From assembly GCA_024687125.1 (NCBI GenBank), contig JAILFA010000025.1:1-64000 (forward strand): a stretch of DNA of 64,000 nucleotides. The letters are read 5' to 3'. The first letter of the stretch is position 1; each line of letters starts with the position of its first letter. This document shows, piece by piece, positions 1 to 64,000 of the stretch. The translations under genes were made by a program, and so were the position numbers. This stretch comes from Lachnospiraceae bacterium (GTDB lineage: Bacteria > Bacillota > Clostridia > Lachnospirales > Lachnospiraceae). A model generated the notes under the pieces. That model searched no databases and was not told where the DNA came from. It was given only the letters and a program-made list of their open reading frames with translations.

Positions 1-542
1 CCAAGATTGGATTGTTCACCTTTGGCGGGGGATATGCGATGATCTCTCTTATAGAGAATGATTGCGTAGAAAAGAAAAAATGGATAACACACGATGAAAT
101 GATGGATGTGACTGTTATTGCAGAATCAACTCCAGGTCCCATAGCTATCAACTGTGCTACCTATGTGGGATATAAAAAGGGCAGGCTTCTCGGGGCTGTA
201 ATTGCCACAGCAGGAATGGTATTGCCTTCATTTATTATTATTTTTCTCATATCAAAGTGTTTTGATAAGCTTCTTGAAATATCATGGGTAGCAAATGCAT
301 TCCGCGGGATAAAGATAGCTGTTGGAATATTGATAGTGGATGTAGCCGTAAAAATGCTGATCAAAATGAAGAAAAAGCCAATGCCAATGATCATGGTAGT
401 TTGTTCAGCGGTAGCTATGATATTTATCAGTATTTTTTCCGTAAACATTTCATCCATGGTGCTTATGATCGTCTCCGCCTTCATCGGGATAGCCGTGTTC
501 ATTATAGGATCACATGTTAAGAAGGGGGAGAAAAGGGGATGA
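1..542 (+). CDS. Chromate transporter family protein, first half-size unit (5' partial)
   Basis: CHR-family (ChrA) membrane protein of the short, single-domain type; such proteins act as two-gene pairs thought to export chromate or another oxyanion. The frame is already open at base 3 and encodes K-I-G-L-F-T-F-G-G-G-Y-A, the usual CHR N-terminal motif, so the true start lies left of the window. The second hallmark E-S-T-P-G-P-I-A-I-N and several hydrophobic segments follow, and the C-terminus is short and basic. It overlaps the next gene by 4 bases (ATGA), so the two are translationally coupled. Real chromate transport is not shown by sequence; many gut Firmicutes carry such pairs without chromate exposure. 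Confidence 0.9.
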   Translation, partial: KIGLFTFGGGYAMISLIENDCVEKKKWITHDEMMDVTVIAESTPGPIAINCATYVGYKKGRLLGAVIATAGMVLPSFIIIFLISKCFDKLLEISWVANAFRGIKIAVGILIVDVAVKMLIKMKKKPMPMIMVVCSAVAMIFISIFSVNISSMVLMIVSAFIGIAVFIIGSHVKKGEKRG

Positions 543-1099
543 TCTATCTTGATTTACTAATTGGATTCCTCGAAGTAGGTTTCTTCTCCTTTGGCGGTGC
601 ATATACAGCAATCCCGCTGATACGGGAAGTGGTACTGGCTCACGGCTGGATGGATGAGGAAATGGTTGCCTATATGATCGCGATAAGCGAAAGCACACCG
701 GGACCGATCATGGTAAATATGGCAACATATGTGGGAAGCGTAAAGGGAGGAATTCCGGGGGCGATTATAGCCACGACAGCGGTAGTCTTTCCTGCATTTC
801 TTATAATCCTGCTGATCATGGTTCTGCTAAATAAGGCTTTGCAGAATAAGTACGTTAAAGCAGCACTTGGATGCTTGAAACCGTGTATTATCGGTATAAT
901 CCTGTCAACTGGCATTTTGATGATAATTAGGAACTGTAATATCTCCTTAAAGGCAAAACCGGATGTACTATCCATCGGCCTTTTCTGTGTTCTTGCAGCA
1001 TTTTATTTTGGTTCAGGAAAAATTATTAAAAAGGGGATATCACCGATAATGCTTATCTGTGTATCTGCACTTGTTGGTGTTGTAGCTTATGGAATCTGA
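539..1099 (+). CDS. Chromate transporter family protein, second half-size unit
   Basis: Second CHR-domain protein of 186 residues, partner of the overlapping upstream gene. It repeats the family motifs F-F-S-F-G-G-A-Y near residue 15 and E-S-T-P-G-P-I-M-V-N near residue 50, followed by alternating hydrophobic stretches consistent with about five to six membrane segments. The start is the ATG in the ATGA overlap, with the GGGGAG-type purine run just before it. The pair probably forms a heterodimer equivalent to one long ChrA. Substrate is inferred from the family only. Confidence 0.9.
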   Translation: MIYLDLLIGFLEVGFFSFGGAYTAIPLIREVVLAHGWMDEEMVAYMIAISESTPGPIMVNMATYVGSVKGGIPGAIIATTAVVFPAFLIILLIMVLLNKALQNKYVKAALGCLKPCIIGIILSTGILMIIRNCNISLKAKPDVLSIGLFCVLAAFYFGSGKIIKKGISPIMLICVSALVGVVAYGI

Positions 1100-1101
1100 A
1101 A

Positions 1102-1278
1102 GTGATGTTCCAAGTGTTGATGCGGGACGTGCTCGACAGGATCCCAAAGAGAAACAACTTTGTCCATGGGGATTTTCACCCGGGTAATATCATGGTCAAG
1201 GATGAAGCAGGAAGGCGTGGACAGCAGACAGCACCTGGATGTGTGACAGAAACCGATCAATCACTGAGAGGGATAATC
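1102..1278 (+). pseudogene. Remnant of an aminoglycoside-phosphotransferase-like kinase
   Basis: About 59 codons containing F-V-H-G-D-F-H-P-G-N-I-M, the catalytic-loop signature of APH/choline-kinase-like phosphotransferases. Neither the nucleotide-binding N-lobe nor the following I-D-F-G/D metal-binding segment is present; after roughly 12 further residues the sequence loses resemblance to a kinase. It reads straight into the next coding unit without a stop, so a gene caller may join them into one 206-residue protein. I interpret it as a fragment left by deletion that fused with the downstream gene. GTG at 1102 or ATG at 1105 could start it, a few bases after the transporter stop. Confidence 0.5.
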
Positions 1279-1722
1279 TTGAAGACAGTTAAAAAGACAA
1301 GCATCTTTCCGGCAAGCAAAAAGAAGGTATTCAGCCGCCTGCTGAGATTGAAAACTCTGCAATACGTCGCATATCCGTATGCAACCTTTACTCCGATGGA
1401 TGGAGCCGACAGCATGTCCTGGGAGGTTGGAAGTACTTCCCGATTTAAGTTCCGGCTATTTGGCATTATCCCGTTTGGAACGCATACGATCCATGTGATC
1501 AGATTTGGATTGGATGAGGGAATCTATACTCACGAAGAAAATGAGCATGTCCCGACATGGAATCATGAGATCATCCTCGAAGAATTACCGGGAAGCAGAT
1601 GCAGATATACCGATAAGGTTGATATAGATGCCGGATGGAAAACGATCTTCATATGGATATGGGCGAATTGCTTTTATGCCCATAGGCAGAGAAAGTGGAT
1701 AAAACTGTTGTGTAGAAAGTGA
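1279..1722 (+). CDS. SRPBCC-fold hypothetical protein
   Basis: About 147 residues beginning L/M-K-T-V-K-K-T-S-I-F-P-A, a typical opening strand and helix of START/SRPBCC (polyketide cyclase-like) lipid or hydrophobic ligand-binding proteins. It continues with a hydrophobic, aromatic-rich beta pattern and ends with a helix rich in W, F and R. I chose the TTG at 1279 because GAGAGGG (1266-1272) sits at proper distance before it and the homologous-looking fold begins exactly there. The same frame is open upstream through the kinase remnant, so a longer fusion product starting at 1102 cannot be excluded. Ligand unknown. Confidence 0.55.
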   Translation: MKTVKKTSIFPASKKKVFSRLLRLKTLQYVAYPYATFTPMDGADSMSWEVGSTSRFKFRLFGIIPFGTHTIHVIRFGLDEGIYTHEENEHVPTWNHEIILEELPGSRCRYTDKVDIDAGWKTIFIWIWANCFYAHRQRKWIKLLCRK

Positions 1723-1833
1723 TAGAGCAATCTAAGGGAAGGTTACATCAGAACACCCCGGTCACATGGTCGGGATGACGGTACTTCTGAGTGCTTTATT
1801 GCAATAGTGATATGCGAGTGATAAACTTTTCAT

Positions 1834-3150
1834 ATGAAGATGAAGAAATGTGCGGCAGCAGTTATCCTGGCCCTGATCATGCTTTCCGCCTGTTCCGAGG
1901 AAACACCGGCCTCTCAGAAAGCAGGAGGGGAGTATGAGTCAAACCATGATTCAGAGAATGATTCGGACCAGCTGTACTATGATCATGAATCCAATGTGGA
2001 TCTGGTGATCTTTCGCTGTCAGGATAAGCTGTTTATCCGAAAAGAAGGTGAAACAGACTGGCAGATGCTGATATCCGCTAAGACCGGCGGCATCAGCCTG
2101 GATGACTTTGATTTTGAAGAAGCCAATGCGGATCTTACGCTCACGAGCGGAGGAGTGGCAGGCTACTATAAGTCTCCAGAGATAGACAGTGTACATGACC
2201 ACCGTGCGATCTCTTTTGACGAGGCTGTCGACAGAGGGCTGATCGTAGATCATGAGCCTGACAGAGATTTCGACGGCCCCCGTCTGTACAGGGCGGGGGA
2301 TCATATCTTCTGCGTCGTATGCGCCGGATATAAGGAATACTGCGTATATGACGGAGGTCAGTATATCGGAACATATGAGACCAGGGAAGAGGCGGAGGAG
2401 GCCATCTCGTCCGCGTCAGCAGTCGATACCGCAGCAGGTACCGCAGACGATACCCGGGACGGTGATGCGTCGGATCCGGAGACGGAAGGCGGGATGGCGA
2501 AGCAGGAACTGAAGTACTGCCTGGATCATATGGGACCGTCCATAGAGATCACACCGGAATTGCAGCTCAGGTACAATCAGTTTCTGTCGAATTTCGCCGA
2601 ACAGCCTGATTTCTCCTATACCGGCTATCGTGCGGCAGACCTGGCCGGTTTCGCCATCCAATGGAAAGATATCCATGAATCCGGCACCCTGCAGCAGGCT
2701 GAGGGCCGGCCGTTTTTCGTGATCAGTCATTCGGAGATCAACAGGATCATCGGAAAGCTCCTGAACACCAATATCGAGGAGCCGGATTTTTCTGACTGCG
2801 GAACGGACAACAGATTCGGCGGGTTCGTGGAAGGAGATCAGTATTTCCAGTCACTGGGCACAGGAGAAACGTATTCCGCCAACCGGTTTGCCGTTGTCTG
2901 CGATATGCACGAATGTGATAATGGGTATCTTCGTGAGTATGTCTGCTTTTTCAAAGTGTATTCTCTGGATACGGAGATCTACGGTAACGAGGGGATCAGT
3001 GAGAAACAGTATTCCCTCACCGCGGAGGAAGCCGAAAAGGATCCCGCCCTGCATTGCAGCGGTGAAGGGAAGGCGCTGGTCTGGCTGTACGGACCATACG
3101 GGGCAGACACGGACTGCCGTCTTTCCTATTACGAAACAGACGGAGAGTAG
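1834..3150 (+). CDS. Hypothetical lipoprotein
   Basis: 438-residue exported protein. The N-terminus has a basic start, a hydrophobic core and the lipobox L-S-A-C at about residues 17-20, so it should be lipid-anchored outside the membrane. The first 50 residues after the Cys are Asp/Glu/Ser-rich and probably a flexible linker. The middle has Y-C-V-Y-D-G-G-Q-Y-I-G-T-Y-E-T-R-E-E-A-E repeats typical of small beta domains, followed by an acidic low-complexity stretch near residues 190-220 and a C-terminal domain with several paired cysteines. No enzyme motif recognised. No good ribosome site precedes the ATG; ATG at 1840 is an alternative. Confidence 0.75.
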   Translation: MKMKKCAAAVILALIMLSACSEETPASQKAGGEYESNHDSENDSDQLYYDHESNVDLVIFRCQDKLFIRKEGETDWQMLISAKTGGISLDDFDFEEANADLTLTSGGVAGYYKSPEIDSVHDHRAISFDEAVDRGLIVDHEPDRDFDGPRLYRAGDHIFCVVCAGYKEYCVYDGGQYIGTYETREEAEEAISSASAVDTAAGTADDTRDGDASDPETEGGMAKQELKYCLDHMGPSIEITPELQLRYNQFLSNFAEQPDFSYTGYRAADLAGFAIQWKDIHESGTLQQAEGRPFFVISHSEINRIIGKLLNTNIEEPDFSDCGTDNRFGGFVEGDQYFQSLGTGETYSANRFAVVCDMHECDNGYLREYVCFFKVYSLDTEIYGNEGISEKQYSLTAEEAEKDPALHCSGEGKALVWLYGPYGADTDCRLSYYETDGE

Positions 3151-3293
3151 CCGGAGATATCATACAGTGATCACAGTCATTATAAGCAGATGCCTGATCA
3201 TTACATCATAGATCGTCTTTTCTCCGTTTTTGCGGGTGCGTCGGTTAAAGCAAGCCGATTTCGGCAGGATCAGACTGCAAAAGAAGGGTGAAT

Positions 3294-4046
3294 ATGAGTA
3301 TCATACCGATCAATAAAGAAAACATCGCCGATTACTCGGATCTTGTGGACGGGGATGTTGCCGAGAACATAGGGCGAATGTATTATCGAGGCGTTGCCGT
3401 CCATGATCCGGATGACAACAGTCCGCTTTCGCTTCTCATCTGGGAACTGAAATCCGTGGAGGCGGCCGGCGATACTGAGTCGGAACTCAAATGGCTCTAT
3501 GCCGCGGATCCTTCGTTCATATTGCCGCTTTTTGACGAATACAGCTCGGAGGCTCTGTCTGAGGATGTAAAAAGAACCGCGCTGGAGATGGCCGTGTCGG
3601 ATACGGAAAAATCCGATGCGATGATCGAGTGCGGTTTTACCTTTTCACCTGTGGAGAGCAGGTATCTCAATGTCTCTGTCACGGATTTCACAGAGCTTTC
3701 CTTCATGAAGAAAAAGGCCCCGTCCTATATCACGAGCATTGGCGATCTGAATGACAGGGCAAAGACCATGATCATGTCCTATCTGTCTGTAGGAAAAAAC
3801 CAGATCACGCTGGCGAATTATCAGACCACAAAGGAAGGGTATGACGAGCTGGTGATCTCGGATCTCAACGGCGTGCGCACGCCTAAGGTCAAATCGCCTA
3901 TGGCCGACTGGACGGTCAACGACCGGCGGGGAAACGAAAGACTGATCCAGATAAGCAGGAAAGACCGGGAGAAGCGCTTCTCCGAGATCGCCCGATACAT
4001 GGCGAACCGTCGTCAGCGGCAGGGCGGTCAGGATAAGAAGAACTGA
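3294..4046 (+). CDS. GNAT-like protein, paralogue of the 43143 gene product
   Basis: 250 residues. The ATG at 3294 is preferred over an upstream GTG because GAAGGG (3283-3288) lies five bases before it. The C-terminal half resembles the N-terminal part of the 850-residue protein at 43143: both have x-G-F-T-F-S followed by a beta stretch, then S-(I/L)-G-D-L-(N/T)-D and a helix ending in a Tyr-Met. No clear acetyl-CoA pyrophosphate loop is seen, so it may be a degenerate acetyltransferase fold used for binding. Its stop overlaps the start of the HelD-type helicase gene by one base (TGATG), pointing to co-translation. Function unknown. Confidence 0.6.
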   Translation: MSIIPINKENIADYSDLVDGDVAENIGRMYYRGVAVHDPDDNSPLSLLIWELKSVEAAGDTESELKWLYAADPSFILPLFDEYSSEALSEDVKRTALEMAVSDTEKSDAMIECGFTFSPVESRYLNVSVTDFTELSFMKKKAPSYITSIGDLNDRAKTMIMSYLSVGKNQITLANYQTTKEGYDELVISDLNGVRTPKVKSPMADWTVNDRRGNERLIQISRKDREKRFSEIARYMANRRQRQGGQDKKN

Positions 4047-6187
4047 TGGACCGTAAAGAATTTGAAGCGGAACAGGCGCACCTGAGCCTGGTATATGACA
4101 AGCTCCTTGCGATGAAAAAGGAGCTGGAGGAACAGATCAGGGCTCTGGACAGGAAAGCGCTGGAGGATAAAAGTGATATCCGTGACAATATACGTTTTGA
4201 CTACGCGGATGATGAGACCACCATGGAAACCCTGGCAGAGATCGAGGTCTGGAACCGCTATATCGACACCTATAATGTAGAAAGCGATTCTCTGCGGAGA
4301 AATATGAATGCCGTGAGGAAACTCCTTGAGGCACCGTATTTTGCCGAGATCCGTCTGCGTTTTGCTCCCTCGGAGCCCCCGGAGAATTATTACATCGGCC
4401 GTGCGGGTATCACGGAACAGGGGGCGGGTCCGCTGATCATCGATTGGAGATCGCCGATCGCCGAGGTGTATTACAATCAGGAGACCGGTCCCACCCGGTA
4501 TACGGTGGAAGACCGGGTAATCCCGGTGGAGCTGCTGCTGCGCAGGCAGTTTGATCTGCAGAAGAACAGGCTCATTTCCTTTTTTGATACCGGGATCGCC
4601 ATTGAGGATCCCATGCTGCTGCGATCGCTCTCACAGACACATTCCGACAAGATGCGGGCGATCACGGCAACGATCCAGAAGGAGCAGAATACGGTGATCC
4701 GTTATACCAATGTACCGGTGCTTCTGGTCGACGGGATCGCCGGCAGCGGGAAGACCTCGGTATTACTGCAGCGGATCGCCTATCTGTTTTACCGTAAGCG
4801 CAAGGATCTGCGGCCGGATCAGGTATGCCTCATGACCTTGAACCCGGTGTTCCGGGACTATATCGACGAGGTACTCCCGGATCTGGGTGAGACGAATCCG
4901 CTTACCATCACTTGGACGGAATTTTTATCCATGCTTCATGTACCGGATGCGCAGGAGGCAGAGATGGAAGCGATCCTGCCGGACCGCGATTCCAGTGCTC
5001 AAAGCCGCACGGGCTCCCTCGAGCTTCGCTCGGGGGCAAGTGAAGAGCCCGGGCCTGACCGCCTGGAAGAGATCCGGGAAGGGCTGCCGCTGTATAAACC
5101 GGAAGCGGCGGATTTCTTCCCCATTACCCAGAAAAACAGGGTCGTCATGACTGCCGGAGAGGTCCTTGCAATCGTGAATGAATACCGCAGGTTTCCCTTC
5201 GGCGAAAGACGGATCCAGATCACTGTCGACGAACTGGAACACCGGGCAAAAAACCGGCTGCGCAGTCTGGCAGAGGATGCAGAGACGGACGCGGATGCCG
5301 CGGAACCCTCGGATCGTGCGGAGGAAAGACGGCTGGAAAACGATTTTGGCGGAGCGTTACGGAATATCCGGAAATATGCCTGGATCAATGTGAGGCATAT
5401 TGCGCAGCGAATCCTCGGCACCGACCATATCACAAAAGCCGAGTGGCTGTTTACGATGCTGGAACTGACCGGATCGCGCGACCGGAACATGCGCTATGTC
5501 ATGATCGACGAGGTACAGGATTATACAAAAGCGCAGCTGGAGATCCTTGGCAAGTATTATCCCAACGCCCGTTTTATGCTTTTGGGGGATGAGTTCCAGT
5601 CGATACGGGAAGGTACCGTTTCTTTTTCCGAGATCGAAGAGATGACCCGTGAGACGGGGAAACAGTTTGTATCTCTGCCGCTTATGACCAGCTACCGGAG
5701 TTCGCCGGAGATCACGGAGCTGTTCGCTTCTCTGCTGCCGCAGGAGAGAAAACTGGCGGTATTGACTGTCAGACGCCCCGGAGAGGCGGTGGCGATCAAG
5801 ATCTGCGTATCGAAAAAGGAATATGCCGGGGAACTGAAAAAGCTGATCGCGCAGTATAAAAAGGAGGACGGACTGACCGCAGTCATCTGCCGGAATGAAG
5901 AGACTCTGGAAGAACTCATTTCTGTCCTGGGAAAAGAAGCCCCCGCAGTGGTGAGTCAGCACGATTCCCTCCCGAAGAACGGCATCTTTCTGATCAGCCT
6001 GGCTTTTGCCAAGGGTCTGGAATTTGATCAGGTGATCCTGCCGGATGTCGATCCGGAGAACTACCCGGATGACCGGATCTCGAGACATTGCCTGTACACT
6101 GCGATCTCACGCGCTACCGGCCGTCTGGTGATCCTGGCTGAGAACGAGGCATCGCCGCTCCTGTATTTTTTTAAAAATTTTTCCTGA
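4046..6187 (+). CDS. helD: HelD-type UvrD-like helicase (RNA polymerase recycling factor family)
   Basis: 713-residue superfamily 1 ATPase. An N-terminal helical region (about 1-90) is followed by Walker A G-I-A-G-S-G-K-T near residue 230, motif II D-E-V-Q-D near 488, G-D-E-F-Q-S-I (III), S-Y-R-S-S-P-E (IV), F-A-K-G-L-E-F-D-Q-V (V) and Y-T-A-I-S-R-A-T (VI). The N-terminal coiled region and D-W-R-S-P-I-A segment before the ATPase core are typical of HelD, which releases stalled RNA polymerase in Firmicutes. A short Ser/Gly/Pro-rich insertion near residues 315-335 is encoded by a palindromic repeat (4999-5040) also found in an unrelated gene at 11065. Translation is coupled to the upstream gene. 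Confidence 0.85.
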   Translation: MDRKEFEAEQAHLSLVYDKLLAMKKELEEQIRALDRKALEDKSDIRDNIRFDYADDETTMETLAEIEVWNRYIDTYNVESDSLRRNMNAVRKLLEAPYFAEIRLRFAPSEPPENYYIGRAGITEQGAGPLIIDWRSPIAEVYYNQETGPTRYTVEDRVIPVELLLRRQFDLQKNRLISFFDTGIAIEDPMLLRSLSQTHSDKMRAITATIQKEQNTVIRYTNVPVLLVDGIAGSGKTSVLLQRIAYLFYRKRKDLRPDQVCLMTLNPVFRDYIDEVLPDLGETNPLTITWTEFLSMLHVPDAQEAEMEAILPDRDSSAQSRTGSLELRSGASEEPGPDRLEEIREGLPLYKPEAADFFPITQKNRVVMTAGEVLAIVNEYRRFPFGERRIQITVDELEHRAKNRLRSLAEDAETDADAAEPSDRAEERRLENDFGGALRNIRKYAWINVRHIAQRILGTDHITKAEWLFTMLELTGSRDRNMRYVMIDEVQDYTKAQLEILGKYYPNARFMLLGDEFQSIREGTVSFSEIEEMTRETGKQFVSLPLMTSYRSSPEITELFASLLPQERKLAVLTVRRPGEAVAIKICVSKKEYAGELKKLIAQYKKEDGLTAVICRNEETLEELISVLGKEAPAVVSQHDSLPKNGIFLISLAFAKGLEFDQVILPDVDPENYPDDRISRHCLYTAISRATGRLVILAENEASPLLYFFKNFS
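4999..5040 (+). repeat. In-frame palindromic element, copy 1
   Basis: Inside the helD-like gene, TCAAAGCCG is followed by ACGGGCTCCC and a hairpin: arm CCCTCGAGC (5016-5024), loop TTC, arm GCTCGGGGG (5028-5036), with one T-G wobble. It aligns base for base, apart from one inserted C, with 11065-11101. The encoded peptide T-G-S-L-E-L-R-S-G-A is in the same reading frame in both copies. Arm differences between the copies keep the pairing, which argues that the hairpin matters. Confidence 0.7.
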
Positions 6188-6261
6188 ATCTGACGAATTC
6201 TGTGGGTTGGTGGGTATAACACTATATAAATCAGACTCATCCGCGAACAGGAGGTGTGATC

Positions 6262-6475
6262 ATGAAAGAGCAGAAAGAATTGAAAGATAATGCCGCAAAG
6301 GCGGAAACGGTCCAGTCAGCCGGGGGGCGCAATGACTGATGAAGAGGCGGCGAACGTGAATGGCGGCGGATTATTCGATGGATTATTCGATGTCGTAGAT
6401 GCTTTAGGCGATGTCGGCGATGGCAGAAAGCGTATGATGGAAGTGGTCAATGATATCAGCAAGGTTTTAAAGTGA
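6262..6475 (+). CDS. Double-glycine leader peptide, frame broken at a G6 run
   Basis: A strong AGGAGG (6250-6255) precedes ATG 6262, which starts a lysine/glutamate-rich leader (M-K-E-Q-K-E-L-K-D). That frame stops at 6337-6339 after 25 codons. The neighbouring frame, reachable by losing one base in the G6 run at 6322-6327, continues with M-T-D-E-E-A-A-N-V-N-G-G-G, a classical double-glycine secretion leader, and a mature-like part of about 34 residues starting L-F-D-G-L-F-D-V-V. Removing one G gives one continuous 70-residue precursor. The second frame also has its own ATG at 6332 overlapping the first stop, so coupled re-initiation is possible. No processing transporter is in the window. 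Could be sequencing error, slippage or decay. Confidence 0.6.
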
Positions 6476-6517
6476 TATCACAAGTACGGGAGCCGCGATG
6501 AAAAAGGAACAGAACAG

Positions 6518-7582
6518 ATGGATCGTGGTCTGACCTATGTGGATTATTATCCGGAATACGCTTCTGTTGCCCGGATCGATATTGTTTTTGATCTGATCAC
6601 GATCCTGATCATTGCCATGCTGATGGTGCAGATCCTCCGCAGGAAACATAATACCAAAGAGGTATTCATGTTCCGGCGTATACTCATCTGTAACCTGATC
6701 ATGGCTGTCTGCGGCATCGCAGAGGATGCGCAGCTGCTGTACCGGACGCTGGACAGGAATACCCTGGCCGGTGTCTATGTAAGCGCGGCTTTTGTGGAGA
6801 TATTTACGCTCGTGCTTGTGGCGCAGTGGCTTCTTTTTGTGGAATTCACGCTGCATCAGAGCATGGATATCATTAAACGCAGATATCCGAGGGTTTCGAT
6901 CCCGTTTTTCGCGGCAGTTGCTTTGCAGATCATAAGTATCCTCCTGCTGCTGCCTTTCAATGGCACGCCGGAATACAGTGAAGTCGCGGACCTTCTTAAT
7001 ACCATATCCTATCTCGTCATGTTCTTCTATATCATGGCGTCCTATATTGTTCTCAGCAGGGAGAGAGGGCAGAACAAGATCCCTCAGTATATCAGAGTGA
7101 CGCCTACCGTCATCTGCATGGTCGCCGGAATCATCATTGACTGGTTCCTGACCGAATTTCGGACACAGGAGATTGGCTTTGCCATAGGCCTTTTGTTCGC
7201 GGATTATTTTATGTTCCGGCGCTTAAGCTTTATCGATCCGCAGACCGGATTCTTTATCAGAAAGTATCTGCCGGAGCTGGAAAAGGCCGCAAGTAAAAAG
7301 AAGATCGAGGGTGGGACCGTGTTCCACTTCCGTGCGCCAGAGGACAGCGGGAAAATGGCGGCGATCATCAGGGCATGGGAACCGTACAGCAGCAGGGTCG
7401 TGACTATGGGGGACGGAATGTTCCTCGTCATTGCCGAGGCATTAAAAGAAAGCCTGGCGGAGACCTTTATCTCACATGTCAGGAAAAATGCGCAGGAAGA
7501 AGGGCTGCAGGTGGAAGCCGGATATGAGATCTGGAAGGAAGGCCCAGTCCCTGCGGAGATCCGGCGCATCGCATCGGAGTGA
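6518..7582 (+). CDS. Multi-pass membrane protein with degenerate GGDEF domain
   Basis: 354 residues. Residues 20-230 contain about seven hydrophobic segments. After F-I-D-P-Q-T-G-F-F-I-R, which matches the opening of GGDEF domains (D-x-L-T-G-L-x-N-R), a cytoplasmic domain of about 115 residues follows. At the place of G-G-D-E-F it has M-G-D-G-M-F-L-V-I, so diguanylate cyclase activity is unlikely; it may bind nucleotide or a partner. AAGGAAC lies just before the ATG. It sits directly downstream of the double-glycine peptide gene, so it could be a sensor or immunity-type partner, but that is conjecture. Confidence 0.65.
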   Translation: MDRGLTYVDYYPEYASVARIDIVFDLITILIIAMLMVQILRRKHNTKEVFMFRRILICNLIMAVCGIAEDAQLLYRTLDRNTLAGVYVSAAFVEIFTLVLVAQWLLFVEFTLHQSMDIIKRRYPRVSIPFFAAVALQIISILLLLPFNGTPEYSEVADLLNTISYLVMFFYIMASYIVLSRERGQNKIPQYIRVTPTVICMVAGIIIDWFLTEFRTQEIGFAIGLLFADYFMFRRLSFIDPQTGFFIRKYLPELEKAASKKKIEGGTVFHFRAPEDSGKMAAIIRAWEPYSSRVVTMGDGMFLVIAEALKESLAETFISHVRKNAQEEGLQVEAGYEIWKEGPVPAEIRRIASE

Positions 7583-7633
7583 ATTATTAAGCATCCTTAA
7601 GAATCTGCCAATATATATAGATAAAGGACAGAT

Positions 7634-8587
7634 GTGTCCACGATGATCAAGATCGACCTCATCACCGGATTTCTCGGCTCCGGCAAGACCACCTTCATAA
7701 GACACTACGCGAAGTATCTGCTCGATACCGGCGTACGGCTGTGCCTTCTTGAAAACGACTTTGGCGCCATCAATGTCGACCGTGTCCTACTGCAGGATCT
7801 TCTGGGCGACAACTGCGGTATGGAGATGATTGTCGGCGGTGACGGCCTGGAAGCCCACCAGCGCAGGATGCGCACCAAGCTGATCGCGATGGCCATGAGC
7901 GGGTATGAACGGGTGGTCGTGGAGCCTTCCGGGATCTTTGACGTGGATGAACTCTTTGATCTCCTGTACGAAGACCCGATTGACCGATGGTATGAGATGG
8001 GAAATGTGCTGACGGTCCTGGATACGGGGCTCTCCGACACCATGACGGACGAGGTGGACTACCTTCTGGCATCGCAGTGCGCCTGTGCCGGCCGTCTGAT
8101 CCTGAGCCGCACACAGTTGTTTGACGTGGAGCGACAGGGTGCTGTGATCGCCCATGTAAACCGGGCGATGGAAAAGATCGGCAGTAAACGCCGCTTCCTG
8201 CTCGAACAGGATGTAGAAACTGCTGACTGGGAAAGCTTTTCTCCCGCGGATATGGAACGGCTTTCGCAGAGCGGTTTCGTGCGCGACAGTTATGTGAAGC
8301 AGTCCGTCGTAGAGGACGGGCATTTTGCTTCGCTTTTCTGCTTTTATCTGGAACTCCCGGAGGAAGCTCTTCGCGAAAAGATAGATCACATCTTCCATGA
8401 TCCGGACTGCAGCGGTGTTTTCCGCATCAAAGGCTATATGCACACGGCGCAGGGGCGCTGGATCCGGATCAATGCCACCAGGGAGGCAACAGAGATTTCA
8501 TCCTGCGATCCTGCAGAGAATGTGCTGATCGTCATCGGAGAGAATATGGACAAAACAGTGCTGGGACAATACCTTCCGGTACGCTGA
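7634..8587 (+). CDS. COG0523 (CobW/YjiA-type) G3E GTPase
   Basis: 317-residue P-loop GTPase of the family that delivers metals to target proteins. Walker A is G-F-L-G-S-G-K-T-T near residue 12, L-L-E-N-D-F-G-A-I-N-V-D is the family switch motif, and V-V-V-E-P-S-G-I-F-D is the Walker B region. The C-x-C-C metal motif expected shortly after the switch is absent; the region reads N-C-G-M-E-M-I-V-G-G-D, with one Cys. The C-terminal CobW domain is recognisable (I-K-G-Y-M-H...G-R-W-I-R-I-N). GTG at 7634 has AAAGGAC five bases upstream; ATG 7643 is the alternative. Metal and client are unknown. Confidence 0.85.
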   Translation: MSTMIKIDLITGFLGSGKTTFIRHYAKYLLDTGVRLCLLENDFGAINVDRVLLQDLLGDNCGMEMIVGGDGLEAHQRRMRTKLIAMAMSGYERVVVEPSGIFDVDELFDLLYEDPIDRWYEMGNVLTVLDTGLSDTMTDEVDYLLASQCACAGRLILSRTQLFDVERQGAVIAHVNRAMEKIGSKRRFLLEQDVETADWESFSPADMERLSQSGFVRDSYVKQSVVEDGHFASLFCFYLELPEEALREKIDHIFHDPDCSGVFRIKGYMHTAQGRWIRINATREATEISSCDPAENVLIVIGENMDKTVLGQYLPVR

Positions 8588-8594
8588 CAGGAGT

Positions 8595-8828
8595 GTGGAA
8601 GGTGTGATCGATCAGGTGCCGATGTTCGTTGTCGCGGATCTGTGCGCCGGAGGACAGCTTGAGGAAGCAAGGCTCTATACGCATGCCACTTTTGTCCCCG
8701 ATCTTACGCCGTACCGAAGGCCGCTGTTTCATTCGGCGCATCTGGAAATGGGAGATCCCGGTCTGCTCACAGGTGCCGTGAAGGAATTCCCCGCAGGCGT
8801 AGGATTTAAGAAGCAAGAGGAACTGTAA
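8595..8828 (+). CDS. Small hypothetical protein after the GTPase
   Basis: 77 residues, starting GTG at 8595 or, less likely, GTG at 8604, only a few bases after the GTPase stop; CAGGAG lies close upstream. It has no signal peptide or membrane segment and no motif I recognise. Composition (balanced hydrophobic and charged residues, one Cys, three His) is compatible with a real small protein encoded together with the metal GTPase, perhaps a continuation of the same operon. It might instead be a decayed tail of a longer gene. Confidence 0.4.
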   Translation: MEGVIDQVPMFVVADLCAGGQLEEARLYTHATFVPDLTPYRRPLFHSAHLEMGDPGLLTGAVKEFPAGVGFKKQEEL

Positions 8829-8834
8829 TGGCTG

Positions 8835-8857
8835 CCGGGGGGCCTTGTCTCCCCCGG
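8835..8857 (+). terminator. GC hairpin between GTPase operon and LytTR gene
   Basis: CCGGGGG (8835-8841), 9-base loop, CCCCCGG (8851-8857). No T-run follows, so it is at best a weak or Rho-assisted terminator or an mRNA-stabilising hairpin. Its position supports starting the LytTR gene at 8957 rather than reading the open frame from 8828 through it. Confidence 0.35.
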
Positions 8858-8956
8858 AATCACACCGTCGATTTCTGCAGGATACCGTATGTTTCTGCAA
8901 TGGGCATAAATGTTCAACGTGCGTTGACCGATATCGATCACGAAAGGATATTTATC

Positions 8957-9313
8957 ATGGCAGAAAAAGAACAGCACAGGGTTTCCTACGATTTTGTGGA
9001 AGGACCGGCGGCATTTGATCTTGCCGCACTGGTATATGTGGAGAGCAGACTTCACCGATGCCTCTTCCATTTCAGAAACGGAACTACTCTGAGCACTTAT
9101 CGAAAACTCGATGATGTAGAAAAGCTGCTTGCGGATGAGCGGATGCTGCGGATCCATAAGAGTTATCTGATCAATGTGACATACTGTATCAAGGTCAGCA
9201 ATTATTCACTGTGGCTGCAAGATGGACAGATCTTTTCAGTGCCGCGCGCAAGATATCATTACGTCAAGGAATGCTATATAAAATACTGTCTGGAAAAAGG
9301 GAGGGAAGCATGA
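8957..9313 (+). CDS. Stand-alone LytTR-domain transcriptional regulator
   Basis: 118 residues if started at the ATG 8957, which has AAAGGA (8943-8948) upstream. The frame is open back to 8828, but the extra 43 codons cross a GC hairpin and look non-coding. The protein is essentially one LytTR DNA-binding domain: the segment L-V-Y-V-E-S-R-L-H-R opens it, and L-A-D-E-R-M-L-R-I-H-K-S-Y-L-I-N-V is the hallmark helix-strand with conserved R-x-H-K-S-Y/F-x-V/I-N. There is no receiver domain. Its stop overlaps the next start, placing it in one operon with the BlaI and BlaR1 homologues. Confidence 0.8.
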   Translation: MAEKEQHRVSYDFVEGPAAFDLAALVYVESRLHRCLFHFRNGTTLSTYRKLDDVEKLLADERMLRIHKSYLINVTYCIKVSNYSLWLQDGQIFSVPRARYHYVKECYIKYCLEKGREA

Positions 9314-9732
9314 TGCATCAGGAACAGCGTATCCCAAGTGAGAGCGAATGGCAGATCATGGAGATCATCTGGCAGGAGGGAGACGGAATCACCTCCGCGG
9401 AGATCCTGCAGAAGCTCGAAGGACATACCGATATGACGGAACGCACCATCCGCGTGCTCTTATCAAGGCTCTGCGGAAAAGGGCTTCTGACCTCGACACC
9501 GGATGACAGGGACAGCCGGGTGCTGCATTATTATGCTGCGTGCGACCGGGATTTCTGTCTGGCGGAAAAGAGCCGCAGTTTTATTCAGCACTATTTCGGG
9601 GGGAATCAGGCCAGCGCGATCGCATCCTTCATCGGTTCGGAAAAACTCAGTGAGGAAGAGATCCGTATGCTGGAGGAACTTCTGAACGAGAAAGCGGGAA
9701 ACAATGCTGCCGGGAAAGAGAGCAGAAAATGA
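9310..9732 (+). CDS. blaI: BlaI/MecI-family transcriptional repressor
   Basis: 140 residues. The winged-helix N-terminus reads S-E-S-E-W-Q-I-M-E-I-I-W and continues with T-E-R-T-I-R-V-L-L-S-R-L, the recognition-helix region of BlaI/MecI/CopY repressors. The C-terminal helices (S-E-E-E-I-R-M-L-E-E-L) form the dimerisation part that the partner protease normally inactivates. ATG 9310 overlaps the LytTR stop (ATGATG) and follows GGGAGGG; the adjacent ATG 9313 is also possible. The gene overlaps the blaR1-like gene by 4 bases, the usual blaI-blaR1 arrangement. Confidence 0.85.
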   Translation: MMHQEQRIPSESEWQIMEIIWQEGDGITSAEILQKLEGHTDMTERTIRVLLSRLCGKGLLTSTPDDRDSRVLHYYAACDRDFCLAEKSRSFIQHYFGGNQASAIASFIGSEKLSEEEIRMLEELLNEKAGNNAAGKESRK

Positions 9733-11003
9733 CAGGGGTTTTAGAAATGATCAGGAATACCCACGAATTCCTGCGGGCCGCCGGAGATGTACTGCTGACG
9801 CTTTCGGCATACTGGAGCATTATTCTGATCCGCTGTACGCTTGCGTCTGCTCTGCTCATCGTGGCTGTGAGAATGCTGCGGCGCTTCATCCCTGATCGGT
9901 ATACCTGGCTGCGCTCCTGGTGCTGGTCGCTTCTGATACTTGCTCCTTTTTTCGGCAGGCTCCGTTTCTGGTATGATTCACCGATCGTACTGGGGGTTAC
10001 CGGATTTCTTTATGATCTTCTGGGGCAGCATCTTTTTCTTCGTGTGCTCTGGCCCGGGATCAGTACCTGTCTGATCGTGCGGTATCTGCTCAGAGCACGG
10101 CATCTGCGGAAGGAGATCGATGCCCTGCCGCAGCAGGAATTTGCCGGCGTGACCGTTTCCGTAACACCGCTTAGTGTATCTCCTTTTTCCGCGGGACTCA
10201 TGAAACCCCGGATCGTCATCCCGAAGAAGCATCTGGAAGTCATGGATGATCGTGAACTGGAAAACATCATCATGCATGAGCGCACCCATATCCGGCTGGG
10301 ACATCTGTGGATCCTCGCGCTTTGGCAGCTTCTGTGCGCACTGCTGTTTCCGGATTTTCTGCTGTTCCTGTCGGGGAAATACCTCAGGGAGGACATGGAG
10401 GCACTCTGCGACCGTGTGACTATGAAGCATACGCAGATGTCAGCAGTCGCATACGGCAGTCTGATCCTCCGGTCACATCGATCCGCGGCGGACGATCACT
10501 CCCTTTCACCCGTGACGCTTTCCGGTGAAAAGACCTATGAAGAGGCCAGGAGAAGGATCCTTCGTATCTGCGCTTTTAAGCCCTATCGCGTCATAAACTG
10601 CATCCTCCTTGGAGTGTGCTGTATTTCCATCGTGGGCGGGACGCTTGCCTTGATCCGGCAGGCGTCCTATCCGAGATGGTCAGGTATCTCCAATATTTCG
10701 ATCGTCGATAAAGACAGTCATATACAGGGATTCTACGACGAAGATGCAATACAAAGCGCTGTTTCCTGGGATCACGAGAAGTTGGTGATCCACAGAAGCG
10801 CATTTGAACGACTGTGCGCCGCATATCCGGGAGATGTCGATACGGAGCATTTCTGGATATGCTTTGACGGGTTTTATAAACTGCCGGGGATCGGCGGAGG
10901 AGGACAGCTGGTCGAGGTGGATCTCTCCGGCGGCGAGGAGGATCTGATCATTCCCTATGAGTGGACGACAGACTTCTGGACGGAGTTTTTCAGGTACATC
11001 TGA
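9729..11003 (+). CDS. blaR1: BlaR1/MecR1-family M56 membrane metalloprotease sensor
   Basis: 424 residues, start in the ATGA overlap with blaI. Several membrane segments surround a cytoplasmic zinc-protease loop with H-E-R-T-H (His183, Glu184, His187) followed by an E-D-M-E-A-L-C-D region supplying the third ligand, as in peptidase family M56. A last membrane segment near residue 290 leads to an extracellular domain of about 120 residues. That domain is much shorter than the penicillin-binding sensor of BlaR1 and lacks S-x-x-K, so the signal is probably not a beta-lactam. Expected role: cleave BlaI on sensing. Targets may include the two genes downstream. Confidence 0.8.
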   Translation: MTGVLEMIRNTHEFLRAAGDVLLTLSAYWSIILIRCTLASALLIVAVRMLRRFIPDRYTWLRSWCWSLLILAPFFGRLRFWYDSPIVLGVTGFLYDLLGQHLFLRVLWPGISTCLIVRYLLRARHLRKEIDALPQQEFAGVTVSVTPLSVSPFSAGLMKPRIVIPKKHLEVMDDRELENIIMHERTHIRLGHLWILALWQLLCALLFPDFLLFLSGKYLREDMEALCDRVTMKHTQMSAVAYGSLILRSHRSAADDHSLSPVTLSGEKTYEEARRRILRICAFKPYRVINCILLGVCCISIVGGTLALIRQASYPRWSGISNISIVDKDSHIQGFYDEDAIQSAVSWDHEKLVIHRSAFERLCAAYPGDVDTEHFWICFDGFYKLPGIGGGGQLVEVDLSGGEEDLIIPYEWTTDFWTEFFRYI

Positions 11004-11013
11004 GGAGGCATCT

Positions 11014-11973
11014 ATGATCGGCATTGCACATAAGGCAGAAACCCTGTCGGGTTTCTTTGATGTCTCAAAGCCGACGGGCTCCCACGAACTGCGTTCGTGG
11101 GCAACAGTTGAAAGAAGTGTAGAGATCAGCGGAAGGCAGAAACGGACAGTCACCCGCTTTTACAGCGCACAGGGCGATGTCACCGCTTCCATGAGTGTTA
11201 CGCAGCCGTACAAAAAGAAATCCGGACTGGCGAAAAAGCCGCCGTACAATTACAAACAGCTTTCTTCCCAGCTGATGCGAGCACAGAACTCGAGTGCTGT
11301 TTCTCAGGTCCTGATAAAGATGCGGAATAAACGGGCACAGCTCATTTCAGCGAAACGCGACGGTTCCTATGATGAGACAGAACTCGCACTGGCCATCATT
11401 CATGCGGAAGCGATCGAACAGGTCGCGAAAAAGAGGAAGAAAAACCTCGAAATGGAGGAAAAAGCGGAGCTCATGCAGGAAAATGAGGAATACGAGGAGC
11501 AGCTGGAGGAGGCTGCGGATCCGCTTGGCCTGTTTGGCGGGGAAGATGAGAATTCGCGAAAGCTCTCCGAGGAGGAGATGGAGCAGATCCTTTCCGATCT
11601 GGAGGAGGAAATGGACGAGCTCATGAAGGAGATGGAAGAAAACGCAGAACTGGATGAGGCGCTTGACGAGATGACGGAGGTACTCTCCGGCGACATGTCT
11701 CCCGAGGACCTGGAAGAGATGAAGAAAAAGCATCGCGCGGCGGAACAGCGGGATATCATCAAGGCGGATATGAAATATCTGAAGGCACTTTTTGATAAGC
11801 TTTCGCGAGAAAGGGAACATGCAGCCTCCTCATCCGGAGGTTTGTCTTCGCCGACATCTTCATTCACGATGGCCACAGCAGACGCACCGTTATTGACCGC
11901 TTCATCTCCGACAGCGCCGGCGACCGTCGCAGTACCATCTCCGGAGGGACAGATGATAGACATCTCGGTTTGA
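11014..11973 (+). CDS. Charged coiled-coil protein of unknown function carrying a palindromic insertion
   Basis: 319 residues starting at ATG 11014, with TGAGGAGG directly upstream; the open frame extends back to 10957 inside blaR1 but that part is not needed. The first 40 residues contain the peptide from a palindromic repeat (T-G-S-H-E-L-R-S-W-A). Residues about 75-135 form a conserved-looking helical region (Y-N-Y-K-Q-L-S-S-Q-L ...). Residues 140-260 are strongly Glu/Met/Lys-rich coiled coil, and the last 40 are Ser/Thr/Ala/Pro-rich and probably disordered. No signal peptide. Ten bases after blaR1, so likely in the same transcript. Function unknown. Confidence 0.65.
   Translation: MIGIAHKAETLSGFFDVSKPTGSHELRSWATVERSVEISGRQKRTVTRFYSAQGDVTASMSVTQPYKKKSGLAKKPPYNYKQLSSQLMRAQNSSAVSQVLIKMRNKRAQLISAKRDGSYDETELALAIIHAEAIEQVAKKRKKNLEMEEKAELMQENEEYEEQLEEAADPLGLFGGEDENSRKLSEEEMEQILSDLEEEMDELMKEMEENAELDEALDEMTEVLSGDMSPEDLEEMKKKHRAAEQRDIIKADMKYLKALFDKLSREREHAASSSGGLSSPTSSFTMATADAPLLTASSPTAPATVAVPSPEGQMIDISV
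11037..11110 (+). repeat. In-frame palindromic element, copy 2, with satellite hairpins
   Basis: The part shared with copy 1 runs from TCAAAGCCG (11065) through ACGGGCTCCC to the perfect 9-bp hairpin CCCACGAAC (11081-11089), TGC, GTTCGTGGG (11093-11101). Immediately upstream are two more perfect hairpins, AGAAACCC-TGTC-GGGTTTCT (11037-11056) and CTTTGA-TGTC-TCAAAG (11055-11070), and CAAC-A-GTTG follows at 11102-11110. All of this is coding sequence near the start of the 11014 gene. Confidence 0.7.
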
Positions 11974-12033
11974 AATGAACGTAAAGATAGCAAAGGAAAA
12001 GGATTTCATAGAAAAGCAAAGGAGGGCAACGCT

Positions 12034-12567
12034 ATGGCTATTTCAAATGTAATGTCAAGATCACTTGTGTCCGCAGGCAGTTCCATCAAAATGGTGCGGA
12101 CACAGAACGCAGTCAAAAAACAGATGGAGGGACATGCCGGTGTATTGAAAGCCGAGATCAAGCTGGATAAGGGCAAGTCTCCGGAGAAGGAAAAGGAACT
12201 CGAAGAGACCGAGAAGAAAGCCGCCGAAGTAAACGAATCTACGATGAAAGCGCTCTCCGAGCTGAACAGCGATCTGAAGGAAGCCGCAAAAGAAGATCTG
12301 GCGGAAACGAGAGCGGAGAAAGCTGCAGAAAAGAAAAAGGCGGAAAAAGCAGCTGAGAAAAAGAAGGCGGAAAAGGAGAAAGAGGAAGAAGCACGCAGAG
12401 TGAGCACAGACGAGACAGCTGAAAAGACGGATGAAACAGCAGTCAAAAAAACAGATGAGACGACAGCAGCTGCGGAAGGTGCCGCCATCAACATTGTTTC
12501 TGAGGGGATCACGCCGAGCTTCAAGGCGGGAAGTTCCGTCGGAGTGAAGGTGGATCTGAAAGCATAA
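12034..12567 (+). CDS. Lysine/glutamate-rich helical protein of unknown function
   Basis: 177 residues, strong ribosome site AAAGGAGGG (12019-12027). The N-terminal 50 residues are mixed (M-A-I-S-N-V-M-S-R-S-L). Residues 50-120 consist of Ala/Glu/Lys repeats, with K-A-E-K-A-A-E-K-K repeated, predicted as one long charged helix. A Thr/Glu-rich stretch and a short hydrophobic beta-like tail (V-G-V-K-V-D-L-K-A) end it. No signal peptide. It follows the coiled-coil gene at 11014 by 60 bases and may act with it. Function not recognised. Confidence 0.6.
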   Translation: MAISNVMSRSLVSAGSSIKMVRTQNAVKKQMEGHAGVLKAEIKLDKGKSPEKEKELEETEKKAAEVNESTMKALSELNSDLKEAAKEDLAETRAEKAAEKKKAEKAAEKKKAEKEKEEEARRVSTDETAEKTDETAVKKTDETTAAAEGAAINIVSEGITPSFKAGSSVGVKVDLKA

Positions 12568-12589
12568 TGTCTGACAGATAAATATATTG

Positions 12590-12686
12590 CGACAGGAGAT
12601 CAACGGAGCGCCCTCTCGCCCATGATGCCCGGTACGATCATCCCGCCGAGAAAAGGGTGCGAGGACGCTCTGAAGATCCTCTGTCG
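12590..12686 (+). ncRNA. Candidate structured RNA (long imperfect stem-loop)
   Basis: The 213-base gap between two genes folds on itself over 97 bases. Outer helix: 12590-12601 pairs with 12675-12686 (12 positions, one wobble, one mismatch). Middle helix: 12605-12610 with 12666-12671, then 12612-12615 with 12661-12664, one mismatch between. Inner helix: 12617-12621 with 12655-12659. Apical helix: ATGAT 12622-12626 with ATCAT 12637-12641. No T-run follows, so it is not a simple terminator. I do not find the SRP RNA loop or any tRNA feature. Strand is uncertain because the fold is symmetric. Confidence 0.45.
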
Positions 12687-12780
12687 ACGATAGTGCCATT
12701 TATGTGAATCTGATATCTTTTGTGTTATCATGATATAGATACCCGATATGTTCCCTGTGCAAAAATGAAGGGCTCGAATA

Positions 12781-14523
12781 ATGGATCATCCATCCGCTGT
12801 CAGCCTGCTGCAGCCCGCCGGAGAAGATTTTGAATACCGTATCCTGCCGGATCATGTGATGCATGATCTTGGTTTTGATGCGTTTTTCACGGAGATATCA
12901 AGCGACGACGCGGAACGCCGTCTGATCATGAATGTGCTTTCAAAGATCTGTCCCGATCCGTCTGTTGCGAGCTACCGCCGGCAGATCTTCGGGGATATCT
13001 GCCGGTTGCCTGAGCTGAGAAAGACCATGCTGGAACTGTTCGACAGGATACAGTTCATGAAGGATTTTTCCGGCATGCACAGGACCACCGATGAAGAGCT
13101 GGGGCTCTGGCATCTGTTCAATCGTCTCGAAGACCTGGACAGCTACATCAAGATCGTGGAAACCATGCGGGACTGCCTTTCCGATGAGAGGATCACCTCT
13201 AAGGGACTGAAAGCGCTGAGAGATCATATCACCGGTCTTTACGAGGATGCCTGTTTCGCCGAAATGAAAAAAGACATCGATGAGCTGAAAACGGAAGCCG
13301 CCGATGTAAAGAGCGTTACTCTCGGCGTAAATGTCAACGAGCGATTCGAAGCCGTCAGTATCGGACTGGTTTCCGTCAACAAAAAGCCCTTTAAAAAGTC
13401 CGGCATCGTCAGCAATTTTGCCGATGCGATCGCATCCAAAGACAGGATCCGCGACACCGCGGACTGGGACGGTGATCTGCACTATCAGCTGATCGATCAG
13501 GAAGAAAAAAGCGGTCTCTTCGACTATATGAAGAAGAACCTGATGAAAACCGAGGTAAGTCTGCTTGCTGCAAAAACTGCCTCCAATACGGGAGTCGGAG
13601 CAGGTTCCACGGTTGTCAGTACGATGGACGGCGCCATGGTAAACAGTACATTTTATCTGGATACCGTGGTGAACAAGATGCTCAGTACGCTGGTGAAGAA
13701 GCTGAGGGACACGCTTACCAGGTACGCGGATATCGCGATCATGGATATCTCCGGACTGGTGCCGGAATTCATATATTACATAAGATGTGCTGAATTTATC
13801 GGACGTCTGAAGGAAAAGGGCTGCGCTTTCTGTGAGCCGCAGCCGGTCAGCGAAGGCGATATCTCCATGGAGGCACAGGGCTTCTACAACATAAAGCTGG
13901 CATTGACGATGGAGAATGCCGGCGAGATCGTTCCCAATGATCTTTTCTTTGATCGAGAGCACAGCGTCTATATCCTCACCGGCGCAAACCGAGGCGGGAA
14001 GACCACGATCACACAGGCAGTCGGTCAGCTCTTTGTGCTGGCGCAGGGAGGCCTTTCTGTTCCTGCCGGGAGCTTTCGGTATGTCCCCTGCGACTGTATC
14101 TACACGCACTTTCCTGCGGATGAGGACAAGACAATGGATCTGGGAAGGCTGGGAGAGGAGTGCGTTCGTTTTAAGGAGATCTTCTCTCAGTGCACCGGCA
14201 GGAGTCTTCTGCTGTTGAACGAAACTTTTTCTACAACGTCCTTTGAGGAGGGCTACTATATCGCAAGAGATTCCGTAAAAGCACTTCTTACGAAAGGTGT
14301 GAGGACAGTCTACAATACCCATATGCACAAGCTGGGAGAGGATGCAGAGGAACTCTCCCGTGAAAGCTCCGGCGCGGGCGCCGCTTCTCTGGTCATGAGG
14401 ACTGAGGAGGGCAGGCGTTCCTTCAGGGTGACCCTGGCGAAACCGGAGGGATCATCCTATGCCAGGGATATCGCCGAGAAATACGGCGTAACCTACAAAA
14501 TGCTCGTTGGCGGATCCGAGTGA
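12781..14523 (+). CDS. MutS-like ATPase (domain V type) with altered Walker B
   Basis: 580 residues. The N-terminal 380 residues are helical, like the lever/clamp region of MutS relatives; mismatch-recognition domain I is missing. The ATPase has Walker A L-T-G-A-N-R-G-G-K-T-T near residue 405, then L-A-Q-G-G-L-S-V-P-A as in MutS. The Walker B position reads L-L-L-L-N-E-T-F-S-T-T near 477, with Asn in place of the usual Asp of D-E. A late Y-N-T-H-M-H corresponds to the switch His. Such short MutS-like proteins are not mismatch-repair MutS; a role in DNA or RNA structure handling is only inferred. The ribosome site is weak. Confidence 0.75.
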   Translation: MDHPSAVSLLQPAGEDFEYRILPDHVMHDLGFDAFFTEISSDDAERRLIMNVLSKICPDPSVASYRRQIFGDICRLPELRKTMLELFDRIQFMKDFSGMHRTTDEELGLWHLFNRLEDLDSYIKIVETMRDCLSDERITSKGLKALRDHITGLYEDACFAEMKKDIDELKTEAADVKSVTLGVNVNERFEAVSIGLVSVNKKPFKKSGIVSNFADAIASKDRIRDTADWDGDLHYQLIDQEEKSGLFDYMKKNLMKTEVSLLAAKTASNTGVGAGSTVVSTMDGAMVNSTFYLDTVVNKMLSTLVKKLRDTLTRYADIAIMDISGLVPEFIYYIRCAEFIGRLKEKGCAFCEPQPVSEGDISMEAQGFYNIKLALTMENAGEIVPNDLFFDREHSVYILTGANRGGKTTITQAVGQLFVLAQGGLSVPAGSFRYVPCDCIYTHFPADEDKTMDLGRLGEECVRFKEIFSQCTGRSLLLLNETFSTTSFEEGYYIARDSVKALLTKGVRTVYNTHMHKLGEDAEELSRESSGAGAASLVMRTEEGRRSFRVTLAKPEGSSYARDIAEKYGVTYKMLVGGSE

Positions 14524-14558
14524 TCCTTTACTGTTTATGTCTAAGGAGTTGAAAAGAG

Positions 14559-15299
14559 ATGAGTCAGCCGAAGAACCCCGCGATGATCCTCTTTGATTAC
14601 GGCGGAACGATCCTGCATGAACCGGATATTGACTTCCTGCGCTCGGAGCAGGTGATCTTTCGTCACGTGATAAGCAACCCGCATCATCATACCGCGGAGG
14701 AACTGAATGACTGGGAAAACAAAAGATTTCAATCTCTGCAGCCGGTCCGCGATCTTGATGCGGAACTGACGGAGATGCAGCTTCTGCGGCTGAAATACGA
14801 ACTGTTTGACATCAAACTGGATATTTCCTACGAGGAGGCGGAATGGCTCAAATGGTCCGAGGCCTGTCCCTTGACGGAGCGCTGCCGCAGCACCCATATC
14901 GAAGAACTCCTGCGGTTCCTTCATGAAAATGGGATCCGAACCGGTGTGATCAGTAACATTGGCTGGTCCGGCGCCGCTCTCAGCAGAAGGATTCAGATCC
15001 TCTTACCGGACAATCATTTTGAATTCATACTGGCATCCAGTGATTACGGCATCCGTAAGCCGGACCGGATGCTGTTTCAGGTCGCGCTTATGAAAGCAGG
15101 GCTTGAACCCGGGGATGTGTGGTACTGCGGGGATACCTTTGATAAGGACGTCGTCGGTGCTCACGCGTCAGGGATCTTTCCTGTGTACTACCAGCCTTTC
15201 CATGCAGCGGACGATACACCGACGGCTCCTCCGCAGACAGATTTTCCGTATCTGACGATCCGCGACTGGCAGGAACTGATCGATCAGATCAGGGGGTAA
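14559..15299 (+). CDS. HAD-superfamily hydrolase
   Basis: 246 residues of the HAD subfamily IA type. Motif I is F-D-Y-G-G-T near residue 11 (nucleophile Asp, with Tyr-Gly replacing the common acid/base Asp), motif II V-I-S-N near 130, motif III K-P-D near 168 and motif IV C-G-D-T-F-D-K-D near 190. A helical cap lies between residues 20 and 110. Probably a small-molecule phosphatase, though loss of the second Asp in motif I could lower phosphatase activity or indicate another C-X hydrolysis. It lies 35 bases after the MutS-like gene with AAGGAG upstream, so possibly co-transcribed. Confidence 0.8.
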   Translation: MSQPKNPAMILFDYGGTILHEPDIDFLRSEQVIFRHVISNPHHHTAEELNDWENKRFQSLQPVRDLDAELTEMQLLRLKYELFDIKLDISYEEAEWLKWSEACPLTERCRSTHIEELLRFLHENGIRTGVISNIGWSGAALSRRIQILLPDNHFEFILASSDYGIRKPDRMLFQVALMKAGLEPGDVWYCGDTFDKDVVGAHASGIFPVYYQPFHAADDTPTAPPQTDFPYLTIRDWQELIDQIRG

Positions 15300-15904
15300 T
15301 GATCATGTTGCAGCGATCCCTTTGCCACGCTGCACCAGAGCATATGTGTTCTTTCATCTGTGATCCAGTTCCTGATCCATTCTGGAGCTGTTCACTGCGG
15401 GAGCGTTCTTTACTCGATGATATGCGTTTTTCCGAACGAAGTATCCACGCAGACATCCTTCCACGGCGTCTGCAGCCTTGAAAGCTGTCTGCGAATGCCC
15501 CTGCGATGGGATTGGGCATATATCCGGCTGCGTTTTCGGTATTTTGTATGCCTTTTTCTGACTGCTTCTGGTCGGGAGTTGATCATTACTCCGATAAATC
15601 GGGCGAAAATGGCATATTTATATGCTTTTTCTGACCTGAAACGGTTCCTGCTCAGCGGAATCCTGTTGCGCAAAGAGGTAAAAGGCATATAAATTTCATA
15701 AAATCGTCAGATATATAGGAGCAGCACCCGCGGTAACTTCTCAGTTCGCAATAAATAAGCATATATATGGAGCGATTATGTCTTGATTATATGCTTTTGG
15801 TCAGCAATCCCTGATATTTCAAACAATCATAGTCAAAGGTGCATTATAACAGGTTTGCCTCAGGTTATCTGCGATTCTGCCTGCAATTCTGTTCTGCCGG
15901 AAAT
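15300..15904 (+). other. Long AT-rich intergenic region with repeated TATGC/GCATA boxes
   Basis: No convincing gene in about 600 bases. From 15516 on it becomes AT-rich and holds several GCATATA-type boxes in both orientations, for example the palindrome GCATAT-TT-ATATGC (15613-15626). Three imperfect copies of TATGC(C)TTTT...TCTGAC/GTCAG begin at 15547, 15621 and 15790. A CCGATAAATCGG palindrome lies near 15592. The open frame on the minus strand at 15410-15688 is Arg-rich and looks like repeat translation rather than a gene. Confidence 0.4.
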
Positions 15905-15934
15905 TTGACAACGAGCGACCCCCTTTGATACGAT
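15905..15934 (+). promoter_or_regulatory. Sigma-70-type promoter for the 15988 gene
   Basis: TTGACA (15905-15910), 18-base spacer, TACGAT (15929-15934). The start codon follows about 54 bases later behind a GGGAGAGGG ribosome site. Confidence 0.6.
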
Positions 15935-15987
15935 GAAATTTAAGCTTCAGGAGCTTTTTATGTGAGAAAAACAGATGGGAGAGGGAT

Positions 15988-16410
15988 ATGAAAAAGCATA
16001 AGACAGCACGGAAGTTTTCTCTTGCATTGGCCGCATTCCTGATCGTTGCCACACCGTTTACGACCATGGGGTCTGTCACCGCTTATGCGGTGGAGAGTGC
16101 GGCGGTTGCTGAAATCGCACAGATACTGCCGGGGAGGCTGTCGGTCAGTTCTCCTCATTACAGGATCATTACGGAGCCGCTGAAGGTCAATTCCCGGAAT
16201 AATCCCGCGGTTCAGGACGAAACCACTGCTGAAGAGGATGCCTCAGCCGATGATACGGCCGATGATACAGAGGGCGATACAGCTGATGATACAGCACGCG
16301 ATGAAACGGAGGGTACAGAAGGCGGTGACATCGAGATCATCGGGGTCGACGCGCAGACGGAGGAATCCTCCGATTCTGTACCGGAAGCGCCTGCTGAGGA
16401 TGCGGTCTGA
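15988..16410 (+). CDS. Secreted acidic low-complexity protein
   Basis: 140 residues with a clear signal peptide: M-K-K-H-K-T-A-R-K, a hydrophobic core to about residue 30, and an A-Y-A-V-type cleavage region near 35. The mature part has a short ordered stretch (A-E-I-A-Q-I-L-P-G-R-L) and then an Asp/Glu/Thr/Ala-rich tail with a repeated D-D-T-A/D-D-T-E pattern. No sorting motif, transmembrane anchor or catalytic site is seen. Possibly a surface or matrix-associated spacer, or the truncated front of a longer exported protein, since the tail ends abruptly at the start of the next (broken) gene. Confidence 0.65.
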   Translation: MKKHKTARKFSLALAAFLIVATPFTTMGSVTAYAVESAAVAEIAQILPGRLSVSSPHYRIITEPLKVNSRNNPAVQDETTAEEDASADDTADDTEGDTADDTARDETEGTEGGDIEIIGVDAQTEESSDSVPEAPAEDAV

Positions 16411-16411
16411 G

Positions 16412-16759
16412 ATGTCAGTAACACTCTCGGGGATGACACCGGAAGAATATGAAGCATTCTATCAGATGAGTTTCAGCAATCATGTAGAGGAACTGATCGC
16501 TGAGGAACACATGTCCCTCGAAGATGCCCGGCGGGAATCAGAGGATGAGCTCTCACAGATGCTTCCGGACGGACTGCGCACAGAGAACAATTATCTGATG
16601 ACGATCCGGGAAGCGGAGGAACACATCCCGGTTGGATACATCTGGACGCTTCATGAAGACTGTGAAGGGACCAGACAGAGTTTTCTGCGGGAGATGAATT
16701 ACGGCAGATTCATGAAAAAACGGATCGGAAAGGAGGATCAGCAGCCATGCCTCTGGTAA
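16412..16759 (+). pseudogene. GNAT acetyltransferase lacking its catalytic half
   Basis: 115 codons. The N-terminus matches GNAT proteins that begin with L-x-x-M-T-P-E-E-Y-E-A-F-Y and H-V-E-E-L-I-A-E-E-H-M-S, followed by M-L-P-D-G-L and the strand V-G-Y-I-W-T-L-H-E. Just where the acetyl-CoA binding motif A (R-R-x-G-x-G/A) should follow, the protein ends with an unrelated Lys/Arg tail. I read this as an internal deletion joining it to the leader of the next gene, whose ATG at 16747 overlaps. It starts two bases after the secreted-protein stop without a good ribosome site. Confidence 0.55.
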
Positions 16760-17115
16760 GAGTGGATATCATCAAGGGAAAAAGCCCGGAGTATAAGAAA
16801 AATCTGCTGGACTGTATCCATGACGGTCTCGTGGAGGCGATCCATATCGAGGACTGGGACAGGTTTCAAAGGATCATCGAGATCGACAGACAGGACTTTG
16901 AAATATCTCCCGATAAAACAGACGCCTTTATGATCATAGAGATCACGATGTTTCAGGGCCGGAGTAAGGAACAGAAAAAGGCGGTGATCGAATGCATTAC
17001 ATCGCGGCTGGTCAGCAGACTTGGGATCCGCCCGACGGATGTCTTCATCGTGATCCAGGATCCTCCTGATGAAAACTGGGGCCTGGGAGGAAAACAGAGA
17101 GGACGGACGGCTTGA
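16747..17115 (+). CDS. Tautomerase-superfamily protein
   Basis: 122 residues. The mature N-terminus after Met removal is Pro (M-P-L-V-R-V-D-I-I-K-G-K-S), the catalytic base of the 4-oxalocrotonate tautomerase superfamily, and the sequence holds two beta-alpha-beta repeats: the second starts I-I-E-I-T-M-F-Q-G-R-S-K-E-Q-K. Ending D-V-F-I-V-I-Q-D-P-P-D-E-N-W-G-L-G-G is typical of YusQ/MSAD-like members of about 125 residues. AAGGAGG lies upstream. Substrate is unknown. It overlaps the next gene by 4 bases. Confidence 0.85.
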   Translation: MPLVRVDIIKGKSPEYKKNLLDCIHDGLVEAIHIEDWDRFQRIIEIDRQDFEISPDKTDAFMIIEITMFQGRSKEQKKAVIECITSRLVSRLGIRPTDVFIVIQDPPDENWGLGGKQRGRTA

Positions 17116-17564
17116 TCAGTTTAAAGAGCATTACAAGAGAAAACATCGATGAAGTACTTGCGCTGCAGGTGACTGAGAATCAGAGGACCTTTGTGTCTTC
17201 CAACGGGGATTCTCTCGCGCAGGCATATGTTTATCCGGAAACGGCTTTCCCTTTTGCCGTGTATGAGGATTCCGCGATCGTGGGCTTTATCATGATGGGG
17301 TATTACGAGGTAAAAGAGTATTACACTTTATGGAAATTCATGATAGACCGCCGGTATCAGAACAGAGGGTATGGGCGGAAAGCACTCGAACTGGGCATAC
17401 AGTACCTGCGGGACCGGTTTGATGTGCCCCGGATCTATACCGGCGTGGTGCCGGGGAATACCGTGGCAAAAAAGCTCTATGAATCAGTCGGGTTTAAGGA
17501 TACCGGACTGATCGAGCTTGGGATGGAAGAGATGTGCCTGACGCTGGAGGATCACGGAAGATAA
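17112..17564 (+). CDS. GNAT N-acetyltransferase, diamine/spermidine acetyltransferase-like
   Basis: 150 residues, TTG start at 17112 overlapping the tautomerase stop (TTGA). It has the complete GNAT core: strand V-G-F-I-M-M-G-Y-Y near residue 57, motif A I-D-R-R-Y-Q-N-R-G-Y-G-R-K-A-L near 80 that binds the acetyl-CoA pyrophosphate, and motif B N-T-V-A-K-K-L-Y-E-S-V-G-F near 120. The segment Q-A-Y-V-Y-P-E-T-A-F-P-F-A-V-Y resembles BltD/PaiA-type polyamine acetyltransferases of Bacillus. The exact substrate is inferred. Confidence 0.85.
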   Translation: MISLKSITRENIDEVLALQVTENQRTFVSSNGDSLAQAYVYPETAFPFAVYEDSAIVGFIMMGYYEVKEYYTLWKFMIDRRYQNRGYGRKALELGIQYLRDRFDVPRIYTGVVPGNTVAKKLYESVGFKDTGLIELGMEEMCLTLEDHGR

Positions 17565-17585
17565 ACGGCAGAACAGCGGCGGCCG

Positions 17586-17840
17586 TCATTCCTTGGACTC
17601 CAGGAACCATCGGTAGTTTTCTTCGTAGTACAGGTGGATCTCGCGGCCGCCGACGATACAGGTATACATGATCCCGCATCCGCCGGCCCGTCTGCTGGCG
17701 CAGCGTTCGACTCTTTTTACGCGGTCGACCTCATAGCGTGTCCCGTCTTCCCAGACGAGGTACTGGGGCATCAGGCGGCCGTCATCCGTGAATTCAGCTC
17801 CGACATCCACATATACTTTGTATCCGTTCCGTATCGCCAT
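17586..17840 (-). CDS. Small SOS-controlled hypothetical protein
   Basis: 84 residues starting M-A-I-R-N-G-Y-K-V-Y-V-D-V at 17840, chosen because GAGGTG lies five bases upstream; ATG 17855 has no such site. The protein has a beta-rich pattern (V-D-V-G-A-E-F-T ... Y-L-V-W-E-D-G-T-R-Y-E-V-D-R-V) and a C-terminal R-E-I-H-L-Y-Y-E. No cysteine metal site or enzyme motif is evident. Its promoter has a LexA box in the spacer, so it should be induced by DNA damage. I have a vague memory of similar small proteins near DNA-repair genes in Clostridia, but cannot verify it. Confidence 0.7.
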   Translation of the reverse strand: MAIRNGYKVYVDVGAEFTDDGRLMPQYLVWEDGTRYEVDRVKRVERCASRRAGGCGIMYTCIVGGREIHLYYEENYRWFLESKE

Positions 17841-17869
17841 ATCCGCACCTCGCATTTCCTGTCAACCAC

Positions 17870-17898
17870 ATAATAGAACATATGTTCGATTTATGCAA
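17870..17898 (-). promoter_or_regulatory. SOS promoter with LexA box
   Basis: Read on the minus strand: TTGCAT (17898-17893), 17-base spacer, TATTAT (17875-17870). The spacer holds GAACATATGTTC (17876-17887), a perfect fit to the Firmicute LexA/DinR consensus GAAC-RNRY-GTTY, abutting the -10. It drives the 17840 gene, whose start lies about 30 bases beyond the -10. Confidence 0.8.
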
Positions 17899-17939
17899 CT
17901 ACAAGATATGGAGTATGCGGGCGGTATCAGATACCAGAT

Positions 17940-18185
17940 TTACTCTTTGAATTTCCTGGACAATGCGTACAGCGCAAAGCTCAGACAGATCGCCGCCACG
18001 GAGATGATCAGGCAGGGATAGAGGATCGGCCGCAGCAGGTCGGCATAGGTGTGATAATCGAATATCCCGTCCAGATGCAGCTTTATGGAATACCAGATCC
18101 AATAGACGGTTGCCGCGAGCGCCACGATCCACAGGCAGACGCGGATGACGAACAGGAGCTTTACCTTTCTCTCATTCTGATCCAT
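17940..18185 (-). CDS. Small two-segment membrane protein
   Basis: 81 residues with two hydrophobic segments, L-F-V-I-R-V-C-L-W-I-V-A-L-A (about 10-30) and L-Y-P-C-L-I-I-S-V-A-A-I (about 53-75), joined by a short polar loop; both ends are charged. Its start overlaps the 3' end of the hslO gene by 14 bases, so it is the last gene of the yedK-hslO operon. No family recognised. Confidence 0.65.
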   Translation of the reverse strand: MDQNERKVKLLFVIRVCLWIVALAATVYWIWYSIKLHLDGIFDYHTYADLLRPILYPCLIISVAAICLSFALYALSRKFKE

Positions 18186-19062
18186 TTTCCCTCTTTTCCC
18201 TGATCTGTTTCAGTTCGTCCACGGAAAACTGATACGCCTTATTGCAGAAGCGGCACCGCAGCTCCTCCCCTTTGGCATCGGCGATCATTTCATCGAGTTC
18301 CTTTTTCCCGAGCAGGAGAAGCGCCCGCTCCACGCGGTCCCTGTCGCAGCTGCAGTAAAACGAGACATCCCTGCGGTCCGATACGGATACCTCGAGACCC
18401 GCAAGCGCTTTCTCAAGCAGGTCCTCCGGTGTATCCCCTCCGTGCAGCAGCTCCGTGACCGAGGGGAGGGACAGGATGTTTTTCTCCAGCCTGTCGATGA
18501 TCTCTTCCGAGGCGTCCGGCATCAGTTGAATGATATAGCCGCCTGCTTCCATCACCGCGCCTTCTCTGTCTACCAGGACACCGAGTCCGACAGAGGAGGG
18601 GATCTGCTCGGAGACCGCAAAGTAATAGTTGATATCCTCCGCGATCTCGCCGGATTTCAGTTCCACCTGACCGGAATAGGGATCGTTTCTTCCCATATCC
18701 CTCGTTACGGTGAGGATTCCTTTACCGACGCCGCCGCCCACATTAAGATGCCCGTCTTCTTTGTTCGGCAGGATCACCCAGGGGTTTTTGACAAAGCCTT
18801 TGACGCGTCCGGTATTATCAGCTGTCGCAAGAAGGCCCCTGAGCGGACCGTCACCGTCGATCTGCACGGTGATCAGATCGCCGTCGTTTTTCAGCATATC
18901 CCAGCCCATCATCACGGCGGCGCACAAAAGGCGCCCCAGAGCTGCTGTAGCAAGAGGGCTTGTGTGATGGGCGTGCCTTGCCTGTTCGACAAGTTCTTTT
19001 CCGGTTACAGCAAACGCCCGGATCCTGTCATCGGCTGCAGTTGCGCTGATCATATAGTCCAT
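18172..19062 (-). CDS. hslO: Hsp33 redox-regulated chaperone
   Basis: 296 residues. The N-terminal domain starts M-D-Y-M-I-S-A-T-A-A-D-D-R-I-R-A-F-A and has the G-x-L-x-V-T-R-D-M-G region; the C-terminal redox switch carries C-S-C-D near residue 237 and C-R-F-C near 270, the four zinc-binding cysteines. Hsp33 is cytoplasmic and becomes an active holdase when oxidative plus heat or bleach stress forms disulfides at this centre. It starts two bases after the stop of the YedK-type gene and overlaps the small membrane gene, so all three are co-transcribed. Confidence 0.95.
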   Translation of the reverse strand: MDYMISATAADDRIRAFAVTGKELVEQARHAHHTSPLATAALGRLLCAAVMMGWDMLKNDGDLITVQIDGDGPLRGLLATADNTGRVKGFVKNPWVILPNKEDGHLNVGGGVGKGILTVTRDMGRNDPYSGQVELKSGEIAEDINYYFAVSEQIPSSVGLGVLVDREGAVMEAGGYIIQLMPDASEEIIDRLEKNILSLPSVTELLHGGDTPEDLLEKALAGLEVSVSDRRDVSFYCSCDRDRVERALLLLGKKELDEMIADAKGEELRCRFCNKAYQFSVDELKQIREKRENGSE

Positions 19063-19064
19063 GT

Positions 19065-19685
19065 CTATACCGCCTTTTCATAGTGTACATCGGACACGGC
19101 GTCGGAAAGCAGTGTCTCGGGATCCGCGTCCGGCCGGATCCATTCTTCAATGCGGGATTTCGGCATCATCAGAGGCATGCGGTCGTGGATGAAACGGATC
19201 TCCTCGACCGGTTCCTTTGTGAGGATCACGAATTCCGGAAGGGCATTCTCGATACGGTATAGCCCGCACAGCCAGGTGAGCGATGAACCGGCCGGCCGGA
19301 TCCTGTACTTGTCTCCTGTATGCTTCTTTCCGTCGTGCCCGGTGAGATGTTCCCATTCAAAATACCAGGACGCAGGCACGATACATCGGTGTGCGCGCCA
19401 CGCCGCCTGAAAAAGCGGTTTTTCCGCGGCGGTCTCCGTACGGGCGTTTATCAGGAGGGACTTTGCCTGAAATCCCCATCTCATAGGGAAAACGGTGCGC
19501 ACGCCATGCCGGCTGCATGCGATCACGGGCACCAGGTCTGTCGGACGTATCTCCCCGGATACGGTGATACCGCCGGGGACGACATTGGTCCACCTTTTCA
19601 GCAGCGGGGATTCCCCGGCCTGCCTTACGATGTCTTCCATTTCTTCCGCATCATCCGATGGATCTATCCAGTATCTTCCGCACAC
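19065..19685 (-). CDS. HMCES/YedK-type protein (SOS response-associated peptidase family)
   Basis: 206 residues beginning M-C-G-R-Y-W-I; Cys2, exposed after Met removal, forms the covalent crosslink with abasic sites in single-stranded DNA. Other family landmarks are N-A-R-T-E-T-A near 90, R-C-I-V-P-A-S-W-Y-F-E-W near 113 and I-H-D-R-M-P-L near 167 with the active-site His. It is first in an operon with hslO. On the minus strand a TATAAT lies at 19729-19724; its -35 is weak. No LexA box was seen for this gene. Confidence 0.93.
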   Translation of the reverse strand: MCGRYWIDPSDDAEEMEDIVRQAGESPLLKRWTNVVPGGITVSGEIRPTDLVPVIACSRHGVRTVFPMRWGFQAKSLLINARTETAAEKPLFQAAWRAHRCIVPASWYFEWEHLTGHDGKKHTGDKYRIRPAGSSLTWLCGLYRIENALPEFVILTKEPVEEIRFIHDRMPLMMPKSRIEEWIRPDADPETLLSDAVSDVHYEKAV

Positions 19686-19780
19686 AGACGCGTCTCCTGC
19701 TTTCGTTTCCCAAACGTCATTTCATTATACACCAGTCATACGGGAAGCAACAGGGACGAAAATCCGGGAGCCGGCATTTC

Positions 19781-19809
19781 TTGTCAGAGGGGAACGGGAC
19801 CGTTATAAT
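19781..19809 (+). promoter_or_regulatory. Sigma-70-type promoter for the 19851 gene
   Basis: TTGTCA (19781-19786), 17-base spacer, TATAAT (19804-19809). It faces away from the minus-strand yedK-type promoter. Confidence 0.7.
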
Positions 19810-19850
19810 GGACAGAAAGAACGTATGGAACTCCTGTGAGGGCTGGTCGA

Positions 19851-20135
19851 ATGAATAACAAAAATGCGGCTGTATCGAAGATGCAGGCTGCACATCTCGA
19901 ACTGACTGCCCGGCTTGTCGAGATCTACGGCCGGCAGGATGGCATGAAGAACAGTGCCGTGCTGGTGCCCGCGATACTGGGTGATTTTGCCGGTATGCTG
20001 GAGAAAGCCGGTATCGGAGATACTGTTTCGGAAACGTACCGGACGGAGGACGGCGCCGCGGAGATCAGCCTGCAGGCGGTGAAAGGATCAGGAACGCCTG
20101 AGCAGATCCGCGTTCTGGTGAGGAAACTGGATTGA
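19851..20135 (+). CDS. Small hypothetical protein
   Basis: 94 residues starting M-N-N-K-N-A-A-V-S-K at ATG 19851; GTGAGGG lies upstream and a good promoter 40 bases before. The N-terminal 60 residues are alpha-helical (L-E-L-T-A-R-L-V-E-I-Y-G), the C-terminal part mixed and ending in R-V-L-V-R-K-L-D. No signal sequence. The neighbouring esterase gene starts 37 bases later. Function unknown. Confidence 0.6.
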   Translation: MNNKNAAVSKMQAAHLELTARLVEIYGRQDGMKNSAVLVPAILGDFAGMLEKAGIGDTVSETYRTEDGAAEISLQAVKGSGTPEQIRVLVRKLD

Positions 20136-20172
20136 ACAGAAAACTGCCTGACTGCGCGAAAGGAGGAAGCAC

Positions 20173-21786
20173 ATGAGCCTGATGACAAGACCGGAAGTGA
20201 AGACCGTGCCCGGAGGGAAATGCTGGGAGGCCGCATATGATCATTTCTTCCTGAAGGCGTATGTCCCCGATAACGATATCGAGGGTCAGGTGAATAACTA
20301 TGGCTTCCGGGCGCCGTTCCTGCTCATCTTCGAAGAAGAGAGAATGAGCATGGACGACGCGGTCCGATTCGCCGAGGAAAATGGATTTGCGAAGGTGGCG
20401 GCAGCGGTCGACACCAGTGTCCTCTTTATCTATCCGACCTGCGAAGGCGGATGGGCCGGGGCTACGGAGGATCTCTACAGGGAGCTGATCAGCGAGACCA
20501 AGGGGAATCCCGAGTACGCCGACGGGATTGCTTCGCTGACCGATTTCTTCACAAAAGAATTCAAGGGATATTTCATCAGGGGGGCGATCTTCCGGGCGGA
20601 TATCTACAGCTACGGCAGATCGGCAGATTATGTGGCAAAGAACCTTTTAAAAACCATCAACGGGGAATACCTCTGGGGACCCGGCGAAATCACGCCCGCC
20701 ATGTGCTCCATGGAAGGTCTGAACGTGGTGCCGGATGTAGAAAGAAAGGATATCGCCATCCTCTCTGTCGGTAATTCGGATGAGATCAACGCTGCTTTCA
20801 GGGGCTGCGGGAACCTGCTCATCAAGGATAAGGCGGATGTTGCAGAGGATTTCAGGGCCTTTGTCCGAAAGTTCAAGATGTGGTGCGGAAAGATCGAGAT
20901 CGAACCCGATTTTGATGCTCTTGACATGACAGAAGAATCCGGGATCGTCGAGGTGAAGACAAGCGCCGATAACAAAGGCAGATTCAAGGATCAGCCGACG
21001 CACAGGGTGGGCTACTTCGCCTATTACAACAATCATATCATGGATAAGGGCCCCGTGCCGCTGGTCATGGGATTTCACGGGGGCGGAGACACGTCCATGT
21101 ACCTGACCTTTGTCGCCGGCTGGTGGGAGATCTGCCACAGATACGGCTTCCTGTTCGTATCGCTGGACGATCATCTCTCCGTGACCGCGACGGAGATCAT
21201 GGAAGTCATAGAGGCCGTAAAGAAGCGCTACAATGTGGATGAAAAGCGGATCTACGCGACAGGCTTCTCCATGGGGAGCGGAAAGACCTGGGATCTCTAT
21301 CAGGAGTATCCGGACGCGTTTGCCGGCTTCATGCCCTGCAGTGCGCTGTTCCCCATGAAGGATAACATGTTCGGCCTTTCTCTGGGCGATCCTCGCCTGA
21401 ACATGTCCGTCAGCAGACCCGTGTTCTATTCAGGCGGGGAGCTGTCGCATCTGCCCGAGCTCCCGGGACAGGCGGATTCCTGCCTTGACCGGCTGAAGTA
21501 TGTCGCGCAGGTAAATCGTCTCAAAGATGATTTCGAAGCCCTTGATTTTGTGGATAAGGACAGCTGGGAAGACAGGTCCTACGGCATTCCCGGGGATAGG
21601 GTGGAGGTCTTTCATGATGACAGCCGCGGCAGCGATCTGACCGTCCGCTATTATGACAGTACGGACGGCGTATGCCGCACCGCCTTTGCCAGTGTCAGCG
21701 GTCAGATCCATGAATGCCGCCATCACAGCTGCGAATGTGCGTGGAAGTTTATCTCCGGCTTTGACCGTTCGGACGATAACAGGTGA
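20173..21786 (+). CDS. Alpha/beta hydrolase of the PHB-depolymerase/feruloyl-esterase type
   Basis: 537 residues with strong AAAGGAGGAAG upstream. The hydrolase core lies in the C-terminal half: V-M-G-F-H-G-G-G-D-T-S (oxyanion-hole loop, near residue 295) and Y-A-T-G-F-S-M-G-S-G (nucleophile elbow G-x-S-x-G, near 360), as in COG3509-type esterases. The catalytic acid and a late H-E-C-R-H-H near 515 could complete the triad. The N-terminal 250 residues form a separate domain I do not recognise. There is no signal peptide, so the enzyme is probably cytoplasmic, acting on imported or intracellular esters. Confidence 0.75.
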   Translation: MSLMTRPEVKTVPGGKCWEAAYDHFFLKAYVPDNDIEGQVNNYGFRAPFLLIFEEERMSMDDAVRFAEENGFAKVAAAVDTSVLFIYPTCEGGWAGATEDLYRELISETKGNPEYADGIASLTDFFTKEFKGYFIRGAIFRADIYSYGRSADYVAKNLLKTINGEYLWGPGEITPAMCSMEGLNVVPDVERKDIAILSVGNSDEINAAFRGCGNLLIKDKADVAEDFRAFVRKFKMWCGKIEIEPDFDALDMTEESGIVEVKTSADNKGRFKDQPTHRVGYFAYYNNHIMDKGPVPLVMGFHGGGDTSMYLTFVAGWWEICHRYGFLFVSLDDHLSVTATEIMEVIEAVKKRYNVDEKRIYATGFSMGSGKTWDLYQEYPDAFAGFMPCSALFPMKDNMFGLSLGDPRLNMSVSRPVFYSGGELSHLPELPGQADSCLDRLKYVAQVNRLKDDFEALDFVDKDSWEDRSYGIPGDRVEVFHDDSRGSDLTVRYYDSTDGVCRTAFASVSGQIHECRHHSCECAWKFISGFDRSDDNR

Positions 21787-21811
21787 CAGATCCTTCGTTT
21801 TGGGGTAAAAT
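21783..21811 (+). promoter_or_regulatory. Sigma-70-type promoter for the 21861 gene
   Basis: GTGACA (21783-21788), 17-base spacer, TAAAAT (21806-21811), overlapping the end of the esterase gene; the large cyclic-di-GMP protein gene starts 50 bases downstream. Confidence 0.6.
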
Positions 21812-21860
21812 ATAAGGATGGTCGGACCTGATATGAGCGGCATCACACGAGGAGAGGAAA

Positions 21861-24800
21861 ATGGATTTTCAGTCTTTTGTTGACAGCATTCCTAAGATGG
21901 CCTGCGTTGTATCCGTCGAGAAAAAGCCGGGGGATACTTACGGCGATATCCGCATCGTCACGGGAAACAAAGCCTATATCTCTTCCATCGAAAATCCGGC
22001 GCCCGGTACACAGATGCTCCGGGACAAGTTCACTCCGAACTGCCTCTATACCGATTATCTCACACGGGATCTCAACTTCGAGGACTATTCTTATCGCTGC
22101 GCCGTTCTGAAAAAGTGCCTTCATTCCTATGCGCAGCCTGACAGGATGAGCGTCTGGCTCAACATGATGTTCATCCCGCTGTGGCCGGACGACGGTGATC
22201 TCTGCTACTGCGTCTATATGATGGAGATCAACTTCGAGCCGGATGTTTCCAATATGTCCGTCATGTCGTCCAATGCCGCGTCAGCTGCGCTGGAAACCTG
22301 TATCAAGCTCAGCGGGACCAAGGATTTTAAGGTGACGATACTGGATGTCATCAAGGATATCCGCAAGCTCTGCGACGCTGAGCACTGCTGTATCCTGACA
22401 CTCAATCCGGCAGAGCGCTCCTGCACCGTGCTGGGGGAGGCTTTTGCACCCAATACCGCACTTTTGCCGATGGCGACCTATCTTGACAGCGCGTTTTATG
22501 AGATCGCCGATTCCTGGGAGGATACGATCGCCGGCAGCAACTGTATCCTCGTCAAGGACGAAAAGGACATGGAGCTCATCAAAGAGCGCAATCCGATCTG
22601 GTATGAATCTCTGACGGGCGCAGGTGCGCACAATATTGTCCTCTTTCCGCTCAAGTCCCGCGGCGAGCGTATAGGGTACATGTGGGCGCTCAACTACGAT
22701 GAGAGCCGCGCTGTCATGATCAAGGAGACGCTGGAGGTCACGACTTTCATCCTCGGCGCGGAGATCGGCAATTATTTCCTGATGGACAAGCTTAGGAATC
22801 TGGGCTCCAGGGACATGCTCACAGGAGTCATGAACCGCAATGAGATGAACAATTATGTCGATTCCCTGAGCAACGGCAAGTATCCGGGCACGTCTGTAGG
22901 CGTCATTTTCGCGGATATCAACGGCCTCAAGGAGATCAATGATGTAGAAGGTCATAACGCCGGAGATAATCTCATCAGAAACGCCGCGGATATCCTGCGC
23001 GAGATCTTTGATGAAAATGAGATCTACCGCGCCGGCGGTGACGAGTTTGCGATCATCATGACAGGCATCACGGAGGATGACCTGAAGCAGAAACTCGACG
23101 AGATCGAGGAAAAATGTGCGCAGCTGGAGAGCGTATCGATCGCCCACGGAGGCAGTGTAGAAAAAGACAGCCGCAATATCCGCATGGCACTGCGCCTCGC
23201 TGATGAGCGGATGTACGAAAACAAGACGAAATTCTACTCGCAGTCTTCGGTCCCCGAACGGGGCAGAGGCAAGGGGAAAGACCGCTCCGCGAAAGAGAGC
23301 GAGCTGATCCGCAGGATGAACTTTGATCAGCTCACCGGTCTTCCGAGCATGACATTCTTCTTTAAACTCGCGGAAAACGCGCGGGAAAAGATGCATGAAG
23401 AGGGTGTGGAATCCGCGGTGCTCTACATGAACCTGCACGGCATGCTGGATTACAACAAAAAGTATGGCTATGTCGAGGGCGATAAGCTCCTGCGCGAGGT
23501 GGCGATCATCCTCACGGACGCGTTCGGAGAGGAGGCCTGCAGCCGCTTCGAGCAGGGACATTTCGCGGCGATCGCGAAGACCGAGGGCCTTGAGAAGAAG
23601 CTGGACGAAATCTTTAAAAAACTCAGAAATACGAATTCGAAGAGAAGTCTGCCCATGAGCGTGGGCATCTACCCGGATTCCATGGGGATGGTGGAGACCG
23701 CGCTCGCCTGTGACCGTGCAAAAATCGCGTCTGCCAGCACAAAGAACGCAAGACGTTCCATGTTCATCTACTTCGATGAAAAGATGCTCAGGCGTGAGCT
23801 GAACAGCAAATACGTCATCGATAATCTGGACCGGGCGATCAGTGAAAACTGGATCACCGCGTACTACCAGCCGCTCATCCGCTCGACCAGCCGCAGGGTC
23901 TGCGATGAGGAAGCGCTCGCCAGGTGGATCGATCCGGAGAAGGGGATCATGTCTCCCGCGGATTTCATTCCGGTCCTGGAGGACACCAAGCTGATCTACA
24001 AGGTTGACCTGCACATCGTTGATGTCATCCTCGAGCATTACAAAAAGAAAAAGCACGATAAGCTGAATATCGTGCCGGTTTCGGTCAATCTTTCGAGAGC
24101 CGATTTTGATATGTGCGACATCGTGGAAGAGATCTGCAACCGCGTGGATACCGCCGGTATGCCCAGAGAACTGCTCACCATCGAGATCACGGAGAGTCTG
24201 ATCGGTGAGAATTTTGCCTACATCAAGGAACAGGTAAGACGTTTTCAGAAGCTGGGCTTCAAGGTCTGGATGGATGATTTCGGGAGCGGATATTCCTCCC
24301 TGAACCTGCTGCAGGACATGCAGTTCGATGTGATCAAGTTTGATATGCAGTTCATGAGGCAGTTTGACAATCCCAAATCGCGCACCATGCTCGCCGAACT
24401 GCTGAAGATGGCGGTGCGTCTCGGTATCGAAACGGTAACGGAGGGCGTGGAGACAGAGGAACAGGTGGAGTTTCTGTGTGAAGCAGGATGTACGCGGATG
24501 CAAGGATACTTTTTCTCCAAACCGCTGCCGTTTGAAGAGATCCTGCGCAGGCACAGGGAAGGCTTGACGATCGGGTTTGAGGATCCCGGAGAGGGACCGT
24601 ATCAGTCTCTCCTGAGCGCTGTCAATCTGTATGATCTTGCCTCCAAGTCAAATGAAGAGGACGGGTCCACCCGGGTGACACTGAACGCGCAGCCGGTCGT
24701 GATCGCGGAGGTCGACAGCACAACGCTGAAAATGGTCCGCAGCAACAAAGCATACATGAAAACGGCAAAGATCTATTCGCTCCTCGGTGCCGAAGGGACC

Positions 24801-25811
24801 ACCATGCGGATCGATGAGCTCTCGAGCAAACTGAATATCGCTTTTTACAAGGCGGCGCTTCAGTGTGAGAAGATCGGCCAGAAAGTGTTCGTCAATGAAC
24901 TGATCGATAACGGTGATACCATACACGCCTTCGTTGTCAGGCTCGCGAACAACGAGATGAATAACGCTTCCGCCTACGCGCTCGCGATCGTCGGCATCAC
25001 CCCAAGGAGCGACAAGGGACTGACCTTTGCAGGTGTCGCCAAGGCTCTTTCGGTCGACTATATCGATATCTATCAGGTCGATCTCGACACGGAGCACTTT
25101 ATCGAGTACACGCCAGACAAGGAAAATGTCGACATCTCTGTCACAAGAGAGGGAGAGGATTTCTTCGCCAAGAGCCGCCAGGATGCCCTGGAGTTCGTTC
25201 ATGAGGATGATCAGGCCGCATTTATCAAAGCGTTTACCAAGGAAAATGTCGTGACATCCCTGGATGAACACGGCGTTTTCTCGCTGACTTACCGGGCAAA
25301 TTACTACGGGGACTCCATCTACGTCAGCATGAAGGCTCTCCGCATGAGCGGCGAAGGAAACCAGATCATCATCGGTGTCAACAGTGTCGATGCGCAGATG
25401 AGAGAAAGAGCGACGCTTCAGAGACTGGAAGAGGAAAAGGCTACGTTCTCCAGGATCTCGGTCCTGATGGGGGACTTCATCGCCATCTATTCGGTCGATC
25501 CGGAAACAGGCGCCTATATGGAATACTCCTCCTCAGAGGAATACTCGGAGCAGGGGATCAGCAAGGCGGGAGCGGACTTCTTCGCGGATTCCCGCAGGAA
25601 CAGTAAGGGCCTCATTCATCCTGATGATTTTGAGGAACTGATGAAGGTCCTGACCATGGAAAATATACTTGTTGCTGTGCAGAACGGCAGGGTGTTCACA
25701 CATACCTACCGGATGAAGCTCGGCAGCGATTATACCCGTCTGTGTCTCCGGGCCGGTCTGGTCAAGGAAAAGGACGGCAAGCAGCTGATCATCGGCATCG
25801 CCGCTGCGTAG
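21861..25811 (+). CDS. Large GGDEF-GGDEF-EAL cyclic-di-GMP signalling protein
   Basis: 1316 residues, ribosome site GAGGAGAGG. Order: N-terminal sensory region (1-150), GAF-like region (about 150-300), first GGDEF domain with intact A-G-G-D-E-F near 391, second GGDEF-like domain whose signature is replaced by F-E-Q-G-H-F near 565, and EAL domain (about 655-900) with D-E-E-A-L-A-R-W, I-E-I-T-E-S, D-D-F-G-S-G-Y-S-S-L and V-T-E-G-V-E-T. The C-terminal 400 residues hold PAS-like units; D-Y-I-D-I-Y-Q-V-D and D-F-I-A-I-Y-S-V-D mark two copies. No membrane segment, so cytoplasmic. It may both make and degrade c-di-GMP; the second cyclase site should be inactive. Confidence 0.9.
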   Translation: MDFQSFVDSIPKMACVVSVEKKPGDTYGDIRIVTGNKAYISSIENPAPGTQMLRDKFTPNCLYTDYLTRDLNFEDYSYRCAVLKKCLHSYAQPDRMSVWLNMMFIPLWPDDGDLCYCVYMMEINFEPDVSNMSVMSSNAASAALETCIKLSGTKDFKVTILDVIKDIRKLCDAEHCCILTLNPAERSCTVLGEAFAPNTALLPMATYLDSAFYEIADSWEDTIAGSNCILVKDEKDMELIKERNPIWYESLTGAGAHNIVLFPLKSRGERIGYMWALNYDESRAVMIKETLEVTTFILGAEIGNYFLMDKLRNLGSRDMLTGVMNRNEMNNYVDSLSNGKYPGTSVGVIFADINGLKEINDVEGHNAGDNLIRNAADILREIFDENEIYRAGGDEFAIIMTGITEDDLKQKLDEIEEKCAQLESVSIAHGGSVEKDSRNIRMALRLADERMYENKTKFYSQSSVPERGRGKGKDRSAKESELIRRMNFDQLTGLPSMTFFFKLAENAREKMHEEGVESAVLYMNLHGMLDYNKKYGYVEGDKLLREVAIILTDAFGEEACSRFEQGHFAAIAKTEGLEKKLDEIFKKLRNTNSKRSLPMSVGIYPDSMGMVETALACDRAKIASASTKNARRSMFIYFDEKMLRRELNSKYVIDNLDRAISENWITAYYQPLIRSTSRRVCDEEALARWIDPEKGIMSPADFIPVLEDTKLIYKVDLHIVDVILEHYKKKKHDKLNIVPVSVNLSRADFDMCDIVEEICNRVDTAGMPRELLTIEITESLIGENFAYIKEQVRRFQKLGFKVWMDDFGSGYSSLNLLQDMQFDVIKFDMQFMRQFDNPKSRTMLAELLKMAVRLGIETVTEGVETEEQVEFLCEAGCTRMQGYFFSKPLPFEEILRRHREGLTIGFEDPGEGPYQSLLSAVNLYDLASKSNEEDGSTRVTLNAQPVVIAEVDSTTLKMVRSNKAYMKTAKIYSLLGAEGTTMRIDELSSKLNIAFYKAALQCEKIGQKVFVNELIDNGDTIHAFVVRLANNEMNNASAYALAIVGITPRSDKGLTFAGVAKALSVDYIDIYQVDLDTEHFIEYTPDKENVDISVTREGEDFFAKSRQDALEFVHEDDQAAFIKAFTKENVVTSLDEHGVFSLTYRANYYGDSIYVSMKALRMSGEGNQIIIGVNSVDAQMRERATLQRLEEEKATFSRISVLMGDFIAIYSVDPETGAYMEYSSSEEYSEQGISKAGADFFADSRRNSKGLIHPDDFEELMKVLTMENILVAVQNGRVFTHTYRMKLGSDYTRLCLRAGLVKEKDGKQLIIGIAAA

Positions 25812-25821
25812 AGACAACTTT

Positions 25822-26436
25822 TCAGCCGACGAGTTCCCGGATCGTCTTCCAGTCAGGGCATCGGGTGTATCTGTCTGTCGGAAACACGCATTCCTGATTC
25901 CACGGGCGGTCAAAGACCATCACGCGGAGCTCCGGCAGGTGCTCAAAAAACCGGAACGCGGAAGGCGAGTCTTCTACAGCGATATCAAAGTGCATCTTAT
26001 AATAATCCTCGAGCTCCAGACTGAAGGTGCTGTTCCGGATGAAGTTCTCATCACGGGCGTACTTGTTGAGGCAGTACAGGCTGACACGCTCCAGTCCATG
26101 CTGATCCAGCCAGGTACGCGAAGCGTCGAAAGCACCGAACGGGCGGCCGGTGACCACGGACACTTCATAGCCGCTGTCGATCCAGCTGTTGACGGTCTCG
26201 GATGCCCCCGGCGACTCCTCGTAAGACAGGAGGACCTCCGGCTTGTGTGCTTCGATCATCATATGATCATACTGTTCATCGGTCAGATCAAAAGCCTTTT
26301 TCAGATTAAAAAAACGGATCTTTTCATACGGCACATCCAGACCGAAGAGTTTTTCTACAAATCCGGAAAAGTGCCGTGCCGTCTCGCAGAGACAGTCATC
26401 AAAGTCAACGTAGATGCTTAAGCGTTCCTTATTCAC
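25822..26436 (-). CDS. HAD-type 5'-nucleotidase-like protein
   Basis: 204 residues. GTG at 26436 is preferred because AGGAGA lies five bases upstream and the protein then begins N-K-E-R-L-S-I-Y-V-D-F-D-D-C-L, with motif I D-F-D-D at once; the 13 extra upstream codons overlap the transporter gene. Motif II is V-V-T-G-R-P near residue 100 and the late acidic motif is V-E-D-S-P near 158. The fold resembles 5'(3')-deoxyribonucleotidases and YqfW-like proteins of about 190 residues. It overlaps the preceding EamA gene by 8 bases and ends ten bases from the convergent c-di-GMP gene. Confidence 0.7.
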   Translation of the reverse strand: MNKERLSIYVDFDDCLCETARHFSGFVEKLFGLDVPYEKIRFFNLKKAFDLTDEQYDHMMIEAHKPEVLLSYEESPGASETVNSWIDSGYEVSVVTGRPFGAFDASRTWLDQHGLERVSLYCLNKYARDENFIRNSTFSLELEDYYKMHFDIAVEDSPSAFRFFEHLPELRVMVFDRPWNQECVFPTDRYTRCPDWKTIRELVG

Positions 26437-27325
26437 TTTCTCTCCTTTTCTTCGGACTGCCGAGCTCACTGACAAGCGCCGCGCCCAGGATCAGAGCTCC
26501 GCCGATCCAGCCGGCCGGGCCCATGGGTTCGCGGAGCAGCAGTGCCGAGCACACGACGGAAACCACGGGTTCAATGTATCCGAGGACTGCCACCGTCTGT
26601 ACCGGGAGATTTGCCATCCCGCTGAAGTACAGGCAATACGCCGCCCCTGTATGAACAACACCCAGCATCAGGATGATCAGCACGGACCTTGTGTCCCAGG
26701 TCGGGACCGTTCCCCAGTTTCTGACGATCACATACGGCAGGATCGTCAGGGCTGAGATCGCCAGCTGCAGTATGGATCTGTCATACGCTGTGATGTCGCG
26801 GAGCTTCCTGTTGCAGATGACGATAAAGACGAAGCATATCGCCGCCGCCATCGCCATGAACGCGCCGAACAGATCTCCGATCGCCCCGTTCCATACGCCG
26901 GAAACGAGGATGATGCCCAGAAAAGCGACGCCCACACACGGCAGTTTCCGTATGTTGAGCGGTTCATGCAGAAAAACGGGCGTGACCAGGATGACCAGGA
27001 CCGGAGCCACATAGTTGCACAGGCTCGCGATCGCGACCGTTGTGCGGATATAGGCGATGAACAGCAGGATCCAGTTCAGCCCCAGGCAGATCCCGGAGAT
27101 CACAAGCCACGGCAGATTCCTGCGGACGGCGTCCCGGTCGATCCTTTTATGCCGCGCTCTCAGGTACAGGACGATGAAGACGGAACCGATGCTTCCCCTG
27201 CAGAGTGCGACGATCTCGCTCGGATAGTCGACAAACCGGAGAAACATCCCGACGGTTCCGTATAATATGACAGCTGCGATGTATTTCGCCCGCTCAGCGC
27301 CCAGGTTTATGCCCCGGTCGTTCAC
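26429..27325 (-). CDS. EamA/DMT-superfamily transporter
   Basis: 298 residues with ten hydrophobic segments arranged as two EamA repeats of five. Typical features are the N-terminal V-G-M-F-L-R-F-V-D-Y-P-S-E-I-V-A-L-C-R-G, and near the end of each repeat V-A-P-V-L-V-I-L-V-T-P-V-F-L-H-E-P and I-E-P-V-V-S-V-V-C-S-A-L-L-L-R-E. Members export or import small metabolites; substrate not predictable. It overlaps by 4 bases with the serine hydrolase gene before it and by 8 with the HAD gene after it, so the three form one operon. Confidence 0.85.
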   Translation of the reverse strand: MNDRGINLGAERAKYIAAVILYGTVGMFLRFVDYPSEIVALCRGSIGSVFIVLYLRARHKRIDRDAVRRNLPWLVISGICLGLNWILLFIAYIRTTVAIASLCNYVAPVLVILVTPVFLHEPLNIRKLPCVGVAFLGIILVSGVWNGAIGDLFGAFMAMAAAICFVFIVICNRKLRDITAYDRSILQLAISALTILPYVIVRNWGTVPTWDTRSVLIILMLGVVHTGAAYCLYFSGMANLPVQTVAVLGYIEPVVSVVCSALLLREPMGPAGWIGGALILGAALVSELGSPKKRRESE

Positions 27326-28491
27326 AGCATGATCCCGTTGACTACCGCGCGCACTCTGTGGTGATGATAGAGCTCATCGTTGGGACTCATGTTGTGCATG
27401 TAGGCAACGGAGAATCTGTCGACCGGATCCGCCTCGACCCAGATCCCGGTGCCGCCGGTCCAGCCGAAATCGCCGAGATGACCGTTGTGCCCGTATTTCT
27501 GCGTAAGCAGCGTGCGGAACCCGAGCCCGTAGCCATAGCCGGCCAGGTAGTCGTTTTCAAAGTCCCTGAGCTGCTCCGGGCCCAGCTGGTTTTCATGAAG
27601 CATCGCCACGGTGCCGCTGCCCAGGAACTTGCGCCCCTTATAGGTGCCTCCGTTGGCCAGCATCTGCATGAAAACAGCAAAATCATGGGCACTGATCAGG
27701 AGATTCGGACGCGCGCCCGCCGGTACCTTGTCGGGCTCCGCCGTCATGAAATGGGTCGCAGGTTCAAACTGCCCGGGCTCCTTTCGGATGTAATTCGTTA
27801 CGATGCGGTCCCTGTTCTCCGGGCGGACAAACGTATCTGCGTCCTCGAGCTCCAGGGGATCGATCAGACGGTCCTTGAAGACTTCGCGCAGAGGCTTTTC
27901 CTCAAAGGTCTCTACAAGGACGCCCGTGATCTCGGAACCGAACCCGTACAGCCAGTGCGAACCGGGCTCGAACATGACCGGGACATCCGCCATCGCGCGC
28001 ACTTCTTCCGCGATCGTGGCCGGTCCTTTTTTAAGCAGTTCCTCCATCTTCCGGCTCATGGCCGCCAGCGTGGGGGTCGTCGGGTCGACGGAGGGCACCA
28101 TGCAGTACGGCAGGCCGCACATCATTGCGACCGCGTCCCGGATCGTGATCGGCTTTTCAAGCGGCGCGGTATCAATGCCGCCGTTTGGCTGCACGACGAA
28201 TTTCTGCGTGTTCTTCCACTCGGGGAGGTAGTAATACAGCGGATCGCTGAAAAGGAACCTTCCTTCCTCATAGAGCATGCCGAGGATCGCATAGGTAAAG
28301 AGCTTCGTTGTGGAAGCCTGGCTGAACATGCTGTGGACATCGACTTTTCTGCCGGTTTCGATATCCGCGTACCCGGCCTCTCCGTGGTAGATCAGTTCGT
28401 CCCCCTGCATGACCGCGACCGCGCAGCCGGGGTTTGTCCCCTGCTCCACGAAAGAGCTGAGCAGTTTATCAAGTCTCGAGAAATCCTTCAT
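27322..28491 (-). CDS. Beta-lactamase-fold serine hydrolase (class C/esterase type)
   Basis: 389 residues. ATG at 28491 has GGAGGTG directly upstream; an in-frame GTG two codons earlier is inside that site. The nucleophile motif S-T-T-K is at residues 60-63, the second element Y-G-F-G stands near 175 in place of Y-x-N, and H-L-G-D-F-G-W-T-G-G-T-G near 335 supplies the third element. No signal peptide, so it is probably a cytoplasmic esterase or amidase rather than a resistance beta-lactamase. First gene of the operon with the EamA transporter and nucleotidase-like HAD. Confidence 0.85.
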   Translation of the reverse strand: MKDFSRLDKLLSSFVEQGTNPGCAVAVMQGDELIYHGEAGYADIETGRKVDVHSMFSQASTTKLFTYAILGMLYEEGRFLFSDPLYYYLPEWKNTQKFVVQPNGGIDTAPLEKPITIRDAVAMMCGLPYCMVPSVDPTTPTLAAMSRKMEELLKKGPATIAEEVRAMADVPVMFEPGSHWLYGFGSEITGVLVETFEEKPLREVFKDRLIDPLELEDADTFVRPENRDRIVTNYIRKEPGQFEPATHFMTAEPDKVPAGARPNLLISAHDFAVFMQMLANGGTYKGRKFLGSGTVAMLHENQLGPEQLRDFENDYLAGYGYGLGFRTLLTQKYGHNGHLGDFGWTGGTGIWVEADPVDRFSVAYMHNMSPNDELYHHHRVRAVVNGIML

Positions 28492-28555
28492 AAGCACCTC
28501 CGTCCGTCAGACTGTTTACCCAATGATATCACAAATCGCACCGGATCGTTGCTTT

Positions 28556-28930
28556 CCCGATAAAAAGTCACTTTTTGCTGTTTTATCGGGGGAGAGGGAT
28601 CATGGCTTTCCCGATAAAAAGTCACTTCTGGCGATTTTATCGGGGTAGAGAAAATGCACTGAGGCATAGCCATCCCAATAAAAGGGGGATCTATGCTACA
28701 TTTATAGGGAATACCACGAGGAACGGTAGCACGAGTAACCCGATGAAATTCAGACATAACCTGTTTTTATAGGGAGATGGCCCAAAATGTACCCCGATAA
28801 AATCGGCAATCGGGGGCGATTTATATGGAAAACCAAGGCAACCCAGCAAAAGCAGCAGGCAGGATATCCCGATAAAAGCATATTATGATACAATTTCATG
28901 GGGGGATTACATGATTTCATCGGGAATATC
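28556..28930. repeat. Array of CCCGATAAAA palindromes
   Basis: Two perfect units: CCCGATAAAA (28556-28565), 15 bases, TTTTATCGGG (28581-28590); and 28610-28619 with 28635-28644, again 15 bases apart, starting 54 bases after the first. More degenerate units follow: CCC-A-ATAAA with TTTAT-A-GGG (28673-28710), a weak one around 28739-28775, CCCCGAT...ATCGGGG (28792-28816), and GATATCCCGAT...ATCGGGAATATC (28863-28930). No gene fits this 450-base gap between divergent operons. Confidence 0.7.
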
Positions 28931-28951
28931 AATTAAGACGGGAGGAATGCC

Positions 28952-29701
28952 ATGGATTATCAGGATATCAACGCCAGGACGATCGACGGATGGGTCGAAG
29001 GAGGCTGGGAATGGGGGAAGTCGATATCGCATGAGGAATATGTGAAAGCCCAGGGCGGTGAGTGGGATGTACAGCTGACGCCCGTTAAGATGGTCCCGCA
29101 CCGCTGGTTCGGAGATCTGAAGGGGAAAAAGCTGCTGGGGCTCGCGAGCGGCGGCGGGCAGCAGATGCCGATCTTTGCGGCGCTGGGAGCGGAATGTACT
29201 GTCTTTGACTATTCCGAGAAGCAGCTGGACAATGAAAGAGAAGTGGCGGAGCGTGAGGGATATCAGATCCGCATCATCCGCGGGGATATGACGAAACCGC
29301 TTCCTTTTGAAGATGAAGAATTTGATCTCATCTTTCATCCGGTATCAAACTGCTATGTAGAAGAGGTCCGTCCGATCTGGAAAGAATGCTTCCGTATCCT
29401 GAAGAGAGGCGGGTATCTGATCTCCGGGACCAGTCATTATATGGATTATATCGTCGACAGCGAAGAGAAGACGATCGCGTATTCTCTGCCGTTTAATCCA
29501 TTAAAGGATCCGAAGCTGATGAAGGAACTGATGGATGGAGATGAGGGCGTCCAGTTTTCACATTCGCTGGAAGAGCAGATCGGAGGACAGCTGGAAGCGG
29601 GCTTCCGTCTTATGGAACTCTACGAAGATACAAACAGCGAGGGACGGCTGTTTGAAATGGGGATCCCGTCCTATCTCGCCATGCTTTCCAGGAAGGAATG
29701 A
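28952..29701 (+). CDS. Class I SAM-dependent methyltransferase
   Basis: 249 residues, strong ribosome site GGGAGGAA. Motif I is L-L-G-L-A-S-G-G-G-Q-Q near residue 53, followed by the acidic strand end V-F-D-Y-S near 74, motif II/IV F-D-L-I-F-H-P-V-S near 113, and motif V/VI G-G-Y-L-I-S-G near 150 as in Methyltransf_11 proteins. The N-terminal W-x-x-G-W-E-W-G-K segment and the conserved E-Y-V near 30 are common in Lachnospiraceae relatives. Substrate unknown. Its stop abuts that of the convergent HD-domain gene, without a terminator between them. Confidence 0.88.
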   Translation: MDYQDINARTIDGWVEGGWEWGKSISHEEYVKAQGGEWDVQLTPVKMVPHRWFGDLKGKKLLGLASGGGQQMPIFAALGAECTVFDYSEKQLDNEREVAEREGYQIRIIRGDMTKPLPFEDEEFDLIFHPVSNCYVEEVRPIWKECFRILKRGGYLISGTSHYMDYIVDSEEKTIAYSLPFNPLKDPKLMKELMDGDEGVQFSHSLEEQIGGQLEAGFRLMELYEDTNSEGRLFEMGIPSYLAMLSRKE

Positions 29702-30289
29702 CTACAGAGAGTCCCCTGTCTCTTCTGACAGTTCCCGGATGAAAGACAGCAGGAAATCGTGCCTTTTTTCGGCGATCCTGCGCGCCGTGTCTGTGCAGAG
29801 CTGTTCCCTGATCAGAAGCAGCTTGTCATAGAAGTGCCGGACGGAATCCTCGATGCTCCGGCCATGCTCGCCTCCGTAGGCAAAGGTGCGCGCGATTCCG
29901 ATGGCGCCCAGCGCATCCAGACGGTCCGCGTCCTGTACGATCATTCCCTCAGGAGAATCCGGCTTTTTCCCGCGGTTCTGACTGAAAGACACAGCGTTTA
30001 TGACGCTGCAGATTCTGTCCGCCGCGGCGGCGGAGACGTTATGCTCTGTCAGAAACGCGCGCGCGTTGGCGTTATTCTCTGTATGAAAGATCTTATGGTC
30101 GTCGACATCATGGAGGATCGCCGCCAGAGACACGACGAGCCGGTCACATGCCGGTTCCTGATCGGCGATCATCAGCGCATTGCGATATACCCGGAGGCAA
30201 TGGGCGGCATCGTGCCCGCCGGCGTTATCACCGAGCAGTTCGGTCATGTATTCTGTTGCGTTCTTTATCAGTTCTTCGTCATTCATCAT
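29702..30289 (-). CDS. HD-domain phosphohydrolase
   Basis: 195 residues. The metal-binding HD motifs are visible: G-H-D-A-A-H near residue 24, L-H-D-V-D-D-H near 59 and Q-D-A-D-R-L-D-A-L-G-A near 118, matching the YedJ-like/HDIA family of about 200 residues that hydrolyses nucleotides or small phosphoesters. Two ATGs in tandem (30289 and 30286) follow GGAAG; the second has better spacing. Convergent with the methyltransferase gene. Confidence 0.85.
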   Translation of the reverse strand: MMNDEELIKNATEYMTELLGDNAGGHDAAHCLRVYRNALMIADQEPACDRLVVSLAAILHDVDDHKIFHTENNANARAFLTEHNVSAAAADRICSVINAVSFSQNRGKKPDSPEGMIVQDADRLDALGAIGIARTFAYGGEHGRSIEDSVRHFYDKLLLIREQLCTDTARRIAEKRHDFLLSFIRELSEETGDSL

Positions 30290-30771
30290 CTTCCATGCAT
30301 CCCGGCCCGTATGGTATCGCGCTTCGTCCCGGCCAATATTGTATCACGGGACGACAGGGCAGGGCAAAGCGGCAGTAGGTCATTACTTATCGCGGAAGGA
30401 CTCATCGCAGGGAAGCTTACAGCAGAAATCCCGATAGATCCCCGGGATCTGCCAGTTTTGTCGGGGTGTATGAGATGCAGACAATTTGCGGTATCCCTAT
30501 AAATGCGAGGGGAGATGAGAAAAAGTAGGGAAAACAGGGAGACGGAGCGTTCATGGTATCCCTATGAAAGCAAGGGGAGATGAGAAAAAGTAGGGAAAAC
30601 AGGGAGAAGGAGGCTTTGCGGGATCCCTATGAAAGCGAGGGGAGAGGAGAAAAAGTAGGGAAAACAGGGAAGCAGGCAGTTTGAGGAACCCGATAAAGGA
30701 TCTGGAGGAGCGATTTTTATCGGGATTTACGTTTTGATGCATTAGATCTTTAGGATAAACGCAAAAACTAC
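30290..30771. other. Repeat-rich intergenic region
   Basis: No gene in about 480 bases. It contains a degenerate CCCGATAG...TTGTCGGGG pair (about 30431-30467), the three 65-base tandem units described separately, and one more CCCGATAAA...TTTATCGGG palindrome (about 30690-30723) of the type found in the 28556-28930 array. Confidence 0.55.
30490..30684. repeat. Three tandem 65-base repeats
   Basis: Units at 30490-30554, 30555-30619 and 30620-30684. Each starts with GG(T/G)ATCCCTAT(A/G)AA, continues with GCGAGGGGAGATGAG and AAAAAGTAGGGAAAACAGGGA, and differs mainly in the last 12-15 bases. CCCTA near the start and TAGGG near the middle can pair in each unit. The period is exactly 65. Confidence 0.85.
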
Positions 30772-30801
30772 TTGACGAAATTATATTGTGCAAAATATAA
30801 T
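30772..30801 (+). promoter_or_regulatory. Promoter of the glutathione peroxidase gene with operator-like inverted repeat
   Basis: TTGACG (30772-30777), 18-base spacer, TATAAT (30796-30801). The perfect 8-bp inverted repeat ATTATATT-GTGCAA-AATATAAT (30780-30801) covers the spacer and the -10, a position fit for a repressor such as a PerR- or Rrf2-like factor; the identity of the regulator is inference. Confidence 0.7.
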
Positions 30802-30901
30802 AGCAAAAAAGCAAAAGCCAAAAGCCAAAAACAGACAAAACGGGGCATTAAAACCGTACAATAAAGAATTCCGGCAGAAACGGATGAGAAAGGAGAGAAC
30901 G

Positions 30902-31369
30902 ATGAGCGTACATGATTTTACGGTAAAGGACAACAGGGGTAACGACGTATCCCTGGCAGAGTATAAGGGCAAGGTGCTTCTGATCGTAAACACGGCAACG
31001 AAGTGCGGGCTTACACCGCAGTATGGTGGGCTGGAGGCACTGTACGAACAATATCATGAGCAGGGCTTTGAAATCCTCGATTTTCCGTGCAACCAGTTTG
31101 CTTTCCAGGCACCGGGGAGCGCGGAAGAGATCAACAGCTTCTGCACGCTGCGGTTCAATACGAAATTTCCGCGATTTGAGAAGATCAAGGTGAACGGAAG
31201 AGGCGCGGATCCGCTGTACAAGTATCTCAAAGAGAAAAAGCCCGGCAGGATCCAGTGGAATTTCGCCAAGTTTCTGATCGACCGGGATGGGAATGTCGTC
31301 GACCGGTTTTCCCCGACTGATAAGCCGGAGACACTTAATGAAAAGATCGAAGAGCAGCTCAGGAAATGA
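30902..31369 (+). CDS. Glutathione peroxidase family thiol peroxidase
   Basis: 155 residues, start ATG 30902 behind AAAGGAGAG; the frame is open to 30788 but lacks need for it. The peroxidatic Cys35 lies in N-T-A-T-K-C-G-L-T, followed by F-P-C-N-Q-F-A-F-Q-A-P-G-S near 60 with the family Gln, and W-N-F near 120. Bacterial members (BsaA type) usually reduce hydroperoxides with thioredoxin rather than glutathione. A promoter with an operator-like palindrome lies 100 bases upstream, and a terminator follows. Single-gene unit. Confidence 0.93.
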   Translation: MSVHDFTVKDNRGNDVSLAEYKGKVLLIVNTATKCGLTPQYGGLEALYEQYHEQGFEILDFPCNQFAFQAPGSAEEINSFCTLRFNTKFPRFEKIKVNGRGADPLYKYLKEKKPGRIQWNFAKFLIDRDGNVVDRFSPTDKPETLNEKIEEQLRK

Positions 31370-31385
31370 CAGAGATCACCAAAAA

Positions 31386-31418
31386 AAGTCCCGCGGCGGA
31401 AGCTGCGGGACACTTTTT
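31386..31418. terminator. Bidirectional intrinsic terminator
   Basis: GTCCCGC (31388-31394) pairs with GCGGGAC (31405-31411), flanked by an A-run before and CACTTTTTT after, so it can end both the peroxidase transcript and the convergent minus-strand HAD operon. Confidence 0.85.
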
Positions 31419-31440
31419 TGTTCTTTATCGATCCTGTTTG

Positions 31441-31947
31441 TTACTGCCGCGCGAGCCATTTTTTCTTGACCAGGGCGGCTTTCTCGATGACCTTTTCCTT
31501 CCAGTCGTCGTCCTGGGCCTCCAGCTGGTAGGTATCAAAGCCGTACTGGCGCCCGGCGGAACAGATGACGGATTCGTCGTCTACATGAAGGGAGATGTGG
31601 TACCAGCTCGGGACCTTCTGCGGCAGCGTCGTGGACCGGTTCTTCTGGACTTCCTTGAGATGCCGCTCGGCGTTGACGATCCCGTCGAACTTCACGCCGT
31701 ATTTTTTGAAGAGCCCTTTGATGTACTTGTCGGTACGGAATGAAGAAGTGTAGACCCAGACCTCGTAGCCCAGCTCCTGAAGCCTGTTGATGAGTTCGGG
31801 CGCGCCGAGCCTGAGGCGCTCCTTGTAGATCCGGTTGTACGGAAAGCGCAGCTCCGGCTCTGTCTTGTGCGTCTCGGACGAGACGAACAGGACTTCGTCA
31901 AGGTCAAAGGAGACCCGCATCTTCGGTTGGTCATTCTGACGCTTCAT
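31441..31947 (-). CDS. HAD-fold protein, paralogue of the neighbouring fusion's C-terminal domain
   Basis: 168 residues. Motif I is S-F-D-L-D-E-V-L-F near residue 13. The segment K-E-R-L-R-L-G-A-P-E-L-I-N-R-L and G-Y-E-V-W-V-Y-T-S-S matches K-E-R-I-R-Q-G-V-P and G-Y-D-I-W-V-Y-S-S in the adjacent gene, and a late H-V-D-D-E-S parallels H-I-D-N-D-S there. Thus the two genes share a HAD domain by duplication. It follows the fusion gene by nine bases in the same operon. Probably a phosphatase of unknown substrate. Confidence 0.75.
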   Translation of the reverse strand: MKRQNDQPKMRVSFDLDEVLFVSSETHKTEPELRFPYNRIYKERLRLGAPELINRLQELGYEVWVYTSSFRTDKYIKGLFKKYGVKFDGIVNAERHLKEVQKNRSTTLPQKVPSWYHISLHVDDESVICSAGRQYGFDTYQLEAQDDDWKEKVIEKAALVKKKWLARQ

Positions 31948-31956
31948 TCCGATCCC

Positions 31957-32826
31957 TTATTCCGCTTCCTCTTCCTTGATTCCCGCGATGATATCCGTTA
32001 CCGCGGCTGCCCAGCGCTCTGCGGGCGCGTCGATCGGGAATTCCGCGTATTTTTTCTCCGGGCCGCCCGTGATCACGACCGAGTCATTGTCGATATGAAT
32101 CGTCTTCTTATACTTGTTGGCGATCAGCTCCTTCATCCGCTTGTCGGCTTCGGAGGAACGGGTATTCTGCTTGGCGATACCGGTGATGATGCCGTCGACA
32201 TTCGCGGAGTACGCGCGGAACAGACTCTGGATGTCGTCGATCGAATAGTAGTTGGAGGAATATACCCAGATGTCATAGCCCTTCTTGGTGAGGAAATGGA
32301 AGAGGGCGGGAACACCCTGGCGGATGCGCTCCTTGTGGCCTCTGCGCGGTTTTTCTACATTGGGATCGGACTCATCCCGGAAGATCACCTCGTCCAGGTC
32401 GAGCGTCACGCGTCGGTCATGCCTTGAGTTCTCGATCATGGCCGTGATGTCGGATTCCAGCGGCAGATTGACGATCTTGGCCGGAATACGCTTGATGCCC
32501 AGCTGCAGCGCCGCCGCCCAGCGGTGATGCCCGTTCAGCAGACGGTAGCCTTTCGGACTGAGCTTTTCGACGAACACCGGTTCTTCGAACGGATTCAGAC
32601 CGTTGCTGACGTTTTTTCGGATGGATTTCATATAATTGGAGATGATCCCGTAGTTGGGGCCGATATCGGGAAAGCAGAACTCGTCATCCGGATTGGGAAG
32701 CATGGAGCGGCAGTTCATCTTGCGCGTCAGCAGCCGCTCGAGCAGGCCTGCCCTGACCGGGATGGACACACCTTTCTGCTTTTCAACTTCAGCCTGGATA
32801 AAATCATCAAATTCCGTATTTGTCAT
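31957..32826 (-). CDS. ParB/Srx-like domain fused to a HAD phosphatase-like domain
   Basis: 289 residues. The N-terminal part (about 55-135) has P-V-F-V-E-K-L-S-P-K-G-Y-R-L-L-N-G-H-H-R-W-A-A-A-L-x-L-G, the G-x-H-R-x-x-A signature of the ParB/sulfiredoxin/serine-kinase fold; no helix-turn-helix of a chromosome-partition ParB follows. The C-terminal half is a HAD domain with T-L-D-L-D-E-V-I-F near residue 142 and W-V-Y-S-S as motif II. Combining a possible ATP/CTP-dependent kinase fold with a phosphatase suggests metabolite phosphorylation control, but this is inference. First gene of a two-gene minus operon. Confidence 0.75.
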   Translation of the reverse strand: MTNTEFDDFIQAEVEKQKGVSIPVRAGLLERLLTRKMNCRSMLPNPDDEFCFPDIGPNYGIISNYMKSIRKNVSNGLNPFEEPVFVEKLSPKGYRLLNGHHRWAAALQLGIKRIPAKIVNLPLESDITAMIENSRHDRRVTLDLDEVIFRDESDPNVEKPRRGHKERIRQGVPALFHFLTKKGYDIWVYSSNYYSIDDIQSLFRAYSANVDGIITGIAKQNTRSSEADKRMKELIANKYKKTIHIDNDSVVITGGPEKKYAEFPIDAPAERWAAAVTDIIAGIKEEEAE

Positions 32827-32942
32827 ATTGCAGTCCCTTTCCGTTCACGCAGGCAGGATCGCCGCGCATACAATAATCCTGACATCAATTATATATCAGT
32901 CCGGCACAAAAAGCATTCGAATTGAAGAGTCGCTTCCGAAAA

Positions 32943-33020
32943 CGCGGGTGAAAAATACCGCTGAAAATGCCTGTGAAATCGTCTTCGAAAAATTGCCTAT
33001 GAAAAATGCCGGTGAAACAT
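32943..33020. repeat. Degenerate 13-base tandem repeats
   Basis: Six TGAAAA-like cores at 32949, 32962, 32974, 32986, 33000 and 33013 with 12-14 base spacing, each followed by an (A)TGCC/TACC-like block. They fill most of the gap between the ParB-like operon and the glycosidase promoter. Confidence 0.45.
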
Positions 33021-33029
33021 CCCTGAACC

Positions 33030-33058
33030 TTGTCACACGGCACTTTTCCTGTTATATT
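33030..33058 (+). promoter_or_regulatory. Sigma-70-type promoter of the glycosidase operon
   Basis: TTGTCA (33030-33035), 17-base spacer, TATATT (33053-33058); the gene starts at 33118 after GGGGGAA. Confidence 0.65.
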
Positions 33059-33117
33059 TGGAACGTACGCGCACTCTGCGCAGGTGCGAAAATACGGAGT
33101 CTGAACAGGGGGAAAAG

Positions 33118-35586
33118 ATGCAGGCTGTCGATCTGGGTGAGAAGTGGACATTTCGCAGGGGATTCCTGGACAGTATCACGATGCTCGAAAAGGATCCGGG
33201 CACGGAGGTGAACCTGCCGCACGACGGCATGATCGGAACACCGGTATCGCCCGACGCTCCCGCGGGAGTGGACATGGGATACTTTACCGGGGGCCTGTCG
33301 AACTATACGAAGTATGTATTTATCCCCGGCGAGTGGAAAGGCGGATGCGTCGCTCTCCAGTTTGACGGGGCCATGATGAACGCGACTGTCGACGTCAACG
33401 GAAGCAAGGCAGCGCTCTGGCATAACGGCTACGCGCCGTACACAGTGGATCTGACGGATCTCGTGACATTCGGCGCGGAGAACCGGATCACGGTCAATGT
33501 CAATACGAGCATGCAGCCGAATTCGCGCTGGTACACCGGATCGGGTCTGTACCGCGGCGTAAAGCTGCTGCACGGTCCGCGTGTGCATATCGCCCCCGAC
33601 GGCGTCTTTTTGTATACCAAAGAGATCGCGGACGGCTGCGCGTTTCTCGAGGCGCTCGTCGAAGTAGAAAATGCAGGCCTCGGAAATCGGCTGGCCGAGG
33701 TGACGCTCACACTTTTCCCTGAAAACAGCGGCGAGGCGGCCGCCTGTACAAAACGCGTGATCCAGGTGGGACCGCGTTCCGCGGAGACGGCCAGGATGGC
33801 GTTCACGGTCCGGGAGCCGGTCCTCTGGGATGCGGAGCACCCGAATCTCTACCGGGTAACGGCCGCGGTCAGGAACCTCGGCGTCTACCGGACACATTTT
33901 GTCAGCGAGGAGCCTGCATCCGCAGATGAGCTGACAACGCTGTTCGGTATCCGCACGGTCTCCGCGGATCCCGTTCGGGGCCTTCTGATCAACGGAAAGA
34001 GCGTGAAACTCAGAGGAGGCTGCCTGCACCATGACAACGGCCTGCTGGGCTCCGTGACGACCCTCGGGATCGAGGAGAGAAAGATTGGAAAGCTGAAGGA
34101 GGCCGGCTTCAATGCTGTCCGCACGGCGCACAATCCGCCCTCATCCGCGCTGATCGAGGCCTGTGACAGACTTGGAATGTATGTTTTTGACGAGGCGTTT
34201 GACGCGTGGTCCATGGGAAAGCGCGGCGGCGACTACAGTCAGTTTTTCTCCTCCGACTGGGAACGGGATCTGACCGCGTTTGTGAGGCGGGACAGGACGC
34301 ATCCCTGCGTTATCCTGTGGTCTACGGGAAATGAGATCCCGGAGCGCGGCGGTCTGGGCGGCGGATACACAAGGTCGGCAGCGATCGCCGAAAAGATCCG
34401 CGCGCTCGACGGGACAAGGCCCGTCAGCAACGGCATCTGCTCGTTCTGGAGCGGGCTGGATGATGAGCTCGCCGCGGGACAGAATCAGGCCCAGAACGCC
34501 GGCGATGAGCGGGGGACGGATCTCTGGGAAAGGGGCACGGAGCCGTTCACGAACGGCCTGGATGTGGTCGGCTACAACTACATGGAGGACCTGTACGAGC
34601 ACGATCATGAACTGTTCCCGGACAGAGTCATCCTGGGCTCGGAGAATTTCCCCAAAGAGATCGGCTTTCGGTGGCCGCTGGTTGAAAGGCTGCCGTATGT
34701 GATCGGCGATTTCACCTGGACGGCCTGGGACTATCTGGGTGAAGCGGGGATCGGCAAGGCCGCGTATTTTGACCCGGAGGATCCTGATGCACCGCAGCAT
34801 CCGTGGGACCTCATGCCGCAGGAGACCTCGCCCTATCCGTGGAGGACCGCGAACGACGCGGACTTTGATATCACGGGGCGGATGCTGCCGCAGGGGGCCT
34901 ACCGGAGCGTCGTGTGGGGGAGTGAAAAGACATACCTCTACGCCATGCCGCCCGAGACCTTCGGCAAGCGCGAGCTTACGAGCATGTGGGGCTTTCCGGG
35001 CGTCCGTTCCTGCTGGAACTATCCGGGTGCTGCTGGGAAACCGGTCGAGCTGGTCGTCTTTTCCGGGGCCGAGGAGGTCGAGGTGCTGGTGAACGGTGAG
35101 AGCATCGGGAGAAAGCGGGTTACGGACGAGAGGCCGCTGCCGAAGAGTGTCCGCTTTGAGACGGTCTATCAGCCGGGGACGGTCACCGCGGTCAGTTACC
35201 GGGAGGGCAGAGAGGTCAGCCGGGACGAACTTGTGACTGCGGGAGAGGCGGCAGCAATCCGGCTGCTTCCGGAGACCCGCGAGGCGTGCGCCGACGGGCA
35301 GGATATGATCTTTGTGGGCATCGAGATCATCGACCGCCAGGGCCGAGTCGTACCGGACGCGGAGATCCCGCTTAGGGCCGCTGTGACAGGCAGCTGCACG
35401 ATCGCCGGCTTCGGATCGGCGAACCCCGTCACAGAGGAGGATTACACGGACGCGTCGGCCGTGACCTTCCGGGGGCGCGCCATGGTGATCCTGCGCTCCG
35501 GATATGAAGAGGGGAGCAGCAGGCTCGTCATCGAGGCGGAGGGGTTTGAACCGGCGGAGGAGACTTTTTCCTGCGAGGGGTCCTGA
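33118..35586 (+). CDS. Glycoside hydrolase family 2 enzyme
   Basis: 822 residues from ATG 33118 (GGGGGAA upstream). GH2 order is visible: sugar-binding jelly-roll domain (F-D-G-A-M-M-N-A-T-V-D-V-N-G), Ig-like domain, TIM barrel starting with R-G-G-C-L-H-H-D-N-G, general acid Glu in S-T-G-N-E-I-P near residue 406, nucleophile Glu in L-G-S-E-N-F-P near 507, then D-F-T-W-T-A-W-D-Y-L-G-E. A C-terminal domain with V-L-V-N-G-E-S-I-G-R-K closes it. No signal peptide, so it acts on imported glycosides. The linkage could be beta-galactoside or another; the downstream dehydrogenases and lactonase suggest oxidation of the freed sugar. Confidence 0.9.
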   Translation: MQAVDLGEKWTFRRGFLDSITMLEKDPGTEVNLPHDGMIGTPVSPDAPAGVDMGYFTGGLSNYTKYVFIPGEWKGGCVALQFDGAMMNATVDVNGSKAALWHNGYAPYTVDLTDLVTFGAENRITVNVNTSMQPNSRWYTGSGLYRGVKLLHGPRVHIAPDGVFLYTKEIADGCAFLEALVEVENAGLGNRLAEVTLTLFPENSGEAAACTKRVIQVGPRSAETARMAFTVREPVLWDAEHPNLYRVTAAVRNLGVYRTHFVSEEPASADELTTLFGIRTVSADPVRGLLINGKSVKLRGGCLHHDNGLLGSVTTLGIEERKIGKLKEAGFNAVRTAHNPPSSALIEACDRLGMYVFDEAFDAWSMGKRGGDYSQFFSSDWERDLTAFVRRDRTHPCVILWSTGNEIPERGGLGGGYTRSAAIAEKIRALDGTRPVSNGICSFWSGLDDELAAGQNQAQNAGDERGTDLWERGTEPFTNGLDVVGYNYMEDLYEHDHELFPDRVILGSENFPKEIGFRWPLVERLPYVIGDFTWTAWDYLGEAGIGKAAYFDPEDPDAPQHPWDLMPQETSPYPWRTANDADFDITGRMLPQGAYRSVVWGSEKTYLYAMPPETFGKRELTSMWGFPGVRSCWNYPGAAGKPVELVVFSGAEEVEVLVNGESIGRKRVTDERPLPKSVRFETVYQPGTVTAVSYREGREVSRDELVTAGEAAAIRLLPETREACADGQDMIFVGIEIIDRQGRVVPDAEIPLRAAVTGSCTIAGFGSANPVTEEDYTDASAVTFRGRAMVILRSGYEEGSSRLVIEAEGFEPAEETFSCEGS

Positions 35587-35625
35587 AACGGACCCGGCGG
35601 GCAGCAGTAATAAAGGAGGATCGGC

Positions 35626-36831
35626 ATGATCGTCAAGGGAACCTATTTTCAGAATGACGCGGAGCGTCCTCTGGTATACGGGGATGTAGAAATTGAAAAT
35701 GTAAAGAGACAGCGTCTCAAAGGGGAGCCGCTCAAGGAGGGCATCCTCTGCGAGCCCGTCATGGTTGGGTTCTGCGGTACCGATAACGAACTGATGAACA
35801 TGGGGAGCAAAGGCCTCATGGGACCGAAATTTCCCCCGGGGAAGAACCGGCTGATCAACGGACATGAGGGGATCGTGTGGGTGCCCTCGGAAAACCGCTT
35901 TGCCATCGTCCTGATCCGCGGCGGCGACAGCTACGACCCCACGAGATACACGGAGGACGAGACCTATTTCGAGTACGGCTGCGATCAGGCGGACGGCCTG
36001 TTCGCGGACAAACAGTATTTCCACCCCGACATGCTGCTGCGGATCCCGGACGGCTATGTGCACGACGGGCGGCTGGATCTGTCCTTCGCCAAAAAGATGG
36101 TGTTTCCGGATCCCTTTGCCTGCATGCTGTTCCAGCTCGAACGCATGGAGGACATGGGGAGTGCCCACAATTTCCGGCGCTGCATGAAAAAGTATAAGTG
36201 TGATGAGACTGAGGCCCGCCGGATCGCGAAGGAGGAGATCTTCGAGCGCACGGTGATCTTCGGCCTCGGGACGACCGGGATGTTCATCGGCGACCTGATC
36301 GCGAGGAACCATAAGGACAGCAGGATCCTGTTCATCGCCCGCAGCCCGGAGGATTCCGAAAAGGTGCGGTTCGCGGTCGAAAACTCCGGCGCGGACTACC
36401 TGCGCAACGATTTTGACAGTGAGGACGACCTCGCCCGGGCGATCGTAGAAAAACTCGGCGGCAGAGCCACCACGTTCATCGGCGTCAGCGGTACCAATGT
36501 AGAACATCGGATCGCCTTTGAGAAAAAGGTGCTCGGCTGCAACGGCCTGTACAACAGCTTTTCTCTGGGACCGCGGATCGAATTCGACACCATGCCGTTC
36601 GGCTTTGAGAATCACCTGATCATCGCCTCCATCAACTTCCGGCAGGATCATATGGAGAAAGCGATCAGCCTCCTCGCGGAGAGCAATTATGACCGGATCG
36701 TCAGACTGATCGACCGCGAAGAGTTCGCGAAGGACCCGATCGACGCCTATAAGAACAGGATCTATTCCAAGAGCGCGCCCATGAAGACCGCGGTCATCTG
36801 GAATGAGAAATACATCGACACCACGAGGTAA
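35626..36831 (+). CDS. Glucose-dehydrogenase-like zinc MDR oxidoreductase
   Basis: 401 residues, AAAGGAGG upstream. Medium-chain dehydrogenase features: catalytic zinc Cys in V-G-F-C-G-T-D-N-E near residue 50, G-H-E-G near 83, and a Rossmann dinucleotide motif V-I-F-G-L-G-T-T-G-M near 210. The early F-C-G-T-D and the general length resemble glucose/galactose dehydrogenases of archaea and some Firmicutes rather than alcohol dehydrogenases. Expected product is an aldonolactone, which the amidohydrolase two genes later could open. Six bases separate it from the next dehydrogenase gene. Confidence 0.8.
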   Translation: MIVKGTYFQNDAERPLVYGDVEIENVKRQRLKGEPLKEGILCEPVMVGFCGTDNELMNMGSKGLMGPKFPPGKNRLINGHEGIVWVPSENRFAIVLIRGGDSYDPTRYTEDETYFEYGCDQADGLFADKQYFHPDMLLRIPDGYVHDGRLDLSFAKKMVFPDPFACMLFQLERMEDMGSAHNFRRCMKKYKCDETEARRIAKEEIFERTVIFGLGTTGMFIGDLIARNHKDSRILFIARSPEDSEKVRFAVENSGADYLRNDFDSEDDLARAIVEKLGGRATTFIGVSGTNVEHRIAFEKKVLGCNGLYNSFSLGPRIEFDTMPFGFENHLIIASINFRQDHMEKAISLLAESNYDRIVRLIDREEFAKDPIDAYKNRIYSKSAPMKTAVIWNEKYIDTTR

Positions 36832-36836
36832 GGAAG

Positions 36837-37850
36837 ATGAAGACAGTACTGATCGACAAGCCGTTTGAGATCCGCGTCACGGACACGGAAAAACCGGTCC
36901 CCGCGGAGGGAGAGGCACTCCTCAAGGTCCTCTACGGCGGCATCTGCGGCGCAGATGTGGCCAGCTACACGGGAAACCAGCCGTTCACGACCTATCCCAG
37001 GATTCCCGGACACGAGTTCAGCGCCGAGATCATCACGATCCCCGATAACGACAGGGGTCTGAAGCCGGGCGATGTCGTGACCTGCAACCCGTATTTCAAC
37101 TGCGGCACCTGCTATTCCTGCCGCAGAGGCTTTGTGAACTGCTGCACTGACAATCAGACCATGGGCGTGCAGCGTGACGGCGCCTTCCGCGAGTATATCG
37201 TGATGCCCGTGGAACGCATCTATCCCGGCAGGGGACTGTCCGCAAAGGAGCTCGCGCTGGTCGAACCTTTTACGATCGGATGGCACGCGCTGCACAGGAC
37301 CGCTGTAAAAAAAGGCGATAAAGTCCTCGTCGTCGGCGCGGGACCGATCGGCCTCTTTGCCCTGATCTCGGCTGTCGCGCAGGGGGCTGAGGTGTACTCG
37401 GCCGACGTGCTGGACGGCAGGCTGGAAAAGGCAAAACGCTTCGGCGCCGCCGGCGTCATCAACAGCGCAAAGACAGACATTGTCAAAGAGGCCATGAACA
37501 TCACGAACGGCGACGGTTTTGATGTCTGCGTAGAAGCCTGCGGACTGTCTGTGACGTTCCTGAACTGCATCGACTGCGCGGCGTTTGCCGGCAACATCAT
37601 CCTGATCGGCAACGGCAAAAAGGAGACCACATTCCTGCACTCGGTCCTGCTCAAAAAGGAGCTCAACGTGTTCGGCAGCAGGAATTCCTATCCCGATGAT
37701 TTTCAGTCGGTGATCGACCTGATCGCTTCGGGCAGCGTGCCTGTCCTGGATATGGTCAGCGAAGTCTACCCCGTGGACCGCGCGGATGAGGCATTCAAGG
37801 CGCTCGCCGCCAACGACGGGAGCCTTGCCAAGGTTCTGATCGAGATGTAG
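36837..37850 (+). CDS. Zinc-dependent alcohol/sorbitol-type dehydrogenase
   Basis: 337 residues. Catalytic zinc ligands Cys in G-G-I-C-G-A-D near residue 38 and G-H-E near 60; structural zinc site C-G-T-C-Y-S-C-R-R-G-F-V-N-C-C near 90-104; Rossmann motif V-G-A-G-P-I-G near 167. It resembles L-threonine/sorbitol/galactitol dehydrogenases and would oxidise a secondary alcohol of a polyol or sugar acid with NAD+. Within the operon it may act after or parallel to the glucose-dehydrogenase-like enzyme. Confidence 0.88.
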   Translation: MKTVLIDKPFEIRVTDTEKPVPAEGEALLKVLYGGICGADVASYTGNQPFTTYPRIPGHEFSAEIITIPDNDRGLKPGDVVTCNPYFNCGTCYSCRRGFVNCCTDNQTMGVQRDGAFREYIVMPVERIYPGRGLSAKELALVEPFTIGWHALHRTAVKKGDKVLVVGAGPIGLFALISAVAQGAEVYSADVLDGRLEKAKRFGAAGVINSAKTDIVKEAMNITNGDGFDVCVEACGLSVTFLNCIDCAAFAGNIILIGNGKKETTFLHSVLLKKELNVFGSRNSYPDDFQSVIDLIASGSVPVLDMVSEVYPVDRADEAFKALAANDGSLAKVLIEM

Positions 37851-37871
37851 AAAGACGCAGAGGGAGAGATA

Positions 37872-38750
37872 ATGGACTGTATCAGGATCGATGCGCATGT
37901 GCATCTCTGGGAAAAGCAGGACGGTCTGATCGACGGAAAACGCGTTTTCGGGATTGGCGGCGGAAAGTCCGATTTCCTGGGGGAAGTGCGCCAGATGATG
38001 CCTCCCTTTATGGAGGACGACAGAAACACCTGTGAGCGCCTGATCGCGAGTATGGACTACGCCCGCGTGAACGGCGCCGTCATCACGCAGGAATACATGG
38101 ACGGGAACCAGGATACGTACCTGCTTGCGGCCAGGGCCAAATATCCGGACCGCATCCGGATCTGCTCCCTGTACTGGGAAAATGCCGATTTTCGGACGGA
38201 AGGCTTCGACGGCATCAAGATCTGCGCGGGGCGGCTTAAGAACCAGGATCTCACCGCGCACATGCCGGTGTTTCGTGCGGCACAGGAGGCGGGGCTTTTC
38301 GTGGGACTCGACCTCGCGGACGGCGACGCGCAGACGGCTTCTCTCGCGGAGGTCATTGCCGAGTGTCCGGATCTGCGGATGGCCATTGGGCACTTTGGGA
38401 TGGTGACGACCGAGGGCTGGGAAAAGCAGATCGAGCTCGCGGTGAACCCCAATGTGTACATCGAGAGCGGCGGGCTTACCTGGCTCTTTAACAAGGAGTT
38501 CTATCCCTTCCCTTCCGCGGTCGAGGCGATCAGGACCGCCGCGTCGATCTGCGGCATGGACAAGCTCATGTGGGGGTCGGACTATCCCAGGACCCTGACC
38601 GAGATCACATATCCCATGTCAACCCGCTTTATCGAGGAGACAGAGCGCCTCACAGATGAGGAAAAGAGGGCGTTCCTGGGCGGAAACGCCATGCGGTTCT
38701 ATGGTTTTGACTTTACCGGGCCGATGCCCGTGATCGACAACATGCTGTAA
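37872..38750 (+). CDS. Amidohydrolase-2 family lactonase-like protein
   Basis: 292 residues, beginning R-I-D-A-H-V-H-L-W, the metal-binding H-x-H of the amidohydrolase superfamily and typical of COG3618 proteins such as L-fuconolactonase and L-rhamnono-lactonase. Other landmarks: I-G-H-F-G near residue 175 and W-G-S-D-Y-P-R near 235 with the catalytic Asp. It probably hydrolyses a sugar lactone. GAGGGAGAG lies upstream. The order GH2, sugar dehydrogenase, polyol dehydrogenase, lactonase suggests a non-phosphorylating oxidation route. Confidence 0.85.
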   Translation: MDCIRIDAHVHLWEKQDGLIDGKRVFGIGGGKSDFLGEVRQMMPPFMEDDRNTCERLIASMDYARVNGAVITQEYMDGNQDTYLLAARAKYPDRIRICSLYWENADFRTEGFDGIKICAGRLKNQDLTAHMPVFRAAQEAGLFVGLDLADGDAQTASLAEVIAECPDLRMAIGHFGMVTTEGWEKQIELAVNPNVYIESGGLTWLFNKEFYPFPSAVEAIRTAASICGMDKLMWGSDYPRTLTEITYPMSTRFIEETERLTDEEKRAFLGGNAMRFYGFDFTGPMPVIDNML

Positions 38751-38762
38751 AGGGAGCGGACA

Positions 38763-39545
38763 ATGACACTGGAGGCATACACAAATCCGGATTTCACCTG
38801 GCCCAAGAAGCTCCTGTTCTACGCGGCGGCGCTTCTGGGGGTGATCCTGTGCGATCTGATCCTGTGGGGCTGGAGCCGGGTCCGCGGAGGCAGAGACGAT
38901 GAGGATCACTTCACAGACCTGCTTAACAGGTTTTATGAGCTCGTGATCTCCGCGACCTCGGTCATGTCGTTTGCGTGTGCCTATGTCGTGCTGAACCATG
39001 TGTATACGCTTTATCGGGGCAGCGCGGACAGCGAATTCATGGAGTGGTTCCTGTATGTCTGGGAGAACTGGAAGGATTTTGCCCTGCTTCTCCTGATCTG
39101 CCTTTCGTGCATCGCCAACACGGTACTGGACAGACTCATCATCCCGCTGCGGGGGATCACCCGGGAAGAGATCGGTGTGATCCGGATGCTCGGGATGTTC
39201 TACGCGATCATCGCGCTGGTCTGCTTCAATGTGATCGGGGACGCGAGTGAATACAGTCCGGTCATGATGTACTACCTGGGACTGATGGTCGGCAGATTCG
39301 TGTACTTCGATGCCTCCTTCCGGGATTTTCTGCAGGCGATGAAGAACATGTTCCTGAACCTGCCGATGCTGCTGATGGGCCTGACACTGGCGGGCCTGCT
39401 CAGCTTTATGGGATTCAGCATGGAATTTCTGCTCGAGCGGAACTACTATATCGTCGGTGTTTTCTACACGCATCTTTTCCTGCTCGCGGCAGTCTTTGTG
39501 ATCCATATCTGTCAGCTGATCTATTTCAGGATCCGCAGGCGGTAA
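38763..39545 (+). CDS. Multi-pass membrane protein of unknown function
   Basis: 260 residues with about six hydrophobic segments: near residues 17-37 (L-L-F-Y-A-A-A-L-L-G-V), 62-80, 96-120, 138-160, 195-215 and 228-250. A charged loop R-V-R-G-G-R-D-D-E-D-H follows the first. The ribosome site is GGGAG and the gene starts 12 bases after the lactonase, so it may be the last gene of that operon and could be a transporter part, but no transporter family is recognised. Confidence 0.7.
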   Translation: MTLEAYTNPDFTWPKKLLFYAAALLGVILCDLILWGWSRVRGGRDDEDHFTDLLNRFYELVISATSVMSFACAYVVLNHVYTLYRGSADSEFMEWFLYVWENWKDFALLLLICLSCIANTVLDRLIIPLRGITREEIGVIRMLGMFYAIIALVCFNVIGDASEYSPVMMYYLGLMVGRFVYFDASFRDFLQAMKNMFLNLPMLLMGLTLAGLLSFMGFSMEFLLERNYYIVGVFYTHLFLLAAVFVIHICQLIYFRIRRR

Positions 39546-39577
39546 AGATATATCTGCAAACACGGAAAGGGGTAAAA

Positions 39578-40510
39578 ATGAGCGAAGCACAGGAACGTAC
39601 CGAAGGCCAGTCCATGAAGGATTTTGAGGGAGAGATCGAGCATTCCTTCCGGAAGATCAGTGAGGGGAACATTCTCACAGGGACCGTGATCGGCGTGACC
39701 GATACCGAGGTCCTCGTCGATATCAAGTACTACACGCAGGGGGTCATCCCGGCTGCCGAATACTCGTCCGATCCGAAGTTTTCCATCCGTCACGACGTGA
39801 ACATCGGAGACGAGATCGAAGCGACCGTCACCAAAACGGACGACGGCCACGGCAATATCCTGCTGTCCAGGAAAAAGGCGAGCGATGTTCTGGTCTGGGA
39901 CAGGCTCACGGAGTATAAAAAGAACGCGGCGGAATTCAATGTCCGCGTGGACTCGGCCGTCAAGGGCGGCGTGGTGGCCTTTCTCGAGGACACCCGCGGG
40001 TTCATCCCGGCTTCCAAGCTCGCACTCTCTTTTGTCGAAGAGGGCGACCTCGCCTCCTATGTCGGAAAGACCATTAAGGTGCGCGTCGCGGACGTGGATG
40101 CCGAAAAGAAAAAGCTCATCCTCTCCGCCAAAGAGATCCTCAGGGAGCAGGCGGACAAGGACCGCGCAGCCAAGGTCTCCAATGTCAAGGTCGGCCTCGT
40201 GACCGAGGGCACCGTGGAGAGCATCAAGGATTACGGGGCGTTTGTGGATATCGGCGAAGGACTCTCGGGCCTGCTGCATATCTCCCAGATCCCTTCGGAA
40301 AAGAGACTGCGCTATCCCGGCGATGTGCTCAAGGTCGGTCAGCGCGTCAAGGTCAAGGTCACTCAGATCAAGGACGGAAAGCTGTCGCTGAGCATGAAGG
40401 CGGCGGAGGAGATCCCGCCGGAGGAGGTGAGCGAGGAACTGGCCGAATACAGCAGTGACGGCGAGGCCACGACTTCCCTCGGCGACCTGCTGAAAAAAGC
40501 GGGATTCTGA
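39578..40510 (+). CDS. S1-domain RNA-binding protein (ribosomal S1-like)
   Basis: 310 residues with three S1 repeats: about 30-100 (G-N-I-L-T-G-T-V-I-G-V), 115-185 (V-K-G-G-V-V-A-F-L-E-D-T-R-G-F-I-P-A-S), and 200-270 (G-T-V-E-S-I-K-D-Y-G-A-F-V-D-I-G-E-G-L-S-G-L-L-H-I-S). The acidic N- and C-termini are probably disordered. It has the usual size of the truncated S1-like proteins of Clostridia, which bind mRNA on or off the ribosome. AAAGGGG precedes the ATG. Confidence 0.88.
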   Translation: MSEAQERTEGQSMKDFEGEIEHSFRKISEGNILTGTVIGVTDTEVLVDIKYYTQGVIPAAEYSSDPKFSIRHDVNIGDEIEATVTKTDDGHGNILLSRKKASDVLVWDRLTEYKKNAAEFNVRVDSAVKGGVVAFLEDTRGFIPASKLALSFVEEGDLASYVGKTIKVRVADVDAEKKKLILSAKEILREQADKDRAAKVSNVKVGLVTEGTVESIKDYGAFVDIGEGLSGLLHISQIPSEKRLRYPGDVLKVGQRVKVKVTQIKDGKLSLSMKAAEEIPPEEVSEELAEYSSDGEATTSLGDLLKKAGF

Positions 40511-40523
40511 AAGGACAGCCTAA

Positions 40524-43067
40524 GTGATTTTTGATTTTCTGCGAGAGCACCAGCTGAATATCATGCTGTCGCTGAGCAGCATCTGCTACGCGATCGTCTT
40601 CTTTATCATCATCACGAGGGCCATGCCCAGAGCGCGCAAGGTCGCTCTGATCATGACCGAAGCCGGCGCCGCGCTGCTGCTTACTTTTGACCGGCTTGCC
40701 TACATCTATCGAGGGGACGTGAGCACGCTCGGGTGGTGGATGGTCAGGATCAGCAATTTCTTAGTCTTTTTCCTGACGCTCATTACCATGTTCGGTTTCA
40801 ATCTGTATATCACGGACGTGCTGAAACGGGAGGGCGGACTTACCCGTGTCCCAAGACGTCTGAACTTTATCAACGCGGTGCTGCTGATCGGCGAACTGCT
40901 GATCATCGCCAATCTGTTCACGGGCATCCTGTATACGTTTGACGAAACGAATCATTATCAGCGCTCGGCCGGTTATCCCATCAGCTTTGTCATCCCGCTG
41001 ATCGCCCTGGTGATCGAACTGTCAGCCGCCATACAGATGGGCAGGGCCATCAGCCGCGTGATGCTGATCCCGCTGATCCTGTTCACGACCGTCCCGGTCC
41101 TGGCGGCCGCGGTGCAGCTGTTTTCCTATGGCCTGTCGCTGACAAACATCGCGGTCGTCGGCGTGGAGATCATCCTGTACGTCTTCGTGGTGCTGGACAT
41201 GAATGCCGCCAAGGAAGCCAAGGAGGAAGCGGAATACGAGAACCAGGCGAAATCCGCCTTTCTCGCGAACATGTCCCATGAGATCCGCACACCGATCAAC
41301 GCTGTGCTCGGAATGAACGAGATGATCCTGCGCGAGAGTACGGATACGAGCATCCGTGAGTATGCCGGCAGCATCAGTACCGCGGGTCATACCCTTCTGG
41401 GCCTCATCAACGACATCCTTGATTTCTCCAAGATCGAAGCGGGCAAGATGGAGATCCTCCCGGTGGATTACGATATCTCCTCCGTCATCGGCGATCTGGT
41501 CAACATGATCCGGACGCGGGCTGACAACAAGGGGCTGGAACTGATCCTCGATTTCGATGAGACGCTCCCCGGGATGCTGCGCGGTGATGAGATCCGCATC
41601 AAGCAGGTCATCACCAACATCCTGACCAACGCCGTAAAGTACACGGAAAAGGGCAGTGTCACATTCCATATCGGTTACCAGCGGATCCCGGAGGAGAGCG
41701 ATCAGGTCATCCTTGACGTGTCCGTCAGCGATACCGGGATCGGTATCAAACCGGAGGATATGAGCAAACTGTTCTCCGAGTTTGACCGCATCGAGGAAAA
41801 GCGCAACCGCAATGTTGAAGGCACGGGCCTGGGAATGAACATCACCAAGCGGCTGCTGGAGATGATGGACAGCCGTCTCGAGGTGCAGAGTGTCTACGGG
41901 GAGGGATCGACGTTCCGGTTCTGCCTGAAGCAGAAGGTCGTCAAGTGGGAACCGCTCGGCGATTATGAAAAAGCCTATCGCAAAGCGCTCGCCGGACAGG
42001 GCAGCTATCGGGAAAAATTCACCGCCCCGAAGGCCTGCGCCCTGGTGATCGATGACAATCCCATGAACCTGCTCGTGTTCAAAAACCTGATCAAACAGAC
42101 GCGGGTGCAGGTGGAAACCGCCGAAGACGGTGACACGGGACTGGCGATGACGAGGAAAAAGAAATATGACCTCATCTACATGGATCACCTGATGCCCGGC
42201 AAGGACGGGATCGAGACGCTGCGGGAACTGAAGCAGGAGACGGAGAATCCGAATGCGCACACGCCGGTGATCTGCCTGACGGCGAACGCCATCTCCGGCG
42301 CGCGCGATGAGTATATCGCTGCAGGCTTTGACGATTATCTCACGAAACCGATCGACCCCAACCACCTGGAAAACATGATGCTCGAGCTGCTCCCCGGAGA
42401 ACTGATCGAGCCTGCGGGTGAGGAGGACAGAACGTCCCCCGGTACGGCCGCCGCGTCTTCTGACAGTCTGTCCGATGGTATTCCGGAGGAACTCGCTGCC
42501 CTTAAGGGGCAGGAGCTCATCGATATCGCGGCGGGACTTAGGAACAACGGATCGGCAGAGGCTTATCTTTCCACCCTGGAGATCTACCGCGGGTCATACG
42601 ACGACAAGGCGCGGGAGCTAGACGGTGCCCTTGCCGGGGAGGACTATCAGAACTATACGATCAAGGTGCACGCGCTCAAGAGCTCGCTGCGGATCATCGG
42701 AGCCGCCGGGCTCGGCGAGGAGGCCCAGAAGCTCGAGGATGCCGGAAAAGCCGGTGATCATGCCTATATTCATGAGCAGCACGCCGGTTTTCTGTCCCGC
42801 TGCGAGAGCCTGAAGCAGTCGGTTGATACCGTTTTTGCCGGAGAGGGCGGCGATGCGGACAGACCGGAAGCGGACGCGCAGCTGATGGCGGATGTGTACA
42901 GCGAGATCAAAAGCGCGGCCGAACAGATGGACTGTGATACGATCGAGGCGATCCTCGCGGAGATGTCCGCATATTCTGTTCCGCAGGAGGAGACAGAGCG
43001 CTGGGACCGCGTTCGAAAAGCAGCGGACGCTCTGGACTATGAAGGAATCCTTGCAGTATTATCATAA
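40524..43067 (+). CDS. Hybrid histidine kinase with 7 membrane segments, receiver and HPt domains
   Basis: 847 residues, GTG start with AAAGGA upstream. Order: about seven membrane segments (1-225), HisKA with phospho-accepting His in M-S-H-E-I-R-T-P near 252, HATPase with D-T-G-I-G-I near 407 and G-T-G-L-G-M-N-I near 435, receiver domain with D-D-N near 512, phospho-acceptor Asp in I-Y-M-D-H-L-M-P near 553 and the Lys of T-K-P-I near 613, then an HPt domain with H-A-L-K-S near 716. The phosphorelay should leave through HPt to an unlinked response regulator; none is adjacent. Signal unknown; the segment layout resembles 7TM-type sensors. Confidence 0.93.
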   Translation: MIFDFLREHQLNIMLSLSSICYAIVFFIIITRAMPRARKVALIMTEAGAALLLTFDRLAYIYRGDVSTLGWWMVRISNFLVFFLTLITMFGFNLYITDVLKREGGLTRVPRRLNFINAVLLIGELLIIANLFTGILYTFDETNHYQRSAGYPISFVIPLIALVIELSAAIQMGRAISRVMLIPLILFTTVPVLAAAVQLFSYGLSLTNIAVVGVEIILYVFVVLDMNAAKEAKEEAEYENQAKSAFLANMSHEIRTPINAVLGMNEMILRESTDTSIREYAGSISTAGHTLLGLINDILDFSKIEAGKMEILPVDYDISSVIGDLVNMIRTRADNKGLELILDFDETLPGMLRGDEIRIKQVITNILTNAVKYTEKGSVTFHIGYQRIPEESDQVILDVSVSDTGIGIKPEDMSKLFSEFDRIEEKRNRNVEGTGLGMNITKRLLEMMDSRLEVQSVYGEGSTFRFCLKQKVVKWEPLGDYEKAYRKALAGQGSYREKFTAPKACALVIDDNPMNLLVFKNLIKQTRVQVETAEDGDTGLAMTRKKKYDLIYMDHLMPGKDGIETLRELKQETENPNAHTPVICLTANAISGARDEYIAAGFDDYLTKPIDPNHLENMMLELLPGELIEPAGEEDRTSPGTAAASSDSLSDGIPEELAALKGQELIDIAAGLRNNGSAEAYLSTLEIYRGSYDDKARELDGALAGEDYQNYTIKVHALKSSLRIIGAAGLGEEAQKLEDAGKAGDHAYIHEQHAGFLSRCESLKQSVDTVFAGEGGDADRPEADAQLMADVYSEIKSAAEQMDCDTIEAILAEMSAYSVPQEETERWDRVRKAADALDYEGILAVLS

Positions 43068-43079
43068 AAATGCTATGAT
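43051..43079 (+). promoter_or_regulatory. Extended -10 promoter of the 43143 operon
   Basis: TTGCAG (43051-43056), 17-base spacer, TGC-TATGAT (43071-43079, -10 at 43074-43079), overlapping the end of the kinase gene. Confidence 0.65.
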
Positions 43080-43142
43080 TTTTCCATAAGATATCTTCAA
43101 AGCAGCGTACTGAGTTGATCACCTGTCTGAAGGAAACACCGG

Positions 43143-45695
43143 ATGTTTTTTGAGGCATTGATCGATCCGAACAATCTGGAATCTCTTGGCGGATTTATCC
43201 CGCCGGTCTACCGGGAAGCGATCCTGGATGAGGAACTGCGCGGCGTCGCCGTGTATGACGGGATCCTCGCGGATGACAGATTGGTGGGCGTTGTTCTTTT
43301 CCGGGAGTGTTATCAGTGGCAGCGGATCGAATGGGTGTCGCTGAGCAGCAGATATTCGATGCCGGAGTACGGCTCCACGCTCATTCGGATGCGCTGCAAC
43401 GCCGTAGCGGCGGCCGCAAAGCTCTACGGGACGTTCGCCGACTGCACGGAAGGCGACGATATCTTTTCGGCATATCTCAAAGACGCAGGCTTTACCTTTT
43501 CCGATTCCAAGAGTGAGATCTATTCTTTTACGGCAGATCAGATCAAGTCCGGAGACATCATCGGAAAGCCGTTCGAGGAGACTGTCAGCAGTCTCGGCGA
43601 TCTGACCGACGACGAGCTGCAGGCTGTGGCCCGTTATATGGCCCGCGGCAGGAAGATCCTGCCGGTCCCGAAGACGATCTTCTGGGACCGCTATGAGCCG
43701 GATCTGAGCGCTGTCTGTTACGATGACGGCATGATCTGCGGTCTGCTCCTATGCAGGCAGGACGCAGGCGATCTGTATTCCGATTATTTCCGTGCCGATT
43801 CGGCAGGGAGCCTTAAGGCCCTTCTGACCCACGGCCACACTGCATTGATGAATCTCTACGGAGAAGCGCAGCCGGTCGTGGTCACCGCGTTTACCAGGAA
43901 TACCGCGGAACTCGTCGAAAAACTGGTGCCTGACGCGAACCGCGCGGTCATCAAAAAGGCGCTCTGTCCCTGTCATACGATCCTGAAAAATGTCACGCTC
44001 GACAAAACAGTCTCCCTGCTTTTCCCTCCTGCACAGGAAAAGAAGCAGGAGGAAAGCTCCGCTGCGGGCGCGCAGCCTGCATCCGCGGCTTTTCTGCTCC
44101 GTACGTCCGATTCCGCACTCGCAAAGCTGAAGAAAAAAGAGAATAAGAACGCGGACGCGCTCACGGAAGCACTGGGACTGGGCGCGGCTGTTGTGACGGC
44201 TGACGCGGCGCATACGGCGCGGCGCACGGGGATCTCGGCGGAACTGTCGGAGTTCGGTGATGCCAGGAGGCGTGAAGAGATCGCTCATCGCAAGTGGGAG
44301 CGCATGGAACGCACAGTCCTCCCCGATCAGAAGACCATTCGCGAGACAGACAGCCTGTTCATCGCGGAAAGTGCCGCTGTGCTGTACAACAGCGGTCAGG
44401 CGCAGCCCAAAGAACCCGACGGTTCGGAATTTACACCGTATCCCGCGGCCCTAAGCAGCGGAGACTGTCCGTGGATCGGGATCGCTTCCGTTCTGGCTAC
44501 CCGTGATCTGATCGTCAGGGATAAAACCGGCGAACTCTCCCCTGCCGAGGAGGCACATGCCAGATATGAGGTAGAGCTCGCCGCCAGGATCGACAGGCTC
44601 GAGGAATGCTTTTTCGGCGCCAACGGGATCAACAGGGTAAACTGGAAAAAAGAGATCAGCGAGGATAAGGCCGCGGCTTATCGCAAAAAGCTTCCGGTGC
44701 TCATCGCGGAATACCGTGGTCTCGTCATGAACAAAAACCGCCGGATTGCTTTCATGATGGAGCGCCTTCTGACCGATGAACCGGCATTCAAGACCGCCCT
44801 GGACAGGCGGTCCGCTGCTTCGGCGGAGGAAGCGGACAGCGCTTTCCGGGAGGATAAGAAGCGGTATTCCGGCAAAGGTGCGGACCGGGAGAACAACAGG
44901 ATCATCGGAGAGGTGATCAGTGAGCGCGACAAGATGCGCCGCAGTTATTTCAAGATCCGGGACTCCGCTGAAGCCGCCGCGGAATCCGGACTGCTGGGGG
45001 AATATGAGGCGGAGCTGGATGCGGCACATGGGACAGAGATGGGGATCCAGCGCTTTTACCTGCACTGCGGCGAGAGTTACCTGGAGCAGCTCACCGGCGG
45101 AGAAAAAGCCGGCGGCATCGAGGGGTTCTTTATCCGCAGGCATTACGGCGGTTCAGCCGGCGGCATCGATCCGGAGCGGCCGATCATCCGGCAGGCGGGC
45201 CTTCTGTCCGCGGATTTCAAAAAACTCTCTGCCTGGGATTATGACAATAAAGGCATTCTGTGCGCGTGGAGCGCATGGGCGGAGCGGATGGGCGTCATAC
45301 AGGATGCCGCGCCTGTAACGGAAAGTGATGAGAGCGTCAGAGACGCCTATGAGCAGCTGATGAAGATGAAGGAAGAGCATCCGGCACTGTTTGACAGGCT
45401 GGGGTGTTTCAATTTCCTGCAGGATATCCCGGCCATGTTTGAGATCTTTTCTCTCGCGGGACGTCTTCTGGAAGCGGGGATCGGCCTGCTTTCCAGGGAA
45501 GAGGTACTGGAGGTGACCGCCGTGTTCCGGACACTCCAGCGAAGAGCCGTGTACATTGACGCGATTGCGGAAAAGTCCTTCCGTGAGGCCGCGGGAATGC
45601 AGACGGATATCGCGCAGACCTCCTATGCGGAGGTGCTCCGGGAACTCAGACGGACAAGAGATACCAGGGACAGGAAAGAACGGACGAAAAAATGA
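43143..45695 (+). CDS. Large protein with two GNAT-like modules and a helical C-terminal region
   Basis: 850 residues; AAGGAAA lies before the ATG. Residues 1-175 look like a GNAT fold without a clear acetyl-CoA loop (G-V-A-V-Y-D-G-I ... L-V-G-V-V-L-F ... A-G-F-T-F-S) and share the S-L-G-D-L-T-D segment with the 3294 protein. A second, shorter GNAT-like unit spans about 180-300 (M-I-C-G-L-L-L-C). A Lys/Glu/Ala linker leads to a 450-residue helical region rich in charged residues. Its stop overlaps the next gene by 4 bases. It is the first of four coupled genes whose products I take to work together. Function unknown. Confidence 0.6.
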   Translation: MFFEALIDPNNLESLGGFIPPVYREAILDEELRGVAVYDGILADDRLVGVVLFRECYQWQRIEWVSLSSRYSMPEYGSTLIRMRCNAVAAAAKLYGTFADCTEGDDIFSAYLKDAGFTFSDSKSEIYSFTADQIKSGDIIGKPFEETVSSLGDLTDDELQAVARYMARGRKILPVPKTIFWDRYEPDLSAVCYDDGMICGLLLCRQDAGDLYSDYFRADSAGSLKALLTHGHTALMNLYGEAQPVVVTAFTRNTAELVEKLVPDANRAVIKKALCPCHTILKNVTLDKTVSLLFPPAQEKKQEESSAAGAQPASAAFLLRTSDSALAKLKKKENKNADALTEALGLGAAVVTADAAHTARRTGISAELSEFGDARRREEIAHRKWERMERTVLPDQKTIRETDSLFIAESAAVLYNSGQAQPKEPDGSEFTPYPAALSSGDCPWIGIASVLATRDLIVRDKTGELSPAEEAHARYEVELAARIDRLEECFFGANGINRVNWKKEISEDKAAAYRKKLPVLIAEYRGLVMNKNRRIAFMMERLLTDEPAFKTALDRRSAASAEEADSAFREDKKRYSGKGADRENNRIIGEVISERDKMRRSYFKIRDSAEAAAESGLLGEYEAELDAAHGTEMGIQRFYLHCGESYLEQLTGGEKAGGIEGFFIRRHYGGSAGGIDPERPIIRQAGLLSADFKKLSAWDYDNKGILCAWSAWAERMGVIQDAAPVTESDESVRDAYEQLMKMKEEHPALFDRLGCFNFLQDIPAMFEIFSLAGRLLEAGIGLLSREEVLEVTAVFRTLQRRAVYIDAIAEKSFREAAGMQTDIAQTSYAEVLRELRRTRDTRDRKERTKK

Positions 45696-46543
45696 CGCTG
45701 ACAAGGATCACAGAGGAGAATATCAGATGTTTCTACGGCCTGCTGGGCCCCTGGTGGGATGATAAAGCCCCCTCGGACGTCCTGATCGGCGGCGTGGACG
45801 ATGACGGTGACGCCGTGAGCGCCTGCTCCCTGTCGGTGAGCGGCCTGACGGTCGTGATCAACTTCTTTGCCGTATCGCCCTCGCTCCAGCGGATCGGAAT
45901 CGGCAGGAACTTCCTGATCGAGGTCTGCATGTATGTTCTGAAGACCGGCTTTCAGAAGATCGAGAGCATCTATTTCAAGGAGGGCGACGAGGAACTTGTT
46001 TGGGAGGAGTTCCTTAAGGATGCGAATTTCCATGTAGAAAAGTTCGGCGTGATCCGGAATTATTATTCCTTCGAAGAGGTAAAAAAGCTTGTTCCGACGG
46101 ACATCGGAGACCTCCCGGACGGCTGTGAGATCGTCAGAGGCGTCGATCACTCTGTGGAGGAAGCGGAAAAGATCCTTGCCATGGCGGAGGCGGCCGAGGA
46201 AAAGGGGGCTTATGTCAATGCGGACAGCATCTTTTCTGAGGATAACCGGTACGGCGGGGTACTGTATGAGGACGGAGAGGCCGTCGCGGCGCTCTCTGCC
46301 GTGCCCTTCGAAGGCAATATCCGGATCGAGACTATCCTCGTGGATCCGCGCAGGACAAAGAATGTCCGTTATCTGATGGCGTATATGATGAAGCAGGCCG
46401 AGGGCGAGAGAACCTGTCCTGCACAGATCTGCATCGAGTCACCGACAGACGAGTTTTCCATGAAACTGCTGAAACTATACACCAAAGCCGCGCCTGCGGC
46501 TGCAAGAGAAGAACAGGCCTATCGGGCCTGGCTGGAGGTGTGA
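45692..46543 (+). CDS. GNAT acetyltransferase-like protein (tandem GNAT fold)
   Basis: 283 residues, start in the ATGA overlap. The first half has a credible acetyl-CoA loop, F-F-A-V-S-P-S-L-Q-R-I-G-I-G-R-N-F-L near residue 65 (Q-R-x-G-x-G), and the second half repeats the fold more loosely (Y-G-G-V-L-Y-E-D-G-E-A-V-A-A-L-S ... I-E-T-I-L-V-D-P-R). It could acetylate a partner protein, perhaps one encoded beside it. Only the start of a GGAGGTG site and one base separate it from the giant protein gene downstream. Confidence 0.7.
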   Translation: MTLTRITEENIRCFYGLLGPWWDDKAPSDVLIGGVDDDGDAVSACSLSVSGLTVVINFFAVSPSLQRIGIGRNFLIEVCMYVLKTGFQKIESIYFKEGDEELVWEEFLKDANFHVEKFGVIRNYYSFEEVKKLVPTDIGDLPDGCEIVRGVDHSVEEAEKILAMAEAAEEKGAYVNADSIFSEDNRYGGVLYEDGEAVAALSAVPFEGNIRIETILVDPRRTKNVRYLMAYMMKQAEGERTCPAQICIESPTDEFSMKLLKLYTKAAPAAAREEQAYRAWLEV

Positions 46544-46544
46544 G

Positions 46545-49500
46545 ATGCCGGGCGGAAGTGGTGGAGCAAGCGCAACTCTGAACAGACAGAGCATGGCGCC
46601 GGCAGTCAGCTCGCAGCTGACGGAAGAAGAAAAAGCAAGGAAACAGGCAGAATCGCTGGCTCAGGCCAGGATGCAGATGGATGCCTGGCGGCAGAGCACG
46701 GCCCCCGCTTCCTCGCCGGGCTCTCAGGGATCGGGGGGATCGACGGCGCCCGGAACTTCCGCGGCGGCACCGACCAACATCTCCATGGTACGGACGCTTG
46801 AGACAGGCCTTGGCCTTTATGTCCCCAGGAATCAGGCAGACGCTCTGCCGGCTTATACATTTGGCGACAAAAAGGTCTCAAGGCTGTATTCTTCCCGAGA
46901 AAAAGGGTATCACAGACCCGAACACGCGGCGGAGAGAATGCATCAGCATGTGGAGCGTTTCCTTGCAAGCAGCGAGATCACGGATCAGCATGTAGCGCAG
47001 GCGGCAGCCACCTGCCTGCAGACCAGTATGCTCAAATCCCTTAAGGATGAATCCAAGATCGCGAGTACCGGTGCGGACGCAGATACAGCTCAGTGGCTGG
47101 AGGTGCTCGATAAGCTCTCAGGTGACCTGTCTGCCCAGGACATTGAGGGGATCCTGGAAGATCACAAGCAGATCCTGTTTCAGAGCATGGCGCCTCAGGA
47201 GCAGGAAAAACTCAGGGCTTACTGTAAACAATTCCCGTATGCCGCAAAGACACTCCTCATGGAAGAAATGGCCGGCCATCTGGAGGGAAAGCTGAAATCT
47301 ACGGAAACGATCGACCACGGGCTGGCCGAGCGGATCCAGGGACTGAAGAAAAACCTGAAACCCCTGTGCGATGTACTCAGGCAGTCGCAGGATTATAAGA
47401 GTGTGGTCGGGGATACCGGTGATTCTTCTGATATCGGAGGGGTCGCCGAACGGATGACGGAGGCCGCCAGGAAACGCATCCGTGAACTCGGAACAGCCGG
47501 CCAGACCATGCGGGAGTATATTGAGAAATCCGATCTGGAAAGCATTGATATGAAGCTTGGCAAGTATCGCGCGATGCTGCAGCTCTACGAGACCGAGCTC
47601 AGAGGATTCAGAGAGGCGCATCCGGCAGGACAGACACTTTCTGAGGAGGACAAGGAACTGGATGAGATCGTCACGAAGTATCTGGCTGATCTGGATGAAC
47701 TGCAGGATTTTGAATCCTTTGAAGGCTTGACTGACGAGAAAAAGGCAAGCATCAGAAGGGCTTTCGGGTTTGATGATGTGACCGTAAGGAGGGAGACGTT
47801 CTTCCAGTCTCTCGACCAGACGATAGATTCCGTCACGCAGGTGGTGACGAGGCCGGTCCAGCTCACCGGTGAGGCACAGGAGGAAAAGAAAAAGAAAAAG
47901 GAGGAGCCGAAAGAGGAGACAGAGCTTCTTTATTCTACGAGCACGATCTCTGCCGTCAAGCTCTGCGATCTCTGGGTCTCCAGAAATGCGGTAAAGACCG
48001 CGCAGGGTGATTCCGCCGGCAATTTTGCCCTGGAACTTCTGGAACTTCCGTTCTCAGAGAGGCTGTTTGCGTACTATCTGCTTGAGAATCAGAAAAGGGA
48101 GGATCCCAGTGTTACGGATGCTCTTCTTTCCCAGAACGGATATGTGCCGAATTATGACAAGATCAAAAAAGTCATGGTGGCGACAAGATTCAAATTTCAC
48201 AAGAGAATCATCAGTTACTTTAAGGGCAGCAGAGCCGGTATGGCATCCAGAGGACTGGAGAGAAGATTCGCAAATACGGGCGCACTCTATCTGCACAAGA
48301 TCGAGGATACTGTCCGTGTGGTGGAGGGAGATTCCGAGCTTGCGGATTTTGTAGAAAAAAGCAGGCAGGAGAGACTGGAGATCATGCGGTTCGAGCAGGC
48401 CGGTGAGAAACTGACCGAGGGGCAGAGGACGCTGGTTGGGCAGATGAAAACCCGTCATCAGGCATATATTGATCTGATGCTGAAGCTGGATAAGCAGAGA
48501 GCGCTGGTGAAAAAGGGGAAGAAAGACAGTTCGACGGAAGTCGTCGAAGCAAAGCGTGAGGTTCAGGCTGCGATCCGGGCAATGATCGATGCAAATAAGG
48601 CGGTGGGCCGGACGAGCCGGCGCCAGGCACGCAAAAAAAGCAAAGGCGGCACACCGCCGACTCCTCAGGGACCTGAGTTATCGGCGAGTACGGATGCACT
48701 GCTTTCAAGGAAGGAAGCAAAAGCTGCCATGCTCAGCGAAGGGGATGTCGAACAGAAAGACAGATATTCCCGGATGGAGCTGGGAGGTGAGGTCACCGAA
48801 GCGATCTCCGATCAGGTAGAGTCGGTTGAGGATAAGCTGGGGATGCTCAGCCCGCTGGAAGACTGGGGGGATGTGGGAGACGCGTATGACCCGGAGCTGA
48901 CCGCAAAGCTCGGAGCAACTGCCAAGCAATGGGATCTTTCGCCGCTCAACGAGATCACCGGAGCGACGCTTGGTGCGCTGATGGCTACGGAGAAAGGGTG
49001 CAATGCGGTGATCCAGTTTGTCGGGCTGTGCTTCCAGCTTGACCAGATGCGCGCGGAAAGTGACGGCGCGGGCGGAAGCGAACTCGCGGACAAGGTTGTC
49101 GGCAGTATCATCGAGCTTGTTGATAAACTGAATGATATGGCCGAGGCCGGAGCGGACATGGCGGAAGCAGTTCAGACACTGGATGATCTGGTCAAGGTGG
49201 TGGATGAAGCGACCGAACTGCCGGGGCTGGATGCCGTCGGCTATGTCTTTAACGGTGTGAAGATCCTGGTCGCAGGGGCGCAGATGATCAGAGCCTCTGT
49301 GAATGAGAGCAAACAGAGGGAAGGCGCGAAAGGCGCCATCGAACTGTTGGATCAGGAAATGAAGGATATGAGGCAGGGCAGCGAGAAGCGCATGATCGTT
49401 GCGATGATAGCGGATCTGAACCGTGATACGGACCAAAACCATACCGCCCTCAGAGCCAATGAATCGGAAACACGGGAAAAGAAGGATGCGTCCGATGCCC

Positions 49501-50693
49501 TTGCGCCCCAGCTGGAAACGCTCGATACGGAGATCGCCGGATTAAGCCAGGAGATCGAAACGCTGGAGGGCAAGGAGGAACAATATAAGGCAAAGGTCAA
49601 GGAACTGAGGGACAAGCAGGCCGCGGAGGCCAAAAAGAAGAAAAAAAGCAAACAGCCCGAAAGCGGCAGCGGCAAAACGCTGGAAGAGAGAATAGAAAAA
49701 CAGGAAAAGAATCTCCGGATCGTACAGGGCAAGCTGACCAAAAAAAGAAGCAGCCTGGAACAGAAGACACAGGAAAAAAAGGATAAGGAAGCGGAGAAAA
49801 AGACACTGGATGACAGGCTGGAGGAGCTTCGGAAAGAGAAGGACACGCTGATGGCCGCCAATGCCCTTCTGGTTACAAGGTATGAGGCATTAAAGGCACG
49901 GAGAGACGGCTTACAGGCGAAGTATGATCAGCTGGGGGCGGAGAAGAGGATCATCCATAATACCCGGAACATCCAGCTGGATCAGTACGGCCGCGGGATG
50001 CTGGAAAACTCCTTTGCCATCTTTGAATCCGGTGCGGGGATGGTGGGGGACGCGGTACCGATCGCCAAGCCCTTTATCGAGATCGGGCTGAAGACATTCC
50101 AGCTCGGCAAGACCATCGGAATGTTCTATCTGAATCTTGACGCGCAGGATGCCGCCATCGATGAGTTCATCGGAATGGACAAGCTGCTCGCGGATTACAA
50201 GGCACAGTTCAAAGATGCCCAGGGCAAGGTGGACCAGAAAAGGATGAAGGAACAGCTCTCCATGGACGGCTATACGCTGCGCCTCGAGGATGACAACGTG
50301 ATCAAGCAGCAGATCCGCAAGATGGTCCTGATGCGTATGCACTGTTCCAGCTATGAGCAGATCTTTGAAAAGATCACGGAAAACTATGTGGCGGGGATCT
50401 ATGATATGATCTTCAAGGATAAGGAAGGCAACTATGTCACGGTCCCTGAGGATAAGCAGGAGCATCCGCCGTTACCGACGCAGGCATCCGCGACCGCGAC
50501 TGCCACATCAACATCCACATCGTCATCCGCTTCCCCTCCGCCTGAGGCACCGGCGGATCTGGAGTTCAGAAAACGCCTGGCGATGATGTTTGCCCCGCTG
50601 ACATTCACCTGGCCTACACAGCTGAACAACGGGACACCGGTCGGGATCCATCCGAGCATGGATGCAATGAAGGCAAGATTGACGGGAAAATAA
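46545..50693 (+). CDS. Giant coiled-coil protein of unknown function, possible secreted or structural component
   Basis: 1382 residues, ribosome site GGAGGTG. The first 90 residues are Gly/Ser/Ala/Pro-rich and disordered. Residues 90-450 are helical, a Lys/Glu hinge lies near 445-465, then a further helical region to about 720. Residues 800-960 include hydrophobic helices (A-L-M-A-T-E-K-G-C-N-A-V-I-Q-F-V-G-L-C-F; V-G-Y-V-F-N-G-V-K-I-L-V-A-G-A). A long Lys/Glu/Gln coiled coil covers about 970-1130, followed by a mixed domain to 1310 and a Ser/Thr/Pro linker before the C-terminal 40 residues. No signal peptide. Size, disorder, central hydrophobic helices and a small partner gene downstream recall effector or translocator proteins, but there is no proof. 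Confidence 0.6.
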   Translation: MPGGSGGASATLNRQSMAPAVSSQLTEEEKARKQAESLAQARMQMDAWRQSTAPASSPGSQGSGGSTAPGTSAAAPTNISMVRTLETGLGLYVPRNQADALPAYTFGDKKVSRLYSSREKGYHRPEHAAERMHQHVERFLASSEITDQHVAQAAATCLQTSMLKSLKDESKIASTGADADTAQWLEVLDKLSGDLSAQDIEGILEDHKQILFQSMAPQEQEKLRAYCKQFPYAAKTLLMEEMAGHLEGKLKSTETIDHGLAERIQGLKKNLKPLCDVLRQSQDYKSVVGDTGDSSDIGGVAERMTEAARKRIRELGTAGQTMREYIEKSDLESIDMKLGKYRAMLQLYETELRGFREAHPAGQTLSEEDKELDEIVTKYLADLDELQDFESFEGLTDEKKASIRRAFGFDDVTVRRETFFQSLDQTIDSVTQVVTRPVQLTGEAQEEKKKKKEEPKEETELLYSTSTISAVKLCDLWVSRNAVKTAQGDSAGNFALELLELPFSERLFAYYLLENQKREDPSVTDALLSQNGYVPNYDKIKKVMVATRFKFHKRIISYFKGSRAGMASRGLERRFANTGALYLHKIEDTVRVVEGDSELADFVEKSRQERLEIMRFEQAGEKLTEGQRTLVGQMKTRHQAYIDLMLKLDKQRALVKKGKKDSSTEVVEAKREVQAAIRAMIDANKAVGRTSRRQARKKSKGGTPPTPQGPELSASTDALLSRKEAKAAMLSEGDVEQKDRYSRMELGGEVTEAISDQVESVEDKLGMLSPLEDWGDVGDAYDPELTAKLGATAKQWDLSPLNEITGATLGALMATEKGCNAVIQFVGLCFQLDQMRAESDGAGGSELADKVVGSIIELVDKLNDMAEAGADMAEAVQTLDDLVKVVDEATELPGLDAVGYVFNGVKILVAGAQMIRASVNESKQREGAKGAIELLDQEMKDMRQGSEKRMIVAMIADLNRDTDQNHTALRANESETREKKDASDALAPQLETLDTEIAGLSQEIETLEGKEEQYKAKVKELRDKQAAEAKKKKKSKQPESGSGKTLEERIEKQEKNLRIVQGKLTKKRSSLEQKTQEKKDKEAEKKTLDDRLEELRKEKDTLMAANALLVTRYEALKARRDGLQAKYDQLGAEKRIIHNTRNIQLDQYGRGMLENSFAIFESGAGMVGDAVPIAKPFIEIGLKTFQLGKTIGMFYLNLDAQDAAIDEFIGMDKLLADYKAQFKDAQGKVDQKRMKEQLSMDGYTLRLEDDNVIKQQIRKMVLMRMHCSSYEQIFEKITENYVAGIYDMIFKDKEGNYVTVPEDKQEHPPLPTQASATATATSTSTSSSASPPPEAPADLEFRKRLAMMFAPLTFTWPTQLNNGTPVGIHPSMDAMKARLTGK

Positions 50694-50703
50694 GGAGGAA
50701 GTC

Positions 50704-51225
50704 ATGGATAAGAATAAGGTTCTGGATAAGATCAGAGACAGTCTGGCGGAGCATAACGCAAACTGCCGTTTATACGAAGAAGGGGAGATCTCCCCCGGAA
50801 GAGTACTCGTATGCGAACACAGGGCACTGGGGGTCTACGGACAGGACGGCACCGGCCAGTATATGTTCGCGGATCTGGAAATGGGCGCGGAAGGCGTGGA
50901 CTATTTTGTCTGCCTGATCTCGTATGCCGAAGATCTTTTCGGGCAGGATATGCCTGAACTGAGAAAAGCCATCTGCCTGCTCAATTACTACATGCCTTAC
51001 GGAGCCTTCTGTCTGGGGTCGGAGAACGATCTGTCCTTTAAATACACGCTGATGCTGCCGGACGACATGGATCAGAAAACGGCCGATGAACTCGCGGAAA
51101 TGGCTGTCGTTCACGCGATGGACGGTTACCGGAAAAACATCGCGATGCTGCTGAGTGTCGCGCAGGGCAAGCTTTCCGCCGATGATATCATCGACATGTT
51201 TGACGTAGGCGACGAGGAAGCGTAA
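50704..51225 (+). CDS. Small YbjN/secretion-chaperone-like protein
   Basis: 173 residues, 11 bases after the giant protein gene with AAGGAGG upstream. The pattern, an N-terminal helix (V-L-D-K-I-R-D-S-L-A), beta strands (R-V-L-V-C-E-H-R-A-L-G-V-Y), then helices with L-R-K-A-I-C-L-L-N-Y-Y, and an acidic C-terminus (D-D-I-I-D-M-F-D), resembles the YbjN/CesT-type alpha-beta fold used by type III secretion chaperones. The resemblance is structural-pattern only. A chaperone for the preceding giant protein is the simplest reading. Confidence 0.55.
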   Translation: MDKNKVLDKIRDSLAEHNANCRLYEEGEISPGRVLVCEHRALGVYGQDGTGQYMFADLEMGAEGVDYFVCLISYAEDLFGQDMPELRKAICLLNYYMPYGAFCLGSENDLSFKYTLMLPDDMDQKTADELAEMAVVHAMDGYRKNIAMLLSVAQGKLSADDIIDMFDVGDEEA

Positions 51226-51267
51226 AATGGTGGGGACAGTCAACTTTGTCGCAGAAAGGGAGGAGTT

Positions 51268-52212
51268 ATGAAGAAGAAAAAGACACTGCTGCTGGTCCTG
51301 TTCTCGATCCTGCTGTGCCTGGTCTTTACGGCCTGCGGTGAGAGCAAGAGCAGCAAGGACGATGACGACGAAGATGAGGAGGAGACCCTCAGCGAGGACG
51401 ATTTCATCGGAACCTGGACCGATGATGAAACGCAGCTGGTCCTGTCCGACGACGGCGAGGGCGTCTTTACCCTGGAGGGTGAGGACAGCGACATCACATG
51501 GAAGCTGAAGGGCGAAAAGGTCACCTTTAAGATGGACGGTGACAAGTACACCTGCACGATCAACAAGAAGGGTAAGCTCAAGGTTGAGGGCGGAGACGGA
51601 GAGTATACGCTCGAAAAGCAGAAAGCAAAGAAGAACAGCAAGAAGGACAAGAATAAAAAGAAATCGGACGACGAAGACGACGATGATGATGACGATGACG
51701 ATGCCAAGGTGTCCAAGAAGGATAAGGACACCAAAGATGACGTCAAGGTCGAGCCGGACGATAACGATGACGACGATGACGATGACAGCAAGAAGAAGCC
51801 CGACACGAAAAAGGGCGGCACCGGAATGGCTGCGATCGCCGGCTACTATAAGGTCATCGAGATGGAGCAGGATGGCGATGATTACGCCGAGTATCTCGAC
51901 ATGCTGAACCAGTACGGCATCTATCTTTACTTCACCTTTAACGAGGACGGCACGGCTTCCATGGATATGATGGGGGAGCATGAGGATCTCCTCTGGGATG
52001 ACACAAAGATCTGGAGCAAAGGCAGTGAAACGGACGCACAGCCGTATGTCTACAAGAACGATACGCTTTCGATCGAGACGGACGGCGTGAAGATGGTTCT
52101 GCAGCGCCTTTCGGCTGCCGAGGAAAAGACGTTCCTTGAGACCGGCGGCCAGGTCGATGAGGAGGCTCTGATGAAGATGATGGAAGAGATGGGTTCAGCG
52201 TACGAAAACTGA
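51268..52212 (+). CDS. Lipoprotein with two lipocalin-like repeats and Asp-rich linker
   Basis: 314 residues, GGGAGGAG upstream. Signal peptide with lipobox V-F-T-A-C at about residues 20-24. First beta domain (about 45-115) begins F-I-G-T-W-T-D-D-E-T-Q-L-V-L-S-D-D-G, a lipocalin-like/DUF-type opening; a second (about 190-300) begins I-A-G-Y-Y-K-V-I-E-M. Between them lies a 70-residue linker of Lys blocks and long Asp runs, encoded by GAC/GAT repeats that could slip. Surface lipoprotein of unknown role; such proteins are common in gut Clostridia. Confidence 0.8.
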   Translation: MKKKKTLLLVLFSILLCLVFTACGESKSSKDDDDEDEEETLSEDDFIGTWTDDETQLVLSDDGEGVFTLEGEDSDITWKLKGEKVTFKMDGDKYTCTINKKGKLKVEGGDGEYTLEKQKAKKNSKKDKNKKKSDDEDDDDDDDDDAKVSKKDKDTKDDVKVEPDDNDDDDDDDSKKKPDTKKGGTGMAAIAGYYKVIEMEQDGDDYAEYLDMLNQYGIYLYFTFNEDGTASMDMMGEHEDLLWDDTKIWSKGSETDAQPYVYKNDTLSIETDGVKMVLQRLSAAEEKTFLETGGQVDEEALMKMMEEMGSAYEN

Positions 52213-52241
52213 GATCCTCTTTCACATCAGGAGAGTATGAC

Positions 52242-52270
52242 AAAGGGAGAGGTGAAAGCCTCTCCCTTTT
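52242..52270 (+). terminator. Intrinsic terminator after the lipoprotein gene
   Basis: AAAGGGAGAGG (52242-52252), loop TGAAAG, CCTCTCCCTTT (52259-52269) followed by TT; perfect 11-bp stem with T-rich end. Confidence 0.8.
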
Positions 52271-52285
52271 GGAAAGGAACAGGCC

Positions 52286-52837
52286 ATGGGCAAACTGAAG
52301 TTTCCGCTGGTCACGGATCATCTGCTGATCCGGCCGACCGATGAAAAAAGAATCTGGACCGAGGAATGGACGATCAGCCTAAAGGACCGGCCGGAGGAGC
52401 CCATCGGCACGCTCACGTTCGCGGGCGAGAGGGTTGCGGGCGAGATGCCGATCCGCGTGGAGCTGAAACCGGAATACCGCGATCAGGATTACGGTTCAGA
52501 GGTATTTTACTTCATGTCGCGGTTTGTCTTTCGCTTCCGTGACCTGCGGGAGATCACGGCCGTCTGTGAGCATGAGAACGATCTGTGCGTACACGCGCTC
52601 GACAAGGCCGGCTATGTCTTCCGCGAGCACAATGACGGCAGGGACTATTATTCCATGAAAAAGAGCAAGACCGCCTGGACGGGGCTCTATGTGTTCATCG
52701 GGTTCATCGCGGGGCTGGCGATGGGCGTTGTGTTTTCCAATCTCTGGGTCGGACTTCTGACGGGCGTCATCGCGGGAACCATCTTCGGATACGTGCTGGA
52801 CAAGGCCTGGGGCGTGACCGCGTCGGACTTTTCATAA
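52286..52837 (+). CDS. GNAT-like domain fused to two membrane segments
   Basis: 183 residues. The N-terminal 125 follow the ribosomal-protein acetyltransferase pattern: L-V-T-D-H-L-L-I-R-P-T-D at the start, P-I-G-T-L-T-F-A-G, a region corresponding to motif A (Y-R-D-Q-D-Y-G-S-E-V, lacking the usual second Gly), and A-L-D-K-A-G-Y-V-F-R. The C-terminal 50 residues contain two hydrophobic segments (L-Y-V-F-I-G-F-I-A-G-L-A-M-G; W-V-G-L-L-T-G-V-I-A-G) with small-residue motifs, so the domain is membrane-tethered. GNAT-membrane fusions are unusual. AAAGGAAC precedes the ATG. Confidence 0.65.
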   Translation: MGKLKFPLVTDHLLIRPTDEKRIWTEEWTISLKDRPEEPIGTLTFAGERVAGEMPIRVELKPEYRDQDYGSEVFYFMSRFVFRFRDLREITAVCEHENDLCVHALDKAGYVFREHNDGRDYYSMKKSKTAWTGLYVFIGFIAGLAMGVVFSNLWVGLLTGVIAGTIFGYVLDKAWGVTASDFS

Positions 52838-52866
52838 ATTTTTTGAAGAAATTTCAAAAAAACCTA

Positions 52867-52895
52867 TTGACACCATAGGCGAATGGTGTTAAAGT
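52867..52895 (+). promoter_or_regulatory. Promoter and operator-like repeat of the cysteine locus
   Basis: TTGACA (52867-52872), 17-base spacer, extended TGT-TAAAGT (-10 at 52890-52895). A perfect inverted repeat ACACCAT (52870-52876), 6 bases, ATGGTGT (52883-52889) fills the spacer, and CCTAT/ATAGG overlap it. This is a plausible repressor site, for example for a CymR/Rrf2-type cysteine regulator; the identity is inferred. Confidence 0.65.
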
Positions 52896-52952
52896 GCATT
52901 TCAGTGAACGAAAGAAAACAGAGACGCGTTCACGATGAGGAGAAGAGAGACG

Positions 52953-53078
52953 ATGTTTCACACCACAGTGAAAAAACTGTATAGCGCGATGTGTTGTCGA
53001 ATGCTGAACTCCCGGGCAGATTCCGAGGCCGGGGCGCTTGGACGGACAAGCATGCGCCTCAGCACAGAGCGATGTTGA
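52953..53078 (+). CDS. Cysteine leader peptide with tandem Cys codons
   Basis: 41 codons starting ATG 52953 behind AGGAGAAGAGAG. The peptide begins M-F-H-T-T-V-K-K-L-Y-S and continues M-C-C-R-M (Cys codons TGT TGT at 52992-52997), ending with a third Cys immediately before TGA. It is not homologous to a folded protein. Its position between a promoter and a terminator hairpin upstream of metY is that of a translated attenuator leader, where scarcity of charged cysteine tRNA would stall the ribosome at the C-C pair. Confidence 0.7.
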   Translation: MFHTTVKKLYSAMCCRMLNSRADSEAGALGRTSMRLSTERC

Positions 53079-53104
53079 AAGCAGAACCGTTTTGTGTGCC
53101 GATC

Positions 53105-53140
53105 GCCCGGGAGCTTCCAGAGAAGCCTCGGGATTTTTTA
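53105..53140 (+). terminator. Attenuator terminator with competing antiterminator pairings
   Basis: CCCGGGAGCTTC (53106-53117), loop CAGA, GAAGCCTCGGG (53122-53132), then ATTTTTTA. Two leader segments can compete: CTCCCGGGC (53009-53017) is fully complementary to GCCCGGGAG (53105-53113), and CCGAGGC (53023-53029) to GCCTCGG (53125-53131). Both lie just downstream of the tandem Cys codons, so ribosome position can decide the fold. Confidence 0.7.
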
Positions 53141-53219
53141 TGAGTAAAAATGAGAAAGAGAAACGAACAGTTCAGATAAACAGCCAACAGCAAACTTAAA
53201 AAGAAAAGGAGAAAATACC

Positions 53220-54503
53220 ATGAGCGGATACAGATTTGAAACCTTACAGCTGCACGTAGGACAGGAGCAGGCGGACCCGGCGAGCGACGCGAGAGCCGTC
53301 CCGATCTATCAGACCACCTCTTATGTTTTCCATAACAGCAAGCACGCGGCGGACCGTTTCGGCCTTGCGGACGCCGGCAATATCTACGGGAGACTGACGA
53401 ACTCCACGCAGGATGTCCTGGAAAAGAGACTGGCAGCCCTCGAAGGCGGCAGCGCAGCACTTGCCCTGGCCTCCGGCGCGGCGGCGATCACCTACACGAT
53501 CGAAGCCCTCGCGGCAAACGGCGGCCACATCGTCGCCCAGAAGACCATCTACGGCGGAAGCTACAACCTGCTGGCACACACGCTGCCGCAGTACGGCATC
53601 GAGACCACTTTTGTGGACGCGCACAACCTCGCGGAGGTCGAGGGTGCCATCAAGGACAACACCCGGGCGATCTACCTGGAGACCCTGGGTAATCCCAACA
53701 GCGATATCCCGGACATCGACGCGATCGCGCAGATTGCGCACAAGCACGGCCTGCCGCTCGTGATCGACAACACCTTCGGCACCCCGTATCTGATCCGTCC
53801 GATCGAGCACGGCGCGGACATCGTCGTCCACTCCGCGACCAAGTTCATCGGCGGCCACGGCACGACCCTCGGCGGTATCATCGTCGAATCCGGCAAGTTT
53901 GACTGGAAGGCCAGCGGCAAGTATCCGAACATCGCCGCTCCCAACCCGAGTTACCACGGTGTATCCTTCTACGATGTCGTCGGCCCTGCGGCTTTTGTCA
54001 CCTACATCCGTGCGATCCTGCTGCGCGACACCGGCGCGACGATCTCTCCGTTCAACGCATTCCTGCTCCTGCAGGGCGTGGAGACGCTGTCACTCAGACT
54101 TGAGCGCCATGTAGAGAATACAAAAAAAGTCGTCGAGTTCCTGGCGAACCATCCGCAGGTGGAAAAGGTGAATCATCCTTCCCTTAAGGATCACCCGGAT
54201 CACGCTGTGTATGAGAGATATTTCCCGAACGGCGGCGGCTCCATCTTTACCTTTGACATCAAGGGCGGACAGGAAGAGGCCTGGAAGTTCATCGACAACC
54301 TCAAGATCTTCTCCCTGCTGGCCAATGTCGCGGACGTCAAGAGCCTCGTGATCCATCCGGCATCCACCACCCACTCTCAGCTCTCCGCTGAGGAGCTGGC
54401 TGATCAGGGGATCCATGCCAACACGATCCGCCTGTCCATCGGAACCGAGCATATCGACGATATCCTCGAGGATCTGAAGAACGCGTTTGAAGCGGCGAAA
54501 TAA
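53220..54503 (+). CDS. metY: O-acetylhomoserine sulfhydrylase / cysteine-synthase-type PLP enzyme
   Basis: 427 residues, AAAGGAG upstream. Cys/Met-metabolism PLP family: opening F-E-T-L-Q-L-H-V-G-Q, Q-T-T-S-Y-V-F near residue 30, Y-G-R-L-T-N-S-T near 58, D-N-T-F-G-T-P near 181 and the PLP lysine in H-S-A-T-K-F-I-G-G-H-G (Lys208). Length and F-x-x-P-x-Y-H-G/N-P-S-Y-H-G insertion near 240 fit MetY (O-acetylhomoserine aminocarboxypropyltransferase). It would make homocysteine from O-acetylhomoserine and sulfide. It is controlled by the upstream Cys leader and pairs with cysK. Confidence 0.92.
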   Translation: MSGYRFETLQLHVGQEQADPASDARAVPIYQTTSYVFHNSKHAADRFGLADAGNIYGRLTNSTQDVLEKRLAALEGGSAALALASGAAAITYTIEALAANGGHIVAQKTIYGGSYNLLAHTLPQYGIETTFVDAHNLAEVEGAIKDNTRAIYLETLGNPNSDIPDIDAIAQIAHKHGLPLVIDNTFGTPYLIRPIEHGADIVVHSATKFIGGHGTTLGGIIVESGKFDWKASGKYPNIAAPNPSYHGVSFYDVVGPAAFVTYIRAILLRDTGATISPFNAFLLLQGVETLSLRLERHVENTKKVVEFLANHPQVEKVNHPSLKDHPDHAVYERYFPNGGGSIFTFDIKGGQEEAWKFIDNLKIFSLLANVADVKSLVIHPASTTHSQLSAEELADQGIHANTIRLSIGTEHIDDILEDLKNAFEAAK

Positions 54504-54556
54504 GTGGTGTAAAATAACTCGCAAATCCTGTTGTCAACAGAAAGAAGGTAGATATC

Positions 54557-55492
54557 ATGGCTAACATTTATAAAGGAACACTGGGACTCGTCGGCAATAC
54601 GCCGCTTGTAGAGGTTGTCAATATCGAAAAGGAACTCGGTCTGGAAGCGACCGTCCTCGTAAAGCTTGAGTATTTCAATCCCGCCGGGAGCGTCAAGGAC
54701 AGGATCGCTAAGGCGATGATCGAGGACGCGGAGGAACGCGGCGTCCTTAAGGAAGGCTCCGTCATCATCGAGCCCACATCGGGCAACACCGGTATCGGTC
54801 TGGCCGCGATCGCAGCATCCAAGGGCTATCGTATCATCCTGACCATGCCCGAGACCATGAGCGTGGAGCGCAGGAGCATCCTCAAGGCCTATGGCGCGGA
54901 GATCGTGCTGACCGAGGGCGCCAAGGGCATGAAGGGTGCGATCGCGAAGGCGGAGGAACTCGCAAAGGAGATCCCGGATTCCTTTATCCCGGGACAGTTC
55001 GTGAATCCCGCCAACCCGGCGATCCACAAGAAAACGACCGGTCCCGAGATCTGGAAGGACACGGACGGCAAGGTTGACATCTTTATCGCGGGCGTCGGCA
55101 CCGGCGGCACCGTGACCGGCACGGGCGAGTATCTCAAAGAGCAGAATCCGAATGTCAAAGTCATCGCTCTTGAGCCCGCTGATTCTCCGGTCCTCTCCGA
55201 GGGCAAGGCCGGGGCGCATAAGATCCAGGGCATCGGTGCGGGCTTCGTGCCGGATGTTCTGAACACCAAGGTTTATGACGAGATCTACAAGGCTTCCAAT
55301 GAGGATGCCTTTGAGACTGCAAAGCTCCTCGCGAGAAAAGAGGGTATCTCGGTCGGTATCTCCTCGGGTGCCGCTCTCCATGCCGCCATTGAATATGCCA
55401 AAAAGCCGGAGAACAAGGGCAAGACCATCGTGGCCCTGCTCCCCGACAGCGGCGACCGCTATTATTCCACCGCTCTGTTCGCAACGGAATGA
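54557..55492 (+). CDS. cysK: Cysteine synthase A
   Basis: 311 residues, GAAGGT-type site before the ATG. The PLP lysine is Lys47 in P-A-G-S-V-K-D-R; the phosphate- and substrate-binding loop T-S-G-N-T-G-I-G lies near 75, [10 protein letters not shown] near 183 and S-S-G-A-A near 272. This is O-acetylserine sulfhydrylase, forming cysteine from O-acetylserine and sulfide. It starts 53 bases after metY; CTGTTG-T-CAACAG (54529-54541) lies in the gap. A strong terminator follows, so metY-cysK form the unit. Confidence 0.95.
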
Positions 55493-55512
55493 TCGGCAGC
55501 AGGAACGATCGG

Positions 55513-55552
55513 AAGAGGCCGGCCCAGCAAAAGGGTCCGGCCTCTTTTTTTC
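55513..55552 (+). terminator. Intrinsic terminator of metY-cysK
   Basis: AAGAGGCCGG (55513-55522), 14-base loop, CCGGCCTCTT (55537-55546), then a T-run; perfect 10-bp stem. Confidence 0.9.
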
Positions 55553-55566
55553 CCTGTTTGTTGTGC

Positions 55567-55572
55567 TATAAT
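55567..55572 (+). promoter_or_regulatory. Extended -10 (TGC-TATAAT) before the HD-GYP gene
   Basis: TATAAT at 55567-55572 preceded by TGC; the -35 region is a T-rich stretch in the terminator tail and is poor, consistent with extended -10 use. Confidence 0.5.
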
Positions 55573-55595
55573 CGGATTTATACGGGGGCAAAGAG

Positions 55596-57797
55596 ATGAG
55601 TGGGGACAGTACGAAACTGGAAAAAACGGTAGATTTCAAGAGCAACCGGTACCTCGCGTTTCAGATCGCGTTCTTCGCCGGCGCGGTGGTAGTCAACTTT
55701 GTCCTGCCCAGAGCAGCCGGCATGCTGGGGCTTCCCCTGTATCTCGATAATGTCGGTACCCTTTTCGCGGCCGTCCTCGGCGGATATCTCCCCGGCATCG
55801 TGGTCGGTTATCTCAACAACATCATCAACATGCAGGGCAACCCCGGCAATGCTTACTATGTCGTTCTTTCCACCCTGATCGCCGCAAGCGGTACATGGTT
55901 CGGCAGGAAGGGCTTTTTTGACAGGTTCGGCAAGGCACTTCTGACGATCCCGGTCTTTGCTTTTATCGGCGGTGTGCTCGGGTCAATCATCACCTGGCTG
56001 ATCTACGGCTTCGGCATGGGCGAAGGGATCAGCGCGCCTTTCGCGAGAGCGCTCTATGAGAGCGGCAGGCTCAATGTCTTCTGGGCGCAGATGACCTCGG
56101 ATGTTGTCATCGATCTGATCGACAAGGCGATCACCGTGGTCCTTGCGTTTATCATCATCAAGGCGATCCCGGAACAGCTCAAGCCCGGTCTCTGGCTCAC
56201 CGGCTGGCGGCAGGCGCCGCTTTCCAAAGAGGCACTGAACAAGGTCAGAAAGAACATCACCCGCTCGTTTTCCCTGCGCGGCAAGATCGTCACCATCATC
56301 TCCGTGATCATGTTCTGTGTGGCCGTCGTCACGACCATTATCAGCTATATCCTGTTCCAGGGCTTTGCAATGAAGCAGTACACCTACAGCTGCGACAGTG
56401 CCGCCAAGCTCGCTGCGGGTCTGATCGATCCGGACAGGGTGGATGACTATATCGCACAGGGGGAGTCGGACCCGGAATACACCGCGCTGGAAAACCGCCT
56501 GTACAGCATCAAGAACGGCAATCAGGACATCGAATATGTCTATGTCTACCGGTTCCGTGAAGAGGGCGTCGAGGTCATCTTTGACATCGATACCGAGGAT
56601 GTTCCCGGGCAGGATCCCGGCGCGGTCATCCCCTACGAGGAGTATCTGCTCCCCTATAAGGAACAGCTCCTCGCCGGTGAACCGATCGAACCGCTTGAGG
56701 ACGACACGATCTACGGCAGACTCCTGACCGTCTTTGAGCCGGTCTATGATCAGAGCGGAAGGTGCGTATGCTATGCCGCCGCGGACATCAAGGTCGAGGA
56801 TATCCGCATCGCTACACTCAATTATATGACCAAGGTCTTTTCCCTGTTCATGGGCTTTTATATCTTTATCCTGTCGCTGTGCATCTGGCTGGTCGATTAC
56901 CACCTGATCTATCCGATCTCTGCCATGACGCTCACGACCCGCAAGTTTGCCTATGAAAGCGAGGAATCCCGGGAGAACAGCGTGGACCTGCTGCAGAGCC
57001 TCCATATCGCCACCGGTGACGAGATCGAGAACCTCTATGATTCCATCTCCAAGACGATCGCGGAGACCGTCGGGTACCTTGAGGATGTGGAAGCCAAGGG
57101 CGAGGAGATCGCCCACATGCAGAACGGCCTGATCTACGTGCTCGCGGATATGGTCGAAAGCCGCGATAAGAACACGGGCGATCACGTGCGCAAGACCGCG
57201 GCCTATGTGCGCCTGATCCTGAAGCATATGAAGGAAAAGGGCCTGCACGCGGACGTCCTGACCGACGAGTACATGGCGGATGTCGCCAACTCGGCGCCTC
57301 TCCACGATGTCGGCAAGATCATGGTCTCGGATGTCATCCTGAACAAGCCGGGACGCCTGACGGATGAAGAATTCGCGATCATGAAGACGCACACCACCGC
57401 CGGTAAAAAGATCATTGCGAGCGCCATGTCCCTGGTGTCCGACAGCGGCTACCTCAAGGAGGCCAGGAACCTCGCCACCTATCACCACGAACGATGGGAT
57501 GGCAAGGGGTATCCGAGCGGCAAGGCGGGCGAGGAGATTCCGCTGTCCGCCCGTATCATGGCCGTTGCGGATGTCTTCGATGCCCTGGTCTCGAGACGGA
57601 GCTACAAGGAGCCGTTCACCTTTGAAAAGGCCATGGACATCATCCGGGAGGGTGCCGGCACCCAGTTCGATCCGCAGATCGCCGAGATCTTCATTGCCGC
57701 GGCGGACGAGGTCAGGGAGATCACCATTGCCCATGAGTCCATGCTGGGGCAGGGGATCCGGACGTTCGCCGAGGATGTGGCCGCCATGGAGTCGTAA
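55596..57797 (+). CDS. Membrane HD-GYP cyclic-di-GMP phosphodiesterase
   Basis: 733 residues. An N-terminal block of about five to six membrane segments (20-190) contains L-Y-L-D-N-V-G-T-L-F-A-A and G-Y-L-P-G-I-V-V-G, a pattern like the substrate-binding S component of ECF vitamin transporters. Then come another membrane helix (about 230), an extracellular cache-like domain (about 255-405), a last helix near 425, and a coiled linker. The HD-GYP domain (about 510-700) has H-D-V-G-K near 570, H-H-E-R-W-D-G-K-G-Y-P near 632 and D-V-F-D-A-L near 660. It should hydrolyse c-di-GMP, opposing the 21861 protein's cyclase. Confidence 0.9.
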   Translation: MSGDSTKLEKTVDFKSNRYLAFQIAFFAGAVVVNFVLPRAAGMLGLPLYLDNVGTLFAAVLGGYLPGIVVGYLNNIINMQGNPGNAYYVVLSTLIAASGTWFGRKGFFDRFGKALLTIPVFAFIGGVLGSIITWLIYGFGMGEGISAPFARALYESGRLNVFWAQMTSDVVIDLIDKAITVVLAFIIIKAIPEQLKPGLWLTGWRQAPLSKEALNKVRKNITRSFSLRGKIVTIISVIMFCVAVVTTIISYILFQGFAMKQYTYSCDSAAKLAAGLIDPDRVDDYIAQGESDPEYTALENRLYSIKNGNQDIEYVYVYRFREEGVEVIFDIDTEDVPGQDPGAVIPYEEYLLPYKEQLLAGEPIEPLEDDTIYGRLLTVFEPVYDQSGRCVCYAAADIKVEDIRIATLNYMTKVFSLFMGFYIFILSLCIWLVDYHLIYPISAMTLTTRKFAYESEESRENSVDLLQSLHIATGDEIENLYDSISKTIAETVGYLEDVEAKGEEIAHMQNGLIYVLADMVESRDKNTGDHVRKTAAYVRLILKHMKEKGLHADVLTDEYMADVANSAPLHDVGKIMVSDVILNKPGRLTDEEFAIMKTHTTAGKKIIASAMSLVSDSGYLKEARNLATYHHERWDGKGYPSGKAGEEIPLSARIMAVADVFDALVSRRSYKEPFTFEKAMDIIREGAGTQFDPQIAEIFIAAADEVREITIAHESMLGQGIRTFAEDVAAMES

Positions 57798-57835
57798 TGC
57801 GCGTTTGACTGTGTGAGTCAACTACAATAAACCGC

Positions 57836-57871
57836 CGCCGGTCCTGCAGTAACGCAGGTCCGGCGTTTTTT
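57836..57871 (+). terminator. Intrinsic terminator after the HD-GYP gene
   Basis: CGCCGGTCCTGC (57836-57847), loop AGTAAC, GCAGGTCCGGCG (57854-57865), TTTTTT; 12-bp stem with one mismatch. Confidence 0.9.
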
Positions 57872-57891
57872 GTGCTGTTTTTGATGACTGA

Positions 57892-58030
57892 TTTAGGTTC
57901 ACGGGAAATGGGAAACTGTGCCAGCGTACAGAATATCATCAACAGTTAAAACACGAGCTTAACGAGTTCTACTACCAAAGCGGCGATGTAAACGCTAACG
58001 GGAATGTCATTGATAAGTGGCTGTCATACG
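57892..58030 (+). pseudogene. Possible fragment of an accessory gene
   Basis: An open stretch without start codon reads Q-R-T-E-Y-H-Q-Q-L-K-H-E-L-N-E-F-Y-Y and then D-V-N-A-N-G-N-V-I-D-K-W-L-S-Y, protein-like in composition, but it runs into the antisense end of another truncated gene. Probably debris of a mobile or phage-type gene. Evidence is composition only. Confidence 0.25.
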
Positions 58031-58180
58031 TACCGGAAATAGCTTACCAGCATTCTTTTCAATATCGAGTACAGGGACTCTGTACCAGTTCACCCCTACG
58101 GAAAATCCGTGCATCTGCAGGTATTTCAGCAGAGCGATCTTCCCATAGTCTCCGATATCACCGGCATATCGATCCTGCAT
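58007..58180 (-). pseudogene. Truncated gene of a phage-type hypothetical family
   Basis: 57 codons starting M-Q-D-R-Y-A-G-D-I-G-D-Y-G-K-I-A-L-L at 58180, with AAGGAGG upstream. The opening motif (Q/T-D-R-Y-x-G-D-I-G-D-F/Y-x-K) is that of a widespread family of about 200 residues; here it stops after 57, soon after G-V-N-W-Y-R-V-P. The lost part coincides with the unrelated fragment on the other strand. It lies downstream of the 58665 regulator on the same strand. Confidence 0.55.
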
Positions 58181-58323
58181 CACGCCTCCTTCTGACCTTG
58201 TTATTATATCAACCCCATCCCCAAATATCCACTCCGCCGACAAATACGGGATACTACGGCAAAGCATGCTCGAAGCTGCTGTATCCCGTATTTTGGGTCT
58301 CGCTGTAATACCAGCGCAAGTCC

Positions 58324-58665
58324 TCAATACCTGTGACTGATCAGTACCTTCTTGATAGCCTTCCCCGCCTCATACAATACTTGCCCCTCAGACGGAGAGC
58401 AGTCCGAAAGAAGCATCGCGAAATCATTAAGGTACCGGTTCCCGGAAACACGTTCCTCTCCGTAGAGCAGCTCATCGATCGACAGCTCCAGCCGCTCTGA
58501 CAGATTGACAAGCACCGTCAGGCTTACCTGCTTACGAGAGTTTTCAATCTCCCCCAGATACTGCGGTGAAATCCCGACCAGTTCCGCCAGCAGTTCCTGC
58601 GTGAATCCCACCTCACGTCTTCGCTGCCGGATCCTCTGACCCAGCTCTTTGAAATCAATTTCCAT
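58324..58665 (-). CDS. XRE-family helix-turn-helix regulator
   Basis: 113 residues. An N-terminal HTH_3 domain (7-65): L-G-Q-R-I-R-Q-R-R-R-E-V-G-F-T-Q-E-L-L-A-E-L-V-G-I with the second and third helices followed by Y-L-G-E-I-E-N-S-R. The C-terminal 45 residues are helical (S-E-G-Q-V-L-Y-E-A-G-K-A-I-K-K-V-L). AGGAGGTGA lies upstream. It is divergent from a second XRE gene with a shared 134-base control region, as found in phage or mobile-element switches. Confidence 0.85.
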   Translation of the reverse strand: MEIDFKELGQRIRQRRREVGFTQELLAELVGISPQYLGEIENSRKQVSLTVLVNLSERLELSIDELLYGEERVSGNRYLNDFAMLLSDCSPSEGQVLYEAGKAIKKVLISHRY

Positions 58666-58799
58666 AAGTCACCTCCTGTTCGTCGAAAAAATGTGCAAAT
58701 ACAATTTGCTACAGGCGATAACTTCGACTACAGCTTATTCATTTCATCGCCTGATGACGATATGATTATATAAAATTTCGCCAACAGGCAGGATTGCAC

Positions 58800-59153
58800 A
58801 TGGATAAGACCACCAGCAATATGAATATGAAAAACGTCGGCCAGCGCATACGCGAGGCCCGCAAGAGCAAAAGGCTCAGCCAGAACGAGCTCTCGGAGAT
58901 GGCCCAGATCTCCCCGTCTCACATGAGTGATATCGAGAACGGGAAGACGAGCCTGAGCCTTGATATCTTCATGCGCCTGACGGAAGCCCTTCAGGTCTCT
59001 GCCGATTGGCTCCTGCAGACCAACGTGCCTTCCGTCGCGCATATCCAGGGCGGAGAGATCTCCGAGATCCTCTCCGACTGCACCGCGTCTGAGACTCAGG
59101 CCCTCATAAAAATGCTCAAGACCATGAAGACCACAATGCGGGAAGCAAAATAA
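58800..59153 (+). CDS. XRE-family helix-turn-helix regulator, divergent partner
   Basis: 117 residues from ATG 58800; a TTG two codons earlier is also open. HTH domain with V-G-Q-R-I-R-E-A-R-K-S-K-R-L-S-Q-N-E-L-S-E-M-A and H-M-S-D-I-E-N-G-K-T-S-L-S-L, then a short helical tail with S-D-C-T-A-S-E-T-Q-A-L, which parallels S-D-C-S-P-S-E-G-Q-V-L in the divergent regulator, so the two are paralogues. Ribosome site weak. Probably controls the shared promoter region; targets unknown. Confidence 0.8.
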   Translation: MDKTTSNMNMKNVGQRIREARKSKRLSQNELSEMAQISPSHMSDIENGKTSLSLDIFMRLTEALQVSADWLLQTNVPSVAHIQGGEISEILSDCTASETQALIKMLKTMKTTMREAK

Positions 59154-59337
59154 GCCCCCGTATCATCCGATCAACATCCCACTCCTATAACACGCTCTAA
59201 TTAAAGATCAGACCACAAGCTGTACGCTGAGTTTCTCCGCTTACAGTATGTGGCCTTTCCTTTCTGAGTTATTTACAATGGTCACCGATGATCTCTGATG
59301 CCTGTTAATCCATATCATCGATATTTGAGGAACCAAT

Positions 59338-59559
59338 ATGAAAGAAACCGAAGACCAGCTGGGAACGATCGAAGAAAAGAAGGCCAAAATCCGCGAACGC
59401 TACAAAGGCGTTGATCCGAACGAACTCTCTGTGATCCCCGCGATCCCAAAGATCGATATCTTTGACAGAGACCGTTCGATGCGCGTCGCCATCTATGCGC
59501 GTGTATCCACCGATGATCCTAATCAGACTTCGTCTTACGAACTGCAGAAGAACCATTAG
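59338..59559 (+). pseudogene. Truncated large serine recombinase
   Basis: 73 codons with no intact remainder. After an acidic N-terminal extension the sequence R-V-A-I-Y-A-R-V-S-T-D-D-P-N-Q-T-S-S-Y holds the catalytic Ser of serine recombinases/resolvases, and E-L-Q-K-N-H begins the next helix, but a TAG follows at once. Full enzymes have about 500 residues. The next 160 bases show no continuation in any frame. It marks an old integration site at the left border of the exopolysaccharide locus. Confidence 0.75.
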
Positions 59560-59723
59560 GATAGACAACGAGGCGCGATTCGACGCGCACCGCACGGGAC
59601 CTCTACCCGCGCGAATCCTACAGTAAATTTACGCTGCCTGAGCAAAACGTGTTACTGTACCATCGATTTAACCGCATAAAAGGTGGAACCTTACAGGAAA
59701 ACCACTACATCTTGAGGACGCGC

Positions 59724-60452
59724 ATGAAGCTTGCAGACATGCATTGTCATATCCTGCCGGGGATAGACGATGGAGCACCTGATGAGGAAATGAGTACGCG
59801 GATGCTAAGGCTGGAAGCTGCGGAGGGAGTGAGCAGCATCATATTCACGCCGCATTTCAAGCCGGAGCACCACAACGCATCGCCGCGGACAGTGCTGAAG
59901 CTGACCGCGCGGATGCAGGAGATTGCCATACAGGAGAGCTTGGGGATCAAAGTGTATGCAGGCAATGAGATCCTATTTTTTGATGAGGTCCCCACACTCC
60001 TTGAACATGGCGATGTATTGACGCTGGCGGGCTCTGATCATGCTTTGATCGAGTTTTATCCGACGGAGCTATATGACCGGATCCGCAGTGCGCTCTATGA
60101 GGTACTGGCCGCAGGCTTTACACCAATTGTTGCGCATGTGGAGCGTTACCTCGACATCATCGGCTACCCGGAGCGTGTGAACGAGCTGATCGCTCTGGGC
60201 GCGGAGATTCAGGTCAACGCATCGACCGTCATGGGAAAGTACGGATTTTCCGTGCGGCAGATTGTACGGCGCCTGATCAGCCGAAGGAGCGTCCACTATA
60301 TCGCGACGGATGCGCATGATGACAGGAGGCGCGCGCCGCTGCTCTCAGGTTGCGCACACCTAATCGAAAAAAAATACGGAACGTGCTGCGCTGGGAGGAT
60401 TCTCCATGACAATGCACTGAACCTGATATACAGCGGTAGTGAGGAAAAATGA
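59724..60452 (+). CDS. cpsB: CpsB-type PHP-family tyrosine-protein phosphatase
   Basis: 242 residues from ATG 59724, which is 10 bases after GAGGAC; the open upstream codons are repeat-like. Opening A-D-M-H-C-H-I-L-P-G-I-D-D-G-A is the metal-binding PHP motif, F-T-P-H-F near residue 45 and H-V-E-R-Y near 142 supply other ligands, and I-A-T-D-A-H-D near 195 completes the site. It dephosphorylates the CpsD kinase encoded two genes later. It overlaps the next gene by 4 bases. Confidence 0.9.
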   Translation: MKLADMHCHILPGIDDGAPDEEMSTRMLRLEAAEGVSSIIFTPHFKPEHHNASPRTVLKLTARMQEIAIQESLGIKVYAGNEILFFDEVPTLLEHGDVLTLAGSDHALIEFYPTELYDRIRSALYEVLAAGFTPIVAHVERYLDIIGYPERVNELIALGAEIQVNASTVMGKYGFSVRQIVRRLISRRSVHYIATDAHDDRRRAPLLSGCAHLIEKKYGTCCAGRILHDNALNLIYSGSEEK

Positions 60453-61156
60453 ACCAGAAAAAAGACACGATAGAGATTGATCTTGGAGAGATACTGGGTG
60501 TCCTTGTAGGATACATCTGGCTGATTCTCGCGGCAGGGCTTTTTTGCGCGTTGACGGCCTTTATGATCAGTAAGTACCTGATCTCGCCGACCTATGAGTC
60601 CACGACCAAAATCTACATATTAAATAAGCAGGAAGCGTCCAATGTAACCTACAGCGATGTCCAGATCGGAACGCAGCTGACCAAGGACTACGCGGAGCTC
60701 ATCACCTCGCGTTACGTCATTGAGAGTGTCGCGCAGAAGCTTTCCCTGGATCTGACATACAAGGAGATGACGAAAAAGATCTCCGTCAATTCGCCGACCG
60801 ACACCCGCATCGTCGCGATCACCGTGGAGGATCATGACCCGGTGCTTGCGATGAACATGGCAAATGCTGTCCGTGAGGTGGCAAGCGAACATATCCAAAA
60901 CGTCATGGACATTGACGCGGTCAATGTTGTGGAGACAGCCAACATGCCTACGCAAAAGGCCAGTCCATCGGTGACCAGGTGGACGCTGATTGGCGGATTT
61001 CTCGGCATTTTCGCGGTCTGCGCGATCGTGATCCTGAAATACCTTTTTGACGACACCATTAAGTCGTCTGAAGATGTGCAGAAATACCTACAACTTTCAA
61101 CTCTGGCACTGATCCCGATGGCCGAGGAGATTGACGACACAGAAACGAGAAAATAA
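60449..61156 (+). CDS. cpsC: Polysaccharide chain-length determinant / CpsC-type kinase activator
   Basis: 235 residues with a Wzz-type layout: short cytoplasmic start, membrane helix (I-W-L-I-L-A-A-G-L-F-C, about 24-45), extracellular region opening with Y-E-S-T-T-K-I-Y-I, second membrane helix near 175-197 preceded by P-T-Q-K-A-S-P-S, and a cytoplasmic tail. In Firmicutes this protein activates the separate CpsD kinase and sets chain length. It overlaps cpsB (ATGA) and precedes cpsD by 13 bases. Confidence 0.9.
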   Translation: MNQKKDTIEIDLGEILGVLVGYIWLILAAGLFCALTAFMISKYLISPTYESTTKIYILNKQEASNVTYSDVQIGTQLTKDYAELITSRYVIESVAQKLSLDLTYKEMTKKISVNSPTDTRIVAITVEDHDPVLAMNMANAVREVASEHIQNVMDIDAVNVVETANMPTQKASPSVTRWTLIGGFLGIFAVCAIVILKYLFDDTIKSSEDVQKYLQLSTLALIPMAEEIDDTETRK

Positions 61157-61169
61157 AGGCAGAAAAGAT

Positions 61170-62126
61170 ATGCAGGATATTCGGCTACATTTTTCAGATA
61201 AAGAGAATTACCGCGTCCGAGAAGCCTTCCGGACGCTTCGGAGCAATGTGGAGTTTTCCGGGCAGGGGGTCCGCGTCGTGGCCCTCACGAGCTGCACACC
61301 CAATGAGGGCAAAACAAGCTGCGCAATGAACCTTGCGCGCGCCTTTGCGGAATCCGGCAAAAGGACAATCCTGGTGGATGCCGATATGCGCAAATCCATT
61401 ATGGTGGGGCGCTACAAGACGGGGAGCGTGCGGTTGGGACTCACCCATTATTTGGTTGGGCAGGAGGCGCTTGACATGGTTATCTGTCGGAGCGATATAA
61501 AGAACCTACATATCATTCTTGCCGGTCCCGTACCGCCAAACCCGAGTGAGCTGCTTGGGTCTGAACGCTTTACCGAGATGATCCGGCGCCTCCGGGAGGA
61601 TTATGAATATGTCATCGTCGATACGCCGCCCTTAGGGAGCGTGATTGATGCCGCTGTCGTTTCAAGAAGCTGCGACGGTGTTGTCTTGATCATCGAGAAT
61701 AATGCCGTGAGCTACCGCTTTGTGCAGCATGTCAAAGAGCAGCTTGATGTCGCTGGAGCCAGGATTTTAGGTGTTGTCCTTAACAAGGTCAATATGGACG
61801 GCAAGGGCTATTACGGACACTACGGCAACTATTACGGCAGATACTACGGTAAGTATTACAGAAAGTACTACGGCAAATACGACGAGGACAACGCGGCCAG
61901 GATGCGCACCAAAAAAACCGGCGCAGGTGGGGGAGAAAGGCGTGGAGCACCTGTTAAAAAGACTCCGACAGGGGCAGGTTGGCGCGAAGCTGTCAATATC
62001 GAACTTGAGCGGGATGACGACGAGCGGCAGCCGGATTCGTTACAGCGGGATCGGAGGTTTGGCAAGGCGCTGCGGGACAACGAGATTGGGAAAGAGAAAT
62101 ATGTCACCGCAGGAGAGGACACATGA
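61170..62126 (+). CDS. cpsD: CpsD/CapB-type bacterial tyrosine kinase
   Basis: 318 residues from ATG 61170. Walker A T-P-N-E-G-K-T-S-C near residue 47, Walker A' V-D-A-D-M-R near 73 and Walker B V-I-V-D-T-P-P near 150 define a BY-kinase. The C-terminal Tyr cluster is very dense: from about residue 211 G-Y-Y-G-H-Y-G-N-Y-Y repeats to K-Y-D-E-D, with a dozen tyrosines encoded by TAC/TAT-rich repeats. An extra 75-residue Lys/Arg/Asp tail follows, which CpsD proteins normally lack. It overlaps the next gene by 4 bases. Confidence 0.92.
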   Translation: MQDIRLHFSDKENYRVREAFRTLRSNVEFSGQGVRVVALTSCTPNEGKTSCAMNLARAFAESGKRTILVDADMRKSIMVGRYKTGSVRLGLTHYLVGQEALDMVICRSDIKNLHIILAGPVPPNPSELLGSERFTEMIRRLREDYEYVIVDTPPLGSVIDAAVVSRSCDGVVLIIENNAVSYRFVQHVKEQLDVAGARILGVVLNKVNMDGKGYYGHYGNYYGRYYGKYYRKYYGKYDEDNAARMRTKKTGAGGGERRGAPVKKTPTGAGWREAVNIELERDDDERQPDSLQRDRRFGKALRDNEIGKEKYVTAGEDT

Positions 62127-63064
62127 GGACAGGTCGGATCATCACCCTGATCCTGCTCGCGGGGAGTCTTGCTTTGGCTGCATTCGGAATAGTCCTGTAT
62201 CTGCGCGCGGACCGCAAGGCGCCGCAGATTATCTTTACGAATGCGGATCTGCGCTACAGCAGTTCAATGTCGGATGAGGAGCTCTTAGTCGGCGTGACCG
62301 CACAGGATGATCGGGACGGAGATATTACGGAACGAGTCGTGGTGGAAAAGGTGGTATATAGCGACGGCGAAGGCAAAGTAGTGGTTTATTATGCGGCCAG
62401 TGATGCCGCGGGCAATGTCGCCAAGTCGTCCCGCCAGTTTGACGCGGAGCGCGAGCAGGAGGGACCGGGCAGCCAAAGGCACGTCGCAGGTGTATTTATC
62501 GAGGACATAACAGAGACGACGATCGGGGAAGCCGCGGATGACCGGGTGGAAGATACGCAGGAGATCCCCGGGGAAGCGGAAGGCGAGGACGAATCAGACG
62601 AAGCGCAGCAGGCCGCCGAGGAAGCAGCGCGGCTTGCTGCCGAGGAAGAAGAGAGACGCGCCGAGGAAGAGGCACAGCGGGAAGCGGCGGAGAGAGAGGC
62701 GGCGGAACGCGAAGCCGAGCAGCAGCGGGCAAGGGAAGAGGAACGGGAGAGAGCGAGAGCCGAGGAGGAAGCGGAGCGCCAACGCGCGGAGGACGCAGCC
62801 CAGAAGGCCGAAGAAGATGCCGAGAAACCGCATATTACTCTGAAAAAGAACAGCGTGACGGTGCCTGTCGGCTATGCGCCTGCCTGGGTGGACATCATCG
62901 GGTCCCTCACGGACAACAAGGACGGCTACGAAAAGCTCTTCCAGAACCTGTCTGTCAGCAAATTTGACAAGAACAAGGCCGGCACCTACAACGTGACCAT
63001 TACCACAACGGATTCGGACAAAAATGTATCGGATCCGGTGCCGCTGACGATCATCGTGAAATAG
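62123..63064 (+). CDS. Membrane-anchored Ig-like protein with long charged helix
   Basis: 313 residues. An N-terminal membrane anchor (I-I-T-L-I-L-L-A-G-S-L-A-L-A) is followed by a beta domain (about 35-110) ending D-A-A-G-N-V-A, as in DUF5011/HYR-type Ig folds. Residues 150-245 are almost purely Glu/Ala/Arg, predicted as one long rigid single helix. A second Ig-like domain (about 245-313) ends D-S-D-K-N-V-S-D-P-V-P-L-T-I-I-V-K. The helix would hold the outer domain tens of nanometres-scale away from the membrane (inferred). Its place between cpsD and an LCP gene suggests a role in polysaccharide attachment or export. Confidence 0.75.
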   Translation: MRTGRIITLILLAGSLALAAFGIVLYLRADRKAPQIIFTNADLRYSSSMSDEELLVGVTAQDDRDGDITERVVVEKVVYSDGEGKVVVYYAASDAAGNVAKSSRQFDAEREQEGPGSQRHVAGVFIEDITETTIGEAADDRVEDTQEIPGEAEGEDESDEAQQAAEEAARLAAEEEERRAEEEAQREAAEREAAEREAEQQRAREEERERARAEEEAERQRAEDAAQKAEEDAEKPHITLKKNSVTVPVGYAPAWVDIIGSLTDNKDGYEKLFQNLSVSKFDKNKAGTYNVTITTTDSDKNVSDPVPLTIIVK

Positions 63065-63085
63065 GGCACCGTCCGGGACAGAATT

Positions 63086-64000
63086 ATGCAGACAGTAAAG
63101 AAAAAACGTGACCGCGCCGCGAACCTTGAAAAAGAACAGATCCTCAATCCGGGGCGCGTAAAAAAGAAGAAAAAAGCGCGACTGAAAAGAGTATTGCTGA
63201 TCGTCCTGCTTTCCATCGTATCCATTGTGATCATCGGTGCGATCGTATTTCAGATCATCCGGATGGTAGGACGCTCGAATCTTGCCGCCAAAGCAGCGAC
63301 CGCGGCACCGGTGCTGGAAGCCCTGCCGTATACCGAGACCGTCACGGACGAGGAAAAAGAAGCCGTGAAATGGCAGGAGGGCTGGGTCAAGTACAAAGAT
63401 AAAATCTGGAGCTACAACAAGGATATCCTGACCTTTCTCATCATGGGAATCGACAAGTCGGGAGATGCCAGAGAGGTGGCTGAGGGTACCAACGGAGGCC
63501 AGGCGGACGGCCTGTTTCTCCTGGTGATCAACCCGCACCGGAAGTCCATCCAGATCTTCGCGATCAACCGCAACGCGATGACCGATGTCGATGTGTACAA
63601 TGAGGACGGCGCCTATGTGCGGACGGTGAAGTCGCAGATCTGCACCCAGCACGGATTCGGGAACGGCGTCGAGGAGAGCTGCGAGTATCAGAAAAAGACG
63701 GTGGAGCGGTTCCTGTACCAGCTGCCGATTCACGGCTATGCCGCCATCAATATGACCAGCGTGCCCACGATCAACGACGCCGTGGGCGGTGTGGACGTCA
63801 AGGTCCTTGAGGATATGACCAAATGGGATAAGAGCCTGGTCAAGGACGCGGAGGTGCATCTGGAGGGCGACACCGCCTATGTGTACACGACAAGGCGCGA
63901 TACAAAGATCGCAGGCAGCGCGGACGGGCGCCTCAAGAGGCAGAAGCAGTTCCTGACCGCCTTTATGGCCAAGGCTGTTCAAAAGGTCAAGTCCAACCCG
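63086..64000 (+). CDS. LytR-CpsA-Psr (LCP) family transferase, 3' partial
   Basis: 305 codons to the window end without a stop. After a basic cytoplasmic start (K-K-K-R-D-R-A-A) there is one membrane helix (L-L-I-V-L-L-S-I-V-S-I-V-I-I, about 37-58). The LCP domain opens with L-T-F-L-I-M-G-I-D-K near residue 113, then A-D-G-L-F-L-L-V-I-N-P near 140 (metal-binding Asp), F-A-I-N-R-N-A-M near 158 and the late Y-T-T-R-R-D near 270. These enzymes attach polysaccharide to peptidoglycan. An Asn replaces the usual Arg-Asp in S-I-x-R-D; family members in Lachnospiraceae often read this way. Confidence 0.85.
   Translation, partial: MQTVKKKRDRAANLEKEQILNPGRVKKKKKARLKRVLLIVLLSIVSIVIIGAIVFQIIRMVGRSNLAAKAATAAPVLEALPYTETVTDEEKEAVKWQEGWVKYKDKIWSYNKDILTFLIMGIDKSGDAREVAEGTNGGQADGLFLLVINPHRKSIQIFAINRNAMTDVDVYNEDGAYVRTVKSQICTQHGFGNGVEESCEYQKKTVERFLYQLPIHGYAAINMTSVPTINDAVGGVDVKVLEDMTKWDKSLVKDAEVHLEGDTAYVYTTRRDTKIAGSADGRLKRQKQFLTAFMAKAVQKVKSNP

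What the first reader, a model, noticed from the sequence alone, without database searches (positions are those of the whole stretch)
4999..11112. In-frame palindromic element shared by two unrelated genes
Seen: 4999-5040 in the helD-like gene and 11065-11112 in a coiled-coil gene share TCAAAGCCG, ACGGGCTCCC and a 9-bp hairpin. The arms differ (CCCTCGAGC/GCTCGGGGG versus CCCACGAAC/GTTCGTGGG) yet still pair, and both are read in the same frame, giving T-G-S-x-E-L-R-S-x-A. This is the behaviour of Rickettsia palindromic elements: a mobile or spreading hairpin tolerated inside proteins as a soluble insertion. I know of no such family described in Lachnospiraceae.
Basis: partly seen in the sequence, partly recalled or inferred. 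Interest (0 to 1): 0.75.

Follow-up and report, generated by a model that had tools for sequence, protein, structure and literature searches.

The report
Hairpin DNA inserted inside bacterial proteins
Rumen and gut bacteria of the Lachnospiraceae carry a small spreading piece of hairpin-forming DNA that has landed, without breaking the reading frame, inside many unrelated and often essential protein genes, much like a curiosity known best from Rickettsia and Wolbachia.

Summary
The window copies are the 3' halves of a 70-73-nt element (4966-5038, 11034-11103) with two outer hairpins and a conserved TCAAAGCC loop. A covariance model finds 6 copies in the window's genome and at least 266 in 31 genomes, 30 of them chosen because they held a pattern match (1-30 each), with strong stem covariation. 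No phage, plasmid or viral-contig match. Relatives show the empty site in the coiled-coil gene: 75 nt net, in frame. Elsewhere the element lies inside IleRS, ValRS, PurL, CarB, TsaD, FabD and ATP-synthase gamma; in all four cases tried, alignments to solved structures break over it. Of 161 distinct copies, 63 of 77 in genes are sense, but only 32 of 60 between genes: insertion in either direction, then selection on the encoded peptide. It works like Rickettsia palindromic elements but is shorter and (outside one genome) lacks terminal inverted repeats: a new family of a known kind. Its mover is unknown: Y1 transposases and reverse transcriptases do not track it, no clear target duplication was found, and the inner loop can carry extra hairpins.

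The parts
4966..5038 (+). Element copy 1 (second subfamily, 73 nt) inside the HelD-like gene; peptide E-A-I-L-P-D-R-D-S-S-A-Q-S-R-T-G-S-L-E-L-R-S-G-A
   Evidence: CM R1 E 3e-9, R2 62.7 bits (among the 78 sequences R2 was built from); BLAST pieces of HelD homologues break over query residues 302-336; 24-26 residues absent in 8 of 9 homologues displayed
4970..4987 (+). Hairpin 1 of copy 1 (GCGATCC/GGACCGC, one mispair)
   Evidence: sequence; covarying helix 1
5016..5036 (+). 3' hairpin of copy 1 (CCCTCGAGC-TTC-GCTCGGGGG, one G-T pair)
   Evidence: helix 5
11034..11103 (+). Element copy 2 (main subfamily, 70 nt) near the start of the coiled-coil gene; peptide A-E-T-L-S-G-F-F-D-V-S-K-P-T-G-S-H-E-L-R-S-W-A
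   Evidence: CM R1 E 1e-24 (a training sequence of R1 and R2)
11032..11106 (+). Net insertion of 75 nt (25 codons) relative to the empty site in two relatives
   Evidence: L137 and L138 alignments; length 75
11038..11055 (+). Hairpin 1 of copy 2 (GAAACCC/GGGTTTC)
   Evidence: I2; covaries across copies
11062..11075 (+). Loop hairpin of copy 2: GTC-[TCAAAGCC]-GAC; loop constant in the 78 aligned copies (largely because the search pattern required it), place of extra hairpins in some relatives
11081..11101 (+). 3' hairpin of copy 2 (CCCACGAAC-TGC-GTTCGTGGG)
   Evidence: I1
4046..6187 (+). Host gene 1: HelD-like superfamily 1 helicase ORF (713 aa)
   Evidence: ORF; Pfam UvrD families
10957..11973 (+). 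Host gene 2: coiled-coil ORF (338 aa as listed); the two nearest homologues read M-I-G-I-[AS]-[HR]-V-E-R-S, so the true start is probably the ATG at 11014 (inference)

Best explanation
The feature is one of a family of short non-autonomous mobile elements (70-73 nt core, 75 nt net in the two insertions with a clean empty site) of Lachnospiraceae. SHOWN: the same two-hairpin sequence lies at dozens of unrelated loci; relatives have the empty site; the stems change on both sides while staying paired; inside genes it is mostly read in frame, sense, as a hydrophilic peptide of about 25 residues; between genes both orientations are about equally common. INFERRED: it is copied and inserted in either orientation by an enzyme supplied in trans that recognises the folded ends (hairpin 1, the TCAAAGCC loop hairpin and the 3' hairpin) in single-stranded DNA or RNA. 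The net gain tends to be a multiple of three, and the sense strand has one open reading frame, so sense, in-phase insertions into loops lengthen a protein without destroying it and survive selection. Copies thus persist inside essential genes with no host function apparent.
For: Copies. Covariation: 92.9% of cells paired versus 80.4% shuffled; score 0.333 versus 0.105 shuffled and at most 0.098 for slid versions. Empty sites: coiled-coil gene in two relatives, 75 nt net in frame; AD3010 gene versus L090, 75 nt by the alignment; HelD homologues break over this place. Hosts: Pfam families in 32 of 40 ORFs scanned, out of 92 rows listed. Solved-structure alignments break over the element in TsaD 209|235, FabD 151|178, ATP-synthase gamma 193|232, IleRS 703|738 (4 of 4 tried). 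Orientation 63:14 in genes, 50:6 with at least 30 codons on both sides, against 32:28 between genes; Fisher p 0.0004 and 3e-5, not corrected for orthologous copies. Orthologous insertions shared by species, e.g. FabD in three genomes.
Against: No enzyme was found: Y1_Tnp hits 11 of 16 element-bearing and 9 of 10 genomes in which one search found no element; RVT_1 9 of 16 and 8 of 10; G123 and G140 show neither. The element-free set is from the window's genus and the bearing set mostly is not known to be, so the comparison is confounded. No clear target-site duplication: in 72 single copies a weak excess at 7 nt (36.5% versus 30.2%, z 3.6, ten lengths tried, no perfect repeat of 5 nt or more at the assumed borders); in all 114, tandem ones included, excess at 4 and 7 nt (z 4.0, 3.9). 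Of 59 copies with long open runs on both sides in the sense direction, 38 are in frame and open, 16 frame-shifted, 5 stopped; antisense 3 of 18 in frame and open. By run lengths several of the 21 look like gene ends or gene junctions, but they were not checked one by one, so some broken genes may be among them. In-gene calls use ORFs that are open by definition, some lie upstream of true starts, and ORF picking differs between scripts (CobD in L035 is antisense but not among the 14; L202 the other way round). Antisense open frames are also hydrophilic (by eye), so the sense bias is not fully explained.
Confidence: 0.78

Rival explanations
1. A REP-like element moved by a Y1 (RAYT / TnpA-REP) transposase acting on the hairpins as single-stranded DNA, in the manner of REPs and IS200/IS605 ends.
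For: Two hairpins and loop conservation suit single-strand recognition. The foot of hairpin 1 is GAAG in 74 of 161 copies and GTAG, the REP tag, in 14; GTAG occurs in the first 14 nt of 20 of 161 copies and 9 of 14 G147 copies, against 1.8% of background 14-mers. Y1 proteins of about 260 aa occur in several element-bearing genomes. PMC3733652 (passages seen) says Y1 gene presence and repeat families do not correlate obviously, so lack of correlation here is weak evidence.
Against: Of 16 Y1 neighbourhoods fetched, 12 in element-bearing genomes (of 19 Y1 matches there), none carries a copy, whereas GTAG repeats often lie close to RAYT genes (PMC3733652, passages seen). Y1 not found in 5 of 16 element-bearing draft genomes. 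No fixed target tetranucleotide in the left flank, only A-richness.
Confidence: 0.2
2. A retrotransposed structured RNA, SINE-like: transcript copied by a resident reverse transcriptase and inserted.
For: RNA-like fold with covariation; tandem units separated by short flank-like spacers and 5'-truncated partial copies next to full ones; extra inner hairpins.
Against: RVT_1 not found in 7 of 16 element-bearing genomes, including ones with 14-18 copies, though these are drafts. Downstream 3'-truncated copies also occur. No orientation bias between genes.
Confidence: 0.12
3. A miniature transposon (MITE) of an ordinary DDE insertion sequence whose parent was not found.
For: Size class; in G147 the core sits inside longer repeats with terminal inverted arms in 7 of the 12 rows shown (arms read by eye).
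Against: No outer inverted repeat in the other genomes: the 40-nt flanks of 158 copies are no more complementary than shuffled pairs. No perfect target-site duplication of 5 nt or more in single copies at the assumed borders. No DDE transposase was searched for.
Confidence: 0.22
4. The element is removed at RNA level or bypassed in translation (mini-intron or hop), so the peptide is never made.
For: Stable hairpins in mRNA; 21 of 59 sense cases are not in frame and open.
Against: Net insertions of 75 nt and one preferred open frame would not be needed; 38 in-frame open cases; sense peptide with constant ends in different subfamilies.
Confidence: 0.04
5. Coincidence or a shared peptide motif of the two proteins.
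For: Two copies only in the window.
Against: At least 266 copies in 31 genomes; aligned homologues lack the peptide.
Confidence: 0.01

Closest known systems
Rickettsia palindromic elements (RPE) and Wolbachia protein-coding palindromic repeats
   Same: Palindromic, found both between genes and in frame inside unrelated conserved genes with a recurrent peptide; nearly half of the R. conorii copies lie in ORFs (PMC10969869, passage seen), here 77 of 161 within predicted ORFs. Mobiliser unknown here; for RPE this is recalled.
   Different: RPEs are 105-146 bp with terminal inverted repeats and long stem-loops (PMC2229807, passages seen); here a 70-73-nt core with two separate hairpins and a conserved inner loop, no terminal inverted repeats outside G147, and free-living anaerobic Firmicutes as hosts. 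No sequence relation was tested. Wolbachia repeats: title only, in a reference list.
REP / BIME elements with RAYT transposases
   Same: Short hairpins in many copies, sometimes inside ORFs (PMC3733652, passages seen); a GAAG or, in a minority, GTAG foot at hairpin 1.
   Different: REPs are 20-40 bp, tagged GTAG or CGTC (PMC3733652, abstract); here the tag is mostly GAAG and none of 12 Y1 neighbourhoods in element-bearing genomes holds a copy.
ERIC / NEMIS (Correia) MITEs fused in frame to genes
   Same: Small mobile repeats that carry open frames and are found fused to genes (PMC2229807, passages seen).
   Different: Those have terminal inverted repeats, target duplications and TA ends, and bacterial MITEs are primarily intergenic (same passages); here terminal repeats were found only in G147 and duplications are unclear.

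Membership tests
Rickettsia palindromic elements | hairpin-forming repeat at many unrelated loci | tested here: met
Rickettsia palindromic elements | in-frame insertion in conserved protein genes, also present between genes | tested here: met
Rickettsia palindromic elements | 105-146 (about 150) bp with terminal inverted repeats and long stem-loop | tested here: not met
   70-73-nt core, two separate hairpins; flanks not complementary; G147 alone shows an outer palindrome
Rickettsia palindromic elements | sequence relation to a described RPE family | not tested
   RPE sequences were not at hand; the exact-pattern scan of 84,980 species gave 72 Lachnospiraceae stretches and one myxobacterial one, none from Rickettsiales
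REP / RAYT | Y1 transposase gene near copies | tested here: not met
   0 of 16 neighbourhoods fetched, 12 of them in element-bearing genomes, where one search lists 19 Y1 matches
REP / RAYT | GTAG or CGTC tag at one foot of the hairpin | tested here: inconclusive
   GTAG at the foot in 14 of 161, GAAG in 74; 9 of 14 G147 copies have GTAG near the foot; at the 3' foot GTAG in 6 and CGTC in 1 of 161
Classical MITE | terminal inverted repeats | tested here: not met
   exception G147, 7 of 12 rows shown
Classical MITE | target-site duplication | tested here: inconclusive
   no perfect repeat of 5 nt or more in 72 single copies at the assumed borders, weak excess at 7 nt; arrays have short spacers
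Rfam families | match to any of 4227 covariance models | tested here: not met
   no match to the element reaches a gathering score; one chance-level overlap (sraL, 18.1 bits against 39, E 1.8, in L259), and the true L10 leader match in L248 ends 11 nt inside the reported element

The most novel reading that the evidence does not exclude
The element is a platform whose conserved TCAAAGCC loop is itself an insertion or exchange site. At orthologous loci one species has the short loop and another a 42-nt extra stem-loop (L095 versus L259) or an unrelated 46-nt one (L054 versus L248), and 5 of 7 near-matches to the 42-nt piece in 31 genomes lie in this loop, the other two being 3-mismatch matches in unrelated sequence. 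It would be a modular, RNA-like mobile family of a new type that swaps inner hairpins, spreads through coding sequence, and is built into larger palindromes in another genus.
Probability: 0.2. Interest if true: 0.85.

Novelty: new variant of a known kind. Interest (0 to 1): 0.74.

Why it matters
In-frame protein-coding palindromes are known best from Rickettsia and Wolbachia and could be put down to relaxed selection in small intracellular populations (recalled argument). Here free-living gut and rumen Firmicutes tolerate the same kind of insertion inside aminoacyl-tRNA synthetases, TsaD, FabD, PurL and ATP synthase. With empty and filled sites in related species, and at least one apparent isolate (AD3010, not titled a MAG), the open questions of how such elements move, and what 25 extra residues do to essential enzymes, become testable.

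Tried and rejected
Rfam: nothing at gathering score within the element. Viral contigs, phages, plasmids: no match at those sensitivities, so no sign of a phage or plasmid vehicle. Y1 and RT associations: not specific. Target-site duplication tests: one search had the left boundary off by one and a poor boundary rule; only one search is used, and it is inconclusive. Outer stem in the flanks: none beyond chance. The HelD empty site is not clean: L107 keeps TCTGGGGCAAGT, perhaps a scar, and L117 has unrelated linker sequence. A pseudoknot of AGCC with GGCT is compatible, but neither side varies, so nothing is shown. Chance control for model R2: 65 loci (256 kb) gave 3 hits at E up to 1, best 23.9 bits, against 44 bits or more for the matches kept. 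In one search two of 14 rows were lost to a name clash in my script, so 12 were shown.

Rows dropped before counts: L078 (Myxococcales, 18.7 bits) from the alignment and catalogue. From the 193 matches, four matches under 37 bits, and about 20 judged the same copies by equal bit score and G+C, were not typed into; two neighbouring tandem copies (L105, L094) were added by hand. 161 distinct copies remained after removing exact duplicates. Several are orthologous pairs, so counts are not fully independent.
Full report
OBSERVATION. The sequences at 4999-5040 and 11065-11112 are as described, with the perfect 9-bp hairpin at 11081-11101 and the corresponding one, with a G-T pair, at 5016-5036. They are the 3' halves of a longer element. 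Pattern searches of the genome found further copies at C125 and C126 that share the whole of GGxAGGAACCC-N4-GGGTTCC-[TC]TTGATGTCTCAAAGCCGACGGGCTCCC-hairpin-GGGCA. Two subfamilies exist, about 70 nt (11034-11103) and about 73 nt (4966-5038).

FAMILY. A covariance model from three copies finds 6 in the genome with E below 1e-5 and matches in 6 of 99 genomes, the window's own among them. An exact pattern over 84,980 species gives 73 stretches: 72 from records titled Lachnospiraceae, Oribacterium or Parasporobacterium, mostly MAGs whose titles often name rumen or gut, plus AD3010; and one from a myxobacterium that scores only 18.7 bits against 44 or more for the matches kept. A model from 78 copies finds at least 266 copies in 31 genomes, 1 to 30 each (30 of the 31 were chosen for holding a pattern match, and only 150 candidates per genome were scored). 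In a survey of 246 genomes of the order, 3 carry it, in 3 of 116 genera, one family. It is patchy and was not found in viral contigs, phages or plasmids. No Rfam family reaches its gathering score within it.

ANATOMY. Hairpin 1 (7 bp, 4-nt loop), a short stem closing the loop TCAAAGCC, and a 9-bp 3' hairpin with a 3-4-nt loop. On the 78-row alignment, 12 of the 13 variable pairs in the two outer hairpins show changes on both sides; the covariation score is 0.333 against 0.105 shuffled and at most 0.098 slid. The outermost three pairs of the 3' hairpin and the loop are constant largely because the search pattern required them. The foot of hairpin 1 is GAAG in 74 and GTAG in 14 of 161 copies.

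INSERTION. In the coiled-coil gene two relatives show the empty site: in L138 ATGATCGGCATTGCACAT joins directly to GTAGAAAG, and L137 is the same with two substitutions; the window has 75 extra nucleotides. BLAST pieces of most HelD homologues break over query residues 302-336; of 9 homologues displayed, 8 lack 24-26 residues and L108 has a shorter different linker (my script displayed 9 of 29 loci). In AD3010 a gene carries 75 nt more than its relative L090. Several orthologous copies are shared between species, for example FabD in three genomes and IleRS in two.

HOSTS. Of 40 ORFs scanned (of 92 rows listed), 32 have a Pfam family. Among them, with the element inside the gene: PurL, IleRS, ValRS, carbamoyl-phosphate synthase, TsaD, FabD, ATP-synthase gamma, a tRNA (uracil-5) methyltransferase family member, nickel-insertion protein, ABC transporters, radical SAM enzymes, glycosyltransferases, and CobD (antisense). 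Alignments to solved structures stop and restart around the element in TsaD, FabD, ATP-synthase gamma and IleRS, the four tried. Homoserine dehydrogenase and a HisA-like gene (named by eye) have it directly before the start codon, not inside.

FRAME AND ORIENTATION. Of 161 distinct copies, 77 lie within predicted ORFs, 24 overlap one, and 60 are intergenic. In-gene orientation is 63 sense to 14 antisense, or 50 to 6 with at least 30 codons on either side; intergenic orientation relative to local genes is 32 to 28; p 0.0004. Insertion itself therefore looks unoriented, and the bias would arise from what the gene product tolerates. The main sense frame reads E-G-I-L-T-D-S-F-D-(V/A)-S-K-P-(T/A)-G-S-P-D; in the second subfamily the middle shifts frame (A-Q-S-R) but both ends keep theirs. 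Limits: ORF openness is built into the in-gene call. Among copies with long open runs on both sides in the sense direction, 38 of 59 are in frame and open, 16 shifted, 5 stopped; antisense 3 of 18 in frame and open.

ARRAYS AND LOOPS. Tandem units recur with short spacers (L105, L094, L088). Partial copies flank full ones: only the 3' hairpin or its arm upstream, or only hairpin 1 downstream. The loop can hold extra hairpins. Five loci in four genomes have a 42-nt piece there; the other two of seven near-matches in 31 genomes are 3-mismatch hits in unrelated sequence. Orthologues with and without it exist (L095/L259, flanks 98% left and 73% right; L054/L248 with a different 46-nt piece, flanks 99-100%). 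In G147, a 100%-complete draft of another genus with 14 copies, the core lies inside longer palindromes (about 220 nt with about 25-bp arms, by eye) in 7 of the 12 rows shown; flank complementarity is no more than chance in the 158 copies from the other genomes tested.

MECHANISM. Mobility on an evolutionary scale is shown by the same element at unrelated loci together with empty sites. The enzyme is not known. Y1 and RT genes do not track the element, and 0 of 16 Y1 neighbourhoods, 12 of them in element-bearing genomes, carry a copy; on the other hand the GTAG foot in a minority of copies keeps a RAYT-like route open. No clear target duplication emerged. The covarying hairpins suggest recognition of a folded strand, DNA or RNA; this is inference.

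LITERATURE. Seen as passages: PMC2229807 and PMC10969869 (RPE properties: 105-146 bp, terminal inverted repeats, in-frame in conserved genes) and PMC3733652 (REPs, RAYTs, REPs inside ORFs). Five searches, of which only listings were seen, showed no such family in Lachnospiraceae or other Clostridia. That protein-coding palindromes are regarded as a Rickettsia and Wolbachia trait rests on titles in the reference list of PMC2229807 and on recall.

Noticed in passing
L259:569-688, L283:2501-2620, L231:2270-2389, L293, L295: A 42-nt stem-loop piece lies inside the element's loop at five loci in four genomes; an orthologous copy lacks it. L295 has lost the 3' hairpin.
   Followed up: partly
L248:2501-2625 versus L054: A different 46-nt palindromic piece sits in the loop of a copy placed beside the ribosomal protein L10 leader RNA (Rfam RF00557), with flanks 99-100% identical to a copy without it.
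   Followed up: partly
L037, L060, L062, L079, L083, L089, L091, L097 (upstream); L040, L076, L095 (downstream): Truncated partial copies (3' hairpin or its arm upstream, hairpin 1 only downstream) border full copies, separated by short spacers.
   Followed up: partly
L316-L325 (G147): Longer repeats (about 220 nt) with terminal inverted arms that differ between copies yet look complementary by eye, with the element as core; mostly outside long ORFs.
   Followed up: partly
L002:1818-1891; L071 and L084: Some copies lie near tRNA genes: one tRNA found by Rfam about 290 nt downstream of the C126 copy; in L071 and L084 the right flank looks like a tRNA 3' end on the other strand (by eye).
   Followed up: no
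window 9211-11003: Directly upstream of the coiled-coil gene, two ORFs look like a BlaI/MecI-type repressor and a BlaR1/M56-type peptidase pair (by eye, not searched).
   Followed up: no
L113:2940-3008 and L114:541-607: Weak model hits (23.9 and 18.7 bits) near HelD homologues of relatives in which one search found no element; decayed copies or chance.
   Followed up: no
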